From a virus: a stretch of DNA of 64,000 nucleotides. The stretch lies in IMG/VR virus record IMGVR_UViG_3300021579_000001, positions 1 to 64,000 of that record; one strand, given 5' to 3'. A program made the translations under genes and the position numbers. Numbering within the stretch: position 1 is the stretch's first letter; each line of letters opens with the position of its first letter. Below, in pieces: positions 1-64,000 of the stretch. The notes under the pieces were generated by a model. That model did not search any database, was not told the DNA's origin, and worked only from the letters and a program-made list of their open reading frames with translations.

Positions 1-129
1 CCTAAAGTTCATGGAAGACTTATGGGCAACAAGTATCGCAGGCTTGAATGGCACAAGCTAGAAGCTTTGCCTAACACAAGAGCCGCAGAGAAGACTCTGT
101 GGCGTAAAGAGACCCTAGAGAGGGAGTAG
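1..129 (+). CDS. C-terminal end of an unidentified protein (partial)
   Basis: An open frame runs in from the left edge and stops with TAG at 127-129, giving the last 42 residues, basic and rich in Arg, Lys and Glu. The next gene starts four bases later, as expected of one operon. There is too little sequence to name a family. Confidence 0.55.
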   Translation, partial: PKVHGRLMGNKYRRLEWHKLEALPNTRAAEKTLWRKETLERE

Positions 130-133
130 GCAC

Positions 134-322
134 ATGAGCCGAAAGAAAAGCCATGCACGCAAAGAGATAGCTCTTTCAATGCGTGTAGACACAGTGAAGA
201 CTGTGCGCAAAGAGATAGTAGACATTCCTAGAGTGAAAGCTTTACCTAATCAGGTGTATAGTTCTCTCTCTATAGATGCTTACCTAAAGCTTCTTGATAG
301 AGGCTTGCTCAAAAGCAAGTAG
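134..322 (+). CDS. Small basic protein, unknown function
   Basis: 62 residues, N-terminal half strongly basic (starts MSRKKSHARKE). The ATG follows the partial upstream gene by four bases, and GAGAGGGAG overlapping that gene's end can serve as ribosome binding site. No domain is recognised. The stop codon lies against a G-run hairpin (321-336). Confidence 0.6.
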   Translation: MSRKKSHARKEIALSMRVDTVKTVRKEIVDIPRVKALPNQVYSSLSIDAYLKLLDRGLLKSK

Positions 323-362
323 GGGGAGAACCCCCTAAGACCCCCCTATACAGGGGCGTTTT
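321..362 (+). terminator. Nested G/C hairpins after the first small gene
   Basis: AGGGGG (321-326) pairs with CCCCCT (331-336) around AGAA. A second stem CCCCT/AGGGG (343-347/352-356) is followed by CGTTTT. The first G-run could instead pair with the C-run at 341-347, so the two structures are mutually exclusive, as in attenuators. Terminator activity is inferred from stem plus T-run only. Confidence 0.45.
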
Positions 363-391
363 AAGGCAAGACTTACTGAAAGGAGTAAGCA

Positions 392-670
392 ATGTACACA
401 ACACTAGAGCCACAAGAACAGACGCTAACTGTCACTAGCGATGATGGTCAGTTCTGTTTCTACTGGGCATGCTTAGACGGCAAGATGGGCAAGAATGTCC
501 AAGTGATAGATGTCAGTAACACTTGGAGCGTAAAAACATACACGCTAGCGACTATCCCTGTATGGGACGAAGAAACAAGCGGGTATACCGTTGAGCCTAA
601 CTTCAAGGGGCTCATAAAAGTAGTAAGCAAGTGGCTTGCGGATTTCAATAGCCAATCAGACCTGAACTAA
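392..670 (+). CDS. Conserved-looking small protein, unknown function
   Basis: 92 residues, acidic, no cysteine cluster beyond two isolated Cys, no membrane segment. A good ribosome binding site (AAAGGAG, eight bases before the ATG) supports the start. It lies 69 bases after the hairpins at 321-362 and 11 bases before the next gene. I do not recognise a family. Confidence 0.7.
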   Translation: MYTTLEPQEQTLTVTSDDGQFCFYWACLDGKMGKNVQVIDVSNTWSVKTYTLATIPVWDEETSGYTVEPNFKGLIKVVSKWLADFNSQSDLN

Positions 671-681
671 AGGAGCAAGCA

Positions 682-1101
682 ATGAGTGAAGTTTACCTTC
701 TCATAGAGAAGACTTACCCGACAGGCACCCTAAGGGTGAAAGAAAACAACTTTGAAGAAGTTGTTTTCGAGACAACACGAGGCGTGTTTGCAACTAAGCA
801 CGCTGCAGTAAAGGCACGAAACATTCTGCTACAAGAGCTACCTGAGTTTGACAACATCTTTACTGAACTCGAGTGCTTTTGTAGTGGAGATGCTGACGCT
901 AAAACAAAGCTCAAGAGGTTAGATGCACGACGAGACAAGCTATGGACAACACCAGGTGGGCACGAAGAGCACACAAGCCTGTCTAACTTGCGTGCAGAGC
1001 TTGATTGGTTAGCGTATCCATACAAGCAGTGTTGGAGATGCGGGCTAAACATGTTCGTCCACAACTTTACTGTGGTCAAGCTCTCGGTGCAGGGGGAATG
1101 A
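682..1101 (+). CDS. Unknown 139-residue protein
   Basis: Starts after AAAGGAGCAAGCA, a clear ribosome binding site. The C-terminal part has a CWRC motif (about residue 118), which with Cys at about 87 and 89 could bind a metal. It ends in ATGATG at 1098, where the next small gene begins in another frame. No family recognised. Confidence 0.7.
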   Translation: MSEVYLLIEKTYPTGTLRVKENNFEEVVFETTRGVFATKHAAVKARNILLQELPEFDNIFTELECFCSGDADAKTKLKRLDARRDKLWTTPGGHEEHTSLSNLRAELDWLAYPYKQCWRCGLNMFVHNFTVVKLSVQGE

Positions 1102-1223
1102 TGCGCAAGATAGTTCACAAAGCATTTGCTTGCAAGCAGTGCAACTCGATAGCAAGCGTGTTGATAGCAAGCAAGAGCATACACATCAACGCTTGCAAGT
1201 GTGTGCAAAGCAACAAGTCCTAA
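1098..1223 (+). CDS. 41-residue Cys/Lys-rich peptide, coupled to upstream gene
   Basis: The ATGATG at 1098-1103 overlaps the upstream TGA, with AGGGGG directly before it, so translational coupling is likely. The peptide begins MMRKIVHKAF and has a CKQC pair and a CKC near the end, suggesting metal binding. Its size and lack of homology evidence make it tentative. Confidence 0.4.
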   Translation: MMRKIVHKAFACKQCNSIASVLIASKSIHINACKCVQSNKS

Positions 1224-1234
1224 GTGGCTCCATG

Positions 1235-1311
1235 TGCAGCGTGTAACTCATGCTGCATGTGAAGGTTCGTAGGAACCATTGAAAGACCTTGCGTCCAACA
1301 TCGTACGCAAG
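1235..1311 (+). promoter_or_regulatory. Three-hairpin leader before the amidoligase gene
   Basis: The 116-base gap contains three consecutive perfect stems: TGCAGC/GCTGCA (1235-1240/1252-1257), GGTTC/GAACC (1264-1268/1273-1277) and CTTGCGT/ACGCAAG (1288-1294/1305-1311). The amidoligase ribosome binding site follows at about 1326. It does not fold as a tRNA. A structured 5' leader or RNA-processing site is the likeliest reading. Confidence 0.4.
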
Positions 1312-1339
1312 TAACAACAACAAGAAAGGAGATACTCTC

Positions 1340-3007
1340 ATGAGTATTTCATTAGCACTAGACGACTTGATAGTCGTGAAAGATGTGGATACGACAGTGG
1401 CTATCCGCGAGATGGCTGACCAAGTAACAGGTTACAACGGTGACAACTACGGTAGCATCTACAACGAAACACTCAAGCAGATGATGGTTACACCCAAGAG
1501 CATTCTGCACAATGTCGGCAACGAAGCTATCGTTTACAAGTGGTACCGTGCAGTAGTCAAGCACAGTGACTATGTCCTTGCTCACCCTGAGAAGTTCATC
1601 GACTTGCTTCTCGACGCATCAGGTGAGCCTGAGCCTGTGCGTGTTCGATACGCAGGTATCGAAACTCGTTGGACTAGAGGTCGCTTGACTTGGCTGAAGA
1701 TTAGTGACGAGTCTATTGTCAAGCTCTTGGACTCAGTACTACCCCGCCTAGCTGATGCTGACGACAGTGGCACATACTTGTGGAGCCTACCAAAAGTAGA
1801 TGAAGATGCTCCGCTAAGTGTGCAGGCTTACAGCAGAGCCAAGTTGCGCAATGTTGATAGCATCTTCTATCACTCGCCACGCATCTGGGCTACCATGCAC
1901 GGCACCGAAGGCAGAGTCATTGCCTTCCGAGGTACCCGTGCCAAGTCCACAGCCTCGGAAGACTTGCGAGCAATCTCCACCCTAGCTACCAGCCTTGGTA
2001 AGCACGACAGCTTGAAGCGCATGTTCAAGCAAGAAGCTAACACCTTGCGTTCTCTACTAGCTATCGAGCAAGCTTCAGCAGCTACCAAGCAGTCAATCCG
2101 AGTGCCTAAGACACAGACCTTTGAACAGTTCTGGCGTCAGCTCAAGTCAGGTAAGCGTCAGCTTACCATGAACCTTGAGGTTACCACTAAGATGTGGGGA
2201 GCTATCCCACTACCTGCCAACGGCACAGGTAGCTGGCGTTCATGGGGCATCGAAGTCGAGACCATGCACGCTGAGCGCACTAGCCGTCCCCTTGGCTGGC
2301 ACGAGGTTCACGATGGTTCACTAGAGAGTGAGGTCAACGACTGCGATTGTGGCTGTGTGTACTGCGACGACGATGACCACTGCCATGACAGCGAGTGCAC
2401 AAACGGTAGCGCATGTGCTGAGTTCGTATCTCCTATCCTCAATCACTTCCACAGTGCAGGACTCAAGAAGCTGTGCGAAGAGATTGGCATGGACGGACAC
2501 AACACCAGCCCAGGTGTGCATGTGCATGTCGATGCTAGCGATGTGACAGTATCAGATGTTCGACGCTTGCTCTTTGCTTACGGTGCTATCTCTCCATTGC
2601 TTGAGCCAATCTATCAGCGTCAAGTCCGTGACTACTGCAAGGACTTGCCTCTTGACCAAGTGGCACACTGGGCACGCTACACCAAGCAGTACATTCCAAC
2701 CACCATTGCAGCTCAGGTCATCTATGACATTGGGTCGGGAGACCGCTACCAAGATGTCAACCTGTGTGCACTGACCAAGCACGGCACCATTGAGTTCCGT
2801 GCCATGGGCCCTGTGTACGACTACGAGTACCTAGTTCGTTGGGCTTGGTTCTGCCGTCAGATGGTGGCTGTGTCCAAGGTTGACCTACCACAGCGTGTGT
2901 GGTCTGCGTGCAGTTCATTGGCTGATGTCATTCAGTTACTCATCAAGCACGGAGATGAGAACAACCCAGGGCACGACCTCACCTTGTCCACCCTTATCGA
3001 GCAGTAG
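1340..3007 (+). CDS. Amidoligase family (COOH-NH2 ligase) protein
   Basis: 555 residues from the ATG at 1340, chosen because AAAGGAGATACTCTC precedes it; the open frame extends 51 bases upstream without such a site. The C-terminal half carries hallmarks of the Amidoligase_2 family, a glutamine-synthetase-like fold that joins a carboxylate to an amine using ATP: GIEVE (303-307), HDGSL, EFVSPIL, GVHVHVD (about 392-398) and GTIEFR (about 482-487). An acidic Cys/His-rich insertion (about 334-356, with CDCGC, CVYC and HCHD) sits between the first two and may bind zinc. The N-terminal 290 residues are unrecognised. A class II glutamine amidotransferase follows, so ammonia transfer from glutamine is the natural proposal. 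The substrate is unknown. Confidence 0.85.
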   Translation: MSISLALDDLIVVKDVDTTVAIREMADQVTGYNGDNYGSIYNETLKQMMVTPKSILHNVGNEAIVYKWYRAVVKHSDYVLAHPEKFIDLLLDASGEPEPVRVRYAGIETRWTRGRLTWLKISDESIVKLLDSVLPRLADADDSGTYLWSLPKVDEDAPLSVQAYSRAKLRNVDSIFYHSPRIWATMHGTEGRVIAFRGTRAKSTASEDLRAISTLATSLGKHDSLKRMFKQEANTLRSLLAIEQASAATKQSIRVPKTQTFEQFWRQLKSGKRQLTMNLEVTTKMWGAIPLPANGTGSWRSWGIEVETMHAERTSRPLGWHEVHDGSLESEVNDCDCGCVYCDDDDHCHDSECTNGSACAEFVSPILNHFHSAGLKKLCEEIGMDGHNTSPGVHVHVDASDVTVSDVRRLLFAYGAISPLLEPIYQRQVRDYCKDLPLDQVAHWARYTKQYIPTTIAAQVIYDIGSGDRYQDVNLCALTKHGTIEFRAMGPVYDYEYLVRWAWFCRQMVAVSKVDLPQRVWSACSSLADVIQLLIKHGDENNPGHDLTLSTLIEQ

Positions 3008-3025
3008 CTCACCCACTCAATCAGT

Positions 3026-3050
3026 AGGGGGCGCAGTTGTTGCGCCCCCT
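3026..3050 (+). promoter_or_regulatory. G/C-rich hairpin between amidoligase and amidotransferase genes
   Basis: AGGGGGCGCA (3026-3035) and TGCGCCCCCT (3041-3050) form a perfect 10-bp stem with a five-base loop. There is no T-run after it, so RNA stabilisation or processing within a shared transcript is more likely than termination. Confidence 0.5.
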
Positions 3051-3073
3051 GCACACTACGAAAGGAGATACCC

Positions 3074-4156
3074 ATGTGTGGTATCGCAGGCTTTAGCCTA
3101 TCAAAGAACAGCAACATCAACGCACAAGCATTAGCACACGCATTGCTGTGCAGTATCGAAGACCGAGGGTACATGGCATCAGGTTATGCATACCAAGAAA
3201 TCGACGGTAGCATCTCAGTGCACAAGGGTGCAGTAACAGGTAGCTTGCTATCAGTCGCAGGCTTACCTGAAGACGCAAGCAATGTTATCCTGCACACTAG
3301 GCTAGCAACTCACGGTTCAATCGATGTCAATGACAACAACCACCCAGTGTGGTCACCCAACAAAGGCATCGCCCTAGTACACAACGGTGTTATCCACAAT
3401 CACCACCAAGTGCGTGCCATGCTAACTGACAAGTTGCCTGAAGTAGACACCAGTGTAATCCCTGCGCTACTTGAGTCAGGTTCAACAGACATGCTAGACA
3501 ACCTATCAGGTGATGCAGCTATCGCATGGTTCGATGTGACTGACCCCAACCGACTACACCTAGCCCGCTACCAGTGGTCACCACTTGTAACAGCGACACT
3601 AGAAGATGGGTCGTTCCTGTTCTGCTCAACCGAAGCATTGCTATGGGAAGCATTGATTGCGCTAGACATCATGCCTGAGTCTATCCAGTCAGCTAAGGAG
3701 CTCGACTACTTCATCATCGAAGACGGCATGGTAGTTAGCAAGACCACGCTACCCAAGCCTAAGAGTGGTAGCTATGGATACGACAACGACTACTTCCGCT
3801 ACCAGACATCAGGTGCTAAGGGTGGGTTTCAGTACAGCCCCAGCGCATGGCTAGACGAAGACGACGACGACTATGTGTACGCACCACCAGTAGTAATGGG
3901 TCGTAGTGTCTTGGGTCTATCCGATGACGAGTACGCACAGTACGAAGAAGACCAAGCTATCGAAGAGAACATGCCAATGTTCTGGGCTAAGATACATCAC
4001 CAAGGTGAGTACGAGCAGACAGAGTTCTTCTTCAAGCACGAAGAATCCCTATGGCAACACAGCGTGTCCCTTAGCCAAGAAGCAGGTGTGCTAGTAGACT
4101 ACGGTCGTGTAGAAACTACTTTAGTATCCGCACTAGACACCGATGATACCTTCTAG
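3074..4156 (+). CDS. Class II glutamine amidotransferase (Ntn hydrolase)
   Basis: 360 residues starting MCGIAGF, so Cys2 becomes the N-terminal nucleophile after Met removal, as in GlmS, PurF and asparagine synthetase B amidotransferase domains. HTRLATHG (about residue 73-80) and VHNGVIHNH (about 101-109) are the expected glutamine-site motifs. The family releases ammonia from glutamine and channels it to a partner domain. No synthetase domain is attached; the last 120 residues are acidic and unrecognised. The partner is therefore probably the amidoligase encoded 66 bases upstream. GAAAGGAGATACCC gives a strong ribosome binding site. Confidence 0.9.
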   Translation: MCGIAGFSLSKNSNINAQALAHALLCSIEDRGYMASGYAYQEIDGSISVHKGAVTGSLLSVAGLPEDASNVILHTRLATHGSIDVNDNNHPVWSPNKGIALVHNGVIHNHHQVRAMLTDKLPEVDTSVIPALLESGSTDMLDNLSGDAAIAWFDVTDPNRLHLARYQWSPLVTATLEDGSFLFCSTEALLWEALIALDIMPESIQSAKELDYFIIEDGMVVSKTTLPKPKSGSYGYDNDYFRYQTSGAKGGFQYSPSAWLDEDDDDYVYAPPVVMGRSVLGLSDDEYAQYEEDQAIEENMPMFWAKIHHQGEYEQTEFFFKHEESLWQHSVSLSQEAGVLVDYGRVETTLVSALDTDDTF

Positions 4157-4166
4157 CAAGTAACAC

Positions 4167-4188
4167 ACGGGGGGCGCAAGCCCCCCGT
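4167..4188 (+). terminator. GNRA-loop hairpin after the amidotransferase gene
   Basis: GGGGGGC (4169-4175) and GCCCCCC (4180-4186) close a GCAA tetraloop, extended by A-T and C-G pairs to 4167/4188. Very stable, but no T-run follows, so it may mark an mRNA 3' end or a processing point rather than an intrinsic terminator. Confidence 0.5.
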
Positions 4189-4225
4189 AATCCCCCCGCA
4201 ACAACACACTACCAAGGAGAAACAA

Positions 4226-4648
4226 ATGTCACAATCATTCTCAGTAGCAGGTCTAGTAGCCACTAGCCCACGACACATCATCACCAGTGAAGGCACAGCT
4301 ATCACATCTTTCCGACTAGCAAGCATGTACAGAAAGTTTGACCGCAGTCAGAACCGTTGGGTTGATGGAGAAACAAACTGGTACACCATCACTGCGTTCA
4401 ACCAGCTAGCTATAAATGTTTCCGAGTCAGTCAGCAAGGGCGAGCGCGTGATTGTTACTGGAGAGATGCGTGTGCGTGAATGGGACAACGGTGAGCGTAG
4501 CGGTACATCAGTAGAGATTGACGCCGAGTCAATAGGTCATGACCTAAGCTGGGGCACTGCAACCTTCTTGCGCACAGTCCTAGTACGAGAGACCACACCC
4601 CCTGATGATGCGCCAGCGCCACGCCTACACCCTATCTCAGTAGCGTAA
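4226..4648 (+). CDS. ssb: Single-stranded DNA-binding protein (SSB, OB fold)
   Basis: 140 residues. The order of segments is that of bacterial SSB: an N-terminal strand with FSVAGLVATSP, then TSFRLASM, WYTITAFNQLA, KGERVIVTGEMRVREW and a following strand. This matches the OB fold that coats single-stranded DNA during replication. The usual long Gly-rich linker and acidic DDIPF tip are absent, so it probably does not recruit host proteins the usual way. CAAGGAGAAACAA precedes the ATG. It is set apart from the replication cluster at 27-43 kb, which has its own ssDNA-binding-like protein. Confidence 0.88.
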   Translation: MSQSFSVAGLVATSPRHIITSEGTAITSFRLASMYRKFDRSQNRWVDGETNWYTITAFNQLAINVSESVSKGERVIVTGEMRVREWDNGERSGTSVEIDAESIGHDLSWGTATFLRTVLVRETTPPDDAPAPRLHPISVA

Positions 4649-4674
4649 CCACACGCCACACCACAGCACCAAAC

Positions 4675-4726
4675 ACTAGGGCAGACAGCGTGCCGACACA
4701 AACAACGCCACAAAGTCTGCCCTAGT
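4675..4726 (+). repeat. Perfect 12-bp inverted repeat with 28-base loop
   Basis: ACTAGGGCAGAC (4675-4686) is exactly complementary to GTCTGCCCTAGT (4715-4726). It fills most of the 111-base gap between ssb and the next gene. It could be an RNA stem or an operator; the sequence does not decide. Confidence 0.6.
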
Positions 4727-4759
4727 AATACCCCCACACCCATACCCAAAGGAGTACCC

Positions 4760-4957
4760 ATGGCAACCTATGCCGATAGAGTCTATGCTCGTACGTCTAT
4801 GACCCTAGACGAGCTTACACACGAGCTACGCAAGATTGACCCCAATGTAGAAGTTCACTACACCGATACCGACCCAGCTTGGTTTACAGCGTACTTTAGT
4901 ATCGTGCCAACCGATGAACAACTACAGGTTGTAACCACCATCTTTCCTAAGGAGTAA
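4760..4957 (+). CDS. Small protein, unknown function
   Basis: 65 residues after AAAGGAGTACCC. The pattern strand, helix (LDELTHELRKI), two strands suggests a compact alpha/beta fold. No motif points to a function. It is four bases from the next gene. Confidence 0.65.
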   Translation: MATYADRVYARTSMTLDELTHELRKIDPNVEVHYTDTDPAWFTAYFSIVPTDEQLQVVTTIFPKE

Positions 4958-4961
4958 CCTC

Positions 4962-5168
4962 ATGAAGCTAAAGCAGTACAACATAGACCTGTGCACAGAC
5001 TGCTACATCAAGTACGCAGGAGAAGGCAAAGACCTAAACGGCTTGCTAGTGACTAGCAAACAAGAAGAGCCGTTCTTCAAGTCAGGAAAGTATGGCAACC
5101 CTTGTAGTGGGTGCGACACGAAGCTTGGCGGAGATTTCATGGCGTGTATCGCAATGAAGTATGTATAA
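4962..5168 (+). CDS. Small zinc-ribbon-like protein
   Basis: 68 residues with CTDC (about 11-14) and CSGC (about 48-51), a two-CxxC arrangement expected to bind zinc. AAGGAGTAACCTC precedes the ATG. Its 3' end overlaps a spurious upstream ATG of the next gene. Function not known. Confidence 0.65.
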   Translation: MKLKQYNIDLCTDCYIKYAGEGKDLNGLLVTSKQEEPFFKSGKYGNPCSGCDTKLGGDFMACIAMKYV

Positions 5169-5184
5169 CGAAAGGAACAAAAGC

Positions 5185-5556
5185 ATGACACAAGACGCAG
5201 CCTTTTATACCAGCAGTTCCACATGGCAAACTGTCTGGTATGAAAGAGACAACCCGTTTTATGTAGTTCGCAATGGAGAGCTACGCATTCACGCAACTGC
5301 TAAAGACGGAAGCCGAGCTGTAATCCGTTACACTGACCAGCTCGAAGACTTTGGCATCACAACTGATACCCAACTAGCAGAGTGGTCTGCAAAGGGAGAA
5401 GAAGTTTTTGAGTGGGTGCACAACCCCTGGTTCGAAGTGTACTCAGAGAACGACCTTGGTTTCTTCAGTGACCCAATCCACGAGATTGATGAAGCAATCA
5501 AACAAGCCAAAGAGTTTCTGCGGGATTACCCTAGCGGAACAACAGAAGGAGAATAA
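5185..5556 (+). CDS. Acidic protein, unknown function
   Basis: 123 residues from the ATG at 5185, preferred over the in-frame ATG at 5161 because AAAGGA (5171-5176) sits eight bases before it. Rich in Trp, Glu and Asp with a helical C-terminus. Unrecognised; four bases from the next gene. Confidence 0.68.
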   Translation: MTQDAAFYTSSSTWQTVWYERDNPFYVVRNGELRIHATAKDGSRAVIRYTDQLEDFGITTDTQLAEWSAKGEEVFEWVHNPWFEVYSENDLGFFSDPIHEIDEAIKQAKEFLRDYPSGTTEGE

Positions 5557-5559
5557 CAA

Positions 5560-5760
5560 ATGACAAAAGACAACACCATTGTTAGCACAGTACTATGGGT
5601 CGCAGAAGACGGCTCATACGGAACAGGGGAAGTAGTAGTCATCAACCAGATGACTATCTCGCAACTGTCATCACTTGAAAAGCTATTCGATAGTGGAGAC
5701 ACCGACACGCTGTACCAAGTAGTTCGTGAGTTTGCTATCACAGGTAAGCTAGCTGTCTAA
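5560..5760 (+). CDS. Small protein, unknown function
   Basis: 66 residues, predicted beta-beta-alpha-alpha by inspection, no Cys. GAAGGAGAATAACAA precedes the ATG. No family recognised. Confidence 0.62.
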   Translation: MTKDNTIVSTVLWVAEDGSYGTGEVVVINQMTISQLSSLEKLFDSGDTDTLYQVVREFAITGKLAV

Positions 5761-5769
5761 ACAACCTAA

Positions 5770-5786
5770 GGGGGTCAAAAGCCCCC
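5770..5786 (+). terminator. G-run hairpin in the gap after 5760
   Basis: GGGGGT (5770-5775) pairs with GCCCCC (5781-5786) around CAAAA, with one G-U pair. It is the fourth hairpin of this type in the left arm. No T-run follows. Confidence 0.4.
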
Positions 5787-5807
5787 CCAACTATACAAGG
5801 AGCAATA

Positions 5808-6023
5808 ATGAGCGACAAAGTTTACACAGTAAACATCAACAAGTACAAGGTAACTACTGAAACACCTGATGGTCAGGTAGAGAACATCATGTGGGCAACC
5901 GATGATGGCGTGGTTGAGTGGGCTTCAAAGCACTCAGCAATCTCAACTGAGCTAATCGAAGTTGGCGCAGTTCAAAAGGGCAAGCCAGTAGTTCACATCA
6001 ACGCACCCAGCAAAGGAGAGTAA
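5808..6023 (+). CDS. Small protein, unknown function
   Basis: 71 residues after AAGGAGCAATA. Starts with several likely beta strands (VYTVNINKYKVTTE). No motif recognised. Four bases before the next gene. Confidence 0.62.
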   Translation: MSDKVYTVNINKYKVTTETPDGQVENIMWATDDGVVEWASKHSAISTELIEVGAVQKGKPVVHINAPSKGE

Positions 6024-6026
6024 CAC

Positions 6027-6221
6027 ATGGGGGAAATCATTGTGAAACAGATGACTGTAGAGCAGTGGGAAAAGCTTGACGATGGAAAGCGTCCTGCTCA
6101 CATCGCTGTGCAGTTAGGGGACAACTTGTGGGCAGTATCCCCTGACGGATACGGAGCAATCTTCTACGACTCACTATCGGAGTTGGAAGAAGATTACTAC
6201 GACCTAGCAAGGAAGGTGTAG
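6027..6221 (+). CDS. Small acidic protein, unknown function
   Basis: 64 residues, acidic, no Cys, ending in a helix (LSELEEDYYDLARKV). AAAGGAGAGTAACAC precedes the ATG. Unrecognised. Confidence 0.62.
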   Translation: MGEIIVKQMTVEQWEKLDDGKRPAHIAVQLGDNLWAVSPDGYGAIFYDSLSELEEDYYDLARKV

Positions 6222-6224
6222 GGT

Positions 6225-6311
6225 ATGTCACGCAGAACATTTTGGCTAGTTTATCTAGCCTGTGTAATCGTTGTGTACCCAGCAATAGCTCACGCAATCA
6301 TTTCTAGATAG
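6225..6311 (+). CDS. 28-residue single-span membrane peptide
   Basis: ATG at 6225, AAGGAAGG ten or so bases before it, stop TAG at 6309-6311. After MSRRT the whole peptide is one hydrophobic helix (FWLVYLACVIVVYPAIAHAI) with a basic N-terminus, as expected for N-in insertion. It exactly fills the gap between two genes, which supports it being real. Function unknown. Confidence 0.5.
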   Translation: MSRRTFWLVYLACVIVVYPAIAHAIISR

Positions 6312-6322
6312 GAGAAAACATC

Positions 6323-6583
6323 ATGGCAGTATCAAACTACAACGAGCTAAACGCTCACCGAGGTCACAAAGTACAGGTGTACGGATACTACACCGAGAGT
6401 GTCAGTATCGAGTGCGCAGATTGCTACGAAATCCTAGTGAGTTTCGAAAACGAAGAAGAAGAGCAAGATTCAGATGCTTGTGAACCAGCAGACTTACCTT
6501 GTGTGAATGGGTTTAGCTGCAAAAAGCACGAAAAGAACATTGACGAGTTGGTCGAGTACATCAAGGAGATAACTAATGGCTAA
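6323..6583 (+). CDS. Small acidic Cys-containing protein
   Basis: 86 residues with CADC (about 31-34) and three later Cys, possibly metal-binding, and a long acidic stretch (ENEEEEQDSD). TAGGAGAAAACATC precedes the ATG. It overlaps the next gene by eight bases. Confidence 0.65.
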   Translation: MAVSNYNELNAHRGHKVQVYGYYTESVSIECADCYEILVSFENEEEEQDSDACEPADLPCVNGFSCKKHEKNIDELVEYIKEITNG

Positions 6584-6767
6584 GTACCTAGTAACAATCG
6601 AAGCTTCAGCATTGATTGAAGCACGCAACCCCAAAGAAGCATGGGAAACCATGAACACCGCTATCGAAGGTGGCGCAGACTTAGGGTTTCACTTGCGAGC
6701 TGTTGGCTCAGAAGTGGAGCTGTATGTAGGCGAACCTGAACAAGTAACCGAAGAAGAGGAGAACTAA
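6576..6767 (+). CDS. DpnD/PcfM-like beta-beta-alpha mini-protein (1)
   Basis: 63 residues. MAKYLVTIEASALIEARNPK followed by an EAW helix matches the pattern of DpnD/PcfM-like small phage and plasmid proteins: a strand, a second strand ending in (V/I)EA, then a helix with a conserved Ala. Similar genes lie at 6771, 6986, 7377 and 8884. Family assignment is by eye. Function not known. Confidence 0.6.
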   Translation: MAKYLVTIEASALIEARNPKEAWETMNTAIEGGADLGFHLRAVGSEVELYVGEPEQVTEEEEN

Positions 6768-6770
6768 CAA

Positions 6771-6986
6771 ATGGCTGCATTCAACATCAAAGCTACTTAC
6801 GAATACGAAGGCGTAGTGCACGCTGACAGTGAGGAGCAAGCTAGAAAACTGTTTTGGCAAGAACTGAACAGTTATTACTCAAGCACTGAGGATGAAACAA
6901 TCGAAGAAGTATGCGAGCACTGCGAGAAAGACATTGAGTTCGTGTGCATTTGCGACGAAGAGTCAGAAGAAACGGAGAACAACTAA
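6771..6986 (+). CDS. DpnD/PcfM-like mini-protein (2) with acidic Cys tail
   Basis: 71 residues. The first half repeats the strand-strand-helix pattern (YEYEGVVHADSEEQARKLFW). The second half adds EVCEHC and VCICDEE, a likely metal site absent from its neighbours. GAGGAGAACTAACAA precedes the ATG. It shares bases with the next start (TAATG). Confidence 0.6.
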   Translation: MAAFNIKATYEYEGVVHADSEEQARKLFWQELNSYYSSTEDETIEEVCEHCEKDIEFVCICDEESEETENN

Positions 6987-7165
6987 TGGCTAACTATGAA
7001 GTGCGTATCTACGAGACCGTTTACCACACCGTTGAGGTAGAAGCAGACAACAAAGACGATGCGTATACCCAGGCTTGGTCTGCCATCATAGATGGACCTT
7101 TTGACGAGTATGAAACTAATTCTGATGGTTTCACTGGCAGGTTTTCTATTGAGGAGGTGAAGTAA
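6986..7165 (+). CDS. DpnD/PcfM-like mini-protein (3)
   Basis: 59 residues from the ATG at 6986 (TAATG overlap; ACGGAGAACA upstream), preferred over an in-frame ATG at 6944 buried in the preceding gene. The ETVYHTVEVEADNKDDAYTQ segment is the clearest match in this set to the DpnD/PcfM pattern. Confidence 0.65.
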   Translation: MANYEVRIYETVYHTVEVEADNKDDAYTQAWSAIIDGPFDEYETNSDGFTGRFSIEEVK

Positions 7166-7374
7166 TGAACAACCACACTATCCTCGAGCTAACTAAAGTA
7201 ATCCAAGACATCGACACCCTAGTAAACACCCTTACTAAAGACGAGTTTTGGTCTAACAACACGGAGCTTGTTGAGCACGCAAAAAATCTTACTGTGCACA
7301 ACGAGGTACTAAAGAAACTTCTGTTTGAAATCTCAGAACCCACTTGGGTAACTATGCAAAGATTTGAGGACTAG
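7165..7374 (+). CDS. Small helical protein, unknown function
   Basis: 69 residues, almost entirely helical with heptad-like Leu/Ile spacing, which suggests a short coiled coil or helical hairpin. GAGGAGGTGAAGTA precedes the ATG, which overlaps the upstream TAA. Confidence 0.65.
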   Translation: MNNHTILELTKVIQDIDTLVNTLTKDEFWSNNTELVEHAKNLTVHNEVLKKLLFEISEPTWVTMQRFED

Positions 7375-7376
7375 AC

Positions 7377-7556
7377 ATGAACGGACTATACTGCGTCACT
7401 TTTGTAGGCGACTACTTCAATCTGACAACTGTGGTTGAAGCTGAGAGTGAAGATAAAGCAAAAGATTTTGCAGCGTATGTAATCGGTAGCCAGTATGGCT
7501 GGGATGTAGAAGGCGTGAGTAACGAAATCAATGTAGAGCTGGAAGGAACATACTAA
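7377..7556 (+). CDS. DpnD/PcfM-like mini-protein (4)
   Basis: 59 residues, ATG at 7377, two bases after the previous stop. LYCVTFVGDY, then TTVVEAESEDKAKDFAAYV gives the same strand-strand-helix pattern as its neighbours, then a third strand. Its TAA overlaps the next ATG (7556). Confidence 0.58.
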   Translation: MNGLYCVTFVGDYFNLTTVVEAESEDKAKDFAAYVIGSQYGWDVEGVSNEINVELEGTY

Positions 7557-7774
7557 TGAACATGGAACAAATGAAAGAAAAAGCATCAGAGCTAATGTCA
7601 GACGCAGACTTCAGTTGGTTTGATAGTAAAGAAACCGACATGTCTATTGGCATGGACTGGGAAACCATGCAAATGGTTATCGTGGACATGGAGCACCCTG
7701 ATGGTCCAAGCATTGAAGCCGTAGGAGAAGTCATTGACTTCGTAAAGATTTACACGGATGGAGAAACGCTGTGA
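7556..7774 (+). CDS. Small Met/Asp-rich protein, unknown function
   Basis: 72 residues, acidic with unusually many Met. GAAGGAACATACTA precedes the ATG. No recognised domain. Its end overlaps the GTG of the next gene. Confidence 0.62.
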   Translation: MNMEQMKEKASELMSDADFSWFDSKETDMSIGMDWETMQMVIVDMEHPDGPSIEAVGEVIDFVKIYTDGETL

Positions 7775-8004
7775 GTAGCAACTACCCTGAAGGGTCTATG
7801 AATGGCTCTGGTATCTACCAAAAAGAGTTAGCACAGTATGTGTACTGTGACTGCGACTTTGAAGGAGAAGTAGATACTGTGGTTGATGATTGGAACACTC
7901 AGATGTCTTGGGCTTGTCCTGTGTGCAAAGAAGAGCACACAGAAGACTTGCCTGAGCAAACCCCTGGCGATTACTGGGAACAAAACAAAGGAGGAACAAA
8001 CTAA
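7771..8004 (+). CDS. Small zinc-ribbon protein (GTG start)
   Basis: 77 residues from GTG (7771), inside the upstream stop (GTGA), with GGAG eight bases before. CDC then CPVC (about 26-28 and 49-52) form a plausible zinc ribbon. Confidence 0.62.
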   Translation: MSSNYPEGSMNGSGIYQKELAQYVYCDCDFEGEVDTVVDDWNTQMSWACPVCKEEHTEDLPEQTPGDYWEQNKGGTN

Positions 8005-8237
8005 TGCTAACCTGCATAAACTGTTCGTACGAGTATGACGAACTAGAAGAAGACAAGTTATGCCAAACCTGTTGGAAAGCATGGGACAAATCGCGCATAG
8101 AAGAGCGTGCCCGTATCATCCAATACCTAATCGACAACGAAGTTTTGCGAAAGTCTATGTTCGGCAATAGCTGGGTAGCACTACACCACAGTGAAGGTTA
8201 CGGCATTGACCTTGGGCGTAACTTTGGTGGGAAATGA
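8004..8237 (+). CDS. Small zinc-ribbon protein with ER-x-RII helix
   Basis: 77 residues. CINC (4-7) and CQTC (20-23) make an N-terminal zinc ribbon, followed by a helix IEERARIIQYL like the helices in proteins at 9830, 10667 and 10918. GGAGGAACAAACTA precedes the ATG. Confidence 0.65.
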   Translation: MLTCINCSYEYDELEEDKLCQTCWKAWDKSRIEERARIIQYLIDNEVLRKSMFGNSWVALHHSEGYGIDLGRNFGGK

Positions 8238-8362
8238 CATTGATAACTGGGTGGTGTCTTACGGGACACCACTCACAGTGTCCTGTCCAATCTAAATGGA
8301 GTGACACAGTTCGTGTGTGTCCTTGCAAATGCCATGCCAACACAAACACTAAGGAAAACTAA
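8234..8362 (+). CDS. 42-residue Cys/His-rich peptide
   Basis: ATG at 8234 overlaps the upstream TGA (ATGA); stop TAA at 8360-8362 abuts the next ATG. It contains HHSQCPV and VCPCKCH, a compact metal-binding arrangement. TGGTGGGAA can serve as ribosome binding site. The exact fit between neighbours supports it. Confidence 0.5.
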   Translation: MTLITGWCLTGHHSQCPVQSKWSDTVRVCPCKCHANTNTKEN

Positions 8363-8626
8363 ATGGTTACTACAACGCAACTTGAGATTGCAAACTGCGC
8401 AATCCATTGGAACGATGCCCCTGAGAACCAAACTGTAGATGTTACTTTTGGGTTTCTCAACACTCAAGAAGAAGCAGATGCTTTAGAAGTGAACCTAGAC
8501 AATGAAGTAGAACATTGGGTGTGGTTTGATGAACAAATCTTTATGTGGGTAGAGCGTTACCGCGGAGAAACTTTAGCCACTTTGTCTAATGAGTTTACTG
8601 TCGTAAAAAACTATACGGAGGAATAA
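8363..8626 (+). CDS. Small acidic protein, unknown function
   Basis: 87 residues, rich in Glu, Asp and Trp, mixed alpha/beta. AAGGAAAACTAA precedes the ATG. No family recognised. Confidence 0.62.
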   Translation: MVTTTQLEIANCAIHWNDAPENQTVDVTFGFLNTQEEADALEVNLDNEVEHWVWFDEQIFMWVERYRGETLATLSNEFTVVKNYTEE

Positions 8627-8869
8627 ATGAGTAATGAAATAACTGTAATCAGTTCAAGTGAAGAAACAACAGGTTGGACACGCCGCATTATACTGACCTA
8701 TAAAGGCAAAGTAGCGTATGTAAGAATGTACTATTCTGAAGGCAATGGCTACGAGACTTCTGCGCCTGATTTCAAAGGTGAGTGGTCAGTAGAAGAAACT
8801 AAAGAGTTCCATTGGTGGTTGCTCGACCACGATAACCTTTACCTGCTAGACGAACTAACCTCCTACTAG
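8627..8869 (+). CDS. Small protein, unknown function
   Basis: 80 residues; the first 45 look all-beta, then a Trp-rich helix (EFHWWLLDHDNLYLLDEL). CGGAGGAATAA precedes the ATG. Confidence 0.62.
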   Translation: MSNEITVISSSEETTGWTRRIILTYKGKVAYVRMYYSEGNGYETSAPDFKGEWSVEETKEFHWWLLDHDNLYLLDELTSY

Positions 8870-8883
8870 AAAGAAGATAACTA

Positions 8884-9087
8884 ATGAATAGCTACACCCC
8901 TGCAACAAGAAAGTACTCAGTAACATTTGAAATGTTTTTTGAAGTCACTGCCGAAAATGCTAAGCAAGCGTTTTACGCCGTTGACACTCTTTTGGGAGAG
9001 CTAAACATTGAGCGTATAGTAGAAGAGTTTGACGAGTGTAGCGTTGAGTTCTTCCTGCATGAAGCCGAACTAAAGAAAGGTAACTAA
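8884..9087 (+). CDS. DpnD/PcfM-like mini-protein (5)
   Basis: 67 residues. YSVTFEMFFEVTAENAKQAF is the strand-strand-helix pattern of the genes at 6576-7556, followed by a third strand (CSVEFFLHEAEL). AGAAAGAAGATAACTA precedes the ATG. Confidence 0.6.
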   Translation: MNSYTPATRKYSVTFEMFFEVTAENAKQAFYAVDTLLGELNIERIVEEFDECSVEFFLHEAELKKGN

Positions 9088-9267
9088 TGGATAGCAAAAC
9101 TCTAGAAAAGTTTGATGATTTTTTTTGAGTCATTGAACGAGCAAAACGGAGGCAAACTGTCTTGGGTTACAGTAACTGTTAATGGTGCCAAGCTTACTAT
9201 GGTGTCAGATAACTTTGGTTGCCTTGAACTGGATGAGTTAGCGAAAAAATTGGAGGTAACAAACTAA
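9087..9267 (+). pseudogene. Frameshifted small gene: +1 shift needed at a T8 run
   Basis: The ATG at 9087 overlaps the upstream TAA and is followed by 13 codons ending TTT TTT TGA at a run of eight Ts (9119-9126). If one T is skipped, the frame continues GAG TCA TTG for 46 more codons to TAA at 9265-9267, itself overlapping the next ATG. The joined product would be 59 residues. The UUU UGA G context resembles the RF2 (prfB) +1 frameshift site but lacks its internal Shine-Dalgarno. Alternatives are transcript slippage, a recent mutation, or a homopolymer sequencing error. Confidence 0.65.
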
Positions 9268-9455
9268 TGGCAAGAATTGCTAGAGCAGTATTTATCTACA
9301 ACTACGAGCTTGACGAGTATGAGGAATCACAAAACTTGTCAGGTCAAGCATTGATTGATTATGTAAAAGACCTTTTTGCAGAAGACATCATCGCAGAACA
9401 ACTTCATGGAACAATCTATGAAAACATGGCTATCGACATTTACGAGGTGGACTGA
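9267..9455 (+). CDS. Small acidic protein, unknown function
   Basis: 62 residues, acidic. The ATG at 9267 overlaps the TAA of the frameshifted gene; TTGGAGGTAACAAAC precedes it. Starts MARIARAVFIYNYELDEYEE. Unrecognised. Confidence 0.62.
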   Translation: MARIARAVFIYNYELDEYEESQNLSGQALIDYVKDLFAEDIIAEQLHGTIYENMAIDIYEVD

Positions 9456-9601
9456 TGAGTAACATTGACCTACCGCTACTCAAAAAACAGATTGACGCTC
9501 TAAGCTACCTACTTGACAGCAAAAACTACCCCGAAGAACACATTTTATGGGGAGCGTTGTATCTTTTAGAAGAAATCTACAAGGAGAAAACTAATGGCTA
9601 A
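9455..9601 (+). CDS. 48-residue helical peptide
   Basis: ATG at 9455 overlaps the upstream TGA (TGATG), with GAGGTGG before it. Two helices (LLKKQIDALSYLL and LWGALYLLEEIYKE) suggest a helical hairpin. It overlaps the next gene by eight bases. Tight spacing supports it. Confidence 0.52.
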   Translation: MSNIDLPLLKKQIDALSYLLDSKNYPEEHILWGALYLLEEIYKEKTNG

Positions 9602-9830
9602 ACCAGATTGCGACCACGAGTACAGCATAGACCGTTCAGGACAAGGAACTTGTATGGTCTGTGGCCACCTTCAGTTTGAAGAAACAGACGGGTACTTGTG
9701 CGATTACTGCCAGTCAGAACAAGTTGATAAGCCTGATACTATGTGTCAAGGTTGTGACACCCATTATTGCGAGGAGTGCCACTACTCGCCCTGTGCAAAG
9801 TTTTGCGGAACTGATAAGGAGATTGGCTAA
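9594..9830 (+). CDS. Cys-rich multi-zinc-ribbon protein
   Basis: 78 residues with about a dozen Cys in CxxC pairs: CMVC, CDYC, CQGC, CEEC, plus CDHEY and later Cys/His. This is enough for two or three zinc sites of the treble-clef or RING-like kind. AAGGAGAAAACTA precedes the ATG. Role unknown; protein binding is a guess. Confidence 0.65.
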   Translation: MAKPDCDHEYSIDRSGQGTCMVCGHLQFEETDGYLCDYCQSEQVDKPDTMCQGCDTHYCEECHYSPCAKFCGTDKEIG

Positions 9831-10120
9831 TGAGCAAACTAACTCGCAAAGACTGGAGAAACGACTACCCTGCCGATGTAGATAAGTGGCTGGCTATCTA
9901 TGCTCAAGACAAAAATCTATTTTGGTTCAGTGATAGTGGTCACATCCAGCCTGTTATTGACGAACTTATCTTGCGTTTAGAACAAGCGGATAAGCGAGCC
10001 GAGGAACGCATTATCAAGCAGTTAAAAAAGATGATTGCTGGTTATGGTCGTGTCGGTTGGACTATTGAACAAAACGCTTTGCAACTTGCTATTGATGAAC
10101 TTGAAAAGGACAACAAATGA
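9830..10120 (+). CDS. Small helical protein with ER-x-II-K-x-L helix
   Basis: 96 residues; central helix RAEERIIKQLKKMI resembles helices in the proteins at 8004, 10667 and 10918. TAATG overlap with the upstream gene. Ends EKDNK, distantly like the LIKGENK tails downstream. Confidence 0.62.
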   Translation: MSKLTRKDWRNDYPADVDKWLAIYAQDKNLFWFSDSGHIQPVIDELILRLEQADKRAEERIIKQLKKMIAGYGRVGWTIEQNALQLAIDELEKDNK

Positions 10121-10404
10121 GCAACAAGATGGTTACGGTTAGGGAACCACAACGAGTTTGTGACCTATGTGGAAACCCAGTTGATGTTTATGGCCATCGT
10201 GATTGGTCAGCATTAAATGTTGGGCATCCACGAAGCGGTGAAACTTTGCCGCTAAACAAGAGAGCGTTTCGCTTTTTTCGAAAACCTTATCTGAATAAGA
10301 CAAGTGGGGCACCTGAAAATGATTACCGCTCTTGGGAGTGGGATTTTCACGGTGAGTGCTTAGTTGATGCACTGACACCACTTATCAAAGGGGAGAACAA
10401 GTGA
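10117..10404 (+). CDS. Zinc-binding small protein with LIKGENK tail (1)
   Basis: 95 residues. CDLC (17-20) with later His and Cys (FHGECL, about 80-85) suggests a zinc site. The C-terminus PLIKGENK is encoded by the same DNA that provides the next gene's ribosome binding site. Four-base overlaps on both sides. Confidence 0.62.
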   Translation: MSNKMVTVREPQRVCDLCGNPVDVYGHRDWSALNVGHPRSGETLPLNKRAFRFFRKPYLNKTSGAPENDYRSWEWDFHGECLVDALTPLIKGENK

Positions 10405-10670
10405 GCAAGCATAAATCTTGGTGTCAAACTAACCAGTATCTTGATGGTTACTGCACCTGTAAAAAATCTAAAAGTTTTTGGTTTTGGCTAATCGCTCTTA
10501 TCAAAGTGAGCAAAAAGTCACGTTGTTCTCATTTGAATCTTTGTGTAATCTACGGTGACAAGGTTATCTTTGCCACTCCAAATAACAATCGGCTTCAGTG
10601 CATTGACTGTGGGAAATTTCTAGATGGGTCTGTGAAATCCGCAGAGTTGAGAAAAGGACAGAACAAATGA
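10401..10670 (+). CDS. Small Cys/Lys-rich protein (GTG start)
   Basis: 89 residues from GTG (GTGA overlap), with GGGGAGAACAA before it. Contains CTCKK, CSHLNLC and CIDC, so zinc binding is likely, and a Trp/Phe-rich stretch FWFWLIALIKV. Ends RKGQNK, a variant of the LIKGENK tail. Confidence 0.6.
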   Translation: MSKHKSWCQTNQYLDGYCTCKKSKSFWFWLIALIKVSKKSRCSHLNLCVIYGDKVIFATPNNNRLQCIDCGKFLDGSVKSAELRKGQNK

Positions 10671-10921
10671 GCCTTCGAGTATCGCAGATGCCAGACGGCA
10701 CTTATTTTTTAGTTATGACTCAAGACCTTACAAAAGCTGAGGGAGTTAAGTTACTAACAGAAATAGCTATAGCTTCAAAAATTAATGAGGCAGTAATTGC
10801 AGAACGTGAACGCATTATCAAACAGCTGGAACAAGCAAGTCTTGAGTTTGAGCAGTATGATTTCAATGCTGTTGGTATCACTAATGGGCTTATTGCTCTT
10901 ATCAAAGGAGAGAACAAGTGA
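10667..10921 (+). CDS. Small protein with RERIIKQLE helix and LIKGENK tail (2)
   Basis: 84 residues: N-terminal strands, then AERERIIKQLEQA helix, then GLIALIKGENK. The tail coincides with the ribosome binding site of the next gene (AAAGGAGAGAACAAGTG). Confidence 0.62.
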   Translation: MSLRVSQMPDGTYFLVMTQDLTKAEGVKLLTEIAIASKINEAVIAERERIIKQLEQASLEFEQYDFNAVGITNGLIALIKGENK

Positions 10922-11094
10922 ACGAAGAAGAGCGTAACGCATTACTAGACATTACCCGCAGAGTTGAGCGTAACGAAATCATTGAACTTCTTTATGTTTA
11001 CTGTGAGGCTAACCATTCTGCAAAGGTATGCCCACCGTGTGAAGCTCAAATCAGTTTTATTTCAGACAAACGCCGTGAAGCAAATGGATATTAG
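10918..11094 (+). CDS. 58-residue helical protein (GTG start)
   Basis: GTG at 10918 in GTGA, preceded by AAAGGAGAGAACAA; stop TAG at 11092-11094. Contains VERNEIIELL, like the shared helix nearby, and CPPC. This frame is open and fits exactly between its neighbours. Confidence 0.58.
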   Translation: MNEEERNALLDITRRVERNEIIELLYVYCEANHSAKVCPPCEAQISFISDKRREANGY

Positions 11095-11104
11095 GAGAGA
11101 ACAA

Positions 11105-11356
11105 GTGAGCGATAAAACACCATCTACTAAAGTAATCCGCAAGTTCTGGAGTTCGCAAGGGATTGTGCGAGCTTCTAAACGGAGTAAGCGTGAACAAGAG
11201 TTTGACCGTTGGCTAAAACGAGTCAAGGCTGATGCTTGGGATGCAGGGTTTGATGCTGGCGAAAAAGATGTTTGGATGCACGAAGAGAAACAAGACTGGG
11301 GTAGTGCAGACACAAAATGTATTCCTAACCCATACCGAAAAGGAGAGAACAAATGA
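11105..11356 (+). CDS. Small basic helical protein, RKGENK tail (GTG start)
   Basis: 83 residues from GTG at 11105, preceded by TAGGAGAGAACAA, the repeated junction sequence of this region. An upstream in-frame ATG at 10964 is unlikely because it lies inside the preceding gene. Basic first half, acidic second half. Ends YRKGENK. Confidence 0.6.
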   Translation: MSDKTPSTKVIRKFWSSQGIVRASKRSKREQEFDRWLKRVKADAWDAGFDAGEKDVWMHEEKQDWGSADTKCIPNPYRKGENK

Positions 11357-11553
11357 ACCTTGACCGCTACGTACACACCGCTTCTTTTATGGATTACGCT
11401 CCAGACGGGGAGTATGTGCTAGTTGCTGATGTAATCAAACTGCTAGAAAACGAACATTGGCTATGTTCAGATGAGCGTGGCTGTTACACAAGTGATGAAT
11501 ACGGCTGCGATTGTAAAAGAGTTAGACAACTTATCAAAGGAGAAAGCAAATGA
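11353..11553 (+). CDS. Small Cys-containing protein with LIKGESK tail (3)
   Basis: 66 residues. Four Cys in the second half (CSDERGC, CDCK) may bind metal. Ends QLIKGESK over the next ribosome binding site. ATGA overlaps at both ends. Confidence 0.6.
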   Translation: MNLDRYVHTASFMDYAPDGEYVLVADVIKLLENEHWLCSDERGCYTSDEYGCDCKRVRQLIKGESK

Positions 11554-11909
11554 AAACAAGAGAACAAGCATTTGAAGTTGCAGGACAAGCACTTGATTTA
11601 GCGCAAGACCTTGGATACGAAATGCACTTGGTCAATCCCGAACATTTGAAGCGACGCTATCGTTGGTTTGCAAATAAAACACTGCTTCAAGAAGTGATTA
11701 GTCGCCAACGTCGTATAGAAAAAATGTGCAAACAGGCGTATGAGCTTTACAACGAAATTTCAGCTTGGGCAGATGAACACCCTGACGAATACGCCCCACA
11801 AGCACCCTGCCCTGAGTGTGACGAAGTTTGCTCACTCGAAGAGCTTGCCCAATGGGGCATGTGCCACGACTGTGATAACCAACTAGAGTATGACAAGGAG
11901 AGTAACTAA
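11550..11909 (+). CDS. Helical protein with C-terminal zinc ribbon
   Basis: 119 residues. About 90 helical residues, then CPECDEVC and CHDC, giving two CxxC pairs for one zinc. AAAGGAGAAAGCAA precedes the ATG. Function not recognised. Confidence 0.65.
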   Translation: MKTREQAFEVAGQALDLAQDLGYEMHLVNPEHLKRRYRWFANKTLLQEVISRQRRIEKMCKQAYELYNEISAWADEHPDEYAPQAPCPECDEVCSLEELAQWGMCHDCDNQLEYDKESN

Positions 11910-12133
11910 TGGGAGAAGTAACTGTAACAATCAGCGTTACCTATGCATTTGCAGGAAAGTTTTTGCAAGACTACCTAGAGCAGCTAGACGACTACGAAGA
12001 CACCCCAGCACAACGTGAGTGGTTTGCTATAGACCAACTCATTGGGGAAGAAGCCCTGGCTAAGCTAGACCCTAAACACACACTCACTATAGTGTTCCCC
12101 AACCTGCCCAACACAAACACACAGAAAGACTAG
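11909..12133 (+). CDS. Small protein, unknown function
   Basis: 74 residues, strand-helix-helix-strand by inspection, no Cys. TAATG overlap with the upstream gene; AAGGAGAGTAAC provides the ribosome binding site. Confidence 0.62.
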   Translation: MGEVTVTISVTYAFAGKFLQDYLEQLDDYEDTPAQREWFAIDQLIGEEALAKLDPKHTLTIVFPNLPNTNTQKD

Positions 12134-12135
12134 AC

Positions 12136-12339
12136 ATGGAAATCTCATGGCGTAACTCTTCCACAACTAAATACTGTTTTTATTGCCAAAGCTTCCTAAA
12201 TACTCCACGCAACCCTCTTAAGGAAACAGAGAAAGGCAACTATGTTCACAAAAATTGCATTAAAGACTTTATGCGACTAGACTCGTATACCCCAGCCACT
12301 TTCAGCATCAAGCTCAAAACTAAAAGGAAGGCAAGTTAA
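12136..12339 (+). CDS. Small zinc-binding protein (CxxC...HxxC)
   Basis: 67 residues. CFYC (about 13-16) and HKNC (about 38-41) form a C2HC site. A basic C-terminus (KLKTKRKAS) could contact nucleic acid. No strong ribosome binding site; it sits two bases after the previous stop and may depend on coupling. Confidence 0.6.
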   Translation: MEISWRNSSTTKYCFYCQSFLNTPRNPLKETEKGNYVHKNCIKDFMRLDSYTPATFSIKLKTKRKAS

Positions 12340-12614
12340 TGTCAGAGTACTCAACCGTTCTAGGGGGAACTCTTAGAAAAATACGTAAACTTCAACAGAG
12401 AACACTACGGAGCGTGGCCGCAGAAAGCCATGTTGCGTTAGGGTATCTAAGCGAGGTAGAAGTTGGCAGTAAAGAGCCGTCAGCAGCTACCTTGTATGCA
12501 GTTTGCTCAGGGCTAAACATTGAGCTATGGTGGTTACTACAGCAAGTAAGCATCGAACTACACAACACAACAAAAGGAGAACCACATGTTACACGACAAC
12601 TCATTTCCAAATGA
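12339..12614 (+). CDS. XRE-type HTH regulator, ClgR-like
   Basis: 91 residues. A Cro/CI-type helix-turn-helix fills residues 8-65: LRKIRKLQQRTLRSVAAESH, then GYLSEVEVGSKEPSAATL. The GYLSEVE-x-G-x-KE stretch closely matches actinobacterial ClgR, which activates clp protease genes. A phage copy could steer that host regulon or repress phage promoters; neither is shown here. TAATG overlap upstream; its 3' end overlaps the next gene by 29 bases. Confidence 0.82.
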   Translation: MSEYSTVLGGTLRKIRKLQQRTLRSVAAESHVALGYLSEVEVGSKEPSAATLYAVCSGLNIELWWLLQQVSIELHNTTKGEPHVTRQLISK

Positions 12615-12960
12615 GCTATCTGATGCAGGTAAGCTGCTTTGGGTGGGGGCGTTAGCTTCAGAAGTAATCAAGTATGGTGAAGCAGAAGCCATGCTTATAG
12701 ACGCTATCAACCTTTCAGATTCTCAATCCGATGCGATTGTAAAAGCTAACGCTATGCTTTGCTCTTACGCACTCACCTTGACCCACATTCAAGAAACAAA
12801 AAACGTAGCGTTAGCAAACGTAGTCATTGAGATGTGGAACTCTAACATGATGCAAGAGGTCATAGCGTATGCGTTTGAAGAAGAAATAACAGATGCCAAA
12901 GAAAAAATGGCTGAGTCAATCAACGCAATCGAAGCACTAATCAACCAACAGACAAGTTAG
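12586..12960 (+). CDS. Helical protein, unknown function
   Basis: 124 residues, all-helical by inspection, acidic. ATG at 12586 lies within the HTH gene and follows AAAAGGAGA. Being sandwiched between a regulator and a HicA-like gene suggests a regulatory context, but nothing in the sequence states a function. Confidence 0.65.
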   Translation: MLHDNSFPNELSDAGKLLWVGALASEVIKYGEAEAMLIDAINLSDSQSDAIVKANAMLCSYALTLTHIQETKNVALANVVIEMWNSNMMQEVIAYAFEEEITDAKEKMAESINAIEALINQQTS

Positions 12961-12968
12961 GAGCCAGC

Positions 12969-13193
12969 ATGTCTGGTAGAAAAGACGTAGAAGTCTTAGT
13001 ACAAAAGGCTAGGGAACAAGGATGGACTGTGACTAAAACAAAGGGCAGCCATTACAAATGGGTCAGTCCTTTGGGGGGTCTGTTCTTTTCCACATCAACT
13101 CCCTCAGACTTCAGGGCCATCGACAACCTAAAACGTGACATGAAACGTTACGGGTTTATTGAAATCACAAAGAAAGGTAGGCGCTCACGATGA
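12969..13193 (+). CDS. HicA-like protein
   Basis: 74 residues. TKTKGSHYKWVSPLGG and the following strand resemble HicA/YcfA: a short double-stranded-RNA-binding-like fold with a conserved G-S-H whose His (residue 28) is catalytic in toxin members. No HicB antitoxin is beside it, so it is either a stand-alone nucleic-acid-binding protein or paired with an unfamiliar partner. TAGGAGCCAGC precedes the ATG. Confidence 0.7.
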   Translation: MSGRKDVEVLVQKAREQGWTVTKTKGSHYKWVSPLGGLFFSTSTPSDFRAIDNLKRDMKRYGFIEITKKGRRSR

Positions 13194-13471
13194 GTACCTT
13201 CAAACAAATGCACAATGCTATGGACGTAAGTCAAGCTGCCTGTAAAGACAGTGACCCTGAGTTGTTCTTCCCTGAGAAGATGACCCAACAAGCTGCTGCC
13301 GATGCTAAGGCAGTGTGCGCTGAGTGCCCTATCATTGCTGACTGCTTGACTTGGGCAGTAACAGCTAAGGAGCTTGGCATCTGGGGTGGCACTACGGAGA
13401 ATGACCGTAAGCGCCTACATTCTAGCCAGGCATTAGCCTCCTACGTGCTGCAGCTTCGCGCTAAAAACTAG
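13190..13471 (+). CDS. WhiB-family Fe-S transcription factor (1)
   Basis: 93 residues. Four Cys at 18, 43, 46 and 52 in the WhiB pattern (C, CxxC, C) ligate a 4Fe-4S cluster. GIWGGTTENDRKRL (63 onward) is the turn and basic helix. WhiB proteins bind the principal sigma factor and are limited to Actinobacteria and their phages. ATGA overlap with the HicA-like gene. Last gene of the plus-strand run, so possibly a late-early switch. Confidence 0.92.
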   Translation: MSTFKQMHNAMDVSQAACKDSDPELFFPEKMTQQAAADAKAVCAECPIIADCLTWAVTAKELGIWGGTTENDRKRLHSSQALASYVLQLRAKN

Positions 13472-13476
13472 GTAAA

Positions 13477-13515
13477 AACAAACCCCCTGCCAGATTTACT
13501 GACAGGGGGTTTGTT
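13477..13515. terminator. Two-way intrinsic terminator between convergent gene blocks
   Basis: AACAAACCCCCTG (13477-13489) and CAGGGGGTTTGTT (13503-13515) form a perfect 13-bp stem with a 13-base loop. A and T runs flank it on either side, so it can stop transcripts from both the WhiB gene and the RNR gene, which end six and twelve bases away. Confidence 0.88.
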
Positions 13516-13526
13516 CTATTCAAATG

Positions 13527-15560
13527 TTATTTGTTGTTTTCGCTAATCAACTTGATTTCACAAGCGTCTGTGGTGCAGTAAGCTTCGCCTACAGCATCCA
13601 GCGACATTCCCTGGTAAACTCCTTCGAAGTCAATCGGGAACAACTGGTTGCCATACTCAGTGTACTCTTCCTCAGTAATCTGAGTGTAAGGCATCTGAGG
13701 GTAAACGTGGTTTCCCATTGGCAAGAAGCTGACAGTCTTCAACTGGCCATCGTACATGTGCAAAACCGTACCAACAGCTTCTGATTCTTTCTCTGCGTCA
13801 AACGTAACCGTTACAGACACAGAGTTGTCTGACCAGTAACGCTGTGCAGTTGCAGCAAGCGACATCTTCTCGTAGATAGATACTTCTTTCTCCGAACGGC
13901 TAGCGCCACTCTTAATCGGGAAGAATACTACAGACGTTGTGTCTGGAGATTCTGACGCTGGCTCGATACGATAGTTAGCCATCTTAAACAGTTCAAGCAT
14001 AGGTTCGTTGTTCGCAAAACGAATAGCCCTTAGGAAGTACTTGCCACCAGCAGTCCAGTGTACGCCAGGGCTTTCACCAGCAAGGATACTTACAGTACCT
14101 GAAGGCTTCACAGTAGTCATCTTGATAGACTCACGCACACCAAGCCACTCAGAGTAAGTAACGTCGTACGTCTTTACCGTAGCGTACCCTTCATTCATCC
14201 ACTCACGTAGCACTGGTAGCCCTTGGTTATCTGCAAAGTTAGCGACACCTGAAACAGATGTTCCAATACGACGGTTACGCTGCATGATTGCGTTGGTCTC
14301 TTCCCAGTGAGTAGGAAGCAAGGTAACAGTCTTAGCGTAGAGATACGCAAACTTGAGAGTGCGCTTGAAGTCTTCCAAAGACTCGTGACGGTTCAAGTAA
14401 GTTTCTACAAGAGTGCACATCTCAAAGCTTTCTAGGCTTTGTTCTGCACAAGGGTTGTACCCTACAACACGCCAATCCTTATTATTAGGGGCGTCAATCA
14501 AGCGACCATACTGGCGCGAAACATCCATCCAAATAACACCTGGCTCACCGTTGCGGACGATGCCATCAACGATAGGTGAGAAGTCCGTTCCAACACAAAC
14601 TTCCACCGAGTTGTTTGACATCCATGCCCAACCTGGGGCTTCAGGGTCATAGCTATTACGCTCAGGAAACCTTTCAGCATTTTTCAAGTTCAAGAAATCT
14701 TGGTCGTCAATACGGCCAATCAAAAGCTCCGCTGAACGACGCACGTTGCCTGATACAACACAAACACCAATGAGGTTGCCAATGTCAGCAATGTCTTTGC
14801 GAGTAAGCTTGTCTCCCTTACGTTTGCGGAACACGTTGCGGATTGCACCATGCAGTTTGAACAATGGGTCTGGACCAGAGGCTGTACCACCAAAGGTGGC
14901 AATAGGAGAACCGTATGGACGAATCTGGTCGTAGTTAAACTCCCAAATAGGTTGTTCAGGTTTTAGGTAGCTGTTAATCAACGCAACTGTTGACTCCATC
15001 CAACCTTCACGAGTGTCAGGGATTACATACTCTTGGAATCCTTTAGGCTCATAAATCTCAAAACCTTTATCTGCGCCCTTGTCATCAAAACCTACGCCTA
15101 CACCCAACATCGATGCTTCCATTAGGAATGCAAACGGCTTACCTGGGTTCTGCTGGGTCATTGCCTTAGTTGAAACAAACGCACAGTTCTGTAGTGCTGC
15201 TGAGTTTTTCTGAATGTTCACAATTGGGGTACCCATTACCCATAGACCGCGACCTGGTGGAGTCCACTTTAGATTGAACAAACGGTCAAATGCTTCTTTG
15301 GCACTTGCTGCTGCCTTTGCGTCACTCCATGGCAAACGGTTCTGTTTTGCATGGTCCTTCTGTAGTGAATACATACCGTTGATTACACGTTCGCATACTT
15401 CTGCCCAAGTTTCCTTGGTGCCGTTATCTTTCTTACGACTGTATGTACGGAGGAATGTAATCTCGCCAACCGAGTTTCCTGCTACGTCTGCATAACCGAA
15501 CGGTGGCTTCTTATCCCTGTATCCTGCGACAAACTCTGCCGCTAGTTGAAACGAAAACAT
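13527..15560 (-). CDS. nrdJ: Class II (B12-dependent) ribonucleotide reductase, monomeric NrdJ type
   Basis: About 677 residues from the ATG at 15560, chosen because AGGTGG lies eight bases before it; ATG at 15566 and GTG at 15572 are in frame. It reduces ribonucleotides using adenosylcobalamin, like the Lactobacillus leichmannii enzyme. Visible signs are GRGLWVMGT, LQNCAFVS (first redox Cys), GNVRRSAE, NPCAEQ (thiyl-radical Cys) with the second redox Cys exactly 11 residues on (FEMC), KPSGTVSILAGESPG and a C-terminal CTTDAC pair. All catalytic Cys are present. Being oxygen-independent and needing no small subunit suits a phage, but it depends on host cobalamin. Confidence 0.93.
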   Translation of the reverse strand: MFSFQLAAEFVAGYRDKKPPFGYADVAGNSVGEITFLRTYSRKKDNGTKETWAEVCERVINGMYSLQKDHAKQNRLPWSDAKAAASAKEAFDRLFNLKWTPPGRGLWVMGTPIVNIQKNSAALQNCAFVSTKAMTQQNPGKPFAFLMEASMLGVGVGFDDKGADKGFEIYEPKGFQEYVIPDTREGWMESTVALINSYLKPEQPIWEFNYDQIRPYGSPIATFGGTASGPDPLFKLHGAIRNVFRKRKGDKLTRKDIADIGNLIGVCVVSGNVRRSAELLIGRIDDQDFLNLKNAERFPERNSYDPEAPGWAWMSNNSVEVCVGTDFSPIVDGIVRNGEPGVIWMDVSRQYGRLIDAPNNKDWRVVGYNPCAEQSLESFEMCTLVETYLNRHESLEDFKRTLKFAYLYAKTVTLLPTHWEETNAIMQRNRRIGTSVSGVANFADNQGLPVLREWMNEGYATVKTYDVTYSEWLGVRESIKMTTVKPSGTVSILAGESPGVHWTAGGKYFLRAIRFANNEPMLELFKMANYRIEPASESPDTTSVVFFPIKSGASRSEKEVSIYEKMSLAATAQRYWSDNSVSVTVTFDAEKESEAVGTVLHMYDGQLKTVSFLPMGNHVYPQMPYTQITEEEYTEYGNQLFPIDFEGVYQGMSLDAVGEAYCTTDACEIKLISENNK

Positions 15561-15684
15561 CGTCATAACCACCTATTTCTCTTTTTTGTTAAATACCCTT
15601 ATTGGTATACCTCTATTGTCGGTGTTTTTAGCCTACTACACACCTACTAATATGGTCAACTGCCAATATACTTGCCTAAATGTT
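15561..15684 (-). promoter_or_regulatory. AT-rich upstream region of the RNR gene
   Basis: This gap of about 120 bases holds no gene. The minus strand has TTGACC and a GGTATACC palindrome before the RNR start, but no convincing -35/-10 pair with correct spacing. A promoter or regulator site here is likely from position, not proven by motif. Confidence 0.3.
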
Positions 15685-15718
15685 AGTGCCCACCATGTTT
15701 CAAGGCATGATGGGCACT
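15685..15718 (-). terminator. Stem-loop downstream of the TGT/DpdA-like gene
   Basis: On the minus strand AGTGCCCATCATG pairs with CATGGTGGGCACT (13 bp, one G-U). It lies 22 bases beyond the end of the DpdA-like gene and before the RNR gene. The following sequence is only weakly T-rich, so it may be a terminator or a processing site. Confidence 0.55.
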
Positions 15719-15739
15719 GTTATCAGATACTAACTAACG

Positions 15740-17233
15740 CTATCTTTCCAACTTATCTTGGATAATGCTGGTGGTAGCATCGGCATCTATGACCCTTTTA
15801 TTCTCTTTTGCGGCATCTACTCGGTCACCAAAAATGGCTGCCAAAACTCCCTGGCTAGCGTCCCGCTGTGCCGTGATTTGAATGAACTCTTTTTGCTCAT
15901 CCAACTCCTTCAAACTTTTCAACATCTTCAAGTAACGGTCCATCTCTTGAGACACGTTTGGGTCTGCGTATCCACCATTCAATTCTTCTGAAAACCGCAT
16001 GAATGCTACTCTCTGGGCCTGCATCTCTAGCAACGCAATGTTCATTGCCTTCAACTGGTCAGGCGTTTTTACCTCTATCGGCAGGCTAAACGCACAGGTA
16101 GTATCTGCCTTAAATGCTGGACAGTTTGCTGCTACAAAACACGTGTTACATTGTCTCAAACTTGCCTGTTGGCTGTTTACGACAGGCACATCTTTCAACA
16201 CATCTCTGCCGTTTTCGTGCTCTACTACCTGCTTCATCTCGTACCCAAAAACAGGCATTGATGTCATCTCTAATGGGTCTCTTTGGGCCACTTCTACGCG
16301 TTCAACTTTCCGCATTGCTGACCCACTGTTATTAGAACCATCTACCCCTAAATCCATCAAACCCGTATATAGGGTATCATCACTGTTATCAGCTACTAGT
16401 GGCTTCCATGGGTGGTTATTTTCGATTGGTGCTTTGTCATTCATTGTTTTCTCTAACTGTAAATACGACCATACAGCAACTTTTGTTGCCTCTAAGGTGT
16501 CATCATCAATAAACTTCTGGAAATCTAACCCTGATTTTTCTACGATGTTTTTGTATCGAATACGGGCTTGTGCCTTCATTTTTTTGGGGTATCGAACGAG
16601 TTTTGACCCATCCCAGATAATCGTTTCGCCTCGACGCATTGGGGATATCCAGCTCAACGTCGAGGCTGTAGTAAAAGGTATCTGACGTAGGTTATCTGGT
16701 TTGGCTACCGCTAGTCCGTGCAACACCGTCTTGTGGATGCGCACCATGTTACGGGCAATGCCTGCCAATGACTTTACTGACTCAATCGCATCGCCTGGAA
16801 TAGCGATGTTCTGGTGCAAAAACCCCCACTGCTGGAGTACTGGAATGCCGTACGACTCATGCCATACCACAATCATTTTCTGGTCATTCTGGAACGGTTC
16901 TCGTTCTTTTACTACCCATTCTTTGCCCAAAACTTGGCTGTCAAACTCTACCCAGCCCTCGATACGTTCGTAGTTTAGAGCTACAAACTCTTGGTAATCT
17001 GCCGCAAACTCTTCCAGTTCTTCTCGGCTTAGGTTCGCTGCGTCTGCCTGTACCGCACCAGAATCCAACCACACCTTCATGTCAGGCAAAAAATGCTCAC
17101 TAATCAAATACGGTTTGTTCTTTGGCATACCCCGCTTACGCAATCCCCAATAGTTGAGCATTACGTTACTTGCCCCTGATTTTTCTAGCAGTATTCGGTT
17201 ACTAGGAATCTCGGTGCCACTAAATACAATCAT
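15740..17233 (-). CDS. TGT/DpdA-like TIM-barrel protein with C-terminal Cys-cluster domain
   Basis: 497 residues. The N-terminal 265 resemble the tRNA-guanine transglycosylase family, which in phages (DpdA) swaps guanine in DNA for 7-deazaguanines: VWLDSGAVQ (about 54-62), IVVWHESYGIP, NIAIPGDAI, LHGLAVAKP and ASTLSWISPMRRGETI. The last corresponds to DSTSW in DpdA as I recall it; here the expected Asp is Ala. The usual TGT zinc motif is absent. A separate C-terminal part (about 345-497) has CNTC-x5-CP-x7-C followed by helices. It may be an altered base-exchange enzyme or a DNA-binding relative. No preQ0 synthesis genes are in the window. Its start overlaps the end of the next gene by four bases. 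Confidence 0.5.
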   Translation of the reverse strand: MIVFSGTEIPSNRILLEKSGASNVMLNYWGLRKRGMPKNKPYLISEHFLPDMKVWLDSGAVQADAANLSREELEEFAADYQEFVALNYERIEGWVEFDSQVLGKEWVVKEREPFQNDQKMIVVWHESYGIPVLQQWGFLHQNIAIPGDAIESVKSLAGIARNMVRIHKTVLHGLAVAKPDNLRQIPFTTASTLSWISPMRRGETIIWDGSKLVRYPKKMKAQARIRYKNIVEKSGLDFQKFIDDDTLEATKVAVWSYLQLEKTMNDKAPIENNHPWKPLVADNSDDTLYTGLMDLGVDGSNNSGSAMRKVERVEVAQRDPLEMTSMPVFGYEMKQVVEHENGRDVLKDVPVVNSQQASLRQCNTCFVAANCPAFKADTTCAFSLPIEVKTPDQLKAMNIALLEMQAQRVAFMRFSEELNGGYADPNVSQEMDRYLKMLKSLKELDEQKEFIQITAQRDASQGVLAAIFGDRVDAAKENKRVIDADATTSIIQDKLER

Positions 17234-17715
17234 TCGAAATTCAACGATTCTGTTCTAGTCAAACGAGCATCCTCTGTTCGCAGGATGTTCTGCTTGTGAA
17301 TGGCCTGCTCGATGTCATCCCATGACCGCACACGCTTTGGCGCATCTGGGCGGAACTCTGGACGAGTGTAGTTGGGTACGCCAAACATCACTGATGGGAT
17401 GCCCATGTCAAACGCAAACGCCCACATTTTAGGGTTATTAGTAATGAACAAATCCACTGGCCCACGTGCTCTAGCTACCTTAATCTGGCGCTCGGTTAGA
17501 TTTTCCCCCTCCAAATGATACGAGGAATCGATGACTCTATCAAAATCAACAATCTTGTTCATGTTCAACCATTGGTTAGTTTCTGCCTCCGTCATGGGAG
17601 AAATAAACGTCAATCGGTTATACACACTTAGGGTTCCCACCATCAAAATACCTGTGGGAATGGGCTCATCTGACGGCCCTTTTAGCACGCCTTGGATGTC
17701 AATTAACAACTGCAT
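17230..17715 (-). CDS. HAD-like fold protein, possibly inactive
   Basis: 161 residues. Opens MQLLIDIQGVL, which resembles the HAD motif I (DxDGxL) but with Gln in place of the second Asp. FITNNPKMWAFAFDMGIPSV resembles the motif IV region. Polynucleotide or nucleotide phosphatases of this fold are common in phages, but the missing Asp argues for altered or lost phosphatase chemistry. Assignment is by eye. Confidence 0.45.
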   Translation of the reverse strand: MQLLIDIQGVLKGPSDEPIPTGILMVGTLSVYNRLTFISPMTEAETNQWLNMNKIVDFDRVIDSSYHLEGENLTERQIKVARARGPVDLFITNNPKMWAFAFDMGIPSVMFGVPNYTRPEFRPDAPKRVRSWDDIEQAIHKQNILRTEDARLTRTESLNFE

Positions 17716-17718
17716 TTA

Positions 17719-17814
17719 CTAATCCTCGTAACAATCACAACGACACTTGTCGTCTATACAAATATTTTGGTACAACTCATGCCCACATAAACGGCACGTG
17801 TCTAGTAACGACAT
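17719..17814 (-). CDS. 31-residue Cys-rich peptide
   Basis: ATG at 17814-17812 overlaps the TAA of the preceding gene (TAATG); stop TAG at 17721-17719, three bases before the next gene. It reads CRLCGHELY then CIDDKCRCDCYED: six or more Cys in 31 residues, a probable zinc knuckle. The overlap and exact fit support expression. Confidence 0.55.
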   Translation of the reverse strand: MSLLDTCRLCGHELYQNICIDDKCRCDCYED

Positions 17815-18713
17815 TACTCGCCTGCCCTGTACAACGCTGCTCTGCGCACCATTACATCGGCACTAGGTAGGTCTACCCCGTAAAGTGTTCTGGTGTCTGT
17901 GCTTACCCTAGATTTTGCTGCATGGCTAATCTCATGTAACATCTCCAACGTGCCGTTGCGCTTAGCTGCTTGCCATCGGTAGTTGTAAAAGTCGTCGTAG
18001 CCTTGGCCCTGTGGCCCAAATGCTTCTGAACGGTTATCATGGATTTGCTGGTGCAGGGCGTTAGCTTGCTGGTATGTTGCCAACAAGGTTGCCTCTGCGT
18101 TTTTTCTTTGAGGTCCAGGGTGCAAACCTTCTAGGTCTTGTATCGCTTTGGTGGCTCTGGTGTACGCAGTTTGAGTGGTTGCGTAATCTGACGATGCCAC
18201 AGCTTCCCAATCAGGGTTAACTGGAGGGGTTCTATTAGGGTCTGGAGTGACAGTCCACTCATCGTACTTTAGGTCGTACGCAGCATAAGGTTTGATACTG
18301 GTGATGTCTGTGGCTCTTGGGTTGACATAAAAGGTCAACTCGTAACCATTCCAGTTCTCTGTAGTTGGCTGCAACCCACTACGGAACTCCTCGTTCAGTT
18401 GTTGGCTAATTTCTTTGTCCGTCAAACCTCTGTACGCAGGGTTTGCTTGCCTAAACTGCACAAAATCTACACCGACCAAGCAATCCAAATCTCCTGGTTG
18501 GCGTGCTGCGCTCCACTGATACGACACCCCTGACCCTGCTAACCATGGGTGAGACCACAGTTCTGCATGGCGGTACTTTTTTGCGAAAAAATCGCTCAAC
18601 AAATGGTTGATGCCTTGGCGAACCCACGAACGCAGGGCTCTGCCTTGGAATAACTTAGGGTCTAACTCTTGTGAGGGCTCGCTGAAATACGAGGTAGGTA
18701 GGTAACTAGTCAT
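17814..18713 (-). CDS. Nucleotidyltransferase-like protein
   Basis: 299 residues. GSGVSYQWSAARQPGDLDCL (about 60-79) fits the nucleotidyltransferase signature, a Gly-Ser followed 9-13 residues later by Asp-x-Asp. A third acidic residue may be the Glu in GYELTFYV. Such enzymes add nucleotides to RNA, proteins or small molecules. The substrate cannot be read from the sequence. The C-terminal third is helical. In the gene group with the DpdA-like protein, a modification role is possible. Confidence 0.55.
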   Translation of the reverse strand: MTSYLPTSYFSEPSQELDPKLFQGRALRSWVRQGINHLLSDFFAKKYRHAELWSHPWLAGSGVSYQWSAARQPGDLDCLVGVDFVQFRQANPAYRGLTDKEISQQLNEEFRSGLQPTTENWNGYELTFYVNPRATDITSIKPYAAYDLKYDEWTVTPDPNRTPPVNPDWEAVASSDYATTQTAYTRATKAIQDLEGLHPGPQRKNAEATLLATYQQANALHQQIHDNRSEAFGPQGQGYDDFYNYRWQAAKRNGTLEMLHEISHAAKSRVSTDTRTLYGVDLPSADVMVRRAALYRAGE

Positions 18714-18723
18714 ACCACCTAGT

Positions 18724-19020
18724 TTATTCTACGGGGGTAACGCTTTCGGGGTCAAACCCGCGCTTCTTCAAGGCATCACGAACTTTGTCCTGAGGGGTGG
18801 CAGGCTGTGCTGGTGCCAGAACCTGAACCAATCCTTGGATAACTTTGCTAGCAATCATGTCGCGTTCAAAATCATCTACAATCTGGCGTGAGGTCAGGTA
18901 AATGTCAGTGATGGTAGCTTCGTGCTCTGCTTCAGGCAAAGTCTCAGGAACATCGGTGTAACTGGTTACGGTGCCATCGTTGTGCGAAACAATCAGATAA
19001 TAAGTTTTTACTTCCGACAT
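18724..19020 (-). CDS. Small protein, unknown function
   Basis: 98 residues, acidic, N-terminal strands (KTYYLIVSHNDGTV), a central helix and a C-terminal helix typical of a short DNA- or protein-binding tail (KVRDALKKRGFDPE). TAATG overlap with the upstream gene. Confidence 0.65.
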   Translation of the reverse strand: MSEVKTYYLIVSHNDGTVTSYTDVPETLPEAEHEATITDIYLTSRQIVDDFERDMIASKVIQGLVQVLAPAQPATPQDKVRDALKKRGFDPESVTPVE

Positions 19021-19589
19021 TAGCGGTAATCTCCTCGCATTGCGCGGTGCTTAGTAGTCATTACTGAATGCATTGGGCAAAAGTTACACACGTAAATCTT
19101 TGGTCCGTCTGCATGCTCAGGTTTAGGTAGGTTTAGGTCTGCACGTTCTTTAGCTGTGTTAGGGAGCAACCGCTTCTTAGGGCTGAGATAATCATCGCAG
19201 TGGTCATCAGGCTGCAAGTGGTACTTCCAACAGCTCATCGCATCTTCTGAGAACTGCATCTTAGTTTCGTAAAACGCTTTCTCAGGGTCAAGTTCGTCTA
19301 GACCTGTGGAGCCTCCCTTAGCTAACTGCTCAAGGATGGCTTTACGCTGCTCGTAGTTGCCCCATGCACTTACGGGTACCTTGAACAACTTTCCTACGTG
19401 GGGTTCTCCTGAAGGGAACACGTGCTTCTCAATAGTGATTGCCAATAGGTAGTCTAGGTCTGATGGACCATCGTAATCAGGTAACTCTTCCCAGGTTTGG
19501 CACACTAGGCAACGGAGCAACCTAATCAGTGGGCCTGAGTGCTCTTTACTGCCGATTAACGGCTTACCGTAATCATCAATTGCTGGCAT
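19020..19589 (-). CDS. Zinc-binding protein, unknown function
   Basis: 189 residues with three Cys clusters: CLVC (about 27-30), Cys and His in the middle (CWKYHLQPDDHCDDY) and CNFCPMH near the end, enough for two metal sites. No known family recognised. TAATG overlap with the 53-residue gene upstream. Confidence 0.65.
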   Translation of the reverse strand: MPAIDDYGKPLIGSKEHSGPLIRLLRCLVCQTWEELPDYDGPSDLDYLLAITIEKHVFPSGEPHVGKLFKVPVSAWGNYEQRKAILEQLAKGGSTGLDELDPEKAFYETKMQFSEDAMSCWKYHLQPDDHCDDYLSPKKRLLPNTAKERADLNLPKPEHADGPKIYVCNFCPMHSVMTTKHRAMRGDYR

Positions 19590-19750
19590 TAGTTACTCCT
19601 GCGGTCTTCTCCACGAGTCCAAATGTACACTCCCAAATGTGGGCGCTCATTGGCTTTTTTAGCGTCTTCTGCGGTAGAGGTAACACGTTCACCTTTGGTG
19701 TTCACCCATGAGTATACCCCTGGTGACACTTCAACAACTTTTTCATCCAT
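19589..19750 (-). CDS. 53-residue protein, unknown function
   Basis: ATG at 19750-19748, TAA at 19591-19589 overlapping the next ATG. Begins MDEKVVEVSPGVYSWV and ends TRGEDRRSN. No obvious ribosome binding site beyond GGGTAC. The tight overlap with the next gene supports it. Confidence 0.55.
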   Translation of the reverse strand: MDEKVVEVSPGVYSWVNTKGERVTSTAEDAKKANERPHLGVYIWTRGEDRRSN

Positions 19751-19768
19751 GTACCCATACTAATACAA

Positions 19769-19792
19769 AAACCCTTCCCGTAGGAAGGGTTT
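19769..19792 (-). terminator. Intrinsic terminator with UACG tetraloop
   Basis: On the minus strand AAACCCTTCC and GGAAGGGTTT form a 10-bp stem closing the exceptionally stable C(UACG)G loop, followed by TTGTATT. It ends the transcript from the gene at 19814-20026. Confidence 0.85.
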
Positions 19793-19813
19793 AAGTAAAA
19801 ACTGATTACAGAA

Positions 19814-20026
19814 CTATTTACCTGGGTTAACCATGTTGGTAGTAGGGTACTCGGTGGTAGCAAAACCATACCCATAGAATGGGTGTAGGGTCTGCTTGTT
19901 GTCGATAGTTTTCTCGTGGCCTTCGTGGTCCAGCACCTCGGTGTCAGGGCGAATTTTACGGTACTTTCCGTCAGTTGTGCCCTCGTGTAGGCTTTCGTTC
20001 ATTGAACGGCTAGTGTTTACTGACAT
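19814..20026 (-). CDS. Small hydrophilic protein, unknown function
   Basis: 70 residues, hydrophilic and probably disordered, ending in a Tyr/Gly/Pro-rich segment. AAGGAGTTACCA precedes the ATG. Followed by a strong terminator, so it is the last gene of the block beginning further right. Confidence 0.65.
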   Translation of the reverse strand: MSVNTSRSMNESLHEGTTDGKYRKIRPDTEVLDHEGHEKTIDNKQTLHPFYGYGFATTEYPTTNMVNPGK

Positions 20027-20036
20027 TGGTAACTCC

Positions 20037-20798
20037 TTAGTTAATTGAATCTACGTACTTTTGAACCGTGGACTGGTCGCTACCTTCACCATAATCATGC
20101 ACAAAACTTGGCAATGCTTGGTTCAAGTTAGTTGAGCGGACTAGGGTTCGGGCTGCATCCTTATTGTGGTTAGCTGCAACGCCCAGCAATGCCGCTGCGC
20201 CTGAGCCGTCACCCTTACGGTGTGCTTTCCATGCGTCTAGTGTGGCTGACTGGGCGCTGTTTAGGAACTTGCTGATTTTAGCGTGAACATCTGGCGTGAT
20301 TCCCTGAAGTTCTAGGTGGCTATTTGCAATAGAACGAATGTTATCCGTAGCAGTACCATTGAAATGGTTGTAATCGTGGTGCGGCTCATTGGTGTTAGCA
20401 AGCGTTGCCTGAGGTGTTGGGGTACCGTACTGTGCGTCTACCTTAGATTGCAGGGTGGCAATCTTCTTCTTAAAAGCTTTAGCTTCCGCAAGGTCAGCAC
20501 TAGTAGGTTGGCGAGAAGAGTTGATTGGTGGGTGCTCCCAGAAAGAGGAATCAACTTTGTTCTGCGCTTTTTTTCTAGCTTTATAGGCTGTGTCAGTGAC
20601 TCTTAGCGCAGCTTTTTGTTCTGCAGTCTTTACTCGAGTCTTTGGGGCAGGTGCTGGGGCAGCTTTTACTGCACCTTTCTTAGCCGCAGGTTTAGCTGCG
20701 GTTGCCTTAGCAGCAGGCTTTGCAGGAGCTTTCTTCTCTACCACTACTTTAGTGTTTTGCTTTGCCGCGGCTAGCGCAGCCTCTACAGTGAATGCCAT
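20037..20798 (-). CDS. Protein with histone H1-like Ala/Lys/Pro N-terminus
   Basis: 253 residues. Residues 15-60 are AKP repeats (KKAPAKPAAKATAAKPAAKK), like histone H1 tails, so DNA binding or condensation is possible. The rest is helical with a segment (about 160-215) resembling helical segments in the next two large proteins. Unknown; a virion-internal protein is one reading. Confidence 0.65.
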   Translation of the reverse strand: MAFTVEAALAAAKQNTKVVVEKKAPAKPAAKATAAKPAAKKGAVKAAPAPAPKTRVKTAEQKAALRVTDTAYKARKKAQNKVDSSFWEHPPINSSRQPTSADLAEAKAFKKKIATLQSKVDAQYGTPTPQATLANTNEPHHDYNHFNGTATDNIRSIANSHLELQGITPDVHAKISKFLNSAQSATLDAWKAHRKGDGSGAAALLGVAANHNKDAARTLVRSTNLNQALPSFVHDYGEGSDQSTVQKYVDSIN

Positions 20799-20802
20799 TT
20801 AC

Positions 20803-23094
20803 TTATCCTTTTGGAAATGTTGCCTTTAGTTCTTCAAAGTTGTTAGGAATAGCTACGCGCTGTCCTTTTAGGTACTTCTCAGGATTCTTTTTAGCTTGGC
20901 TGTTATTCCATGCTTGGTTAGCTGCAGCAGCTTTCTCAGAAGTTTCCTGAGTGATGAGTCGGTGTGAGTATGCCCAGGTCTTGTGAGCTTTAGTGCCTTT
21001 TCTAGGCTCAGCACCAAGGGCGGCTCTACGAGTCTGCCCTTCTGCCAAAGCCGCATCAACTGCGGTTCTAACGCCAGGGTTTGCTAGGTGGAAGTGAGTG
21101 TGAGCTGCTGCCTGAATAGCTGCAGTGCGCTCTTCCTCAGGAGTTAGGCTACCAGTTGGGATGTTAGATGGAGTGCTGGCTGGGTTGTGAGTGGTGTAAC
21201 GTTTAGTGCCAGCAATTTCAGTAGGTAAAGTAGAAATTCTACCTTCATCGGTAGTAACCGTCTGACCACTTGGGCTACGTTCAACGTCCTCTGGGTGAAT
21301 GAGGTTGTACGCGCTAGAGGCTAGCCCAGCTCCAAACTCTGAAGTTCTGGTAGCTTTAGGGGCCACAGGAGCAAACCCACCACGCTCACGGATTTGGCTT
21401 TCAAGAACAGCTTTAGCAGCAGGGTTGCTGTCATAGTCAATAGGCTTCTTCGAATCAGCATCATACCCAAACTTAGACCGCTGGATTTCCGCAGCCTGCT
21501 CAAGCGCATTCCCCCTTCTACCTGCCTTGCTGGCGTTGATTCCAATTTGCGCGTGAAGCTCTTGGCGGGCTTTAGCAGCAGTTTCTTCTGCAGAAAGAGC
21601 TGGAACTCCTTGAGTAGAACCAGATGAGGCACCTTGTTGGGCTGCTCGTTCGCGTTGAACTGACTCGGAACGAGCAGTTTGCTCCGCTATCGCTGCACGG
21701 ATTCTCTCACTCTGCGCAGCTTGGAACCCTGGACGGGCAGCTTCACGAGCAGCGTTTGCTTCATCTGCCGTTTTCTGCTGTTTAGCGGTCAAAGGCTTAG
21801 GGTTAATTCTCTCTTGTACCAATGGGTGAGTAATAGGCAACCCTGGAGTAGAAGTATCCGCCTGCACCCTCAATGGGTTCTCGCTAACAATCGACGCCAT
21901 CTTAGGGAGGTTTGATGAACGATTGCCTCGCTTGAAAGCCTGTCGAGTTATGTCATAGGCAGAAATAGCCTCCATACCTTTAGCAAGGTCCAGTTTATTA
22001 GGAACCCCACCGTTAAGGTCTGAGTCAACTTGTCCAATGATTCCTGAGCCTGGCTTACCTTTACTAGAGGCTTTGCCCACAATGTTAGAAATTAAGTCAG
22101 CTCCATTAGCTGCCTTAAAGTCTGGGTGGTGGTCTTCCAAGGTATTGGCTGCGGACTTAATGCTTTCAGAAGCTTGGCGCAAGTGGGTAACTAGGCCTGG
22201 AGAGCTTGTGTCGTACTTGCTATCTGCTGGCGCACCTCTTCTAGTGCTTCTCAAGTTTGATGGGTCCATAGCTGGTCCATCGTTAAATCTTCCCTCTAGG
22301 TAAGCGATACCCGCATTACCGATAGAGTTATTGGCTCTGCGTAGGTGACCGCGCAAAGTGGCGTATTCTGCGCTGTTTCCTTTAGGGTCCAACTCATTTA
22401 GGTGGTTTTCCAAAAGGTCGTGCAAAGCTCCGAGTGAGGCCATAGGGTCTGAGCTTAAGCGCTTGTGGTTAGGACCAGTGTACATCTCTGTTACAGGAGC
22501 GAGGCCTGGTCTATCGGCAACTTTTTTGCCAAGCCAGCTCTGTTCACTTACGTTCCAGTGACCCTGACTGTTGTCAACAGGAGCAGCATCTTCAGCCTTT
22601 TTCTTTTTTATGTAGCCTTGAGCTCTAGAGCCACCATAGTTTTGTGCACTTTTAGCACTTTCGTAGTGAGCCTGCTCTTCTTCAGGGGTCGAAGCATACT
22701 CGGCAAATGTTCCTGCTCTGCGGTGGTCTTCAATCTCGTCATCAGACATGCCTCTGAACTGTTTAAAAAACTTTGCTTTAGCGTTCTTAGTAGTTTGTTC
22801 GTTAGTACTCTTGGTAAACTTTTTTCCACCTAAAGGAACTTGAACACCGCTACCAAAACTAGCCCCAGCACCTTGTAGAGTCTTAACAACTGACCTTACA
22901 GTTGTGTCCTTTACTCGTGAAACTGTGCCATCGGCATTGCGCTTGGCAGTGACTGGCTTTGAGCTTTGGCCCAGAATAGCCGTAGTTGCTTCTACTTTTT
23001 TAGATTTTGGGCGTGAACGCTTTAGCCCGTCAATGATGGCCTTGTCTTCTTTAGGGTTTACATCGCCTTCGCGGTTGAAATCTTCAGCAGCCAT
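20803..23094 (-). CDS. Large helical, low-complexity protein, unknown function
   Basis: 763 residues, hydrophilic, rich in Ala, Gly, Ser, Lys and Glu, with no signal peptide or membrane segment. A helical domain around 215-330 (LHDLLENHLNELDPKG onward) resembles part of the protein at 23305-25005. The second half is Ala/Glu/Arg-rich and probably disordered. Its start overlaps the end of the zinc-ribbon gene by one base. No enzyme motif. Candidate virion or ejected protein by size and position only. Confidence 0.65.
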   Translation of the reverse strand: MAAEDFNREGDVNPKEDKAIIDGLKRSRPKSKKVEATTAILGQSSKPVTAKRNADGTVSRVKDTTVRSVVKTLQGAGASFGSGVQVPLGGKKFTKSTNEQTTKNAKAKFFKQFRGMSDDEIEDHRRAGTFAEYASTPEEEQAHYESAKSAQNYGGSRAQGYIKKKKAEDAAPVDNSQGHWNVSEQSWLGKKVADRPGLAPVTEMYTGPNHKRLSSDPMASLGALHDLLENHLNELDPKGNSAEYATLRGHLRRANNSIGNAGIAYLEGRFNDGPAMDPSNLRSTRRGAPADSKYDTSSPGLVTHLRQASESIKSAANTLEDHHPDFKAANGADLISNIVGKASSKGKPGSGIIGQVDSDLNGGVPNKLDLAKGMEAISAYDITRQAFKRGNRSSNLPKMASIVSENPLRVQADTSTPGLPITHPLVQERINPKPLTAKQQKTADEANAAREAARPGFQAAQSERIRAAIAEQTARSESVQRERAAQQGASSGSTQGVPALSAEETAAKARQELHAQIGINASKAGRRGNALEQAAEIQRSKFGYDADSKKPIDYDSNPAAKAVLESQIRERGGFAPVAPKATRTSEFGAGLASSAYNLIHPEDVERSPSGQTVTTDEGRISTLPTEIAGTKRYTTHNPASTPSNIPTGSLTPEEERTAAIQAAAHTHFHLANPGVRTAVDAALAEGQTRRAALGAEPRKGTKAHKTWAYSHRLITQETSEKAAAANQAWNNSQAKKNPEKYLKGQRVAIPNNFEELKATFPKG

Positions 23095-23312
23095 TAGACC
23101 ATTTTTCCTTTAACTCTTTTAGCTCTACGGGAATCCCCACATGGAGGGCACAGACCTAGGGTGCTGTACATAAATTCTGTAGGGTTCATGATGATGCCAC
23201 ACTGTGGGCACATCCTACTGCCTCTATACATAGTACCATTTGTATTGGCTACATTTTTGGCAATCTTAAACGCCTGTAACTCTAGGGTCTCTGCCCCATC
23301 ACCATCAAACAT
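23094..23312 (-). CDS. Small zinc-ribbon protein
   Basis: 72 residues from ATG 23312 (AAGGG upstream); the open frame continues to 23381 inside the previous gene. CPQC and CPPC, 20 residues apart, form a zinc ribbon, and the tail is basic (RRAKRVKGKMV). It overlaps the gene at 23305 by eight bases. Confidence 0.65.
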   Translation of the reverse strand: MFDGDGAETLELQAFKIAKNVANTNGTMYRGSRMCPQCGIIMNPTEFMYSTLGLCPPCGDSRRAKRVKGKMV

Positions 23313-25005
23313 TTCTACCCTTAGGTTTACGAGTACGTTTAGGCTTAGGCTTAGCTTCCTCAGCGTTGCGCTCACGAGCACTGGGGGCAGAAACTTGAGC
23401 GTTGTACTCGTCGTAAGCCGCTTTTTGCGCGTCAGTCATACCAGGCTTAGTGCGGCCTAGTCGTTCCATAACCTGAGCGCGACGCTCTTCACGAGTGCCC
23501 GAAATGGCGGGCTTTACGTCTGCAGCTGAGTTTGAAGGCACCGCTGTAGCTCGGCCTCTCTCAGTTTCAACAGGAATTCCCACGCGAACTAGGGTACCGT
23601 TTACTCGTCTATACGCAGGTTTGCCATCAGCGGTTACCTGCTCTTCAAAAGGAATTTTGACAGGCTTGTTACTGCTCACAGATACAGGCTCCGAGGCCAT
23701 TTCACCGCTATTAAATCTACTTCTAGAAGGCTTACCAGAGGTTTCCCCACTGCTCCACCCGCCACGCATAGCGTCTTCATTGATGGTTCGCCCTGTCTGG
23801 GCTTCCTTCATGTACTTTCTAATCTTTAGATAGTCTTGGTGTTGCTTAGATGCTTCGGGGTGCGCTGCTAGCCAGTCTTTATCCGCGGTGTCACTGAGCG
23901 CGTATTGACGCAAAGCTGCAGGCGAACCAGCTCGAGCACGAGGGTTACCAATCCAGACATGCCCAGGTTTTGACAACCCTCCTTGAGGGTGGTCTTCTTG
24001 AACACTTCCATAGTCGTTCTTGACTACGCCCATGTCACCTAGGTTATCGGCAACCTGAGTGATTCCCTGCTTTGAAACTCCAGAAGGTAGAACTCCTAGT
24101 TTTCCTAGAGGGGTTCGTGAAAGTCTAGTGAGCTCTCGGGTTAGGTGAGACGCAGCACGACGAATGTGGCTAGCTGCTAGGTCTGTGTTTGAGTTTGCGT
24201 TAGCTTTTTTAGCTGCAGAAAGATAGCTGTCTGCTTCTACAAGGTCATTACCAGAAACGTCAGGTCTGCCACCCGATGTACGCCCATTGTTGGTTAGCTC
24301 TAGAGCATCCACAAGGTTTTTCACATGGGCAGCATGAGGCTTGCCAATAACTGCGCCAAGAGTTCTTGCTTGGGTGACGTGGTGCGCAATTTCTCTATTA
24401 GCAATGCCAACTCTGTCTGAGATGTGCTGTCTAATGGCAGCGTGGGCAGCTGTTAGCGCAGCAATAGCTTCAGTAGTACCTGTCTGCTTAAATGATGCAG
24501 GCTCTCCAGAACCCTCTACTCCTGCTCTTGCTACAGAAATTTTATCAGAGATTAGTTGCTTCTGTTCCGCTGCAAGGTGCTTGTCACTAGGCCCAGCAGA
24601 TTCTGCTGCGTTTCCGATAACTACGTCTTCTTTTACTGCGGCTCTTCTGTTTCGGTAGCCTGCTACGGCAGGAATCGCAGCATCTCCAGAGGTTCTGCGA
24701 CTTGGTGAAGAAGGCGTTTCACCACTAATGGTTAGCCTAGGGTTGCTACCCGCAATAGACAGCCCCTCTAAGTGGGTGTTCTGTTGACGTGGAGTTAGAG
24801 AGGCGAACTCGTCAGCAGTAATGTATGGGGTACCGATACGCTGGGTTACCTGAGGGTAAATCTTTTGCATGTGAGCAATTTGGTCACCTCTGGAAAGGCC
24901 ACCAAACTCTTCTTGAGTAATTTTTGGGTCACCAATACGTGAGGCATCTACTGCACCTGTGTGTTTGCTAACAGTGCCCTTAAAGACGTCTGAATTGCCT
25001 GCCAT
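23305..25005 (-). CDS. Large low-complexity protein with N-terminal tandem repeat
   Basis: 566 residues. A 33-residue period is repeated near the start: RIGDPKITQEEFGGLSRGDQ (23-42) and RIGTPYITADEFASLTPRQQ (56-75). A helical segment (about 170-310) resembles part of the protein at 20803-23094. The C-terminus is strongly basic (KPKPKRTRKPKGRNV). No enzymatic motif. Possibly a DNA- or capsid-associated protein. Confidence 0.65.
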   Translation of the reverse strand: MAGNSDVFKGTVSKHTGAVDASRIGDPKITQEEFGGLSRGDQIAHMQKIYPQVTQRIGTPYITADEFASLTPRQQNTHLEGLSIAGSNPRLTISGETPSSPSRRTSGDAAIPAVAGYRNRRAAVKEDVVIGNAAESAGPSDKHLAAEQKQLISDKISVARAGVEGSGEPASFKQTGTTEAIAALTAAHAAIRQHISDRVGIANREIAHHVTQARTLGAVIGKPHAAHVKNLVDALELTNNGRTSGGRPDVSGNDLVEADSYLSAAKKANANSNTDLAASHIRRAASHLTRELTRLSRTPLGKLGVLPSGVSKQGITQVADNLGDMGVVKNDYGSVQEDHPQGGLSKPGHVWIGNPRARAGSPAALRQYALSDTADKDWLAAHPEASKQHQDYLKIRKYMKEAQTGRTINEDAMRGGWSSGETSGKPSRSRFNSGEMASEPVSVSSNKPVKIPFEEQVTADGKPAYRRVNGTLVRVGIPVETERGRATAVPSNSAADVKPAISGTREERRAQVMERLGRTKPGMTDAQKAAYDEYNAQVSAPSARERNAEEAKPKPKRTRKPKGRNV

Positions 25006-25370
25006 TAGTCAGCTCCTAAGCTATTTCTACTGCTTCCCGAGTAGCCCGCTGGGCTTCCGCTATACCACGAGATTCGTGGTTCAGTGTACACTCGGTCTAA
25101 ACTTACGACATCGTCAATGTCTGGTTGAGTCCTAAACCCAAACCCAAATCTATCTGGAAACAAACGAATTTGAGGTAAAGGAGGTCGAACAAGTTCCTGC
25201 AGCTGGGCTCCTGGCATTGTTGCCGCTAGCAGAGCTTGCTGGGTCAGACGTTCCATGTTTGATGCCCAAGGACCATTATACGTCCATTTAGGTTGAGCTT
25301 CGCTGTAACTATCTTCTGAAGGGGTTCCAGTAACCCAAGGCTTAGTGTAGTCGTATCTTCCGTCAGTCAT
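25005..25370 (-). CDS. Protein of unknown function
   Basis: 121 residues from ATG 25370, which overlaps the upstream TAA (TAATG). Rich in Pro, Tyr, Trp and Gly (LVRPPLPQIRLFPDRFGFGF), which is common in virion proteins. No domain recognised. Confidence 0.65.
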   Translation of the reverse strand: MTDGRYDYTKPWVTGTPSEDSYSEAQPKWTYNGPWASNMERLTQQALLAATMPGAQLQELVRPPLPQIRLFPDRFGFGFRTQPDIDDVVSLDRVYTEPRISWYSGSPAGYSGSSRNSLGAD

Positions 25371-25894
25371 TATGACCACACAGGTTTTAGGTACGCCATT
25401 GCGTTAGCACGCTGAACGTTGATGGTTGTAGCGTTACCTACAGTGTTAGCTTTGCCATCGTTGACCAAATGTGGCGCAGGAACTAACCGCAAGTTTTGAC
25501 CTTGACGAGGAACTCGATATGTTCCAGAGGTTGGGTCGTACTTAGCTTTAGACTCTCTTTGAATGCCCATTTTGTCGTTGAACTCTGAAGGCCAGAAGTA
25601 CATAGATGGCTCAATGCGCTCACCTTTGTGCACTCCACGCTGGTATGACTTTTGGCCAATACGACTTTTTATTGAATCAAGGATTCGGTCGTCACGACGT
25701 GAGCGAATAGTGCCTAAGTAACCATCAGGGTATTCCGCAGAAGGTACTCGACCAGTTCCAATACGGATAGCGTCCAGTTCACCACGTGCAACAGCTCCAC
25801 CGTAACCACCTTGGTTATTGTACCCTTGCATGCCATTGCCGCCAAGGGATTGCCAGTTTTGGTTAGGGCTATAGTTGTTTACTGGACCAGCCAT
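25370..25894 (-). CDS. Gly/Asn-rich protein of unknown function
   Basis: 174 residues; N-terminus Gly/Asn/Gln-rich (NNQGGYGGAVARG), middle basic. No recognised motif. Part of the 20-26.6 kb block of related-looking hydrophilic proteins. Confidence 0.65.
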   Translation of the reverse strand: MAGPVNNYSPNQNWQSLGGNGMQGYNNQGGYGGAVARGELDAIRIGTGRVPSAEYPDGYLGTIRSRRDDRILDSIKSRIGQKSYQRGVHKGERIEPSMYFWPSEFNDKMGIQRESKAKYDPTSGTYRVPRQGQNLRLVPAPHLVNDGKANTVGNATTINVQRANAMAYLKPVWS

Positions 25895-25896
25895 TT

Positions 25897-26226
25897 TTAG
25901 TAGTCGCTTTCGCCTTCACCTGCAGGGTGTAATGGGTTTCTAGTCATGCCTGATGGACCAGATACTGGGTGGAAAGGGTTTGCGCCCATGCTACTAGACT
26001 TAGCTCCGTACAACGCAGTCGAAGTCTCAAGTCCATGAGATTGAACCTTGCCTTCATGAAGCTGCTTAGTGCTAAACACAAAGCTCTGGCTAGAAGCGTT
26101 ACCTGACTGGTAGCCTGCGCCAGAGTGAGCCCCATTGTACGGGGAAATGTCATTACTGCCAGTTACAACTGAATGGTCTGACCCAGTAACAATTCGTCTA
26201 GATACGTTCGGGTTGAAACCAGTCAC
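25897..26226 (-). CDS. Ser/Gly-rich protein of unknown function
   Basis: 109 residues, Ser/Gly/His-rich and probably disordered. Two bases from each neighbour, so clearly in the same operon. Unrecognised. Confidence 0.62.
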   Translation of the reverse strand: MTGFNPNVSRRIVTGSDHSVVTGSNDISPYNGAHSGAGYQSGNASSQSFVFSTKQLHEGKVQSHGLETSTALYGAKSSSMGANPFHPVSGPSGMTRNPLHPAGEGESDY

Positions 26227-26228
26227 GA

Positions 26229-26651
26229 TTACTGCTCTGCTAGCTGGTTTTCCTGTGTAAAGTTGTTTACGCTACCAGGAACCGCAGGGATAATGCGTGC
26301 GCTTGCCATGGTAGGACCTACGGTAGGGTCAACTACTGAGATACCTGTGTTTGGCTGGATGCGGTAAGTTGCGCCAACTCGCTCGATGTTCTGACGGTTA
26401 ACTTTGCTACCAGGGTTGGTAGGGTCACCAGCCTGGACATTGTGACGAGGAACTGGGGTGCCAGTCAAAGCAGGGGCTGCTGCAGCTGGGCCAATAGGAA
26501 CGCGTACACTGTTTGCTGCAGCTGCAGCGTCGTAGTGCTCGTCTGAGGTGTTGTGCATACGGGCCATCGATTTACCTGCCGCTTCTGTGTAAGATGATTT
26601 GATTCCTGAACGACGACGCATGCCGTGCCCAGTGCTAAATTGAGTTGCCAT
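26229..26651 (-). CDS. Ala/Pro-rich protein of unknown function
   Basis: 140 residues, Ala/Pro/Thr-rich, no cysteine. AAAGGAGCTTTT precedes the ATG. First gene of the hydrophilic block; the spacer before it (26652-26686) is too short to judge for a promoter. Confidence 0.62.
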   Translation of the reverse strand: MATQFSTGHGMRRRSGIKSSYTEAAGKSMARMHNTSDEHYDAAAAANSVRVPIGPAAAAPALTGTPVPRHNVQAGDPTNPGSKVNRQNIERVGATYRIQPNTGISVVDPTVGPTMASARIIPAVPGSVNNFTQENQLAEQ

Positions 26652-26686
26652 AAAAGCTCCTTTATCTATCTAATAGTAAGGGTTTT

Positions 26687-26980
26687 TTACTTAGCTGTAA
26701 GGTCAAAAATTATTGCGGAAATCTTGCCTTCGTGGCTTTCGATTTCAGTAAATCCAGGCTTGCATGTCAAGTCTAAACCTCTTGGGGCAACGTACCCTCT
26801 GGCAATAGCGATTGCTTTTACTGCTTGGTTTACCGCACTTGCGCCAACAGCACGTAGTTTTACCTGACGAGCGTCATAGATGGCGTGGGCGATTGCTGAT
26901 GCTACGGATTGTGGGTTAGAGCCTCCGCCTACACGCAAAAATGGTTCTTCTGTAGAGGGTACGGCAGTTATTTCAGTCAA
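26687..26980 (-). CDS. SpoVS-like (Alba-related fold) protein
   Basis: 97 residues. LRVGGGSNPQSVASAIAHAI, then GASAVNQAVKAIAIARGYV and APRGLDLTCKPGFTEI match stage V sporulation protein S almost segment by segment. SpoVS folds like the nucleic-acid-binding protein Alba; in Bacillus it affects sporulation and division, and its molecular role is unclear. In a phage it may be a DNA- or RNA-binding regulator. It lies downstream of ruvC. Confidence 0.88.
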   Translation of the reverse strand: MTEITAVPSTEEPFLRVGGGSNPQSVASAIAHAIYDARQVKLRAVGASAVNQAVKAIAIARGYVAPRGLDLTCKPGFTEIESHEGKISAIIFDLTAK

Positions 26981-26996
26981 GTTGTAGTCCTTAATA

Positions 26997-27047
26997 GTAC
27001 GGGTTATGCGCCATCCTCATACTAAGGATACAGGGTTAATCCCGTAC
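26997..27047 (-). promoter_or_regulatory. Nested stem-loops in the leader of the SpoVS-like gene
   Basis: GTACGGG (26997-27003) pairs with CCCGTAC (27041-27047), enclosing a second stem ATCCT/AGGAT (27013-27017/27025-27029). It spans the ruvC stop to the spoVS-like start. There is no T-run, so a structured leader is likelier than a terminator. Confidence 0.4.
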
Positions 27048-27632
27048 AGAATCCCTAAACTTAGGGTCAGTTAGCTTTTTAAGGATTGCCCGCTCATCTT
27101 GGTCTAGGCAGTACTCAGAAGCAATTCGAGCCAAACCATAGGCATCTGCCGCGTTGTTGTCGGTCAGCTCTACTCCATATTTTTTGTACACATTAAGCAA
27201 CATCACGTCTTTTGTGGCAGTACCTTTTCCACTAACAAACTTTTTTAGTGTCATTGGAGGAACCTGCAGGGGAGTGCGAAGTAGCTGGTTGGGGTGAGTA
27301 GGTCCGAAGACAGTAAACAGGGTGAGCTTTACTACGCCAGCGAGTTCTCCTAGAACGGTAGCTGCTTGGCTATGAAGGACTGAGCCCTCCATAGCAATGT
27401 CGTAAACATCGTTAACGTTACCTTCTAAGAAGTCAAACTTAGAAGCAACCCACTCTGAAATGTCTGCTAGTCGTTGAACGCCTCGGTAGGGGGATGAATA
27501 CACCCATGTTTCGTGATTTTCAGGACGAGCAATCTCAACTGCGGACATTGCAAACCCTGTCAGGGATTGGTCAATCCCAATCCCCACAGGTACTCCTGGG
27601 GTTAGACCACCATCAAAAACTTTTTCAGACAT
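27036..27632 (-). CDS. ruvC: RuvC-like Holliday junction resolvase
   Basis: 199 residues from ATG 27632, which overlaps the upstream gene by eight bases; the frame extends to 27662. VGIGIDQSLTG (Asp21), DIAMEGS (Glu82) and NNAADAYGLA (Asp162) supply the acidic triad of the RNase H-like RuvC fold. MTLKKFVSGKGTATKD matches the conserved RuvC loop. It cuts branched DNA before packaging or in recombination. Confidence 0.85.
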   Translation of the reverse strand: MSEKVFDGGLTPGVPVGIGIDQSLTGFAMSAVEIARPENHETWVYSSPYRGVQRLADISEWVASKFDFLEGNVNDVYDIAMEGSVLHSQAATVLGELAGVVKLTLFTVFGPTHPNQLLRTPLQVPPMTLKKFVSGKGTATKDVMLLNVYKKYGVELTDNNAADAYGLARIASEYCLDQDERAILKKLTDPKFRDSVRD

Positions 27633-28170
27633 TTTCAGGAACCTTAAGGTCAGCCATATCATGTAGCTCTGCGATGGGCACTGCGTAGTTTCCTACACCA
27701 TACGGCATCATGTGGCGAATGTCTGCGCACTCACTTCCTCGCATCCACCCAACTGCACGGAAAGCTGGGGCTTTGTACCCATCGGCAGGATTACGTCGGG
27801 TCTTTTGCTCAGGCCCACCCACGATAAGAATGTACGTTTCATCAGGGCTATCCACACCATCCTTATACCGCAAAGACCACTTAGGATATCCAGGAATGTC
27901 TTTTGTAAAAGAGTATCGCACCTCAAAACCTGGGATGTCTAGCTTGTTTTTAAAGGTGTTTACGTGTGGCTCAAAGTCATTCATGCCAAGCATACGGGCA
28001 GCCGCAATCTCAGAAGCTGCACAAATCATGTGCTGCCAAGCTTCCCAAATGTCTCCTTCACTGTAGTTACGGTTACGCTCAGGTTGACCAAGCATAGGAA
28101 GTTGACGTTCCCAGCCTACCCTTGCTGCTAGGGCCTCTTCTTCGGCAGTCAGTTGATAAATCCAGCTCAT
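27625..28170 (-). CDS. Conserved phage protein, possibly PD-(D/E)XK-like
   Basis: 181 residues. GFEVRYSF, then WSLRYKD, YILIVGG and VGWMRGSE form a spaced strand pattern I recall from many phage proteins of unknown function (E-V-R, then a Lys/Asp strand, then GW-x-G). This is compatible with a restriction-endonuclease-like core, but the catalytic set is not certain. Lies between dNMP kinase and ruvC. Confidence 0.5.
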   Translation of the reverse strand: MSWIYQLTAEEEALAARVGWERQLPMLGQPERNRNYSEGDIWEAWQHMICAASEIAAARMLGMNDFEPHVNTFKNKLDIPGFEVRYSFTKDIPGYPKWSLRYKDGVDSPDETYILIVGGPEQKTRRNPADGYKAPAFRAVGWMRGSECADIRHMMPYGVGNYAVPIAELHDMADLKVPENV

Positions 28171-28718
28171 GACCAGGCCGACATAGATGACATTAGGATG
28201 TTGACTTTTGCAGAAAGCTGGTGCAAAGTTCCACGGTTTCCGATTACGTAGTCCGCCTCATAGTTAGCGAGTTGGTGTTCAGACACGTGAGAGTTGGCTG
28301 GCCCAATGTTAGGCTTGGTTACCCTGATTATGATGCCCCCTCGGTTCTTAATAGCGGCTACTTCATGCAGAAATCGAACATCTGGAATAACTAGGTCTTT
28401 AATTCCAGAGGCGTTTTTGAAAGTCATGTCAACCCACAGGTTTTTGCCGAACATACGCTGACCAACTTCAGTTCCCATGCGCTGTAGCAGACCTCGAATC
28501 TCGGGACTTCCTGCCTTAATCTCATCCCAAGTCAAAGTGTCAATCAACTGGGAAAGGTGTGTGTGCGTACCATTGAAAGAAACAATAGGGTCTAGAGCAA
28601 CTAGTGCTTCCCTGATAGGGTCTGCAAAAGACATTTTCTGAAAGTCGTAGTCTTTAACGAGAAAGTTAGCAATGGTGTCTTTGCCACTGCGCGCAGGGCC
28701 GATAATCCCGATTAGCAT
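28167..28718 (-). CDS. Deoxynucleoside monophosphate kinase
   Basis: 183 residues. GPARSGKDT (7-15) is the P-loop. FADPIREAL, LLQRMGTEVGQRMFGKNLWV and IPDVRFLHEVAAIK are typical of the phage dNMP kinase family (T4 gp1-like), and SHVSEH resembles the lid. It phosphorylates dNMPs to dNDPs for phage DNA synthesis, complementing the RNR. ATGA overlaps on both sides. Confidence 0.88.
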   Translation of the reverse strand: MLIGIIGPARSGKDTIANFLVKDYDFQKMSFADPIREALVALDPIVSFNGTHTHLSQLIDTLTWDEIKAGSPEIRGLLQRMGTEVGQRMFGKNLWVDMTFKNASGIKDLVIPDVRFLHEVAAIKNRGGIIIRVTKPNIGPANSHVSEHQLANYEADYVIGNRGTLHQLSAKVNILMSSMSAWS

Positions 28719-29176
28719 TAGAACGCATCCTTCCTGAATGTGCGTGAGTCATTAGAGCGTCGTGTGATTTCACGGCTTACTAGCGATAGGTCACGTTCGT
28801 AGTTTTGCAAAAGCATTTCCACGAGTTTTCGATATGCGTACTTTTCTTCGTACTCAACATCTAAGTCATGAATGTCTTGGTTAGCAGCAATCTCCGCCTT
28901 GATGGCGGTGACCCTCTCGCCCTTTACCTGAGCTCCCATGCGTTTTACCATCATGGTGTTTTCTAGGTATTCCTTCTTCTTCAGCAAAGACCGCTCTTCC
29001 AGCTGGGCTAGTGTGAGCTGAGAGTTAATGTAGTCAGTCCAAGAAGTTAGGCGAGTAAACAACCCGCCAAGTTCTTCAGAGCCAATAGAGGTGATGTCTT
29101 GAGGAAGAGTTACTTGGTCGTCTTCGGGCTTAGCGAATCGTAAACCCCAACTGTTGAACTTTTCTACTGCGCTCAT
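28718..29176 (-). CDS. Coiled-coil protein, unknown function
   Basis: 152 residues from ATG 29176 (TAATG overlap with the nuclease gene); an in-frame upstream start at 29200 is inside that gene. Residues 45-140 are helical with charged heptads (LEERSLLKKKEYLEN). Tight linkage to the Cas4-like nuclease suggests a recombination accessory, which is inference. Confidence 0.65.
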   Translation of the reverse strand: MSAVEKFNSWGLRFAKPEDDQVTLPQDITSIGSEELGGLFTRLTSWTDYINSQLTLAQLEERSLLKKKEYLENTMMVKRMGAQVKGERVTAIKAEIAANQDIHDLDVEYEEKYAYRKLVEMLLQNYERDLSLVSREITRRSNDSRTFRKDAF

Positions 29177-30024
29177 TAGTCCTCCTTGTATGGGGCGCAC
29201 TGCTTGCAGACTCCGCCTGGTACGTTGTTACATTTAGGTGCCACGCCCTCAGCAAGAGCATCAACTACAAACTGTGCTCCCTCGAAGATGTGAGCCACTA
29301 GTTCGTAGTCCGCACGAATCGGAGGGAACTCACGGATAGACTGGTCCGCCTTTAGTTCATATAAGAAAGTAATCTCGTGAACTTCGTGACCCATACGACG
29401 CATAAGCTCTAGATACATTTGACCTTGCAAAATGTGAGAGCCGAATGGGCGCTTGATAAGCTTCCATGCTTCCATGAAATCTCCGTTAGCTTCCTGCATT
29501 AGCTGCGGAGCTTCAGAGCGAATAGTTCCTGGACCCACTGACTTAATCTCGATTAGGGTGTCTGCACCGATACCTTTAATCCAGCCGTCAGTGTGTCCAG
29601 CAATACGTAGGTCATTATCAACCAAGGTGACTTCATCGTAGATGAGTTTGCTAGAAGGGGCGTCACAAGCCATGCAGTTTGAAGGGCTAGTTCCCCAAGT
29701 AACACGGTCACAAACTAGGCACTTAAATTTGCCATGAAGAACTCCCATTTCTTGGAAGTACTTTTGCCATTTTGCGTGAATAGCATGGCCTTCATCAAAG
29801 ATACTCTGCAGACGCAGTGGTGGCTTTTCAGCAACTTTAGTGTGCCCTTTTAGCAGAAAGTATGAGGCTCGCTTGCACCAGTCGCGCTTAATAATTTCAG
29901 AGGGGTGCAGCACGGTGGTGCTGCGGTCACCCACTGGACGAGCAAGCAAGTAACGCTCGACGTCTCCTAAAAGCCTAGTTGGTTTTGCCTTAGCATCAAG
30001 AAACTTTTTTAGGTCCGATACCAT
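29176..30024 (-). CDS. Cas4-like RecB-family nuclease with inserted zinc ribbon
   Basis: 282 residues. GHAIHAKWQ (His80), IAGHTDGWIK (Asp146), LIEIKSVG (Glu159, Lys161) and ILQGQMYL are the PD-(D/E)XK motifs in order. Cys50 and Cys265, 273, 276 are placed as the 4Fe-4S ligands of Cas4/AddB-type nucleases. A second cluster Cys102, 105, 117, 120 is an inserted zinc ribbon. There are no CRISPR genes or arrays nearby, so it is a phage recombination exonuclease acting with RecA. Confidence 0.85.
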   Translation of the reverse strand: MVSDLKKFLDAKAKPTRLLGDVERYLLARPVGDRSTTVLHPSEIIKRDWCKRASYFLLKGHTKVAEKPPLRLQSIFDEGHAIHAKWQKYFQEMGVLHGKFKCLVCDRVTWGTSPSNCMACDAPSSKLIYDEVTLVDNDLRIAGHTDGWIKGIGADTLIEIKSVGPGTIRSEAPQLMQEANGDFMEAWKLIKRPFGSHILQGQMYLELMRRMGHEVHEITFLYELKADQSIREFPPIRADYELVAHIFEGAQFVVDALAEGVAPKCNNVPGGVCKQCAPYKED

Positions 30025-30364
30025 CTTGTTCTCCCGTGTCTAATTGAAAGATGTACTCTTTCAATGTCATTTGTGTTCTGTATTTTCTTTGCCATTTTCT
30101 GACTAAAGCGTTTCTCTCTCGATGAGACATCCCGCCCCAGATTCCATAAGGCTCTTCGGTTTGGACTGCTTCCCAAAGACAGTCAAGTCTGACAGGGCAC
30201 GGTAGAGTGTTACCGTCTCCTTTACAGTAGCTCTTTGCTTCTGCAGCAATCTTGCTGTAAAGGGCCTTGTCTCTTGGTGGGAAGAAAATGTCGGGGTCTT
30301 CGACTCCGTCACATTCTGCCAAATAGCGCCAAGATTGGTCATCGTTCTGAAAGAGGTTTAGCAA
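29996..30364 (-). CDS. WhiB-family protein (2) with widened Cys spacing
   Basis: 122 residues, starting at TTG (30364) inside the upstream gene. Cys18, 47, 56 and 62 with DPDIFFPP and GIWGGMSHRERNAL show the WhiB fold. The central CxxC is replaced by C-x8-C (CKGDGNTLPC), which is unusual and may alter the Fe-S cluster. It has about 30 extra C-terminal residues. Overlaps the Cas4-like gene by 29 bases. Confidence 0.85.
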   Translation of the reverse strand: MLNLFQNDDQSWRYLAECDGVEDPDIFFPPRDKALYSKIAAEAKSYCKGDGNTLPCPVRLDCLWEAVQTEEPYGIWGGMSHRERNALVRKWQRKYRTQMTLKEYIFQLDTGEQDGIGPKKVS

Positions 30365-30668
30365 GTTTTTCCCGTATCTCTAAGAAATCTGTTTCTAGTA
30401 AAAGAACATAGTCCTCACCATCAAGGTGAATTCCAAATACGGGTGTGCGACCATCCATGATGGCTTCGTTAGTTATTTTTTTCAATTCAGCAGAGGTAAT
30501 AGTTTTAGACTTCTTACCTGTCCACTTGTGTTCTACCAGTAAGTCATCGCTCCGCACATCTCCTTTGCGGGACCAAAAAGCCCCAGAAGCAGCATTGACT
30601 TGCCCTCCAATTGCTTTAGCAATTCGACGCTCATGCTTCTGGGACTGCTTTTGGCCTTCTGACTTCAT
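30339..30668 (-). CDS. Small PD-(D/E)XK endonuclease (Holliday-junction-resolvase-like)
   Basis: 109 residues. After a basic N-terminus, GDVRSDDLLVEHKWT gives Asp37, Glu46 and Lys48 in the PD-(D/E)XK arrangement, followed by a helix and a strand (TPVFGIHL). Similar small phage proteins are annotated as resolvase-like nucleases. With RuvC at 27 kb the window has two candidate junction nucleases. Confidence 0.75.
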   Translation of the reverse strand: MKSEGQKQSQKHERRIAKAIGGQVNAASGAFWSRKGDVRSDDLLVEHKWTGKKSKTITSAELKKITNEAIMDGRTPVFGIHLDGEDYVLLLETDFLEIREKLAKPLSER

Positions 30669-30892
30669 TAAATCTGTGCGCCCTTAACAACCGTACGTAC
30701 AGACTCTGCCATAGAAATAGCCACTGGTGGATAGCCATTATCTAAAGTTACAGGAGCAAACAGTTCCTCGAAACGACGTAGAAGTTCAATACGAAGCTCT
30801 TCCGCACCTTCTTCACGAAGTTCTTGGCGCATTGACTCTTCGTACTGTTCGTACGCTTCGTGGTTAACGCTCAACTCACTCATCTTGCTCAT
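30668..30892 (-). CDS. Acidic helical protein, unknown function
   Basis: 74 residues from ATG 30892 (ATG ATG at 30895/30892, AAGGAG just upstream); the frame extends to 30937 within recA. Strongly acidic helix (EQYEESMRQELREEGAEELR). Overlaps the end of recA by 17 bases and is therefore coupled. Confidence 0.62.
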   Translation of the reverse strand: MSKMSELSVNHEAYEQYEESMRQELREEGAEELRIELLRRFEELFAPVTLDNGYPPVAISMAESVRTVVKGAQI

Positions 30893-31934
30893 CATTGTCT
30901 CCTTCTGAGAAAACCATTTTTGCGGATAGAACTTCATTGCGAAGCTCTTGGAACAAGTCTACATCTTCACGTACCGAGTTAGCAAATGCTTCACTGCCAT
31001 TCCACTTGCGGTCTTTGTAGTAAATCCAGCCACCTTTTCGGTCAACTACCTGCTGAATGATAGACAAGGCAACAACTTCTTTAGCGGTGTCAAAGTCTCC
31101 TGGGGAGTAGATGCTATGTTCTTTGAAGTAGAAGTCCACAGAAGCTACCTGATAAGGTGGCGCAGTTTTGTTCTTAACCGTCTTCATAATAATCTGCTGA
31201 CCTACACGCTTTTCGTTTTCTCCTGAGCCTGCCTTAATCCAGTCTTTACGACGAACCTCGGTGCGGGTGAAGTAGGCGTAGTCTTTGCCCTGTCCACCTG
31301 GAGTCGTACGTGGGTCTCCGTGCATTACACCAATCTTCATACGGTACTGATTGATGATGATGCCTAGGATAGGGCGTTCCGATTCTGTAAGGCTACGCTT
31401 GATAGCAGCACCTGCTTTACGGAAAAACTTGTTGGTTAGAAGAGCGCCACGACCTACAGTCATTTCATCCATGCTCTTCTCGTCTTCTGGCCCTGGGATT
31501 AGCGCAGGAAGAGAGTCAATTACAATAGCGTCAATAGACCGCGACTCAGCGAATGCGATTACCGCATCGTAGGCTTCTTCCATGATGTTGGTCTCAATGA
31601 CGATTACTCGGGAAGTGTCTACACCACAAAACTCGGCATACTCTGGAACCCACTGCTCAGCAGCAACCCACACAGCGATGAACTCTGAGTTGATGCTCTG
31701 GTTGGCAGCAATAGTTTTAAGGGCCAAGGCCGTCTTACCGTGGCTTGGCTCTCCCACAAGTTCGTTCCATTGGTTTGCGGGGAACCCACCGCCCAGGATG
31801 TAGTCGTAGGTAGTCGAGCCTGTAGTAAACCGCTGAAGAAGGTCTGCGCGGATACTTTCCCCAACTACTACCGCCTCATGGCCCAACTTCTTGTTGATTT
31901 GTGCCATGATTTTTTTAGCTTCTAGGTTAATCAT
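30876..31934 (-). CDS. recA: RecA-like recombinase
   Basis: 352 residues. Walker A GEPSHGKTA (61-69), Walker B DAIVIDS (135-141), IIINQYRMKIGVMHGDPRTT and PGGQGKDYAYFTRTEV correspond to RecA core segments including the L2 region. The N-terminal oligomerisation helix is present. The C-terminal domain is replaced by a short acidic tail. It forms filaments on ssDNA for strand exchange. TAATG overlap upstream. Confidence 0.92.
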   Translation of the reverse strand: MINLEAKKIMAQINKKLGHEAVVVGESIRADLLQRFTTGSTTYDYILGGGFPANQWNELVGEPSHGKTALALKTIAANQSINSEFIAVWVAAEQWVPEYAEFCGVDTSRVIVIETNIMEEAYDAVIAFAESRSIDAIVIDSLPALIPGPEDEKSMDEMTVGRGALLTNKFFRKAGAAIKRSLTESERPILGIIINQYRMKIGVMHGDPRTTPGGQGKDYAYFTRTEVRRKDWIKAGSGENEKRVGQQIIMKTVKNKTAPPYQVASVDFYFKEHSIYSPGDFDTAKEVVALSIIQQVVDRKGGWIYYKDRKWNGSEAFANSVREDVDLFQELRNEVLSAKMVFSEGDNDEQDE

Positions 31935-32127
31935 TATGCTCCTTCTTTAGGTCTTCTAGAAGAACATCTGCGATGTCCTCCAACAAACTGGCGTCTTTCT
32001 CGCCCTCTTCTCCTGCAACACTGCGCAGGTCTTGGGCAACAGACTTCATAAAGTCTGTGGTGTGGTAGATTCCATCGTTGAACCCTACCTCATAGTGGCG
32101 CTTCAAGTCTTCCTGGAATCCATCCAT
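31927..32127 (-). CDS. Small acidic protein, unknown function
   Basis: 66 residues, helical, ending EDLKKEHND. Overlaps recA by eight bases and shares one base with the upstream gene. Unrecognised. Confidence 0.62.
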   Translation of the reverse strand: MDGFQEDLKRHYEVGFNDGIYHTTDFMKSVAQDLRSVAGEEGEKDASLLEDIADVLLEDLKKEHND

Positions 32128-32525
32128 TACTGAACCCTCGCAATCGCTTCGCTAGCACTAGAGATAGGGTTCCAGTTATTGGTAGCGTCGTTTCCTAGCG
32201 CAGGTTGCGTAGCGCCTTCAACATGCGCACCAGCGAGGCCACCGTAACGCGAGCCTGACTGCTGAATGGGATACCCACAGTCGTAACAGCGGAATGAAGT
32301 TTGAGCCGTAGCAGCAAAGTAGTTCCCCGACCCGCAGTCAGGACACGTAGCAACACTTTTAGCGGACTGCGCTTTTGACTCGGATGTTTGCGGCTGTTGA
32401 AACGCAGGCATCGGAGTCATTGGTAGCTGTGACGGTGGGGTTGGCAGGTTTGGCTGCCGATTAGGCTGAGGGGTAGGTACAGGTGGAGTGTTTAGTTTTT
32501 TTGCCCACCAGTCTGCGTTATTCAT
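32127..32525 (-). CDS. Pro-rich protein with central zinc ribbon
   Basis: 132 residues. The first 45 are Pro/Gln-rich and disordered; CPDC (about 61-64) and CYDC (about 80-83) form a zinc ribbon; the end is disordered. A flexible adaptor around a zinc ribbon is plausible. Function unknown. Confidence 0.65.
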   Translation of the reverse strand: MNNADWWAKKLNTPPVPTPQPNRQPNLPTPPSQLPMTPMPAFQQPQTSESKAQSAKSVATCPDCGSGNYFAATAQTSFRCYDCGYPIQQSGSRYGGLAGAHVEGATQPALGNDATNNWNPISSASEAIARVQ

Positions 32526-32935
32526 CGTTTATCCTTTATTGGTGCGAGTAGACCCATGTCGATTAACTGTGAAACTGCTCCGACAAGTGCAGAAAAAGCG
32601 AACTCTTCCATCATCTTCTTGCTTTGCAGCCAAACCTCGTCAGCTACTCCTTGAAGTTCCTCAGGAAGGTTTTTTTGCTGAAAGGTAGTGGTTCCTTCCG
32701 CTAGGGTTTTTGCATAAGCAAAAAGTAGCGGAATAAGGAAAGACACCCGCTCAACACGGGTATCGCTCTCCTGCTCTTCGTGCTCAGCGACTTCGTCACT
32801 AACTACTGAGCAACCAAGTAGGTAACTGATTTCATGTGCATTCTGAATCTGTGAGTCTAGGATAAACCCACGAGTTCGTTTTGACATGTCTGCCATAGTT
32901 AGCGCAGGGCGCTTACGCGTTTTCTTTTTAAACAT
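32522..32935 (-). CDS. Helical protein, unknown function
   Basis: 137 residues; basic N-terminus (MFKKKTRKRP) then helices. Encoded directly downstream of polA with overlapping ends, so probably a replication accessory; nothing more specific can be seen. Confidence 0.65.
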   Translation of the reverse strand: MFKKKTRKRPALTMADMSKRTRGFILDSQIQNAHEISYLLGCSVVSDEVAEHEEQESDTRVERVSFLIPLLFAYAKTLAEGTTTFQQKNLPEELQGVADEVWLQSKKMMEEFAFSALVGAVSQLIDMGLLAPIKDKR

Positions 32936-34938
32936 TATTTAGCCTGACCCCATTTGTCTACGATGTATACTTCTGCTTTTAATGGTACTCGTATTTGTGG
33001 CAAATTGATACCCTCCATAGACTCCCGAATAGCGTCAGCAACTTCTTCTGCACGGTCTTCAGGGCAGATGGTGACCAACTCATCGTGAACAGTGAGGACC
33101 ACGTTGATGTCGGGCTCATTGATGAAGCAGGAGTGAGCACGAACAATCGCTAGCTTCATAATGTCCGCAGCTGAACCCTGAATCATGGTGTTAAACGCTT
33201 GGCGCTCAGCACGTGACAACAGCCCCTGTTCTTTAGACAGTAGGTCTGGGATGTAGCGCCTACGTCCGAACAAAGTTTCCACATAAGGTAGCGGTGACTT
33301 ATTACGGGCTAAACGGATAACGCTGTTCTTGTATTTAGAGATAGTCGCAAACTCTGTTTCAAAACGAGTAAGAAGTGCCTTAGCTTCTTTTACAGTACAA
33401 CCGATAGACGAAGCAATCTTGTCAGGACCAACACCGTAAGAGATGGCTAGAACAAGCACCTTACCCGCTTTGCGGTCAACACCCATGGTGTCACCGATTG
33501 TGGTGTAGATGTCCCCACCAGTTAGGTAGTTATCTACAAGCACAGGGTCGTTGGCTAAAGACGCAATGACACGAGGTTCAATCTGCGAGTAGTCCGCCAC
33601 TACTAACTTGTGACCTGGAGGAGCCACAAACAAGTTGCGAACCAACTTACCATAGTCGCCTGATGATGGGATGTTCTGCAAGTTAGGCTCAGAAGAACTT
33701 AGACGACCAGTTTCAGCACCATGAGATTTGAAGTTAGTGTGCACACGCCCATTGATAAGCAACGAACGTTTTTCGATAAGAGTCTTCTTACCGTTGGTCT
33801 CACGCTCAACCATACCGCCAGTGTATGGGGTAACGTAAGTGGTCATTAGCTTGTTTAAGTCGGAATACTCCAGAAGAGCATCCACAAGAGCGTCTTTTCC
33901 GCGATAGAAATCTAGTGCGTCTGCTGCCACTGAGAAATGAGTATGGTTCAGTTCGCCCTTACTACGGTAAACCTGACGTCCCTTATCAGTGAGAGTATTA
34001 CCAAACTTAGGATTCATGGGTAGGCGAGGACGAGCCTCAGGGCTGGAAACTCCATAAAGCAGGCGTTGCTTGGTAGGAACCGAGTTAATCGCAAATGGCT
34101 CTCCTGCTACCTTGAATGCTTTAGCCTTAGCCGCCTCTTTGTCGTTACCAATTTGCTCTGCTAGAATGGCCAACTGTTCTTGGTCGATGTACGCACCAAC
34201 AAGCTCCATGTCGGATAGCGCAGCTAGTACATCCATCTCTAGACGCCATACACGACGTAGGTTACCCATAATCTTACGGTCAAGAACCTTGTACAGTTCC
34301 CAAGTAAGCTGAGAGTCAATACCAGAGTAGTTGGCTACATCTGTAAAAGAGTGCAAAGCAACATTCTCTCCGATGCCCTTAGACATGTCTACGCCAAGCT
34401 CACGCTCAACACACGCCTTGAGACCCAAAGAGTTTTTGTTCATGTTGTTGGTAATCATCGCAGCGGTCAGTGTGTCAAAGTATGGCTTACTAGGAATTTT
34501 TCCACCGTAGTATTTAGCAATCGACTTGAGGTCAAACTTTGCATTGTGAGCAATCTTTAGCGCAGGACCAAACAACAGAGGTTCGATGGCGTCAAATACT
34601 TGTCGTGGGGTAAGCTGCGCTGGAGGTTCTGAGAACTTAGCTACCCACTTCTTTTCGTCTTTAGAGTAGTGAGTGTCTTGAAGTTCTTTACCCTCGGCAA
34701 GACGGCGCTGACCAACAATCAGCAGGGGCTTACTCCATGAGTCAAACTCACCGTTAGGGTGTCCCATAGGGATAACGTCTGTGCGCCCCTCGGTAGCAAA
34801 AGAAATCCAGCAAACGTCATTGATTACTGGGTAAAGGCGGTTTTCACCAATGGTCTCAACGTCAAACGCAAATGCGTCAACGGAGCTGTAAAAAGAAACA
34901 AACTCTTCGAGCTGTTCTTTAGTAGTAATAATGTTCAT
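32935..34938 (-). CDS. polA: DNA polymerase I family (family A) with 3'-5' exonuclease
   Basis: 667 residues from ATG 34938 (GAGG seven bases upstream); the frame extends to 35004 through a terminator-like hairpin. The exonuclease domain has AFDVETIG, IAHNAKFDLK and YSGIDSQLTWELY. The polymerase domain has TGRLSSSEPNLQNIP, VVADYSQIEPRV (motif A), VLVLAISYGVG, FNTMIQGSAADIMK and TVHDELV (motif C). The 5' nuclease domain of host Pol I is absent, as usual in phages. This is the replicative polymerase of the phage. Confidence 0.95.
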   Translation of the reverse strand: MNIITTKEQLEEFVSFYSSVDAFAFDVETIGENRLYPVINDVCWISFATEGRTDVIPMGHPNGEFDSWSKPLLIVGQRRLAEGKELQDTHYSKDEKKWVAKFSEPPAQLTPRQVFDAIEPLLFGPALKIAHNAKFDLKSIAKYYGGKIPSKPYFDTLTAAMITNNMNKNSLGLKACVERELGVDMSKGIGENVALHSFTDVANYSGIDSQLTWELYKVLDRKIMGNLRRVWRLEMDVLAALSDMELVGAYIDQEQLAILAEQIGNDKEAAKAKAFKVAGEPFAINSVPTKQRLLYGVSSPEARPRLPMNPKFGNTLTDKGRQVYRSKGELNHTHFSVAADALDFYRGKDALVDALLEYSDLNKLMTTYVTPYTGGMVERETNGKKTLIEKRSLLINGRVHTNFKSHGAETGRLSSSEPNLQNIPSSGDYGKLVRNLFVAPPGHKLVVADYSQIEPRVIASLANDPVLVDNYLTGGDIYTTIGDTMGVDRKAGKVLVLAISYGVGPDKIASSIGCTVKEAKALLTRFETEFATISKYKNSVIRLARNKSPLPYVETLFGRRRYIPDLLSKEQGLLSRAERQAFNTMIQGSAADIMKLAIVRAHSCFINEPDINVVLTVHDELVTICPEDRAEEVADAIRESMEGINLPQIRVPLKAEVYIVDKWGQAK

Positions 34939-34949
34939 TATGCGCCTCG

Positions 34950-35004
34950 CAAAAATTAAGAGTGGGAGACCAGGACAGAAGGGAGTAAGAACCTGGTCTC
35001 CCAC
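34950..35004 (-). terminator. 13-bp stem-loop plus T-run upstream of polA (attenuator candidate)
   Basis: GTGGGAGACCAGG (34962-34974) and CCTGGTCTCCCAC (34992-35004) pair perfectly; on the minus strand AATTTTTG follows. It lies between the ssDNA-binding-like gene and polA inside one operon, so partial termination could keep polymerase expression below that of the upstream protein. Confidence 0.72.
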
Positions 35005-35016
35005 ATGGGGGATGGA

Positions 35017-35676
35017 CTAAGAAACTAGTCCACGTGCGATGGTCAGCAATTCCTCGCGAGGCGTGAGAGTAATTACTGATTCTTCGTAACGCACAGCTTG
35101 AGCAACAAGGTCAGCCACATCATCAGGGTCAATCTCGAACTCTTCAGCAAGGTCGGTGGCACGTACACGCTCTAGGGTGTACTGAGTGTCACGGCCCATA
35201 CCAAGGCGCTTGATTTCCCAGAAGTAGCGAGTTAGAGGACCCTTCTTAGGGTCATCGTTTGCTGCTTGAAGAAGTTTTGCAAGAGTTGGAACAGCAACCA
35301 TTACCTGTACGGTAGGCTCCTCTTCGTTCAACACGAGCACGTTGAATGCGAACTTAGGGCGTGGCTTGTCACCAGCGATAGTGCAGAGTGGGCAGTCGCC
35401 ACCTGTACATACGAATGAACGACGACCTTCAGTGCGGTCAATCCAGTGTTCTTCGTAGACCTTGAAAGGACCATCGTCAAGGAAGCGGACAAGAACGCCC
35501 TGCTCTGAGAACTTCAAAAATGAAGCGTACTTGCTGTCTGAGGTTGAAGACTTCTTCTTTAGGAAGATGTCTGCAGCAGCCCATCCAGCCTGAACTGTAG
35601 TACCGTGCTTTGGTTCTGCAGCTGGCTCATCATCAATCAAATAAGCGTCTGCGTCAATAATCGGGCGGTTAATCAT
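35017..35676 (-). CDS. Probable ssDNA-binding protein with zinc site (gp32-like)
   Basis: 219 residues. SFLKFSEQGVLVRFLDDGPF, EEHWID and FVCTGGDCPLC, followed by FNVLVL strands, recall T4 gp32-like phage ssDNA-binding proteins, whose OB fold carries a structural zinc. Placed directly upstream of polA. Only three Cys (one isolated, CPLC pair) are seen, so the zinc site may use His. By-eye assignment. Confidence 0.55.
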   Translation of the reverse strand: MINRPIIDADAYLIDDEPAAEPKHGTTVQAGWAAADIFLKKKSSTSDSKYASFLKFSEQGVLVRFLDDGPFKVYEEHWIDRTEGRRSFVCTGGDCPLCTIAGDKPRPKFAFNVLVLNEEEPTVQVMVAVPTLAKLLQAANDDPKKGPLTRYFWEIKRLGMGRDTQYTLERVRATDLAEEFEIDPDDVADLVAQAVRYEESVITLTPREELLTIARGLVS

Positions 35677-35725
35677 AATGCGGTGGTTCTTTCTCTGTGG
35701 GGACTTACGTCCAGTTAGTCGGAGG

Positions 35726-36214
35726 TCAGTTCTGACTCTCGTTTGACACGATTTCTTTCCACCGTGCTACAAGCACACGGGTTAGGTCTTCGTGGTATTT
35801 CCATTCTACACGAGCTGAACCCAAAAGTCCACGACGTGCGAATTCTTCTACGATACTTTCAATAAATGGGCGAGTGTATACGCGGTTTCCGTTTACTGTT
35901 TTACCGTTCAGTTCCTTTGACCGAAGTCGGTAAGGGGCTGTTGGGATGTATCCGTTCTTTTCCCAAAGACGAACTGTTACTACTTGCTTATCCAAAGCGT
36001 GAGCTAAGGCGCTAATAGTAAACAGTTCCATCTCTTTTCCTCTGAAGGTCTTGATGATGGGGGCTGTGTCCCAACCGTTAGACTCTCCAAAAGACTGTTT
36101 ACGTTTTTTCTCAGCAACAGGGTTGTCTTCACGACGCTTCTGCTTAGAGCCTGGAACAAAATCTAGCCCGTCAAAAGCTCTAAGAATGTCTTCGTCGCTG
36201 CGTAGCCCTGGCAT
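35726..36214 (-). CDS. MerR-like winged HTH protein
   Basis: 162 residues. ELFTISALAHALDKQVVTVR followed by LWEKNGYIPTAPYRLRSK is the MerR-type helix-turn-helix with its wing, then a YTRPFIESIVEEFARRG helix. N-terminus basic and disordered. A DNA-binding regulator or replication-initiation factor next to the replication genes; which of these is not evident. Confidence 0.72.
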   Translation of the reverse strand: MPGLRSDEDILRAFDGLDFVPGSKQKRREDNPVAEKKRKQSFGESNGWDTAPIIKTFRGKEMELFTISALAHALDKQVVTVRLWEKNGYIPTAPYRLRSKELNGKTVNGNRVYTRPFIESIVEEFARRGLLGSARVEWKYHEDLTRVLVARWKEIVSNESQN

Positions 36215-36223
36215 GTCTTGCTC

Positions 36224-36589
36224 CTACTGCTTGTGGTAGGTGAGGTTCATGCCGTTAGCTGGGCTATACGACCATTTAACTGAAATTCCGTCAAACTCTT
36301 CTGACTGACGACCGTCAATAGCACGAGTAGCCCACATTTCATCTTTGATGAACGCTGGGGTTCCTACCTCGTCTACAACGCACACTAGGTCGTCATAGGT
36401 TGCGCCAGTAATCTCTTCCTCGCCCATCATGTCGACTGTAAGGGTTGTTCCGTTGTCTGATACCTGTACACCAGATGAGGCGAAACATGTATCCGAGGCG
36501 TCTTGAAACGTGTGAAACTGGTTGCCTGCGCATCCAGTTAGTGAAATAACTGTTGCGGTTAGCAGAAGTACTGCCAATGTTTTTTTCAT
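36224..36589 (-). CDS. Small lipoprotein
   Basis: 121 residues. MKKT, then a hydrophobic segment ending in the lipobox LTGC (Cys20), gives a type II signal peptide, so the mature protein of about 101 residues is lipid-anchored outside the membrane. It has two further Cys (possible disulfide). Phage lipoproteins often block superinfection; that role here is inferred. Confidence 0.82.
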   Translation of the reverse strand: MKKTLAVLLLTATVISLTGCAGNQFHTFQDASDTCFASSGVQVSDNGTTLTVDMMGEEEITGATYDDLVCVVDEVGTPAFIKDEMWATRAIDGRQSEEFDGISVKWSYSPANGMNLTYHKQ

Positions 36590-36593
36590 TTAG

Positions 36594-36698
36594 TTAAGCC
36601 TTAGCTACTAGACGACGTTTGGTTGCATCAAACATCTTTGGGTGCTTCTTGCTTGCTTTGCCGTTGTTGCGGTTTGCGTTACGTTGTCCCTTAGCCAT
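36594..36698 (-). CDS. 34-residue basic peptide
   Basis: ATG at 36698, preceded by AGGAGGACTAGTA, a perfect ribosome binding site; TAA at 36596-36594. Reads MAKGQRNANRNNGKASKKHP and is strongly basic, like ribosomal-type peptides. It is probably nucleic-acid binding. Located just upstream of the lipoprotein gene. Confidence 0.6.
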   Translation of the reverse strand: MAKGQRNANRNNGKASKKHPKMFDATKRRLVAKA

Positions 36699-36700
36699 TA

Positions 36701-36895
36701 CTAGTCCTCCTCGTCATACTCATCGTCGCCCTGCTCTTCTGATTCTGGCAGGTTTAGGCTGTCCCACATTGCATCATCTAGTTGGTTTTGTTTAGCGATG
36801 TAATCTGCGCTACCCTCTGCTGAGTGGTCTACACTCCAACGCTCACCAAAATCTGCTTTGGTGTTGTAGGTTACTTTGAACTCATACGTAGTCAT
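36701..36895 (-). CDS. Small protein with acidic tail
   Basis: 64 residues, N-terminal strands then an Asp/Glu tail (EEQGDDEYDEED). TAATG overlap with the upstream gene. Unrecognised. Confidence 0.62.
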   Translation of the reverse strand: MTTYEFKVTYNTKADFGERWSVDHSAEGSADYIAKQNQLDDAMWDSLNLPESEEQGDDEYDEED

Positions 36896-37107
36896 TAGAA
36901 TACAGACTCCACAATCTCTACTGCACCGCAGCAGCTCTTTTGTTCTTTCTTGAGGCCTGTTTTATGTTCCAGTTTGTACACACGCTGTTCAATTTCGTAA
37001 AGTCGAGTGTTTTGACGCTGCTCAGCTTCACGTTCCCACGCGTCTTTCTCGGCTTTGCTCTGTACCTCAAAAATCTTACGTTCTAGTTTTTTCTTGCTAA
37101 TCCACAT
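36895..37107 (-). CDS. Short coiled-coil protein
   Basis: 70 residues; residues 3-50 form one charged helix (KKLERKIFEVQSKAEKDAWE). A CC pair near the end could be redox active. AAGGAGACTCAC precedes the ATG. Confidence 0.62.
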   Translation of the reverse strand: MWISKKKLERKIFEVQSKAEKDAWEREAEQRQNTRLYEIEQRVYKLEHKTGLKKEQKSCCGAVEIVESVF

Positions 37108-37139
37108 GTGAGTCTCCTTATTTGTACAGACTTTTAGCT

Positions 37140-37583
37140 CTATTTTTTTACTGTTCGTAGAGCCCAGACTACATTCGCAGGGAACATGCTGTCAAGTTCT
37201 TCTTCAGTAAGAAGCTCGTCGTAGTAGGCTGCCATCAAAGCTTCTTCGTTGATAACCCGCTTAACTTCGTAAACACGGTCACCAATACCTTTTTCTTCGA
37301 TTAGGGTCTCCGCCAAAGCTTCGTTAAGTTTGCGGGTGACACGACGCTGTTTTTCTAGAGAAACTACGCCATCAACTGCTGCTGGTAGAGCAAATACGAT
37401 GTTGCCCTTTAGGTCTTCTTCACCTTGATTGTCTAGAACTTCAAATAGTTTTTGACGCAGCTCTTTTGCTCGAGCGTCCATCATGTCAATAGTGTTCTTG
37501 ACACGTACATACTCACGAACTTGTGCCGTGAAATCATTTGGGTCTGCGAACTTGCGACCTTCTTCTTCTGAAACTAGTGCCAT
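37140..37583 (-). CDS. Helical protein, unknown function
   Basis: 147 residues; a helix-turn-helix pair at 20-55, strands, then an acidic helical end. Immediately downstream of the SNF2 helicase gene (one base), so probably co-translated with it. No family recognised. Confidence 0.65.
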   Translation of the reverse strand: MALVSEEEGRKFADPNDFTAQVREYVRVKNTIDMMDARAKELRQKLFEVLDNQGEEDLKGNIVFALPAAVDGVVSLEKQRRVTRKLNEALAETLIEEKGIGDRVYEVKRVINEEALMAAYYDELLTEEELDSMFPANVVWALRTVKK

Positions 37584-37584
37584 G

Positions 37585-39159
37585 TTACTCTCCGTTCATT
37601 CTGTGTGTTAAAAAGTCTAGCAGGCTGCCAACTGTTAAGTCAACACCGCCTCTAGAATTGATGCCAGTGCCATCTAGCACTGCGCCTGCAATGTTGCTCT
37701 TCTGTTTTAGCATATCCCATTGTCTTTGCTCAATGGAATCTTTTACCAAAATGTCTTGAATGGTTACGGTAGCCCAGGTACTAGAAGTTCTGTTGATTCT
37801 CCCGTTGCGTTGCACAGCAAGCCCTGCGCTCCAAGGTTGGTCATAGTTAAGGAGCAAGTTTGCTTGTGGCAAATCTACGCCGTAACCACCCGCATCGCTG
37901 GAAACTAATACCCTGATGTGACTTCTAGTTTGGAACTTTACTTTAGCGTCTTCTTTTTTTACTGCGTTCATCTCGCCTGTGTAAGCCACGGCACCAAATC
38001 CTTTGGCGTTTAGTCTATCTACCAGTTCCGATACGGAATCCAAATAGGAAGTAAATACCACCGCTTTATAGGAGTCATCAATCTCCAGATGGTCTTCCAG
38101 GTATTTGGTTGCCTCGTCTAGCTTTGGAGTTTTGGAGATACCATGCAGCAAGTCTCCTAAAGAGAACACATAGGCGCTACCTTTACCATTGTTTTCAGCA
38201 AAGTTCGTGTAGCTGGCGAGTAGAACGTTGGGGCTAGAGCACAGCATTCTTAGAGCAGAGATTCTTGACATGACTTCCCCTCGCAACTGGTTAGCTGGGT
38301 CGTTTGGGTCGTAAGACTGCCCATAATGTGCGGAAAGGCTAAAGTTGCTGCCTAGGGTCTCACGTGCTTCTAGAAGTACCCCATAAAGGTCTTTGACAAT
38401 GTGGTTGTACAGTTTTTGTGTGGCGTTGTCTAGCTTGACAATGACAGGTTCTCGGTAAACAGCATCTGGAAGGTACGGCTTTACGTCTTCATCTGATTGA
38501 GATTTACGCACAGCAAACTTCATAACAGTTTTGTGTAAAGTAGGTAGGTTGGTGTATCTCTGAACCCCACCGAAGTGATTTCTAACAATAAAGGTTTTAT
38601 CGAAGATGTCGAATCTTCCCAAAATCTTTGGGTCAACAAACTGCATAATTGAGTAGATTTCTTCTGGTCTACCATTTTCAATTGGTGTACCAGTAAGTGC
38701 AAATCTGACAGGAATTTGTTTAGCGAGTTCCTTCACTCGCTTGGCTCTCTTAGCTCTGAACCCTTTAATGGCGGTGGCCTCGTCACAAATTATGGCATCA
38801 AAACTAAAGTGTTTTAACACATCAAAATCGTTTACTACTTGCTCATAGTTCATGATGACATAGTCATGCTCTACTACCTCTGCGTACTGTTCTGCACGCT
38901 TTCTAGGGTTACCATCAATAACAATGGCAGATGAATCGCTAAACTTTTCTATCTCTTTTTTCCATTGATACTTAAGCGAAGAAAGACAAAGGACAAGGAC
39001 CGTTCTGGTCATCTTGCCTTTGTCTCTTAGCTCTTCTATTGCTGCAATCGTCATCGGGGTTTTACCGAGACCCATCTCGTATGCCACTAGTATGGTCTTT
39101 TGTTCGACCATTTTTTGCACCGCTTCAGTTTGATACGGTTTTAGCGTTCCTTTGAACAT
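37585..39159 (-). CDS. SNF2/Rad54-family DEAD-like helicase
   Basis: 524 residues. LKPYQTEAVQKM, MGLGKT (29-34, Walker A), VLCLSSLKYQWKKE (Ia), CDEAT (Walker B, Thr in place of the usual His), ALTGTPIENG (III) and, in the second RecA lobe, VVFTSYLDSV, SSDAGGYGVDLPQA and RINRTSS (VI) are all in order. SNF2 proteins translocate on dsDNA without full unwinding. It may remodel replication or recombination intermediates. Its start overlaps the primase end by 35 bases. Confidence 0.9.
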   Translation of the reverse strand: MFKGTLKPYQTEAVQKMVEQKTILVAYEMGLGKTPMTIAAIEELRDKGKMTRTVLVLCLSSLKYQWKKEIEKFSDSSAIVIDGNPRKRAEQYAEVVEHDYVIMNYEQVVNDFDVLKHFSFDAIICDEATAIKGFRAKRAKRVKELAKQIPVRFALTGTPIENGRPEEIYSIMQFVDPKILGRFDIFDKTFIVRNHFGGVQRYTNLPTLHKTVMKFAVRKSQSDEDVKPYLPDAVYREPVIVKLDNATQKLYNHIVKDLYGVLLEARETLGSNFSLSAHYGQSYDPNDPANQLRGEVMSRISALRMLCSSPNVLLASYTNFAENNGKGSAYVFSLGDLLHGISKTPKLDEATKYLEDHLEIDDSYKAVVFTSYLDSVSELVDRLNAKGFGAVAYTGEMNAVKKEDAKVKFQTRSHIRVLVSSDAGGYGVDLPQANLLLNYDQPWSAGLAVQRNGRINRTSSTWATVTIQDILVKDSIEQRQWDMLKQKSNIAGAVLDGTGINSRGGVDLTVGSLLDFLTHRMNGE

Positions 39160-40126
39160 AAGCGTCTTCTCCGAGTAGTGACGTGATTGCGTTATCGATA
39201 CCCCAACGAATCTCAGCAGCCGTCATGTCGCCAGGGTCTTTAGCACTACTACTACCATAGTTGAAAAAGAACAGATTTAAACTGTATTTATTTGCTAGCT
39301 TTAGCAGTTCTTTGCTGGCCTTATGCCCAGCAGCATCGTTGTCAAAAGCTGCGATTAGTCGTTCCGAGTGTCGGAGGAGTTTCGCTTGCTCATCGCTAAC
39401 GCTACTACCACAAATAGCAAGAGCACCGTCCATGCCGACAGAACACAGGCGAAGGCAATCCAAAGGGGATTCCACGATAATAGTGCACAACTCATTTTGA
39501 TTCTCGATTCCAAATAGTGTTTTTGATTTTTGTAAGCCAGCTGGGCGATTGAAGAACGTGCGATTCACAGTTCCTTTTTCTTGCCATCCCATGAGGCGGT
39601 AGAAGTGAGGGTCACGCAAAGGGAGAATCCAGTTTTTACGTTGGCTATCCCAAAGCACACCATACTTTTGCGCAGATTCGGTAGTCAGGTTCCTAGCATC
39701 TAATGCATCTTGAGGTGGGGAATCAAACACAGCTAGCCGTGCTTCTGACATCTCAAGTGGCTTGGTATTTGACTGCACGTAGTTGGGCAAACTACGCATA
39801 AGCTCTGCGAGCTTTTCCAAAGGAACTTCAGATACTTGAGAAATCCAGAGTTCTGCAGCAGCGTAGTCGTAGCTAGTAACGGCTCCAAAAGTGTTTTGGT
39901 AGAACTCGTTAACGTCACAAACTAGCTGCGCTAGGTTACCCTTGTACCCACAAGAAAAGCAGATGTGCTGTCCAGTGTCAGCATTGATAAACCACGATGG
40001 CGAGTGGTCTTGCTTACCCGTCCTGCGCTCGTGCATAGGGCATAGTGCCCTATACTCCGAGCCTGCCTGCTCGCTGGGAATTCCCAGAGCGGTAAGAACT
40101 GCCTCTACATCAATAAGCAGGGACAC
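39125..40126 (-). CDS. dnaG: DNA primase with zinc finger and Toprim domain
   Basis: About 333 residues if translation begins at GTG 40126 (MSLLIDVEAVLTALG), which is 17 bases inside the helicase gene; the frame is open to 40231. CPMH and CFSC (about 28-31 and 56-59) form the zinc-binding domain. TIIVESPLDCLRL and LIAAFDNDAAGHKA are the Toprim Glu and Asp-x-Asp motifs. It makes RNA primers with the DnaB-like helicase. Host-type C-terminal helicase-binding domain is missing. The start is uncertain. Confidence 0.85.
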   Translation of the reverse strand: MSLLIDVEAVLTALGIPSEQAGSEYRALCPMHERRTGKQDHSPSWFINADTGQHICFSCGYKGNLAQLVCDVNEFYQNTFGAVTSYDYAAAELWISQVSEVPLEKLAELMRSLPNYVQSNTKPLEMSEARLAVFDSPPQDALDARNLTTESAQKYGVLWDSQRKNWILPLRDPHFYRLMGWQEKGTVNRTFFNRPAGLQKSKTLFGIENQNELCTIIVESPLDCLRLCSVGMDGALAICGSSVSDEQAKLLRHSERLIAAFDNDAAGHKASKELLKLANKYSLNLFFFNYGSSSAKDPGDMTAAEIRWGIDNAITSLLGEDAYVQRNAKTVSN

Positions 40127-41375
40127 CGAACACCATACTTCCTGCACAAAACTTGCAGTTAGCAGACTGGGACTCATCGTGGAAACAGCCTGTGCGCCAG
40201 TTCCATGTGATAGAGGTCTCCCTAGGACCACAGTTACGTGCCTGGACTACCTTTAGCGTACGTAGCAAATCTTCTCCCTCAATAGGTTCAAGACCGATAA
40301 TAACATCTGAGTCTTGGAAAAAGGAAGACGAGTAACCGATAGAACCTGCGTCTACCTTTCCGCCCTTCATCTTCCAAAGAAGAGTCTGGGTGGTAATCAC
40401 GATAGGGATATTCATGCGTTGCGCCACACGCTTCAAGCCACGAGTGATGTTAGTCAAAGCTTGAGGAGTGTTTGAGTCTCCAGAAACTTGGTCCATCATC
40501 AGGTAAACACCATCAACAAAAATAATGTCTGGGTTTAGCTGTTCAGCTTTGGCTACTAGGTTGTCAATGGTAAGGCCACCAACTGCGTCCACAAAGTTGA
40601 ACGGTGCGGTCTTCTTCAAAGATTCGAGGGTGTCCTTGAACCTGGCCTCGGAAACCTCATCCAGCTTTCCTAGTCGGAACTGTGTGCTGTTCAGGTTGGC
40701 TTTCATGGATAGGTACCGCTGGGACTGCTCGTGATTGTTCATCTCAAACGACTGGAACATAGGTACCATTCCAGCTTCGTGCACATTTGCTGCCATGCGT
40801 AGGGCAATCTGTGACTTACCTGTTTTAGGTGGCGCAATCAAGGTAATCAACTGACCACCCTGCAGCCCTGCTGTAGCCTCGTCAATGTCCGAGAAACCTG
40901 TAGGAACACCAAGCATTTGTGAGTTCTGGCGGTTTAGGTATTCTTCCAAAAACTTGTCAGGGTCTTTGGTCATGTCAAGGTGAGTAGTTCCTTGTACACC
41001 CTGCTCATTCACCAATGTGATGGTTTTACTCATCTCGGTGAGTGCAGCCTCATGGTCGTTAGCCGAGGCATCCTCGATTACTTTGGTGATACCTGCTCGA
41101 GTGAGCATCCTACGACGGTATGCCACCATAACGTCTAGTAGGTACTCCAGGGTGTCTTCCACTTTTAGTGCTTTAAAGTTTGGAAAGTTGTCTACCACAG
41201 CGACAAGTGTAGGAACTTCACGGTAGTTAGCGTAGTGCTCACGTACAAACTTCCATACACGACGTAGGTCGTCGTCTACAATCCAGTCATCTTTGACACC
41301 GCGCTCCATTACTGGAATGATGTTGCGGTCAGTAATCACCTTACTGACTAAGCGGTACTCGTTATCGTTTGCCAT
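40110..41375 (-). CDS. dnaB: DnaB-like replicative helicase
   Basis: 421 residues. An N-terminal helical domain is followed by the RecA-like core: Walker A APPKTGKSQ (181-189), SFEMNNHEQSQRYLSM, DIIFVDGVYLM (Walker B), ITTQTLLW and a late ARNCGPRETSITWNW (arginine-finger region). It unwinds DNA at the fork. A short Cys-rich tail (CFHDE, CKFC) is unusual for DnaB and may bind metal. Confidence 0.9.
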   Translation of the reverse strand: MANDNEYRLVSKVITDRNIIPVMERGVKDDWIVDDDLRRVWKFVREHYANYREVPTLVAVVDNFPNFKALKVEDTLEYLLDVMVAYRRRMLTRAGITKVIEDASANDHEAALTEMSKTITLVNEQGVQGTTHLDMTKDPDKFLEEYLNRQNSQMLGVPTGFSDIDEATAGLQGGQLITLIAPPKTGKSQIALRMAANVHEAGMVPMFQSFEMNNHEQSQRYLSMKANLNSTQFRLGKLDEVSEARFKDTLESLKKTAPFNFVDAVGGLTIDNLVAKAEQLNPDIIFVDGVYLMMDQVSGDSNTPQALTNITRGLKRVAQRMNIPIVITTQTLLWKMKGGKVDAGSIGYSSSFFQDSDVIIGLEPIEGEDLLRTLKVVQARNCGPRETSITWNWRTGCFHDESQSANCKFCAGSMVFGVPAY

Positions 41376-41401
41376 CTTTTACCCTTCTGTAAAAAATTAG
41401 T

Positions 41402-41827
41402 TTAAAGGTTGTTTAGTTCGATTCCGTAGGAACCATAGCGAGCTACTTTCTCACGAAGGTCCACTACTCCTTTGAGATTATTCCGATAAGGAATCTCCCC
41501 AATAAAGTCGTCCAAGCTGGTGTATAGCTCGGCGTAGTTAAACGGGTTACCGCCCCTACGGTCTAGCTTGTCCATTAGCTTGTCCAAGTGTTCCTGAGAC
41601 CAGTGCTCTTTCTCGATTCCTGCGAGCTCCAGTGAAAGACCATACTTGTTAGCAATGTTCCATAGGTGGGACAAAGCTAAGTGGTTTAGAGAGGTTACTT
41701 TGCGCTCTTTCGCCACGCGCATAAGCTTCCGTTCTTCGACAATCTCGGAGGTGACCACAGCGTCAATCATAACGATAACACGTGGAGATGTTTCGTTAGA
41801 AATGTCACCGTTAATCAATGGTCTCAA
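41402..41827 (-). CDS. Protein of unknown function in the replication operon
   Basis: 141 residues with TTG at 41827, or 138 from TTG at 41818, which has the better-spaced GGAAAGA. RVIVMIDAVV and the later helix pair are compatible with an alpha/beta fold. Overlaps the SWIM-protein gene by 17 bases. No family recognised. Confidence 0.6.
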   Translation of the reverse strand: MRPLINGDISNETSPRVIVMIDAVVTSEIVEERKLMRVAKERKVTSLNHLALSHLWNIANKYGLSLELAGIEKEHWSQEHLDKLMDKLDRRGGNPFNYAELYTSLDDFIGEIPYRNNLKGVVDLREKVARYGSYGIELNNL

Positions 41828-42104
41828 TCTTTCCGTACTTCATCACAAACTCACGCCAATCTTCAAGACTTGCCATTGCTTCAGCTGCTTCTTCATCAGG
41901 AACATCCTCTGGGATTTGGATGTTGTAGTTTCCATCTCCCTCAATAAGGCGTTCTTTAACAAACTTGATGTGCTTGCACCGACCTGAGTTCGAAAACGCA
42001 GTGCAGGTGCAGCGTGCCTTGCGAGTATCATGAGTAGCAAGTGCTACCTCAGAGATTCCTTCACTTCCTAAGAACAGTTGAACTGTACGCCATTCGATAT
42101 CCAA
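41811..42104 (-). CDS. SWIM-type zinc finger protein
   Basis: 97 residues. RCTCTAFSNSGRCKHIKFV contains Cys32, Cys34, Cys43 and His45, the CxC-x(n)-CxH SWIM signature, found in SNF2 proteins, Shu2/Sws1 recombination factors and transposases. The SNF2 helicase and RecA in the same operon make a recombination role plausible. Acidic C-terminus. Confidence 0.72.
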   Translation of the reverse strand: MDIEWRTVQLFLGSEGISEVALATHDTRKARCTCTAFSNSGRCKHIKFVKERLIEGDGNYNIQIPEDVPDEEAAEAMASLEDWREFVMKYGKIETID

Positions 42105-42114
42105 TTTCAGCTCC

Positions 42115-42843
42115 TTATGCCTGACGAAGGTCTTCGCCAGTAGTCAATCGTACACGCTTGAACGCTTCGTAAGCAAAGCTGCCCATAGCCTCACCATACT
42201 GATTAGCCCACTTTTCACGAGCTACGTTGGTGGTGATAATAGTTGGTAGCCCTTTGTCATACCGAGAGCGCAAAACCTCATCAAAAGAAGCGTCGTTGAA
42301 TCCAGCGCCTTTGTACTCTTTACCCAAATCGTCAAGGATTAGAACCCTAACATTTAGAGCGTCATTCTCGGCACGTCCGTGGAGCCCCTCCATCTCGTGA
42401 AAAATTAGGCGCTTAGTTTCAGGGTCAGCGTCAATCATGGACTTCTTGCGAGATAGAAACTCTGGGTAAGTCATGTAGTACACAGGGCGAGCAGCCATTC
42501 CGAAGTCGCTAGCCTGCATACTCAAAACTGCTTGAGCAGCCTCAGGCTCCTCAGGTAGGCGACGAATGAGCTCCATGGCGGTTACTACTGCGTGAGTGGT
42601 TTTACCGATGCCTGGGGCACCGTCAAACAGCAATCCGACACCAGTGGTGCCCACTCCACCGATACGACGAATAGTTTCGCAAGCTAGGACCTTAGTCAGC
42701 CACTTATCGATGGCTACGGGAAACTCTCCCACAGTTTTTTCTAGGTCAGTTAGGTCTAGCCCAATGAACCTACGAGGAATGTTGGAGTTCCTGAGAATCC
42801 ATTGGCGTTTTAGAGGAGATAGCTCCGCAAGAGTGTAAGACAT
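42115..42843 (-). CDS. dnaC: DnaC-like helicase loader (AAA+ ATPase)
   Basis: 242 residues. Walker A GAPGIGKTT (75-83), Walker B VLILDDLGKE (167-176), sensor 1 IITTN and a C-terminal arginine (FKRVRL) fit the DnaC/DnaI family that loads DnaB on DNA. Two genes upstream of dnaB in the same operon. Confidence 0.88.
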   Translation of the reverse strand: MSYTLAELSPLKRQWILRNSNIPRRFIGLDLTDLEKTVGEFPVAIDKWLTKVLACETIRRIGGVGTTGVGLLFDGAPGIGKTTHAVVTAMELIRRLPEEPEAAQAVLSMQASDFGMAARPVYYMTYPEFLSRKKSMIDADPETKRLIFHEMEGLHGRAENDALNVRVLILDDLGKEYKGAGFNDASFDEVLRSRYDKGLPTIITTNVAREKWANQYGEAMGSFAYEAFKRVRLTTGEDLRQA

Positions 42844-43377
42844 TTATTTTCCCTTCAAAGTGTCTTCGTAATGCTTCAGTTCTAGGCGACCAGCCATTGA
42901 GTTATCAAACTCGGTTCCATCTGAAGCGTAAACATACTCTGACACAGACTCTGGTTCTTTGTCAAATTTTTCGTCCATGTCAAAGGTAACCAGAATGTTG
43001 TTCATCTGAGCAGAGATAGAGTTTAGAAACATTTTGTGAGCATTTTTTGGAAACTTACGAATAGCAACTAGGTTTCGTTCGTCTGAAATAAAACGGTCCA
43101 TAGCCTCGAGTTCGATTACTGCAGTCACGTTGTGTTTAGTGCGGTTAGTAGCTAATGCTCCCCAAAGAGCCTTAGTGTTTACCACACCTGGGTATCCACG
43201 AAGCTTTTGATAGATGCGGTACGAAAACTCTGAAGCAACATCCGCAGGTGTCCACTCTTCTTGTGGCCTTTGATGCCTTGTCTTTGGGTCTCGTTTGTTT
43301 ACTTTTTTGATAGTGCTAGGTTCTGATGAAAAATCACCAAGGATGAACCCATCATTTTCTTCCCATTTATTTACCAT
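42844..43377 (-). CDS. Replication-associated protein of unknown function
   Basis: 177 residues. Basic N-terminal third, helical centre (ADVASEFSYRIYQKLRGYPG), acidic C-terminus. One base from the loader gene. Proteins in this position before a DnaC-like loader can be initiators, but no such domain is recognised. Confidence 0.65.
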   Translation of the reverse strand: MVNKWEENDGFILGDFSSEPSTIKKVNKRDPKTRHQRPQEEWTPADVASEFSYRIYQKLRGYPGVVNTKALWGALATNRTKHNVTAVIELEAMDRFISDERNLVAIRKFPKNAHKMFLNSISAQMNNILVTFDMDEKFDKEPESVSEYVYASDGTEFDNSMAGRLELKHYEDTLKGK

Positions 43378-43383
43378 TGTTTT

Positions 43384-43491
43384 TCCCTTCTGAGGGCGTC
43401 AGCCCTCTAAAGATAATACGTAGTATTATCTTTACTAATGTACAAATATGTATCTTATATAAACCTATATAGCTATATAAGCTGTTGATGT
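43384..43491 (-). promoter_or_regulatory. AT-rich control region before the replication operon
   Basis: A 114-base gap with a perfect palindrome, AAAGATAATAC-GTA-GTATTATCTTT (43409-43433), and a second stem GAGGGC/GCCCTC (43392-43397/43402-43407). Beyond these lies a very AT-rich stretch with TATATAGCTATATA. The palindrome looks like an operator, perhaps for the winged-helix protein encoded at 43492. No clear -35/-10 pair is identified. Confidence 0.55.
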
Positions 43492-43716
43492 TCACTTTAC
43501 CAATAGGTATTTGTTTTTGTAAAGTCGTCCAAGATTTCGTTTGGTTCTGACAACTTTTACTGCCCCTGACAGGCTAAGCTGGTTTACCGCTTTAGATAAA
43601 GATGTCCTACCGTAGCCAGTGTGTTCTTGTAACTCTGCCATAGTTACACTTGATTCACCCCACCTATCCGCAGTGTTAGTTATCGCGGTAAGTACGGCTA
43701 GTTCTAGTTTGGTCAT
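43492..43716 (-). CDS. Winged helix-turn-helix DNA-binding protein
   Basis: 74 residues. MTKLELAVLTAITNTADRWG, SVTMAELQEHTGYGRTSLSK, AVNQLSLSGAVKVVRT is a helix, HTH and wing like MarR or replication-initiator winged helices. It lies right upstream of the AT-rich palindromic region, its likely target. Confidence 0.75.
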   Translation of the reverse strand: MTKLELAVLTAITNTADRWGESSVTMAELQEHTGYGRTSLSKAVNQLSLSGAVKVVRTKRNLGRLYKNKYLLVK

Positions 43717-43988
43717 TAGCGCCTCGTATAGTTACTGATTACTTGAGGCTTTGAGGTTACCCTATCTACCAAAATACGGCAAGTGGTAGACACGAACCCG
43801 ATAGCAGCAATGAACATTGCCCAGTAGTAAACCTGGCTCCAAATCACCCATGAAACAGCAACTGCTAGTGCAATAGTGAGTATGTGCTTAGCAAATGTTT
43901 GGAATGGTGTGGGTATAACCAAGCTGATTAGCTCGGTCAAGTAGGCTACAGCAAAGCTAGCTGTTATTACAGTAAAAAAGTCATTCAT
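43716..43988 (-). CDS. Small membrane protein, possible holin
   Basis: 90 residues with two to three hydrophobic segments (about 5-30, 34-50 and 52-75), then a basic tail (VISNYTRR). The size and topology suit a holin. No lysin gene lies beside it in the window, so the call is tentative. Confidence 0.55.
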   Translation of the reverse strand: MNDFFTVITASFAVAYLTELISLVIPTPFQTFAKHILTIALAVAVSWVIWSQVYYWAMFIAAIGFVSTTCRILVDRVTSKPQVISNYTRR

Positions 43989-43997
43989 AGGCTTATC

Positions 43998-46100
43998 CTA
44001 TGATGAAAAGCCTGAACTTTCAATTGTGGCACCAGAAGTCAGTCCTGTTGAAATCACATACGGGGTGTTCACAGGGATAAACTCAGGAAGGCTAGTTACT
44101 AAGTTGTTTATTCTTGTTCCTTTTTTAGGGTACATGGTTGAAGTGCTGGCTCCAACAGTTCCTGACCATGAAGCACCTCGAGTACTAAACGAACCGTCAA
44201 AGTAGTCTGTAATGGTGTACCCAGGTTCTGCTTGAGCAGCATCAAACTGCAATGTTGGAGTTGAAGATGAACTTCCCACACCTTTTACCTGTACCTGTAG
44301 GTACAGCGACCCAGTGTATGCTGGAACGTACACTGTTGAGGTATACCTAGCCCAAGAGGCAGTTACCCCACCTGAAGGGGTAAACGTTGAGGTTACTAGC
44401 ACTGTATTGTCTGTGCTATCAAGGGCGCTGGTTACAAACGCTAACGCAGCAGTTCCAGTAGTAGTTTTAGCATAAATGCTAAACGTGTAGTACATGCCTG
44501 AGATAACTGCATCGGTGTTTGCTGTAAGGGTGAAGTTGCTCATGTTAGCAGATGCCACCTGCAACATGTGGCTTCCGTCTAGGATGCCTGGAACAGTGGT
44601 TGGCGTTGGGTAGCTTACTGTTCCTGTAGTTCCTGCGATGGTCCAGTTAGTACCGTCAGGAAACGAAGAGTTTTTGATGTAGTTAATTTTTGAAGGAGCT
44701 AGGTAAATCTCTAGGCCACGTGGTTCATGGTATACAGTATTTCGAGTGTCACTAAGCAGAGCTAGCTGAATTAGGTCTATGTTGTAAGTTTTTGCGCTTG
44801 AAAATGAAAACTGTAGGCTCATAAACACCGCGTTACTTGGCGAGGTAAACTGTTGTACTGTTCTACCCCAAGAAGTAGCCACGCTAACAGCTGTTCCTGT
44901 AGAAGAAGAAAGTACTGACCCTGAAAGGTCGTACCAAGTTGCCTGAGGGGTAACTGTAGCTCCTGTGCTGTTGGCCATGGTGTACCACGATAGTTGATAC
45001 GCGGTACCTGCTGTAACTGGAACTGCAGTAAACTTTGTGGAGCTGGCCCCTAAGGTGATTACTTGGTTAGTTCCAGTGGTAACAACTTTTCCTGAGTACA
45101 CGCTATTGACAGAGTACTTTTCACTCGTGACTGTGGCAGTGGCAGTATCCGCTGTAAGAGTCACGCCTGTTCCCGCAACCCAGTTGCCAACTGTTTTGTA
45201 GAACGACCCATCCTGCACAGATAGCAGAAGATTAGGTGATACAGTGGCAGTAGTTGGGTACCCAGTAAGTGCGGACACATACGCTTGAGTTGCTGCCAAA
45301 GTGCCTTTATGCTTATAGATGAACGCAGCCTGACGAATTAGCTTTTTTTGAGTTTTGAGGCTAATGCCTGGCAGGTTAGGAAGCCCAAGTTGTTGCGCTA
45401 AAACTGCTACGAAGTTTGGGTTTATTTCTCTTCCAGAGAACGCTTTTTCCAACAAGTCTGCAGACGTGGTGACCTCGTCTAGGGTGTACGAGAGACCACT
45501 AAAGAACTTGTAGAAGTCAGTGTCGGTATCAACTTCACCGACTGCATCTCCGTTACCGCTTGTGTACACTCTTGGGAAAAGGCTCATAAATTTATTTTCA
45601 GAGCTAGTAATCTCGACGCCTTCTGGGCTCATTACCCCATGAGGTTTAGGGATAACAATAGCTGCCCAAGAGGACAGTGACCAAGTCAAATCAGGGAATA
45701 GAACCCAGAATGTATAGTATGCGTATTTCCCAGGGATTAGGGGTACTGCTCCACCAAAATCGGTTAGTTGTTGGTTAGTTGTAGTTGCAGTCTGTCCTGC
45801 TGCAGGGTACACATCTAGAAGGATTACTCCGTCTTCCTCAGTTTCCGAAAAACCCTCTTGGTTTCTTAAAATTCTAATTCCTAGAACTGTTCCTGCAGGG
45901 TCAACCCAACTAAGCTCTACTGTTGGAAGAACGGTATTTACTGTAGCCCCATTGATTACGCTAGAGGTGACCGTATTGCTGATTGCTGTTGCAATGAATG
46001 GGTCAGCTGAGTAAGTTAGTTTTGATTGACTACCGTACTTAACCTGGGGAATTCCAGAAACTGTACCATCACTATATTGAAAAGTATTATAAATGCCCAT
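43998..46100 (-). CDS. Baseplate gpI-like protein with carbohydrate-binding-like C-terminus
   Basis: 700 residues. Residues 150-290 resemble P2 gpI-like tail proteins: FFSGLSYTLDEVTT, then LPGISLKTQKKLIRQAAFIY, then KGTLAATQAYVSALTGYP. The C-terminal 400 are Thr/Ser-rich beta-sandwich repeats (for example LLSVQDGSFYKTVGNW and INYIKNSSFPDGTNWTIAG) like carbohydrate-binding modules. It probably sits at the baseplate edge and contacts the cell surface. Confidence 0.75.
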   Translation of the reverse strand: MGIYNTFQYSDGTVSGIPQVKYGSQSKLTYSADPFIATAISNTVTSSVINGATVNTVLPTVELSWVDPAGTVLGIRILRNQEGFSETEEDGVILLDVYPAAGQTATTTNQQLTDFGGAVPLIPGKYAYYTFWVLFPDLTWSLSSWAAIVIPKPHGVMSPEGVEITSSENKFMSLFPRVYTSGNGDAVGEVDTDTDFYKFFSGLSYTLDEVTTSADLLEKAFSGREINPNFVAVLAQQLGLPNLPGISLKTQKKLIRQAAFIYKHKGTLAATQAYVSALTGYPTTATVSPNLLLSVQDGSFYKTVGNWVAGTGVTLTADTATATVTSEKYSVNSVYSGKVVTTGTNQVITLGASSTKFTAVPVTAGTAYQLSWYTMANSTGATVTPQATWYDLSGSVLSSSTGTAVSVATSWGRTVQQFTSPSNAVFMSLQFSFSSAKTYNIDLIQLALLSDTRNTVYHEPRGLEIYLAPSKINYIKNSSFPDGTNWTIAGTTGTVSYPTPTTVPGILDGSHMLQVASANMSNFTLTANTDAVISGMYYTFSIYAKTTTGTAALAFVTSALDSTDNTVLVTSTFTPSGGVTASWARYTSTVYVPAYTGSLYLQVQVKGVGSSSSTPTLQFDAAQAEPGYTITDYFDGSFSTRGASWSGTVGASTSTMYPKKGTRINNLVTSLPEFIPVNTPYVISTGLTSGATIESSGFSS

Positions 46101-46109
46101 GAGTTATTG

Positions 46110-46520
46110 TTACGCAGTCCCACCATCAAGAACTATGTACCCTGATTTATCAAAAGTAGTGTTACCTACTACAAGAAGGTTGCCTGTTCCAGAAGTTGAT
46201 AAGGTGATTCCTGCGGTTGTCCCTGAAAGTGACAAGACGTTTGCACCTGAGAGCTTCATTCTGTCGGTGTAAGCTGTGTACAACCCTGTTTCAATGTTCT
46301 GAATTCTGGCAGCTACAGACCCCCAGCTAGTACCTTGGGTAAACGAACCGCTACCCCAACTGGCGCTAGTAGTTGGCGCAGTGCCTAAAGTAGACTCAAT
46401 AGCAGTAACTTCTACATAGACTAGGTTAACGTCGTTAGCTACAACTGTGCTAACATTGTCTGTTCTTGGGTACGTACCTGCAAAAGTTTGAACTGCACTT
46501 GGGTAAACTGCTGTGGCCAT
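46110..46520 (-). CDS. Tail fibre-like protein
   Basis: 136 residues. NDVNLVYVEVTAIESTLGTA and WGSVAARIQNIETGLYTAY resemble N-terminal parts of actinophage tail or fibre proteins, and the rest is Thr/Ser/Gly-rich beta. A short fibre or fibre connector is likely. Confidence 0.6.
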   Translation of the reverse strand: MATAVYPSAVQTFAGTYPRTDNVSTVVANDVNLVYVEVTAIESTLGTAPTTSASWGSGSFTQGTSWGSVAARIQNIETGLYTAYTDRMKLSGANVLSLSGTTAGITLSTSGTGNLLVVGNTTFDKSGYIVLDGGTA

Positions 46521-46542
46521 AATAGCTCCTAACTAATAACAA

Positions 46543-46564
46543 GTATGGCAAGTTTTTGCCATAC
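46543..46564 (-). terminator. 9-bp stem-loop between baseplate genes
   Basis: GTATGGCAA/TTGCCATAC with a four-base loop; on the minus strand TTGTTATT follows. A possible partial terminator after the OB-fold baseplate gene. Confidence 0.5.
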
Positions 46565-46572
46565 AAACTTCT

Positions 46573-46869
46573 TTAACTGACTACTCCAGCGTCCATGGTT
46601 GGGTCAGGAATTCCTGGAACTCCTTCTCCAAACATCCCGAAGTACACTGGGTAAGAAGGGTCCCCTCCTTCAAACAACACAAACACTCCCTGCCCTATTT
46701 TAGGGGTCAGGTATGCTTCTGCAGGCCATGCCCAGTCGGTGGTTACATTACCAAAAACTTGTGGAATAGATAGTTTTACTCTTTTTTGAGAGTTAGGGTC
46801 GTTAACTTCGGCAATAACGCCTCTGTACACCCCAAAGAATCTTCTATTACCAAACTCGTCTTTAATCAT
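46573..46869 (-). CDS. Baseplate OB-fold protein (gp5/VgrG-spike-like)
   Basis: 98 residues. GVYRGVIAEVNDPNSQKRVK then LSIPQVFGN, TDWAWPA, PKIGQGVFVLFEGGDPSYPV and YFGMF match the OB-fold of T4 gp5 and related spike proteins. There is no lysozyme or spike helix. It probably seals the hub tip. Confidence 0.78.
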   Translation of the reverse strand: MIKDEFGNRRFFGVYRGVIAEVNDPNSQKRVKLSIPQVFGNVTTDWAWPAEAYLTPKIGQGVFVLFEGGDPSYPVYFGMFGEGVPGIPDPTMDAGVVS

Positions 46870-48710
46870 TATCTAGTTACCGTGATTGTGTAAGTGTTAC
46901 TAGATAGACCGTCTGCACTGGTTACAGTTACTGTGATTGTGGTAGTACCTGTCGGTGTAGAAATGCTGCCACTAGCTACTCCAGAGGCAACGGTAGTTCC
47001 GTTGACCTTGATTACGCAAGTAGCATCCCACGCAGTTGGGGTAAGGGTAATAGTGGAGGTGGTTACCCCAGTCAGTGCGTAGTTAAACGTAGCAGAGCTA
47101 AACGCTGGGCTAAATGTTCCAGAAGAAGCAGCCATAGTGCTTAGAGATGCAGTTGGGTAAACATCCATGTTGGCATCGCTAAACACGAAAAACTCTCCAG
47201 AAGCAGGTATTAGCACAGTTCTAGCTGCGCTGTTTGTTGCACGGTATAGGTACACTGCCTTCAAAGAAACGATTCCAGGAATTTGCATTAGGCTGGCTTC
47301 AATTTGCTCTGGGTAAATAGTGGCGTCAAAATCTAGAGTGTTGTACCCAAGACCATAAACCACACCGTACTTAATGGCTGCTATCATCTGGTCATGCGTA
47401 TACGTTGGTAGCTTGTTGTATTGGACTGCAACTTTTGCGTCTATGTATGTAGGGGGAAGTACTGTCATTGCCACACCAATTTGAGTTTTGTCAGAGAAGT
47501 AACTTGTAATAGACGCGGCTGTATCAGCACTTATTTTTGGGTAGTAGTCTGAGGATACATCCGATACAGTAGGCCCAACATAGAGTACGACTGAGTTAGG
47601 TTGCGTAGCTTTTGCGGAAGCTTTGCCTACGCCCGCTACTGACAAAGCCAAACTGCGGTAGTCCTCCAAAGACACCGCTCTACTCAAAGTCTTCAGTGAT
47701 GCTGGAATGTTTTTTCTAATTGAGTCATTAGACTCAGGGTCATCTCCACCGTATGCTGCTGCCGATGAGGCCATGTCAACACTAGGGAACCCAGTGGTTT
47801 GCACACCATTGTTGGTAGGAATCGCAGAAAGAGTAAAAGTCTGACCTCCAGGGATGTTACCTACTAGTCCTCCACCAGTTACGTAAGCTGTTTTTATTGT
47901 GTTTCCCAAAGTAGGGATTGCTCCTGAGATGCCATCGCCAAAAACTACGTAAACAATGTCATTACTGTCAGTCTCTGTAGTGTACACGATGTCGTTAGGA
48001 CCATAATCTCCTAGGTTGTCCACTTTCGTCCATAGGACAAACCCAGACCCATCGTATACATACACTTCTACTGACGACTCAACTACAGGAGTATTTTTCA
48101 GTGCAATTCTCTGATTGGAAAGCCCTGTGCTGTGCCCAAGTAGCTCCCCAGCAATGTCCGTTGCGTCAGTGGACGATGCTCCATTACTTGGAAAATTTGT
48201 GACATTTCTTCCATGAGTTGCAGTCCCTGTAACTGTTCCTGCTACAGTACTGCTTGCTGCAATAGGAACCACAATTGTGTCGGTAAGCGTAAAGTAAAGA
48301 GTGGTTTGATACGTACCCGCATAAACGGTGGTTAAAACTTCCGTTCCAATAGGCAGCACTACGCTGTCGGTAGTGCTGTAGTTAGTAAAAGAAATGGTAA
48401 CAGTAGCCTGACGGTACCCCGCAGGTGCGTATCCGTAAAGTTGGGCAATGTCTAAAAGGCTCTGTCTCTGAATTGCAGTAGCCAAAAATCCCTCATTAGC
48501 TACACGGTCGATGTAGTAGTTGCTAATGTCCCCAACGTGGGCAAATGCTTCTACGATAGCCACTCCGAAGTCAGAAGCATCGGTACCGCTCCAATAGGCT
48601 CCGCCTGGGGTGTTCACACGTGCCTGCACACGAGAAATCAAATCTCCACGCAGAGAGTAGAAATCTCTGTTGGTGTAGTTGATTGCTGTTGGAATGTTAT
48701 TTACAGCCAT
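46869..48710 (-). CDS. Baseplate J/gp6-like wedge protein with cadherin-like C-terminal domain
   Basis: 613 residues. Residues 10-90 (INYTNRDFYSLRGDLISRVQ) and ASDFGVAIVEAFAHVGDISN, then the central VSLEDYRSLALSVAGVGKA motif, are those of the baseplate J family (P2 gpJ, T4 gp6), which forms the wedge ring. The last 85 residues (LTPTAWDATCVIKVNGTTVA and VTSADGLSSNTYTITVTR) match a bacterial cadherin-like beta-sandwich, an add-on for surface attachment. Confidence 0.88.
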   Translation of the reverse strand: MAVNNIPTAINYTNRDFYSLRGDLISRVQARVNTPGGAYWSGTDASDFGVAIVEAFAHVGDISNYYIDRVANEGFLATAIQRQSLLDIAQLYGYAPAGYRQATVTISFTNYSTTDSVVLPIGTEVLTTVYAGTYQTTLYFTLTDTIVVPIAASSTVAGTVTGTATHGRNVTNFPSNGASSTDATDIAGELLGHSTGLSNQRIALKNTPVVESSVEVYVYDGSGFVLWTKVDNLGDYGPNDIVYTTETDSNDIVYVVFGDGISGAIPTLGNTIKTAYVTGGGLVGNIPGGQTFTLSAIPTNNGVQTTGFPSVDMASSAAAYGGDDPESNDSIRKNIPASLKTLSRAVSLEDYRSLALSVAGVGKASAKATQPNSVVLYVGPTVSDVSSDYYPKISADTAASITSYFSDKTQIGVAMTVLPPTYIDAKVAVQYNKLPTYTHDQMIAAIKYGVVYGLGYNTLDFDATIYPEQIEASLMQIPGIVSLKAVYLYRATNSAARTVLIPASGEFFVFSDANMDVYPTASLSTMAASSGTFSPAFSSATFNYALTGVTTSTITLTPTAWDATCVIKVNGTTVASGVASGSISTPTGTTTITVTVTSADGLSSNTYTITVTR

Positions 48711-49114
48711 TAGACTTCCTTAAATGGTGCGCTACCGTTTAGAGTTAAATCGGTAAGAGCGGTAGTAACTTGTTTTTTGTTCGGTAGGCGGTAAGTTATC
48801 GACACTTTGACACCGTTGATACTGGCATCGTAGCTACCGTCTACAGACACCAAGGTCAAGTCAGGTAACCATCGGTGAAAGGCAGAAGCCACATAGTCAG
48901 GGATTTTGTCTAACGCATCATCTGCAGTGAGGTATTGCGCGGTGTATATCTCTGACCCAAAATCTGCAAGCATAACTCGCTCATTTAAGCATGTTCCTAC
49001 AACAGAAAGTACTTTGTCTTGCCAGATTTTTGTTTGGTCGGTAGCAGTAGCTACTGTTCCTTGGTATGAGATAGAGAACGGGTAAGCAATAGTTGTTTCA
49101 TAGAACTGTGTCAT
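48710..49114 (-). CDS. gp25-like baseplate protein
   Basis: 134 residues. IWQDKVLSVVGTCLNERVML, ADFGSEIYTAQY, and the final ITYRLPNKKQVTTAL strand match the gp25/gpW family, the core of contractile baseplate wedges, which nucleates the sheath. Its TAA overlaps the start of the wedge gene, as expected for interacting partners. Confidence 0.85.
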   Translation of the reverse strand: MTQFYETTIAYPFSISYQGTVATATDQTKIWQDKVLSVVGTCLNERVMLADFGSEIYTAQYLTADDALDKIPDYVASAFHRWLPDLTLVSVDGSYDASINGVKVSITYRLPNKKQVTTALTDLTLNGSAPFKEV

Positions 49115-49118
49115 GAGG

Positions 49119-50396
49119 CTACTTTCTAGCGTAAACCCAAGTGGCAGGAGTTCTTGCCCATCCTTGGTTAAGCTCTGAGTGAAGTTCAGTTAAAACTTTT
49201 AACGTGTAACTGTTATGGTTTGTAGCGTTAGGGTTTTGACCCCCATTGTTTAGCGCCTCGGTCAAGTTTACCACTCCAGCAATACTGTTTTCGGTTATGC
49301 GCACGTACGCATCCCCGATTGTGCCGTTACCATCAGTGGCAATGTCCAAGTCTACTTGGTAATTGTGGTTACTCGAAAAGTGATGTACAGCTTTGTGAAC
49401 TATCCAAATTCCATCGTTTAAATCGCTAGTTCCTACCACTGCAATCGGATTGTACAAGCGTACTCTAGGGTCACCTTGTCCTTTAAGTTTCCCAGGGATA
49501 GAGAACCTAGAGTGATGTGCAGCACCTTCAGCTAATAGTTTCGCTATGGAAGCAGAACTACTCACGTGCTCTTGGAAGTTATGCGAGAAGAGCACATCGC
49601 CAACATTAGCCCTAGTAGGCACTCCCAGCAGTTTAGGGTTCGCAGATGCGGACACTTTACCTACGTCTTTGGGGTTCACTCCTCCTGTGGTTTTTTCTGA
49701 GCGAACGTAGTTACCGTATTCAACGTACTCTCCGTTGTAGACTTGCATCCAGTCCAGGGTTCGGTCTTCTTGCATGTTGTTTATGCCAGTACCTTTACCA
49801 AACATAGTGAATGTTGGAAGGCTAGTAACTCCTGCATGGATTAGCTCGTCTAAAGGTCTAAACATAAACGTTAGACCATCGACCATTACCCCATAACCGA
49901 TTTTTCTTGCCTGTTCTTGAATCCATTCCCAGTAAGAGTGATTTGCGATTATCACCTGGTCAAAAACAATACCGTTATCTTCCCCATAAAACTTAAACCC
50001 AAACTCTTCCACAATCGTCTTTACTATTGACGGAATGGACTGGTTTACAAATACCCTTGAGACGCGCTCCTTTAGAGGGAAAGTAGGACCTATACAATGC
50101 ACCTCCATAAGTTCCTGAAGTTGCCCTGCAGTGTGTGTTGTTACAGAAGACACATACCCCACCCAGTTTCTTGCGTAAGGTCCTTGAGTGATGTTTACCT
50201 CGATAGGCACTCCAGTACGGAGAGTTTTTATCCAAAGTGGGTTACCAATGCTGAACTGAAGAGTTAGCAAATCATGCATACCACGTTCTTCAATTAAATC
50301 GATTTTGGTAGGCTGAAGTTTAATGGATGGAACTGTAGGGAACCTAACCACCGTGTAGGCACTTTGCCTGGATTTTCCTAAAGAGTTACTGGGCAT
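49119..50396 (-). CDS. Baseplate hub protein (gp27/late-control gpD-like)
   Basis: 425 residues. Early strands LLTLQFSIGNPLW and NWVGYVSSVTTHTAGQLQEL, then VNQSIPSIVKTIVEEFGFKF and HSYWEWIQEQARKIGYGVMV, correspond to the tube-like domains of gpD and gp27. These form the trimeric hub joining tube to spike. The order LysM, hub, gp25 fits contractile phages. Confidence 0.8.
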   Translation of the reverse strand: MPSNSLGKSRQSAYTVVRFPTVPSIKLQPTKIDLIEERGMHDLLTLQFSIGNPLWIKTLRTGVPIEVNITQGPYARNWVGYVSSVTTHTAGQLQELMEVHCIGPTFPLKERVSRVFVNQSIPSIVKTIVEEFGFKFYGEDNGIVFDQVIIANHSYWEWIQEQARKIGYGVMVDGLTFMFRPLDELIHAGVTSLPTFTMFGKGTGINNMQEDRTLDWMQVYNGEYVEYGNYVRSEKTTGGVNPKDVGKVSASANPKLLGVPTRANVGDVLFSHNFQEHVSSSASIAKLLAEGAAHHSRFSIPGKLKGQGDPRVRLYNPIAVVGTSDLNDGIWIVHKAVHHFSSNHNYQVDLDIATDGNGTIGDAYVRITENSIAGVVNLTEALNNGGQNPNATNHNSYTLKVLTELHSELNQGWARTPATWVYARK

Positions 50397-50667
50397 TCGC
50401 TAAAACCCTCAGCAACGTACCTGGAGCAATGTTAAACGGGTCAGTGATTTCTGGGTTAAGGTCCATGATTTGCCACCAGCTATCCTCAGAGCCGTGTAGC
50501 TTACGGGAAACAATATCGATACGGTCTCCTTCTACCCAAGTGTACGTGCTAAATCTGGTCATTAGGGTGGGAAATACGCGGTCTACAGCAGTTTGAACTA
50601 CTCCAGACAATGGCTGGGCAGCTTTGTAGTACCTTCCATTAGCGTATCTACTATCTGAAAATGGCAT
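50386..50667 (-). CDS. LysM-like tail/baseplate protein
   Basis: 93 residues. YTWVEGDRIDIVSRKLHGSE followed by WWQIMDLNPEITDPFNIAPG and TLLRV is the LysM-like fold of gpX/gp53 baseplate proteins. In contractile tails it links tube and hub. Overlaps the hub gene by 11 bases. Confidence 0.82.
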   Translation of the reverse strand: MPFSDSRYANGRYYKAAQPLSGVVQTAVDRVFPTLMTRFSTYTWVEGDRIDIVSRKLHGSEDSWWQIMDLNPEITDPFNIAPGTLLRVLANAQ

Positions 50668-50670
50668 TGG

Positions 50671-52467
50671 TTACTCCAAGTTTCGCATTAAAGAGGTTCT
50701 ACCACTTCCCCCATTTCGGGAAGGGTTGTCGTGCTGTTGATTCCATGTGGTTAGTAGTGAACCTGTTCCATTAATCTTAGCCTTACCGAGGTAAGGCTCA
50801 ACACGACGAGCAAAGGTGATACTAATGTTAGTAAATAGTGGCACCATGTTTTCCCCAAAAATGGTGTGGGTAACATTGAAATCAAAAATAGTGCCGATGT
50901 ATCTAAGCTGTTTACCTAAATGAAGCTCCACAGGAATACCCATTAGGAATCCAATGTCCGCGGTGTACCTACCCCGCAACTCACTAAACTCTCTAAACCC
51001 GATAAGAGTACTCAAGAGGTACTCCACGTCGTACATGGTTCCCAGCTGTTTAATAGCTTTAATCTCGTTAAGGTGGTCTACGCTAGGCTGAATACCATAA
51101 ATGTCATACAAGTTTTTTTCAACTTCAACAGGCCCTAAATCTTTAATAATAGCCATGTCGGCCATACGGTTGATAATCAAGTCAAACTGAATAAACGAAG
51201 TAGTCTGCGAAGGAGTAACGTATGGAGATGCGTCTTTTCCTGACATAAGCAGGCCAGGGTCAACCTGGGGCGTTCCTCCCCAACCCATAGTAATTGTTCC
51301 AGGATTGTACAAGAATTGGAACCCATAACGGGCAGTCTGGTACCCTGCACTGTTGTACCAATCAGGTACGTTCGGGTCAGTGTACTTACCCGAGTTAGTA
51401 GGAAGTTTAGACTTCCAGTAAGAGTATGTTTGTAGCATGCCCTTATGGGAGCCCTTGTTGGCCCCAACCCAAAGCTGGTTAGCGGTCTCTACCATTCCAG
51501 CAGAGGCAGGACTTCCACCCTTATTCAATAGGATTTTATCGTGGTAGTCAACACTTGCATTATTGAAGTACGCCCATTTAACACTAGGTAAGTTGTACAT
51601 AACTGGAGTTTTGTCAGTAGTGATTTTGGCAGCATCAGGTTTTGGGGTGTTATTCCCTCCGCCACCATTACCTGACCCACTACCAGTGCCACTTCCCGAA
51701 CCTGAGCCTGAACCGCTATCTAGTCCAGATAGTGTTTTCAACTGCTGAAGGTATGCTTTTAGTGCGTTTAGTTTAGTAGCGGTACCGTTGTACGCATTTA
51801 GCTTATCCCTGTAGATTGTGCATTTTTCTTTGGTTACTGTAACTCGGGTTACTGCGTTACTAGGAACAAGTTTTAGGCTAACTACTGTGCCGTCTCCAAT
51901 GCTTACTGATGGGTTCACATCTGGAGTTACGGAAGCAATAGTGGCTGTAAAAGTGTATACACCACTTCCACCAACGTTATAGCTGGTGCTTGTAACCTTC
52001 AAAAGGCCGTTACTGCCCGCAACGTTAAACTGGTCTTTATAGACCGTGTAAGGAATATCAAGTTTAGTTAGTTTTGGGATGTACACTGTATCGTTTACAA
52101 TTGGAAGTACAAAGACTGCGGTTGCAACAGCATCATTAGGGGAGATTGTGAAAGTTCCTACAGTTCCTACCTGCTTGTAAGCAGTGATTTTCATAGTTTG
52201 CATTAGTCGGTACGCGTTAAACGTATCTAGACGAGCTTTTGTAGGAGCGGCAACGTTTTTATCGTACCTGTCCACTTCTTTGGTAAACCATGCGATTTCT
52301 TGCGCCAACCAGTCCGCAGACTTTTGTTTAGCAGTTTTGGTATCAGGGTGATGTGCATCATATCCTGTGTCAAACGTTTTCATAATAACGTTTTCAAACG
52401 TTTGTAGCTCACCTTTTACAAATGCGTTCTTAGGCGCAGGGATTCCTTTAGGAGAATATTTACTCAT
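50671..52467 (-). CDS. Large baseplate/tail protein with Gly-Ser linker
   Basis: 598 residues. N-terminal helices and Ig-like strands, a disordered linker of GSGSGSGS and GNGGGGNN around residues 248-272, then a C-terminal domain (about 380-575) with YGFQFLYNPGTITMGWGG and VELHLGKQLRYIGTIFDFNV. The latter resembles baseplate/tube-initiator proteins of actinophages. It lies between the tape measure and LysM genes, the usual place for such a protein. Confidence 0.65.
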   Translation of the reverse strand: MSKYSPKGIPAPKNAFVKGELQTFENVIMKTFDTGYDAHHPDTKTAKQKSADWLAQEIAWFTKEVDRYDKNVAAPTKARLDTFNAYRLMQTMKITAYKQVGTVGTFTISPNDAVATAVFVLPIVNDTVYIPKLTKLDIPYTVYKDQFNVAGSNGLLKVTSTSYNVGGSGVYTFTATIASVTPDVNPSVSIGDGTVVSLKLVPSNAVTRVTVTKEKCTIYRDKLNAYNGTATKLNALKAYLQQLKTLSGLDSGSGSGSGSGTGSGSGNGGGGNNTPKPDAAKITTDKTPVMYNLPSVKWAYFNNASVDYHDKILLNKGGSPASAGMVETANQLWVGANKGSHKGMLQTYSYWKSKLPTNSGKYTDPNVPDWYNSAGYQTARYGFQFLYNPGTITMGWGGTPQVDPGLLMSGKDASPYVTPSQTTSFIQFDLIINRMADMAIIKDLGPVEVEKNLYDIYGIQPSVDHLNEIKAIKQLGTMYDVEYLLSTLIGFREFSELRGRYTADIGFLMGIPVELHLGKQLRYIGTIFDFNVTHTIFGENMVPLFTNISITFARRVEPYLGKAKINGTGSLLTTWNQQHDNPSRNGGSGRTSLMRNLE

Positions 52468-54908
52468 TACAAACTCCTCATATTAGTTTTAAACTCATCT
52501 TCATCTAAGTACTCTTTGATTATTTTTGCCAGCCGTCTAGCTTCAAGCTCCGAAGCTGAGGCTACAGACACATTGATGGTAACGTTATTCTTGTCTTTTC
52601 CTACAGATAGCCCTGGACCACCTTGATAGCTGTTTGACGCACCAGTATATGAGCTATTTGAGGCTGAAGTTGCAGAGAGCTTATTTCCTCCAGCCATTCC
52701 TATAACTCCAGTAGAATTTTGCCCAATCATTGCCCCCATGTAAGATTCTGGGATTTTAGTTCCTGAGTTTCCTGAACCAGCATCGAACCCCAGAGCCCCA
52801 GCACTACCCGCGCTACCCCCAGAGCTTCCACCATCACTGTTAGACGCGGTGCTGTTGGCGTTTCCTGCGACAACTGCAATGTTGCCCTTCATACCCAAAG
52901 ACGCAGGGTTTACTTTGTTACCGTTCTGTCTTGCTTCAAAGTGTAGGTGAGCACCAGTAACGTATCCTGTGTCTCCTGATAAACCAATTACTTCTCCCTG
53001 GACGACACTCATTCCTTTGCTTACCATAGCTGAGCTCAAGTGAGCGTAAAGAGTAGAGATTCCACCTCCATGGTCAATAACAATGTAGTTTCCGTAAGAA
53101 CGGGAGCCTGAACCTGAGCCAGACTCACTAATTGTTCCACTGGCAGCAGCTTGAACTTTAGTTCCTTTAGGAACACCATAGTCGATAGCTTTGTGTGCTT
53201 CTCCGCCCCACAAAGCTGTTCCATGGATGTCAGTAGTTTGCCCATATTTAGTAGTAATAGGCCCATTGACTGGAGCAACCAAAGTTACTTTAGTGTTGGT
53301 AGCGGATGAGCCCCCTAGTCCATTAAGGTTAGTGTCTCCACCAGAAAAGAACCCACCGATAGCGTCCCCTGCCATGCCGCCTAGCCAACTACCCAGCATA
53401 CCTCCAGCTACGGTTCCAATACCTGGTAAAAGTGCACTTCCCACGGCACCAAGGGCAAGACCACCTGCAGTTGCACCTATTGCGCCACCCATGTCCTTAG
53501 TGAACTGCTTACTTCCCCATCCCTGTCCGCTCAATGCATCCGCGCCTAGAGTAACCCCGCTGGCAGCTAATCCGATTAGAGGACCAGCACCTTTTAGAAA
53601 CTTAGCTCCTCTGGCAAGTTTTGAAGCAGTTTTTGCGTTTACACCAAGTTTTCTTAAAAAGTTGTAATTTTGAGAGCCAACACTCTTTGGCGTTTCTAAC
53701 AACCCAAGCTTTGTGAGCAGTTTTTTACCACCAAGGTAAGTAGCGGCAGCCCCACCAGCAGCAAGCAACCCACTTAGACCACCCGCTGCTCCAGCAGTTG
53801 TTCCTGCGACTGCAGGGTCTTTAGAGGCTAAGTTGATACCTGCGTTAGCCTGTGCCATAGCATTACCTGCTGGAGTTTTTAGGAAGTTGTTCATAGCGGT
53901 CTCAAACTGCTTGATAACCCCAACGGCCTTGTTCATACCGTCTACGTATGCTTGGGTAGCTGTAATCATCGGCTGGGTTTGAGCAGTAAGCGCGTCCATC
54001 TGAGGCTGTTGAGTGTTGCCTCCGCTGTTTTTAGCTAGTTCAGCACCGTAGGTTTTACTGTTCCAGAATTTTCCTTGAGATGCGTCCAGCATGTACTGGC
54101 GCAGCATGCTTCTTTGCGTAGGGTCTTGCACAATGCTGTTGATGTTAGCGGTCATCATACCGCCAGGGCCTAAAGAGGTTTGCAGTTGCTTATAGCTCAT
54201 TCGCCCACCACCAGTCAGGCGCTGGTTCAACATAGCTAGAAGTTGCACAGGACTTGCAGATTGTCCTTGAGGCCCAGTAGTCATAACCCCTGCTTGTTGC
54301 ATAAGGTTCATTGAGGTACTACCAGAGTAGAACCCACCGATTGCTTGAGCAGCAACATCGTTCGAGATGTTCATATATTTAGCTGCGCCACCAATAGCGC
54401 GGGTAATGTTGTTGTACTGACCCGCACCGCCTGCTAGCCCACTTTTTCCAAAGTAGATTCCTTGAGCAGCTAAGCTTTGAGCAACAACCCCTGGAGCACC
54501 AACAATGTTGGCACCACCGTTCAGCGTGCTGAATGTTCCCTGTAGAACTTTGTTAAAGTTTGTCCTGCCCGACATAACGGCAGCGTTGTAGCCACCCATA
54601 GCCATGCCCATGGTTGCATCCACGTTAGGCATAGCCATCATGGCACCGCCAGCGACTCCTAACGCGGCCTTACCGACACCTCCAATAACAGAGGCGATTG
54701 CAGAAATTTTTCCGAATGAACCTCCAAGGATGTTTGAGCCAGCATTTCCTAGGCCCAGTTGCCCTTGACCACCAACGTTAGCTAGCCCACCACCAAGACC
54801 ACCAAGTTTTTTAGAAACAGAGTCGATAACGGAGCCGAGGGCTTCCATCTCTTTTTTGACTTGCCCAACATCTGCTGCAAGACCTTTAGAGTCAAATCCA
54901 TCACTCAT
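52467..54908 (-). CDS. Tape measure protein with M23 peptidase domain
   Basis: 813 residues. Long Gly/Ala-rich helical and hydrophobic stretches (about 30-520) fit a tape measure. Residues 545-670 are an M23 metallopeptidase: APVNGPITTKYG, GEAHKAIDYG (His and Asp ligands, about 570-575), YIVIDHGGGISTLYAHLS and GAHLHFEAR (about 652-660). It likely cuts host peptidoglycan during genome entry. Length suggests a short tail. Starts at the stop of the chaperone-like gene (overlap of 8 bases). Confidence 0.92.
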   Translation of the reverse strand: MSDGFDSKGLAADVGQVKKEMEALGSVIDSVSKKLGGLGGGLANVGGQGQLGLGNAGSNILGGSFGKISAIASVIGGVGKAALGVAGGAMMAMPNVDATMGMAMGGYNAAVMSGRTNFNKVLQGTFSTLNGGANIVGAPGVVAQSLAAQGIYFGKSGLAGGAGQYNNITRAIGGAAKYMNISNDVAAQAIGGFYSGSTSMNLMQQAGVMTTGPQGQSASPVQLLAMLNQRLTGGGRMSYKQLQTSLGPGGMMTANINSIVQDPTQRSMLRQYMLDASQGKFWNSKTYGAELAKNSGGNTQQPQMDALTAQTQPMITATQAYVDGMNKAVGVIKQFETAMNNFLKTPAGNAMAQANAGINLASKDPAVAGTTAGAAGGLSGLLAAGGAAATYLGGKKLLTKLGLLETPKSVGSQNYNFLRKLGVNAKTASKLARGAKFLKGAGPLIGLAASGVTLGADALSGQGWGSKQFTKDMGGAIGATAGGLALGAVGSALLPGIGTVAGGMLGSWLGGMAGDAIGGFFSGGDTNLNGLGGSSATNTKVTLVAPVNGPITTKYGQTTDIHGTALWGGEAHKAIDYGVPKGTKVQAAASGTISESGSGSGSRSYGNYIVIDHGGGISTLYAHLSSAMVSKGMSVVQGEVIGLSGDTGYVTGAHLHFEARQNGNKVNPASLGMKGNIAVVAGNANSTASNSDGGSSGGSAGSAGALGFDAGSGNSGTKIPESYMGAMIGQNSTGVIGMAGGNKLSATSASNSSYTGASNSYQGGPGLSVGKDKNNVTINVSVASASELEARRLAKIIKEYLDEDEFKTNMRSL

Positions 54909-55086
54909 TGGCGTTCTTTCTTAAAGTAGTCTGGTATTCTCTTGAAAGTTCAAACCAGTTGTTGCGTTCTTTGAAGCTTAGTTTTTTGATTTCTTTCAAA
55001 GACCACCCAGGGGAAATCTTAGATAAAATCATCCAGGAAGAAATAAGCTCTTCATAATCGATACTAGAATCGAAACAAAGCGCCAA
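54901..55086 (-). CDS. Small protein fused or coupled to the upstream chaperone-like gene
   Basis: 61 residues from TTG 55086, with no ribosome binding site before it. It overlaps the upstream gene by 23 bases in the +1 frame. WSLKEIKKLSFKERNNWFEL resembles the C-terminal parts of tail assembly chaperones. Position directly before the tape measure supports this. Most likely made as a +1 frameshift extension of the upstream protein. Confidence 0.55.
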   Translation of the reverse strand: MALCFDSSIDYEELISSWMILSKISPGWSLKEIKKLSFKERNNWFELSREYQTTLRKNANE

Positions 55087-55873
55087 TGCTGACTGGTACT
55101 ACAAGCTCACCACCACAGTCGGGGCATTCCATAGTAATGTCCTTGAACTTTGGTCCAGGCGAGCGGTTACTGATTTCTTCAACGAGTTTGTCACGGTCTG
55201 CCATACCAAGGTTCTGAACCTGAGCACGAGATACCACTCGCTGACCATCAATTGTTAGTACGGTCTGTTCCAACAAAATGCTGACCTTCTCTGAGATAGT
55301 CCCAGTGCTTTCAACAATTTTTGCTTCGGTAACTCCTGTAGGGAGAGTGACCAAGAACGTTTTACTACGACCAACTACCTCAAAGGTCCTATCTTCGACA
55401 GGGTCAATTAGAGGTTTAGTCTCAATGTCTTTCAACAAATCTAGTTCGACCTCTTCTGTGTTTCCGCAGTTACAGAAGCCCAGAAGTTTAGCTGTATCCC
55501 CGTATGTTGCGCGGTAGATGCCCAGCATCAGTGCATCTCGGTCACCTAGGAGAAGGTTGCCTAGAGCTTCGGAAGTTGCAGATGTTTCTCCCAAAGAAAC
55601 TACTCCACGCTGTAGAACAGCTGAGTAGATTTTGTTTTGGTTGGTAGTTTTTGCGATAAACTCTTCATCTTTTCCAGTTAGTTCTCGAACTTCAGCTGTT
55701 TGAGTGAGCTCCCCAGAGAACGTTACAAGTCCTCCAGGGAGTTCAACTTCAATGTTTGTAGGTACGGTGAGTTTGGCTGGCTCGATAACTATCTCTGGCT
55801 CTTTCAGAGCTTTGTCGATTAGCTGTTTAGCCAATTCTGGGTTTTGTGCTGCATTAATTACTTGTTCAGTCAT
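55064..55873 (-). CDS. Baseplate/tail assembly protein (gp26-like, zinc ribbon)
   Basis: 269 residues. NCGNTEE (central) and CPDCGGELVVPVSIGALFRF at the C-terminus are like T4-type baseplate hub assembly proteins. Helical middle (TGTISEKVSILLEQTVLTID). Located between tube and tape measure, the normal site of tail assembly chaperones. The last codons, GCT TTG TTT CGA TTC TAG, offer a +1 slip at TTT C into the next frame. Confidence 0.65.
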   Translation of the reverse strand: MTEQVINAAQNPELAKQLIDKALKEPEIVIEPAKLTVPTNIEVELPGGLVTFSGELTQTAEVRELTGKDEEFIAKTTNQNKIYSAVLQRGVVSLGETSATSEALGNLLLGDRDALMLGIYRATYGDTAKLLGFCNCGNTEEVELDLLKDIETKPLIDPVEDRTFEVVGRSKTFLVTLPTGVTEAKIVESTGTISEKVSILLEQTVLTIDGQRVVSRAQVQNLGMADRDKLVEEISNRSPGPKFKDITMECPDCGGELVVPVSIGALFRF

Positions 55874-55899
55874 ATTGTGCTCCTTATGTTAGAAATTGT

Positions 55900-56511
55900 T
55901 TAGATGATGCTGTCTGCCGCGGTGGCTAGGTCTTTAGCTACAGTCATTTCAAAACCTTCGTGTACAAGGCTAATCTGTTCTACGAGAATAGCGTTGTCAC
56001 CTGCGTTTAGGTCTGAGTAAGCAATCGAGCTAATCCATGCGTTATAGACACGGAAGCGCTGTACTACAAAGTCGTCCTGTGTAGTTGCGGTACTAGAAAC
56101 CGATAGCGCGTTACCAGCAACTGGATGAGCTAATACTTGAATTTCCAAGTCACAGCGAAAGTTAGTAGCAGTTGTGCTCGCAGCGCTTCCCTGTACTGTT
56201 TGAAACAACATTTTCATCCAGTTCCAGTTTTGGCTAGTGCCTAGCATCATTCCTCTCGAAAGAGTAATAGGTGCAAATGAAGTCTGACCAGGAATCTGGT
56301 GGACAGTGGTGTTATAGCTACCTTCACGATAAGGAATTGAGTCGGTAGTGGTGGCAAGACCAGAAACCGAAGTAAACCCAAAAGGAATAGTTGCCAAGGC
56401 GTTTACTGCAGTTGAGCCTGTGGCATCTAATGGCTTGAAGTTAACCAGATAACGGAAGTTTCTTATCGGGTCGGTAGCTAGCGTTGAACGGTTATTGATA
56501 ATAGTTGGCAT
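55900..56511 (-). CDS. Tail tube protein (gp19-like)
   Basis: 203 residues. FRYLVNFKPL, FGFTSVSGLATTTDSIPYRE, then ITLSRGMMLG (the conserved RG) and AWISSIAYSDLNAGDNAILV form the tube fold of T4 gp19. These monomers stack to make the inner tail tube. Located just downstream of the sheath gene. Confidence 0.88.
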   Translation of the reverse strand: MPTIINNRSTLATDPIRNFRYLVNFKPLDATGSTAVNALATIPFGFTSVSGLATTTDSIPYREGSYNTTVHQIPGQTSFAPITLSRGMMLGTSQNWNWMKMLFQTVQGSAASTTATNFRCDLEIQVLAHPVAGNALSVSSTATTQDDFVVQRFRVYNAWISSIAYSDLNAGDNAILVEQISLVHEGFEMTVAKDLATAADSII

Positions 56512-56530
56512 TTAGTTTTATCTCCTATGC

Positions 56531-58153
56531 TTACTGTCCAGAAATCTGGTTTAGGGTAATGACTACAAACTCAGATGGGTACTGTAGGGCCACTCCAACT
56601 TCAATGTTTACCACACCAGTGGCAACCGAAGCAGGAGGGTTGTTTTGGGCGTCTACTTTAACGTAGAACGACTGCTTAGGGGTAGCTCCAGCTAGACCAC
56701 CTTGGTTACGGTATTCGTTCAGGAATACTGTAAGAACAGTTTCAACCTGCGACCACAACTTGTAGTCGTTGTTCTGGAACACTGCAAATGAAGTCAAGTC
56801 ACGCATACGCTTCTTGATGTGGATTAGAGAACGACGCATGTTCACGTAGCGGTTTGCAGTTCCATCCTGCTTCAAAGTACGAGCACCCATAACTACGATT
56901 CCAGCACCTGGCAGGTTTCGGATAGCGTTGATTGAGGTACCAATAGTTGCTCCTGAGATACCGTTGTTTAGAACGTCAAGGTCACCAGTAGTGAAAGCAC
57001 GCTCAAGAGCAACCGCTCCAGCAAGAGTGGTGGTAGAACCAGCAGGAGCCTTGAAGACACCTTTAGCAGTGTCGGTGTAGATGTACCGACCCGCAACTGC
57101 AGCAGCAGGACCAACCTTGCGCAAAACTCCACGGGTAGAGTTTAGAGGGTCACTGATGTAGTAGTTCGGGTAGTACACTGCAGCCTGGCTAGTAACAATG
57201 CCTGACGTGAAGTTACCGCTTGCAGAAGTAGGGTACTGGATAGCCTGAAGTGGGGTGTAGTTAGGAGGAGTATCCAAAACTGCAAATCCGTCTCCTGAAG
57301 CAGCCCAAGCAGCCAGCTGGTTCTGCACAGTGGTCAAATCGCTAACGGCGTTAGCTGCAAGGTATGACCCGTTGCCTGCGTTAGCTGCTACAAAGTAAGC
57401 GTAAAGCTCAGGTGCAAAAATAACTAGAGGTCGGTTTAGAGTGTCGAATTCTGAGGTGCCGTCTGTGAGTACTGCGTTTGCAAAGTTAGTTGCAGTAACT
57501 GCGCTACCGTCTGCACCACTACTCAAAGGCAACACGTGAGTGGCATCCTGAACTGCAGGTGTACCTGTAGTTAGTGAAATCGCTCCTGTTGAAGGGTTAA
57601 TGAAAGTGATGTAGTTTGATAGGCTGTTGATGACTGAGACCACGTAGTTAGGGTCAGTGGCCGAGTTGAACACTAGGTTGTCCCAAGATTCAACTAGAAG
57701 GTCATTGGTAGAGTCTGATGCAGTGACAGTCGTTGAAACTTCCTGGTAAACACTTAGATTGTAAGTACCTCCAGCAAGCGAGTAAATACGTACTCGTAAG
57801 TTGTTGCCTGCTGAACCAACGTTTTTAGCGTACACGGTGCCTAGGCTACCGCTGGCATTGTTAGGGATGGTGGCGCTAGCGTTTGCTGCACCAGAGCCAA
57901 CTACACGCTTGATGTAGAGTTCGCCACCGCTGTTAGCAAAGAACTGGCTAACGCCAAAAGTTGCAGGGTAGCTTGCGTTGTAAGTTCCAAACAGTTTAAC
58001 AAAGTCGTACCATGATGCGACTCTAGTTACAGTAGTTGGTCCTTGTGCGAAAGCGCCAATTACTGCGCCAGCTGCTGCTGCAGAACCTGTCGTAGTGATT
58101 GGTGCTGGAAGGAGAGCCTCATTAACGTAGACTCCAGGACGACCATAGGTCAT
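56531..58153 (-). CDS. Tail sheath protein
   Basis: 540 residues. Starts TYGRPGVYVNEALLPAPITT and continues AVIGAFAQGPTTVTRVASWY. The C-terminal domain has GIVVMGARTLKQDG, YVNMRRSLIHIKKRMRDLTS and FVVITLNQISG, hallmarks of phage sheath proteins. This proves a contractile tail. Confidence 0.95.
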   Translation of the reverse strand: MTYGRPGVYVNEALLPAPITTTGSAAAAGAVIGAFAQGPTTVTRVASWYDFVKLFGTYNASYPATFGVSQFFANSGGELYIKRVVGSGAANASATIPNNASGSLGTVYAKNVGSAGNNLRVRIYSLAGGTYNLSVYQEVSTTVTASDSTNDLLVESWDNLVFNSATDPNYVVSVINSLSNYITFINPSTGAISLTTGTPAVQDATHVLPLSSGADGSAVTATNFANAVLTDGTSEFDTLNRPLVIFAPELYAYFVAANAGNGSYLAANAVSDLTTVQNQLAAWAASGDGFAVLDTPPNYTPLQAIQYPTSASGNFTSGIVTSQAAVYYPNYYISDPLNSTRGVLRKVGPAAAVAGRYIYTDTAKGVFKAPAGSTTTLAGAVALERAFTTGDLDVLNNGISGATIGTSINAIRNLPGAGIVVMGARTLKQDGTANRYVNMRRSLIHIKKRMRDLTSFAVFQNNDYKLWSQVETVLTVFLNEYRNQGGLAGATPKQSFYVKVDAQNNPPASVATGVVNIEVGVALQYPSEFVVITLNQISGQ

Positions 58154-58171
58154 TTTATCTCCTTAGATGGT

Positions 58172-58789
58172 TTATTGGACGTAGACCGTGTTTTGTGCTG
58201 GGTTGTATTCCGTAGTTAGAGTTTGAGATACAGAGAGTACCTTGTAGAGTTCAGTTAGTGAGGTTTGTACTATTTCGCTAGCAACACGTACTGTTAGCAC
58301 GTTGGTAAATAGTCGCTTAGCTTGTTCTGAGCCGTTGTCTCTCTTGGAAATGCCCAATAGTTCTAGACGGCGCAAAGTGCCGTCGTCCAAACTCAACTGG
58401 CCAAATCTAAAAGGCAATCTTTCAGAAAGAATGGTTGATAGTAACTGACGGTCGTGCCTAGGGTGTCGGCAGTAGGTCGTTATCTGGTAATCAATGTTTA
58501 CAGGGATAGGCAAATCAATTTCCCAGCCTTTGTTGGGCGCTAGGTTAGTTGGTGCCAAATACTCTGGTGAAACTTTGCCGCGCATTTCTCGCTCAGAATC
58601 ACGCACAATATCAATCATGTCAATCGTGATGTAGGGGTAGCGTTGTTCACGGAGTTCTTGGTCAGGCTGTCCAAACCACACACCGACCTGACGAGCAGCA
58701 GCAACGGTGCCGTCAGCTTTTTGGTCAGTAACCGTCATACCGTCTAGCCATGACCTAAGCGCGTTGTCTTCAGAGAGTAAGAAAGTCAT
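58172..58789 (-). CDS. Neck or tail terminator protein
   Basis: 205 residues. RYPYITIDMIDIVRDSEREM and the strand-helix core IDYQITTYCRHPRHDRQLLS resemble tail terminator or connector proteins. Encoded immediately upstream of the sheath. Role is by position and fold only. Confidence 0.65.
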   Translation of the reverse strand: MTFLLSEDNALRSWLDGMTVTDQKADGTVAAARQVGVWFGQPDQELREQRYPYITIDMIDIVRDSEREMRGKVSPEYLAPTNLAPNKGWEIDLPIPVNIDYQITTYCRHPRHDRQLLSTILSERLPFRFGQLSLDDGTLRRLELLGISKRDNGSEQAKRLFTNVLTVRVASEIVQTSLTELYKVLSVSQTLTTEYNPAQNTVYVQ

Positions 58790-59100
58790 TTTGTACCTCT
58801 GTAATGTTGGTCTAGATTTCCAGCAATAGCTGCCTGAATCTCTGCTTTTCTGTTACTAAACTTTCTAATAACTGCAGTAGGGCGCTGAGTCTCACTCCCG
58901 TACTCATGGACAAATGCACGGTCCTGGTAGTCAGGGTGGACATGGACGTTAAAACTGTTATTAGAGTGCTCAACGGTAAGGTGTGCTACGACGTCTTTAT
59001 CCCAGCCATGCGCAAGGGCTGATTGACGGAGCTTATCAGTTAGATTGCCCGCAGCATCATCAGAGAATTTTTTAAGTGCCTGTTTTACTCTTGAAATCAT
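58786..59100 (-). CDS. Neck or head-tail joining protein (gp10-like)
   Basis: 104 residues. VHVHPDYQDRAFVHEYGSET, then QRPTAVIRKF, is the EYG(S/T)-x-x-xP pattern of HK97-gp10-like connector proteins. ATGA overlap with the next gene. Confidence 0.65.
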   Translation of the reverse strand: MISRVKQALKKFSDDAAGNLTDKLRQSALAHGWDKDVVAHLTVEHSNNSFNVHVHPDYQDRAFVHEYGSETQRPTAVIRKFSNRKAEIQAAIAGNLDQHYRGTK

Positions 59101-59279
59101 TTATCTTTAGGCTTACGTTGAGCGGCTCTACCACCAACGTAACCAGCAATGATTGCATACAGAATTCCAGTTCCATTACGAGCTGGAGCTCCACCAAGTC
59201 CTCTGAGAAATTCTTCTTTCTCAGCAGGAGTTGAGAGTTCAGTCATCTTTTCCCACCAAGGTTTTGGGTAAGATGTCAT
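59097..59279 (-). CDS. Small protein with one hydrophobic helix
   Basis: 60 residues. A possible membrane helix (GTGILYAIIAGYVGG, about 37-51) followed by a basic end. Unrecognised. Confidence 0.6.
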   Translation of the reverse strand: MTSYPKPWWEKMTELSTPAEKEEFLRGLGGAPARNGTGILYAIIAGYVGGRAAQRKPKDK

Positions 59280-59310
59280 GGCAAAAATCCTTTTCAGGTG
59301 CAGGCTACGT

Positions 59311-59346
59311 TAGTAGGTAGCTATTCGCACGAATAGCTACCTACTA
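59311..59346 (-). repeat. Near-perfect 16-17 bp inverted repeat
   Basis: TAGTAGGTAGCTATTCG (59311-59327) is the exact complement of CGAATAGCTACCTACTA (59330-59346). It lies upstream of the small hydrophobic protein and after the terminator at 59352-59377. The absence of a T-run suggests an operator or RNA stability element. Confidence 0.6.
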
Positions 59347-59351
59347 AGGAT

Positions 59352-59377
59352 AAAAGAAAAGCCCACCAATGGTGAGC
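59352..59377 (-). terminator. Intrinsic terminator after the small basic gene cluster
   Basis: On the minus strand GCTCACC and GGTGGGC pair (one G-U) around three bases, followed by TTTTCTTTTATCC. It separates the basic-protein cluster from the neck and tail genes, which would then need their own promoter around 59280-59350. Confidence 0.78.
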
Positions 59378-59397
59378 TAAACTTTGTTTGTGTTGGG

Positions 59398-59547
59398 CTA
59401 TTTCTTTTTAGGAGCAGGTTTCTTAGCTGCAGGCTTCTTGCCCTTGCCTTTGTCGTCTGAGTCCTTGCCATTTTTGCCCTTGTCATCGGCATCCTTGCCC
59501 TTGCCCTTAAGGAGCCATGGTGGAAGTTGCTTTTTTGCTGCGGCCAT
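59398..59547 (-). CDS. 49-residue Lys/Gly-rich protein
   Basis: ATG 59547, TAG 59400-59398. Starts MAAAKKQLPPWLLKGKGKDA and is then Lys/Gly/Asp repeats and an AKKPAPKKK end. PPWLLKGK is a segment common in small phage proteins. Shares one base with the upstream stop. Confidence 0.62.
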   Translation of the reverse strand: MAAAKKQLPPWLLKGKGKDADDKGKNGKDSDDKGKGKKPAAKKPAPKKK

Positions 59548-59771
59548 TATTTGCTCTTTCTCTTAGATTTGATGCCTCGGATAATCTTGGCATCAATTTT
59601 CTTGTCTTCCTCCATAGTACTAGGCTTTTTCTTTTTGCCATGAGCTTTGTCCTTTTTCTCGAACTCAGCTTTTTCTTTTGGAGTCAACCCTTTGGTCATA
59701 CGAGCGTCTTTAGTTTTGTCCTGTTTTTCAGTGTACTTACCGTGCTCGTCATCGTGGCGTTTTCTAGCCAT
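59547..59771 (-). CDS. Small, highly charged protein
   Basis: 74 residues, almost all Lys, Asp, Glu and Arg, probably unfolded alone. Tail KIIRGIKSKRKSK. Role unknown. Confidence 0.62.
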   Translation of the reverse strand: MARKRHDDEHGKYTEKQDKTKDARMTKGLTPKEKAEFEKKDKAHGKKKKPSTMEEDKKIDAKIIRGIKSKRKSK

Positions 59772-59775
59772 GATG

Positions 59776-60087
59776 CTACTTCAAAATTCCAAGAACTGCA
59801 AGACTGCTAGTTCCACTTGAGATAGCGTACAGCGGAGTACTAGGGAGAAGGCCATTAAGCTGGAGGGTTGCCCCCGCTACCAACTTGTACCCGTAAGAGG
59901 CTGAAGTGACGTTAGAGCCACCGATGTACACAGTCGCAGATGAGTCCACATTCTGAATTACAAGGTCAATAGTGTTCCAGTTGTAGTTATTGTTCTTAGT
60001 AAACTGATTCACGATAGTGGTAATCGTGGTAAGTAGAACGGGAGTCGAGCTATTTAGGTTGCTCAAACCATGGCTAGTAGATGGCAT
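59776..60087 (-). CDS. Beta-rich Ser/Thr protein, probably structural
   Basis: 103 residues; IDLVIQNVDSSATVYIGGSN, then LVAGATLQLNGLLPSTPLYA, indicate a small jelly-roll or beta-sandwich domain of the kind used in virion decoration or fibre proteins. Confidence 0.62.
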   Translation of the reverse strand: MPSTSHGLSNLNSSTPVLLTTITTIVNQFTKNNNYNWNTIDLVIQNVDSSATVYIGGSNVTSASYGYKLVAGATLQLNGLLPSTPLYAISSGTSSLAVLGILK

Positions 60088-60090
60088 TTT

Positions 60091-60327
60091 CTATTTCCCT
60101 TTCTGAGGGGTTGTTTTGGGCTTTTGAGTTTCTAATCGAGCGTGTGCAATCTTTGCGTTCAGGTCGACTTGGTCATGAAGGAGCTGTTTTAGCTGAGTAG
60201 TTTTAGTGGTTTTTGCTGCCAATTTTTCTAGTCCTTTTCCTTGAGGCAGTAGGGCCAAATGGTTATCCCTATGGATAGCCTCAACCTGGCCTTTCCAACG
60301 GCTATTGCTGAGGTTTGGTCTACGCAT
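60091..60327 (-). CDS. Small basic protein
   Basis: 78 residues, basic, one amphipathic helix (TTQLKQLLHDQVDLNAKIAH). One base from the next gene upstream. Unrecognised. Confidence 0.6.
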   Translation of the reverse strand: MRRPNLSNSRWKGQVEAIHRDNHLALLPQGKGLEKLAAKTTKTTQLKQLLHDQVDLNAKIAHARLETQKPKTTPQKGK

Positions 60328-60328
60328 T

Positions 60329-60469
60329 TTACGCCTTTTTTACTTTCGGGCTTCTAGGGGCAACTTTACGCACAGTCTTAGTGGCATGCTTGCCCTTTCC
60401 AATAGACTTACTCTTACCCTCACCATTAGCATCTGAGTGCTCTGGCTTCTTGCTAAACTTGATTGTCAT
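60329..60469 (-). CDS. 46-residue basic protein
   Basis: ATG 60469, TAA 60331-60329; overlaps the HNH-like gene by four bases. Reads MTIKFSKKPEHSDANGEGKS and is Lys-rich, ending APRSPKVKKA. Tight overlaps support it. Confidence 0.58.
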   Translation of the reverse strand: MTIKFSKKPEHSDANGEGKSKSIGKGKHATKTVRKVAPRSPKVKKA

Positions 60470-60762
60470 TTTTTTCCTGCTCTGTGCTTATTTTCTTTAC
60501 CCACGTTTTTACCGTGCTTCATAGGACGAAGGTTACTCTTAGAGTCATTCTTTTTGTTGTTATCTTTGTGGTCAACATCCACATCTTTTGGAAGTCTGCG
60601 ACCAGTCTTAGTTTCGTAATCTTCACGAGCTTTATTCTTAGACTCAGTCTTCCACCCGTTTGCAGTTTTTACTTTCCAAACATAAATCTCACGGCCACCA
60701 TTTTGCTCAGAGCCTTTATACGGACCGAACTTCTTTCTGGTTCCAACTCTAACTTCAGCCAT
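60466..60762 (-). CDS. HNH-like basic protein
   Basis: 98 residues. LPKDVDVDHKDNNKKNDSKS followed by NLRPM has the D-H and N-L pattern of HNH nucleases (core His in VDHKD). Strongly basic. Phage HNH proteins beside structural genes can help in DNA packaging, but this one may be only HNH-like. Confidence 0.6.
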   Translation of the reverse strand: MAEVRVGTRKKFGPYKGSEQNGGREIYVWKVKTANGWKTESKNKAREDYETKTGRRLPKDVDVDHKDNNKKNDSKSNLRPMKHGKNVGKENKHRAGKK

Positions 60763-60763
60763 G

Positions 60764-61054
60764 TTACCACTTCACCTTATTTGCCCAATAAGCGGCAGAC
60801 ATCTTACCCTTGGCAATGTTTTTAGCGTGACGAGCCTTAAACGACTCACGACGCTTGCGGTAAGCCTCAGATTCGCCCTCCTTCTTAGGAGAGCCCTTCA
60901 CACCGTGCTGACCAAAGTGAATAGTTTTAATTTGGTCGCCTTCTTTAGCCACCACCACGTGCGAGTGGCGTGGGTCGTTAGGAGTCGCTTTAGGCTTGTT
61001 GTACCCTGACACCCCAGCTCTAACTAGTCTTGGGTCTTTCTTACTTTCTGCCAT
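60764..61054 (-). CDS. Conserved small phage virion-region protein
   Basis: 96 residues. HSHVVVAKEGDQIKTIHFGQ, KRRESFKARHAKNIAKGKMS and AAYWANKVKW are stretches I recall from small proteins in many phages near head or portal genes. No enzymatic motif. Confidence 0.68.
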   Translation of the reverse strand: MAESKKDPRLVRAGVSGYNKPKATPNDPRHSHVVVAKEGDQIKTIHFGQHGVKGSPKKEGESEAYRKRRESFKARHAKNIAKGKMSAAYWANKVKW

Positions 61055-61172
61055 TTTTCTTTGCCTTTTTCTTCAACTTCTTGCCTTTAGGCGTGTCTTT
61101 TTCCCACTTCTTAGCCATCTCAGGGTCATTGGCGTACATCCATGCTCGCTGAGCGGCACTTTTAAACGGCAT
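61041..61172 (-). CDS. 43-residue conserved phage peptide (SAAQRAWMYAN type)
   Basis: ATG 61172, TAA 61043-61041. MPFKSAAQRAWMYANDPEMA then KKWEKDTPKGKK matches a widespread small phage protein pattern (FKS-x-AQRRWMYANHP). Overlaps the next gene by 14 bases and the previous by 11. Basic tail. Confidence 0.65.
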   Translation of the reverse strand: MPFKSAAQRAWMYANDPEMAKKWEKDTPKGKKLKKKAKKNGRK

Positions 61173-61737
61173 TTCTAGGGTCCGTTGTTGGGGCAGGGGC
61201 GTATCTTTGGAACTGTGGGTCGTTTACAAGCTCTTCAGGGTTTACCTGGTTGCAGTCCACGGTAACAACTGTCCAACGGTAACCGAATGAACCTCTAGGA
61301 AGAACTCTAGTAGGAATAAACACCTCACCACGATAGAGGATTCTGTCCTTAATGTGGTTATTTGCATCGCTTACTAGTGATGGCAAAAGGCGGTTAACAT
61401 CTCCCACGTTTATCACTAGGCGCAGAGTATCAGTGACATAAAAACCGCGCTCGTTCATTACGTTAGTTGAACGAATAAACTGGGCCATTACTACAGGCAT
61501 TTTGAAAGGTAACATCCATCGCCTACCTTGACCCACTACAGACGAAGAAACATCATAGATAGGGTCTACGATAGTGGAATAGTTTGCATCTAGGTATTCT
61601 TTTTGCCAACGAAACCAGTCAACGTCTACCCCGACGGTACCACCAAGTTCTTCAGCGATACCTTCATAGATAGACTTTGACTCGTAATCCATCCCAAATC
61701 GGGAGTTACGGTCGCTTCCCTCTTTACCGCCACGCAT
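61162..61737 (-). CDS. Neck or head-completion protein, probable
   Basis: 191 residues, mixed beta with FRWQKEYLDANYSTIVDPIY and GRRWMLPFKMPVVMAQFIRS. Contains no catalytic motif. Position at the head-proximal end of the tail block suggests a neck protein; this is inference. Confidence 0.55.
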   Translation of the reverse strand: MRGGKEGSDRNSRFGMDYESKSIYEGIAEELGGTVGVDVDWFRWQKEYLDANYSTIVDPIYDVSSSVVGQGRRWMLPFKMPVVMAQFIRSTNVMNERGFYVTDTLRLVINVGDVNRLLPSLVSDANNHIKDRILYRGEVFIPTRVLPRGSFGYRWTVVTVDCNQVNPEELVNDPQFQRYAPAPTTDPRNAV

Positions 61738-61738
61738 T

Positions 61739-63217
61739 TTACTTGCTTTCTAATGCAGTAATTCGAGCTTCAAGAGCCGAGATTTGCTCAGCTTGTTTTC
61801 TAACGACTAACTGCAAAGCCGATACATAGAACTCGTAGTTTACTGTTTCTGGCAAGTTTTCAGCATCATAAGAAACAAACCCATGAAGACCTGCATCATG
61901 AACATCCTCTGCGATAAAACCAGCATGCTTTGGGGCAGTGTCTGCCTCTTCGTTATAGTGGTACTGAACTGGCGCTACTGACAACACTTGCTCAGCTGTG
62001 TACCCAAGTGGTTCAATGTTTTTCTTGAATCTACGGCTAGAAGCTACGTAGCCTAAGCTATCAGGAGCAGTTGAGGAAGTTACATAAACTGAGCGGTAAG
62101 ACGTCGTAAGCACATTGGTGTATACGTTAGCCGCAAAGACATTCCCTGATGAGTTAGTTCCCAGAATTGCCGTACCGTTGTACCAAAAACCAGCAGAGCT
62201 AGAGGATACTTTAGCTTGATACGAGGTACTTGCTCCGATGTTTGTTGAGTTACCTGATGTAGCATTGATGCTAAAGGTATACGTTGACGCTGTACCTATT
62301 TCGTTAGCGTCAATAATGACACCTGTGCTGGCACCGTTATTAAATCTTGTAACTCCAGCAAAGGACTGAGATGCGTTTAGTTTGGCATATGCGGTATCAG
62401 TAAAGCTAAGAGTACCTGCGCTAAGAACAAGCGGGGCGCTAGCTGATACCACACCTGTTGCGCCTGTTGCACCTGTAGTTCCCTGAGGTCCAAGAGGGCC
62501 TTGTGCACCAGTAAGCCCAATGCTTCCAGCCGCACCTTGAGCACCAGTTGCACCTTGAGCACCAGCTCCAGTTGCTCCTTGGATACCTTGAGTTCCCTGA
62601 GCTCCGACTCCAGCTGCACCTTGCGCACCTGTTGCACCTTGTGCTCCTGAACCAGTCGTACCTTGTGCACCAGTTGCTCCTTGGGTAGCAATACCCAATC
62701 CTCCCTGAATGCCCTGTGAACCCTGGCCACCTTGGATACCTTGGATACCTTGAGCTTGAGCAAACCCAAATCCTTGAACTCCTTGGGTTCCCTGTGCACC
62801 CTGGGCAGCTGCAGTTCCAGCGACACCCTGTGCTCCAGTAGACCCTTGAATTCCAGTAGAACCAGTAGTTCCAGTAGAACCTTGAGCACCAGTTGCTCCT
62901 TGAGCACCAGTAGTTCCTTGAGCCTGAGCAAAGCCAAATCCTTGAACACCTTGAGTTCCCTGGGCTCCAGTGGCACCTTGTGTTCCAGTGGTTCCTTGAG
63001 TTCCCTGAGGACCCTGTAGTCCTTGCAGACCCTGTATTCCTTGGATACCTTGAGCAGATTGGTACGGCAAAGCTGCCCAAAGGCTAGAGCCATTACCGAT
63101 TTTAAACTTTAAAGTGTCTGTTTCAAAACCTAGTTCACCAGCTGCTAGCTGGGGGTTAGCTGTGGTCCAGTTGGCCGCAGTGTCTCTGCGGTGCTTAATG
63201 ACTGATTGCGCGGGCAT
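61739..63217 (-). CDS. Collagen-like tail fibre with C-terminal S74 chaperone
   Basis: 492 residues. N-terminus [20 protein letters not shown] and [17 protein letters not shown] is the usual attachment motif of phage fibres. Residues about 55-250 are Gly-x-x repeats rich in AQG and TQG, forming a collagen-like triple helix. The end ([20 protein letters not shown], then [11 protein letters not shown]) is a peptidase S74 intramolecular chaperone with the Ser/Lys dyad that cleaves itself after trimerisation. A coiled coil ([14 protein letters not shown]) closes it. Function: receptor-binding fibre. AATGGAGG-like ribosome site before the ATG. Confidence 0.9.
62460..63055 (-). repeat. Tandem repeats encoding collagen-like Gly-x-x
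   Basis: Near-identical 9-base and longer units (ACCAGTTGCTCCTTGAGC variants) recur throughout, encoding G-A-Q-G-T-T and similar triplets. This is protein-level repetition, not a CRISPR or IS structure. Confidence 0.8.
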
Positions 63218-63283
63218 AAAACCTCCATAAGTCTTCCATACTATTGTGGCGTATTACTAGTCGCATTACTTGCTAAGTAGAAA

Positions 63284-63311
63284 GTACCGCCCTCCAAGTG
63301 GAGGGCGGTAC
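63284..63311. repeat. 13-bp perfect inverted repeat between divergent genes
   Basis: GTACCGCCCTCCA (63284-63296) and TGGAGGGCGGTAC (63299-63311) in the 186-base gap between the fibre gene and the plus-strand gene. As DNA it could be an operator for both; as RNA it is a very stable stem. Confidence 0.6.
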
Positions 63312-63368
63312 CGTACCTTGTCGGGTATTTTGTTCCTACCTGCACTGCGAGGTAAGTCTTTTGGGAGC

Positions 63369-63397
63369 TTGTCAGCTATCATTGCCTTAGCTATAAT
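63369..63397 (+). promoter_or_regulatory. Sigma-70-type promoter for a leaderless transcript
   Basis: TTGTCA (63369-63374) and TATAAT (63392-63397) are separated by exactly 17 bases. The expected start point, about seven bases after the -10 box, coincides with the ATG at 63404. No ribosome binding site exists between. Confidence 0.72.
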
Positions 63398-63403
63398 TGT
63401 ACA

Positions 63404-64000
63404 ATGAACAACTTAGTGCAAACAGCTGTAAGTCTTGGTGGCAGACTAGCTCCAATCGTAATTCCTAATGGATTGACTTCTGGAACAGGATTGATGAACC
63501 CATCCGTGTTCGTAACCAATGACGGCAAGATTTTAGTTAATCTACGACATGTAAACTATACCCTGTATCACTCAGAAAATACTCAAAAGTTTCCAAGCAG
63601 GTGGGGACCATTAGCGTACCTTCACCCAGAACAAGACCTTACTTTGCGAACCATTAACTACCTAGTTGAACTATCGCCTTCCTTTGAGGTTAAGAACTAC
63701 TCGCAAATTGACACCTCTAAGCTCGATAAGCCTCCTATTTGGGAGTTTGCAGGGGAAGAAGACTGCAGGCTAATTGAGTGGGACAATGACCTATACATTA
63801 TTGGTGTTCGTAGGGATACCACTGACAATGGTCAAGGCCGTATGGAGTTGAGCAAGCTAAACGTTACTGACGACTTTGTAGTAACCGAAGTGTCTCGAGA
63901 ACGCATCCCTGCTCCAGGAGACGACTCCTCATACTGCGAGAAAAACTGGATGCCTATTCTTGACGCTCCTTTCCGCTTTGTGAAGTGGACTTCTCCCACA
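63404..64000 (+). CDS. Propeller-like carbohydrate-active protein (partial, N-terminal 199 residues)
   Basis: ATG 63404; open to the window end, so incomplete. FAGEEDCRLIEWDNDLYIIG and YCEKNWMPILDAPF resemble the GxEDxR and KNW-x-P motifs of five-bladed beta-propeller glycosidase/phosphorylase-type domains (GH130/GH43-like). It may handle a host surface sugar, consistent with being next to the tail fibre. The exact family is not certain. The gene appears to be translated from a leaderless mRNA. Confidence 0.6.
   Translation, partial: MNNLVQTAVSLGGRLAPIVIPNGLTSGTGLMNPSVFVTNDGKILVNLRHVNYTLYHSENTQKFPSRWGPLAYLHPEQDLTLRTINYLVELSPSFEVKNYSQIDTSKLDKPPIWEFAGEEDCRLIEWDNDLYIIGVRRDTTDNGQGRMELSKLNVTDDFVVTEVSRERIPAPGDDSSYCEKNWMPILDAPFRFVKWTSPT

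Follow-up and report, generated by a model that had tools for sequence, protein, structure and literature searches.

The window analysed here, a stretch of 64,000 nucleotides (64 kb), is part of a virus record of 91,322 bases and carries two neighbouring rightward genes near its start. The first (1340..3007, + strand) encodes an Amidoligase_2-type ligase of 555 aa, made up of an N-terminal part to which no family could be assigned (residues ~1-290) and an amidoligase domain (~297-510), while the second (3074..4156, + strand) encodes a stand-alone class II (Ntn) glutamine amidotransferase (GAT) of 360 aa, in which the GAT domain (residues 1-225) is followed by an acidic, poorly ordered C-terminal tail. 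The initial annotation had placed both genes correctly, with the amidoligase ATG at 1340, the GAT ATG at 3074 and an AGGAGA-type ribosome-binding site before each. The Amidoligase_2 and GATase families are each represented by a single copy in the genome.

A perfect GC-rich hairpin (3026..3050; fold -27.4 kcal/mol), with no T-run behind it, lies between the two genes and is among the two GC-richest perfect hairpins of the early gene block, and another GC-rich hairpin (4167..4188) lies behind the GAT gene. The presence of these hairpins between and behind the genes makes their co-transcription uncertain. An RNA family search gave no match, and the intergenic hairpin was rejected as an element common to relatives, since it occurs in only some of them and with unrelated sequences.

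Behind the GAT gene lies a gene for a single-strand DNA-binding protein (SSB; 4226..4648, + strand; PF00436, E 8e-19), a neighbour that is outside the enzyme, and the same SSB family stands behind the GAT gene of the relative L012; beyond it come many small rightward genes in a row. Published cassettes are likewise located among replication genes (PMC5498523). As judged from gene content and order, virion assembly would suit this setting less well than a host target and expression early in infection. The host itself is very probably an actinobacterium, as the early suggestion of an actinophage is supported by two WhiB-family genes in the window (13193-13471, + strand, and 29999-30364, - strand) and by the detection of WhiB in 6 of 12 related contigs versus 1 of 14 control genomes (Corynebacterium).

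Other genes of this phage were also inspected. Genes of the host-metabolism type, for ThyX, thioredoxin, an Hsp20-like protein and ribonucleotide reductase, were noted at L003:7702-8714 (+), L003:10733-11275 (-) and window 13527-15566 (-), and in the region from window 63404 to L002:1687 a + strand ORF amid - strand tail genes looked glycosidase-like by eye and had no Pfam or PHROGs match. The gene that comes after it, past the window end (L002:407-1687), with its LVLGIEYE start, was considered as a second amidoligase and rejected because its C-terminus matches FkbM methyltransferase. A search for defence systems returned nothing of note, its one hit being to Cas3d (E 0.014), which we took as chance.

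Families, active sites and folds of the two proteins

The assignment of the first protein to Amidoligase_2 was borne out by profile search, in which PF12224 matched residues 300-509 over profile positions 3-245 of 245 (E 8e-15, with a score of 55.8 bits where the curated Pfam cut-off is 22), and phrog_2443 was matched among the PHROGs (E 9e-16). The motifs on which the initial annotation had based this assignment, GIEVE (E305, E307), GVHVHVD (H394, H396) and GTIEFR (E485, R487), are all present, and alignment of 57 amidoligases showed that their named residues are invariant together with G303, S327, E361, G392 and N474. Across the same 57 sequences, window included, the core residues of the motifs GxExE, DGS, E.VSP, GxHxHxD and GTxEFR are invariant or nearly so. 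The AlphaFold model of the amidoligase domain has a pLDDT of about 80-96 outside a Cys/His-rich insertion, and Foldseek matched it mostly to glutamine synthetases, with a YbdK-type carboxylate-amine ligase second. Because these matches are weak (best E 0.017, TM <0.4), the model suggests a glutamine synthetase-like fold and does not prove it; a sequence search for a solved structure of a relative found none.

The second protein matched GATase_6 (E 7.5e-19) and GATase_7 (E 8e-13) in Pfam over residues 69-187, as well as phrog_14519 (E 2e-36), with phage GATs matching from residue 1. Its N-terminus, MCGIAGF, puts the nucleophile Cys directly after the initiator Met, and the glutamine-binding and oxyanion motifs HTRxATHG, NNHP, HNGxIxN and VD are present. 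Alignment of 37 phage GATs showed C2, R76, T79, H90, N104, G105 and D125 to be invariant; these correspond to the nucleophile and the glutamine/oxyanion residues known from GlmS and PurF. The model of the GAT domain (residues 1-225) reaches a pLDDT of about 97, and its best Foldseek match in the PDB is the glutaminase domain of GlmS (E 7e-16).

The C-terminal 130 residues of the GAT are poorly ordered in the model, and a C-terminal TSG motif was rejected as a conserved feature because it does not persist across the wider set. No family matched the protein beyond residue ~220, and thus it has no synthetase domain, which agrees with the early description of an amidotransferase with Cys2 and no such domain. 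The NCBIfam models for GlmS, AsnB and PurF covered residues 1-213 only, far under their cut-offs, and therefore no acceptor domain is present in the GAT chain either.

Co-occurrence of the two genes in phages

Single-protein queries of either protein against IMG/VR gave nothing, and alignment queries were used instead. With the GAT alone as query, 79 viral loci were gathered, and an amidoligase gene was found within the stored flank of the GAT in 72 of them, although many of these 79 loci are near-copies and the count therefore overstates the number of independent cases. In 65 of the 72 paired loci the amidoligase and the GAT share a strand, and the median distance between them is close to zero; one subclade has them in divergent orientation. 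Among the other seven loci, L015 is truncated by the end of its contig, and the L085 protein did not score as a GAT. In the remaining five (L068-L072), where the GAT is at 6001, it is immediately followed by an ATP-grasp gene in place of an Amidoligase_2 gene.

The non-redundant set from both searches gave a different view from the side of the ligase, since 72 of 101 informative amidoligases were paired with a GAT, a share that depends on the way the loci were found, and about 29 had no GAT nearby. On the amidoligase tree, paired sequences cluster strongly, and the unpaired amidoligases fall in their own groups, such as those of Porphyromonas phages. These unpaired amidoligases indicate that the ligase needs no such partner in general. 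The initial annotation had counted homologues with only one of the two genes against the pair, and on this point the results are divided: amidoligases alone are frequent, but a GAT without an adjoining ligase gene was absent from the informative phage loci. Thus, in the phage loci examined, the GAT comes with a ligase, and the ligase is often found without a GAT.

Pairwise distances of the amidoligases correlate with those of the GATs (r 0.80 over 63 loci, with a shuffle maximum of 0.14), a correlation that is confounded by shared phage descent. The pairing is not due to chance.

Variations on this arrangement were also seen. One viral contig (L117, 1-6924) has five tandem amidoligase-like ORFs with one GAT among them, and at four loci (L127, L128, L151 and L162) two different amidoligase genes flank one GAT gene. 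Most of the bacterial loci (L168-L186) carry distant GAT enzymes that have no amidoligase with them.

The Cys/His-rich insertion of the amidoligase

The Cys/His insertion pointed out in the initial annotation is real. It occupies residues 328-360 (2321..2419, + strand), contains CDCGCVYCDDDDHCHDSEC and comprises 33 residues with seven Cys between the invariant S327, which follows D325-G326, and the invariant E361, which belong to two conserved active-site segments. The S327-E361 spacing is 30-51 aa in the clade that has the insertion versus 3-21 aa in the other amidoligases compared, and the pattern CxCxCxxC...HC...C was found in 12 of 12 clade members, that is, the window and 11 relatives, and each of the 12 has a GAT as its partner. 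They form one group, and a single change accounts for the insertion on a tree built without its columns, which had been dropped as sparsely filled (fork support 92; L024 is long-branched). A search of the open-access literature for a Cys/His insertion in amidoligases returned nothing relevant, and this one-origin clade of 12 GAT-paired amidoligases looks new.

The spacing of the Cys and His residues suggests a zinc site, and we give about even chances to a structural zinc bound by the insertion at the active-site rim. This region of the model is unreliable (pLDDT about 56-64). The insertion would probably assist in substrate binding or in docking of the GAT. A regulatory role was also entertained: in the 12-member clade the Cys6/His cluster could be metal- or redox-responsive, such that zinc or thiol state (a thioredoxin is also encoded by the phage) gates a self-contained two-gene ligase that amidates an actinobacterial envelope component, but we consider this improbable. 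Whatever its role, the conserved insertion offers a clear mutational handle.

Proposed function and relation to known cassettes

The intact active sites of both proteins, the near-universal pairing from the side of the GAT and the correlated divergence of the two together give good support to an enzymology based on ammonia supply, and the pair is likely to be a two-part glutamine-dependent amide ligase. The GAT would hydrolyse glutamine via Cys2 and pass the ammonia to the amidoligase, where ATP would serve to activate a carboxylate in the form of an acyl-phosphate, from which the primary amide is then made. From the position of the pair among early/replication genes, we infer, with less certainty, that it may act on the host early in infection; the two-part ligase and a host target, taken jointly, are slightly favoured. 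The target would most likely be a carboxylate of a cell-envelope peptide, for example D-iGlu or meso-DAP of peptidoglycan stems, and the outcome could be less attack by competing phages or a wall that is changed before lysis. These last steps are less certain, and the location of the target in the cell envelope is tentative, falling somewhat below an even chance. Nothing in the genome points to a target. Hence, of the interpretation first given to this locus, the supply of ammonia by the GAT to the amidoligase stood up to analysis of active sites, pairing and divergence, while the amidation of peptidoglycan, capsule or a phage protein to alter phage susceptibility found no supporting feature in the genome.

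A target of this kind has been put forward in print before, for cassettes of related phages. The idea of a peptidoglycan modification that blocks superinfection is credited to Iyer 2009 and Hardies 2013 in PMC10580990, PMC5498523 and PMC11945000, and a changed peptidoglycan during infection has the standing of a hypothesis for the known cassettes too (PMC5498523).

Other explanations of the pair were considered. The amidoligase might join two larger molecules, such as an amine and an amino acid, a peptide or a protein tag. The GAT would then be a glutaminase or gamma-glutamyl hydrolase, with the task of providing glutamate or of editing what the ligase makes instead of feeding it ammonia. Reconstructions of larger cassettes (PMC5498523) invoke unusual peptide linkages and their degradation by GAT/GGCT members, and the frequent occurrence of amidoligases without a GAT would also be consistent with such an activity. 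However, every residue that forms the glutamine site in ammonia-producing GATs, the GlmS family among them, is invariant here, the two-gene form has no GGCT, and the window's genome also has no ATP-grasp and no second carboxylate-amine ligase, which makes this explanation unlikely. Protein amidation in place of cell-wall amidation, with carboxylates of a phage or host protein such as RNA polymerase or a virion component as the target and takeover or assembly as the purpose, is quite unlikely; the early position of the pair would suit such a role, and the title of Iyer 2009, as it is cited in PMC4431377, proposes that amidoligases of these folds modify peptides and proteins, but the near relatives have no adjacent conserved substrate candidate beyond the SSB and small unassigned ORFs. 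A role in making or modifying a small molecule or nucleotide, such as amidation of 7-carboxy-7-deazaguanine for a DNA base, was considered because the phage has an orphan DpdA-like transglycosylase gene (window 15740-17233, - strand; phrog_887, E 1e-59; queuine tRNA-ribosyltransferase-like), whose product has about 33% identity to proteins of Streptomyces phages BRock and GiJojo (GiJojo gene 181 is annotated dpdA-like) and 63-70% to those of the related records G001 and G012, both of which also have the pair, but this is highly improbable and was set aside, since no QueC, QueD/PTPS or radical-SAM genes were found in G000, G001 and G012, the DpdA-like gene is more than 11 kb from the pair, Arthrobacter and LUZ24-like phages with the pair had no match in the DpdA search, and Streptomyces phages with this DpdA had no GAT match.

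Amidation of a host carboxylate by a two-part ligase remains our preferred reading, and the closest known arrangement is that of the Arthrobacter phages of cluster AL (Laroye, Salgado and Edmundo) and Ottawa, which like the window have an adjacent amidoligase and GAT in the same order and strand and an actinobacterial host; in Edmundo and Ottawa the pair is annotated as adjacent genes. AIG2-like and amidoligase genes are named for Arthrobacter phages in PMC5513430. Their GAT has 38% identity to that of the window over 220 residues, but their amidoligases, of about 320-340 aa, are without the long N-terminal part and the Cys/His insertion, and cluster AL has a GGCT gene just upstream of the pair that is absent in the window's phage. 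Many phages carry amidoligase and GAT genes, and the pair is found also in LUZ24-like and other phages. The 'peptidoglycan modification' cassette of LUZ24-, RIO-1- and phiEco32-like podoviruses (Hardies 2013 and Iyer 2009, as cited in PMC5498523 and PMC11945000) likewise has Amidoligase_2 and a class II GAT among replication genes, but adds genes for GGCT, an ATP-grasp protein and a COOH-NH2 ligase. For all three, the 91-kb contig gave no match, and GGCT was also not found in 12 near relatives, mostly fragments, so that GGCT was rejected as a third partner here, although it is one in the Arthrobacter phages. Since all three genes are lacking, the window's phage has a reduced two-gene form. PF12224 and PF13522 are also reported together as auxiliary genes of the OM43 phages MEP401 and MEP402 in PMC10580990; these phages have a marine proteobacterial host, and the text makes no mention of a Cys/His insertion.

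The enzyme pair, its gene order and the idea of a role in the wall and superinfection are thus already known; the window's pair differs by the reduced cassette, the long N-terminal part and the clade-specific Cys/His insertion, the last of which looks new. A search of the open-access literature found no biochemical test of phage amidoligase/GAT genes. The actinophage two-gene form reduces the published cassette to its smallest version and is therefore the easiest to assay, with two proteins, glutamine, ATP and candidate carboxylates; the outcome would open a hypothesis dating from 2009 to direct testing.

In bacteria, MurT-GatD and AsnB/LtsA use glutamine to amidate a cell-wall carboxylate in peptidoglycan. 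MurT-GatD combines a Mur-ligase fold with a class I amidotransferase, and AsnB is a single chain with an adenylating synthetase domain. Both systems resemble the window's pair by its proposed working only, as their ligase parts belong to other families. A stand-alone class II GAT was also observed on the chromosome of a Gaiellaceae MAG (L168:7505-9691), close to ORFs that looked MurT-/GatD-like by eye.
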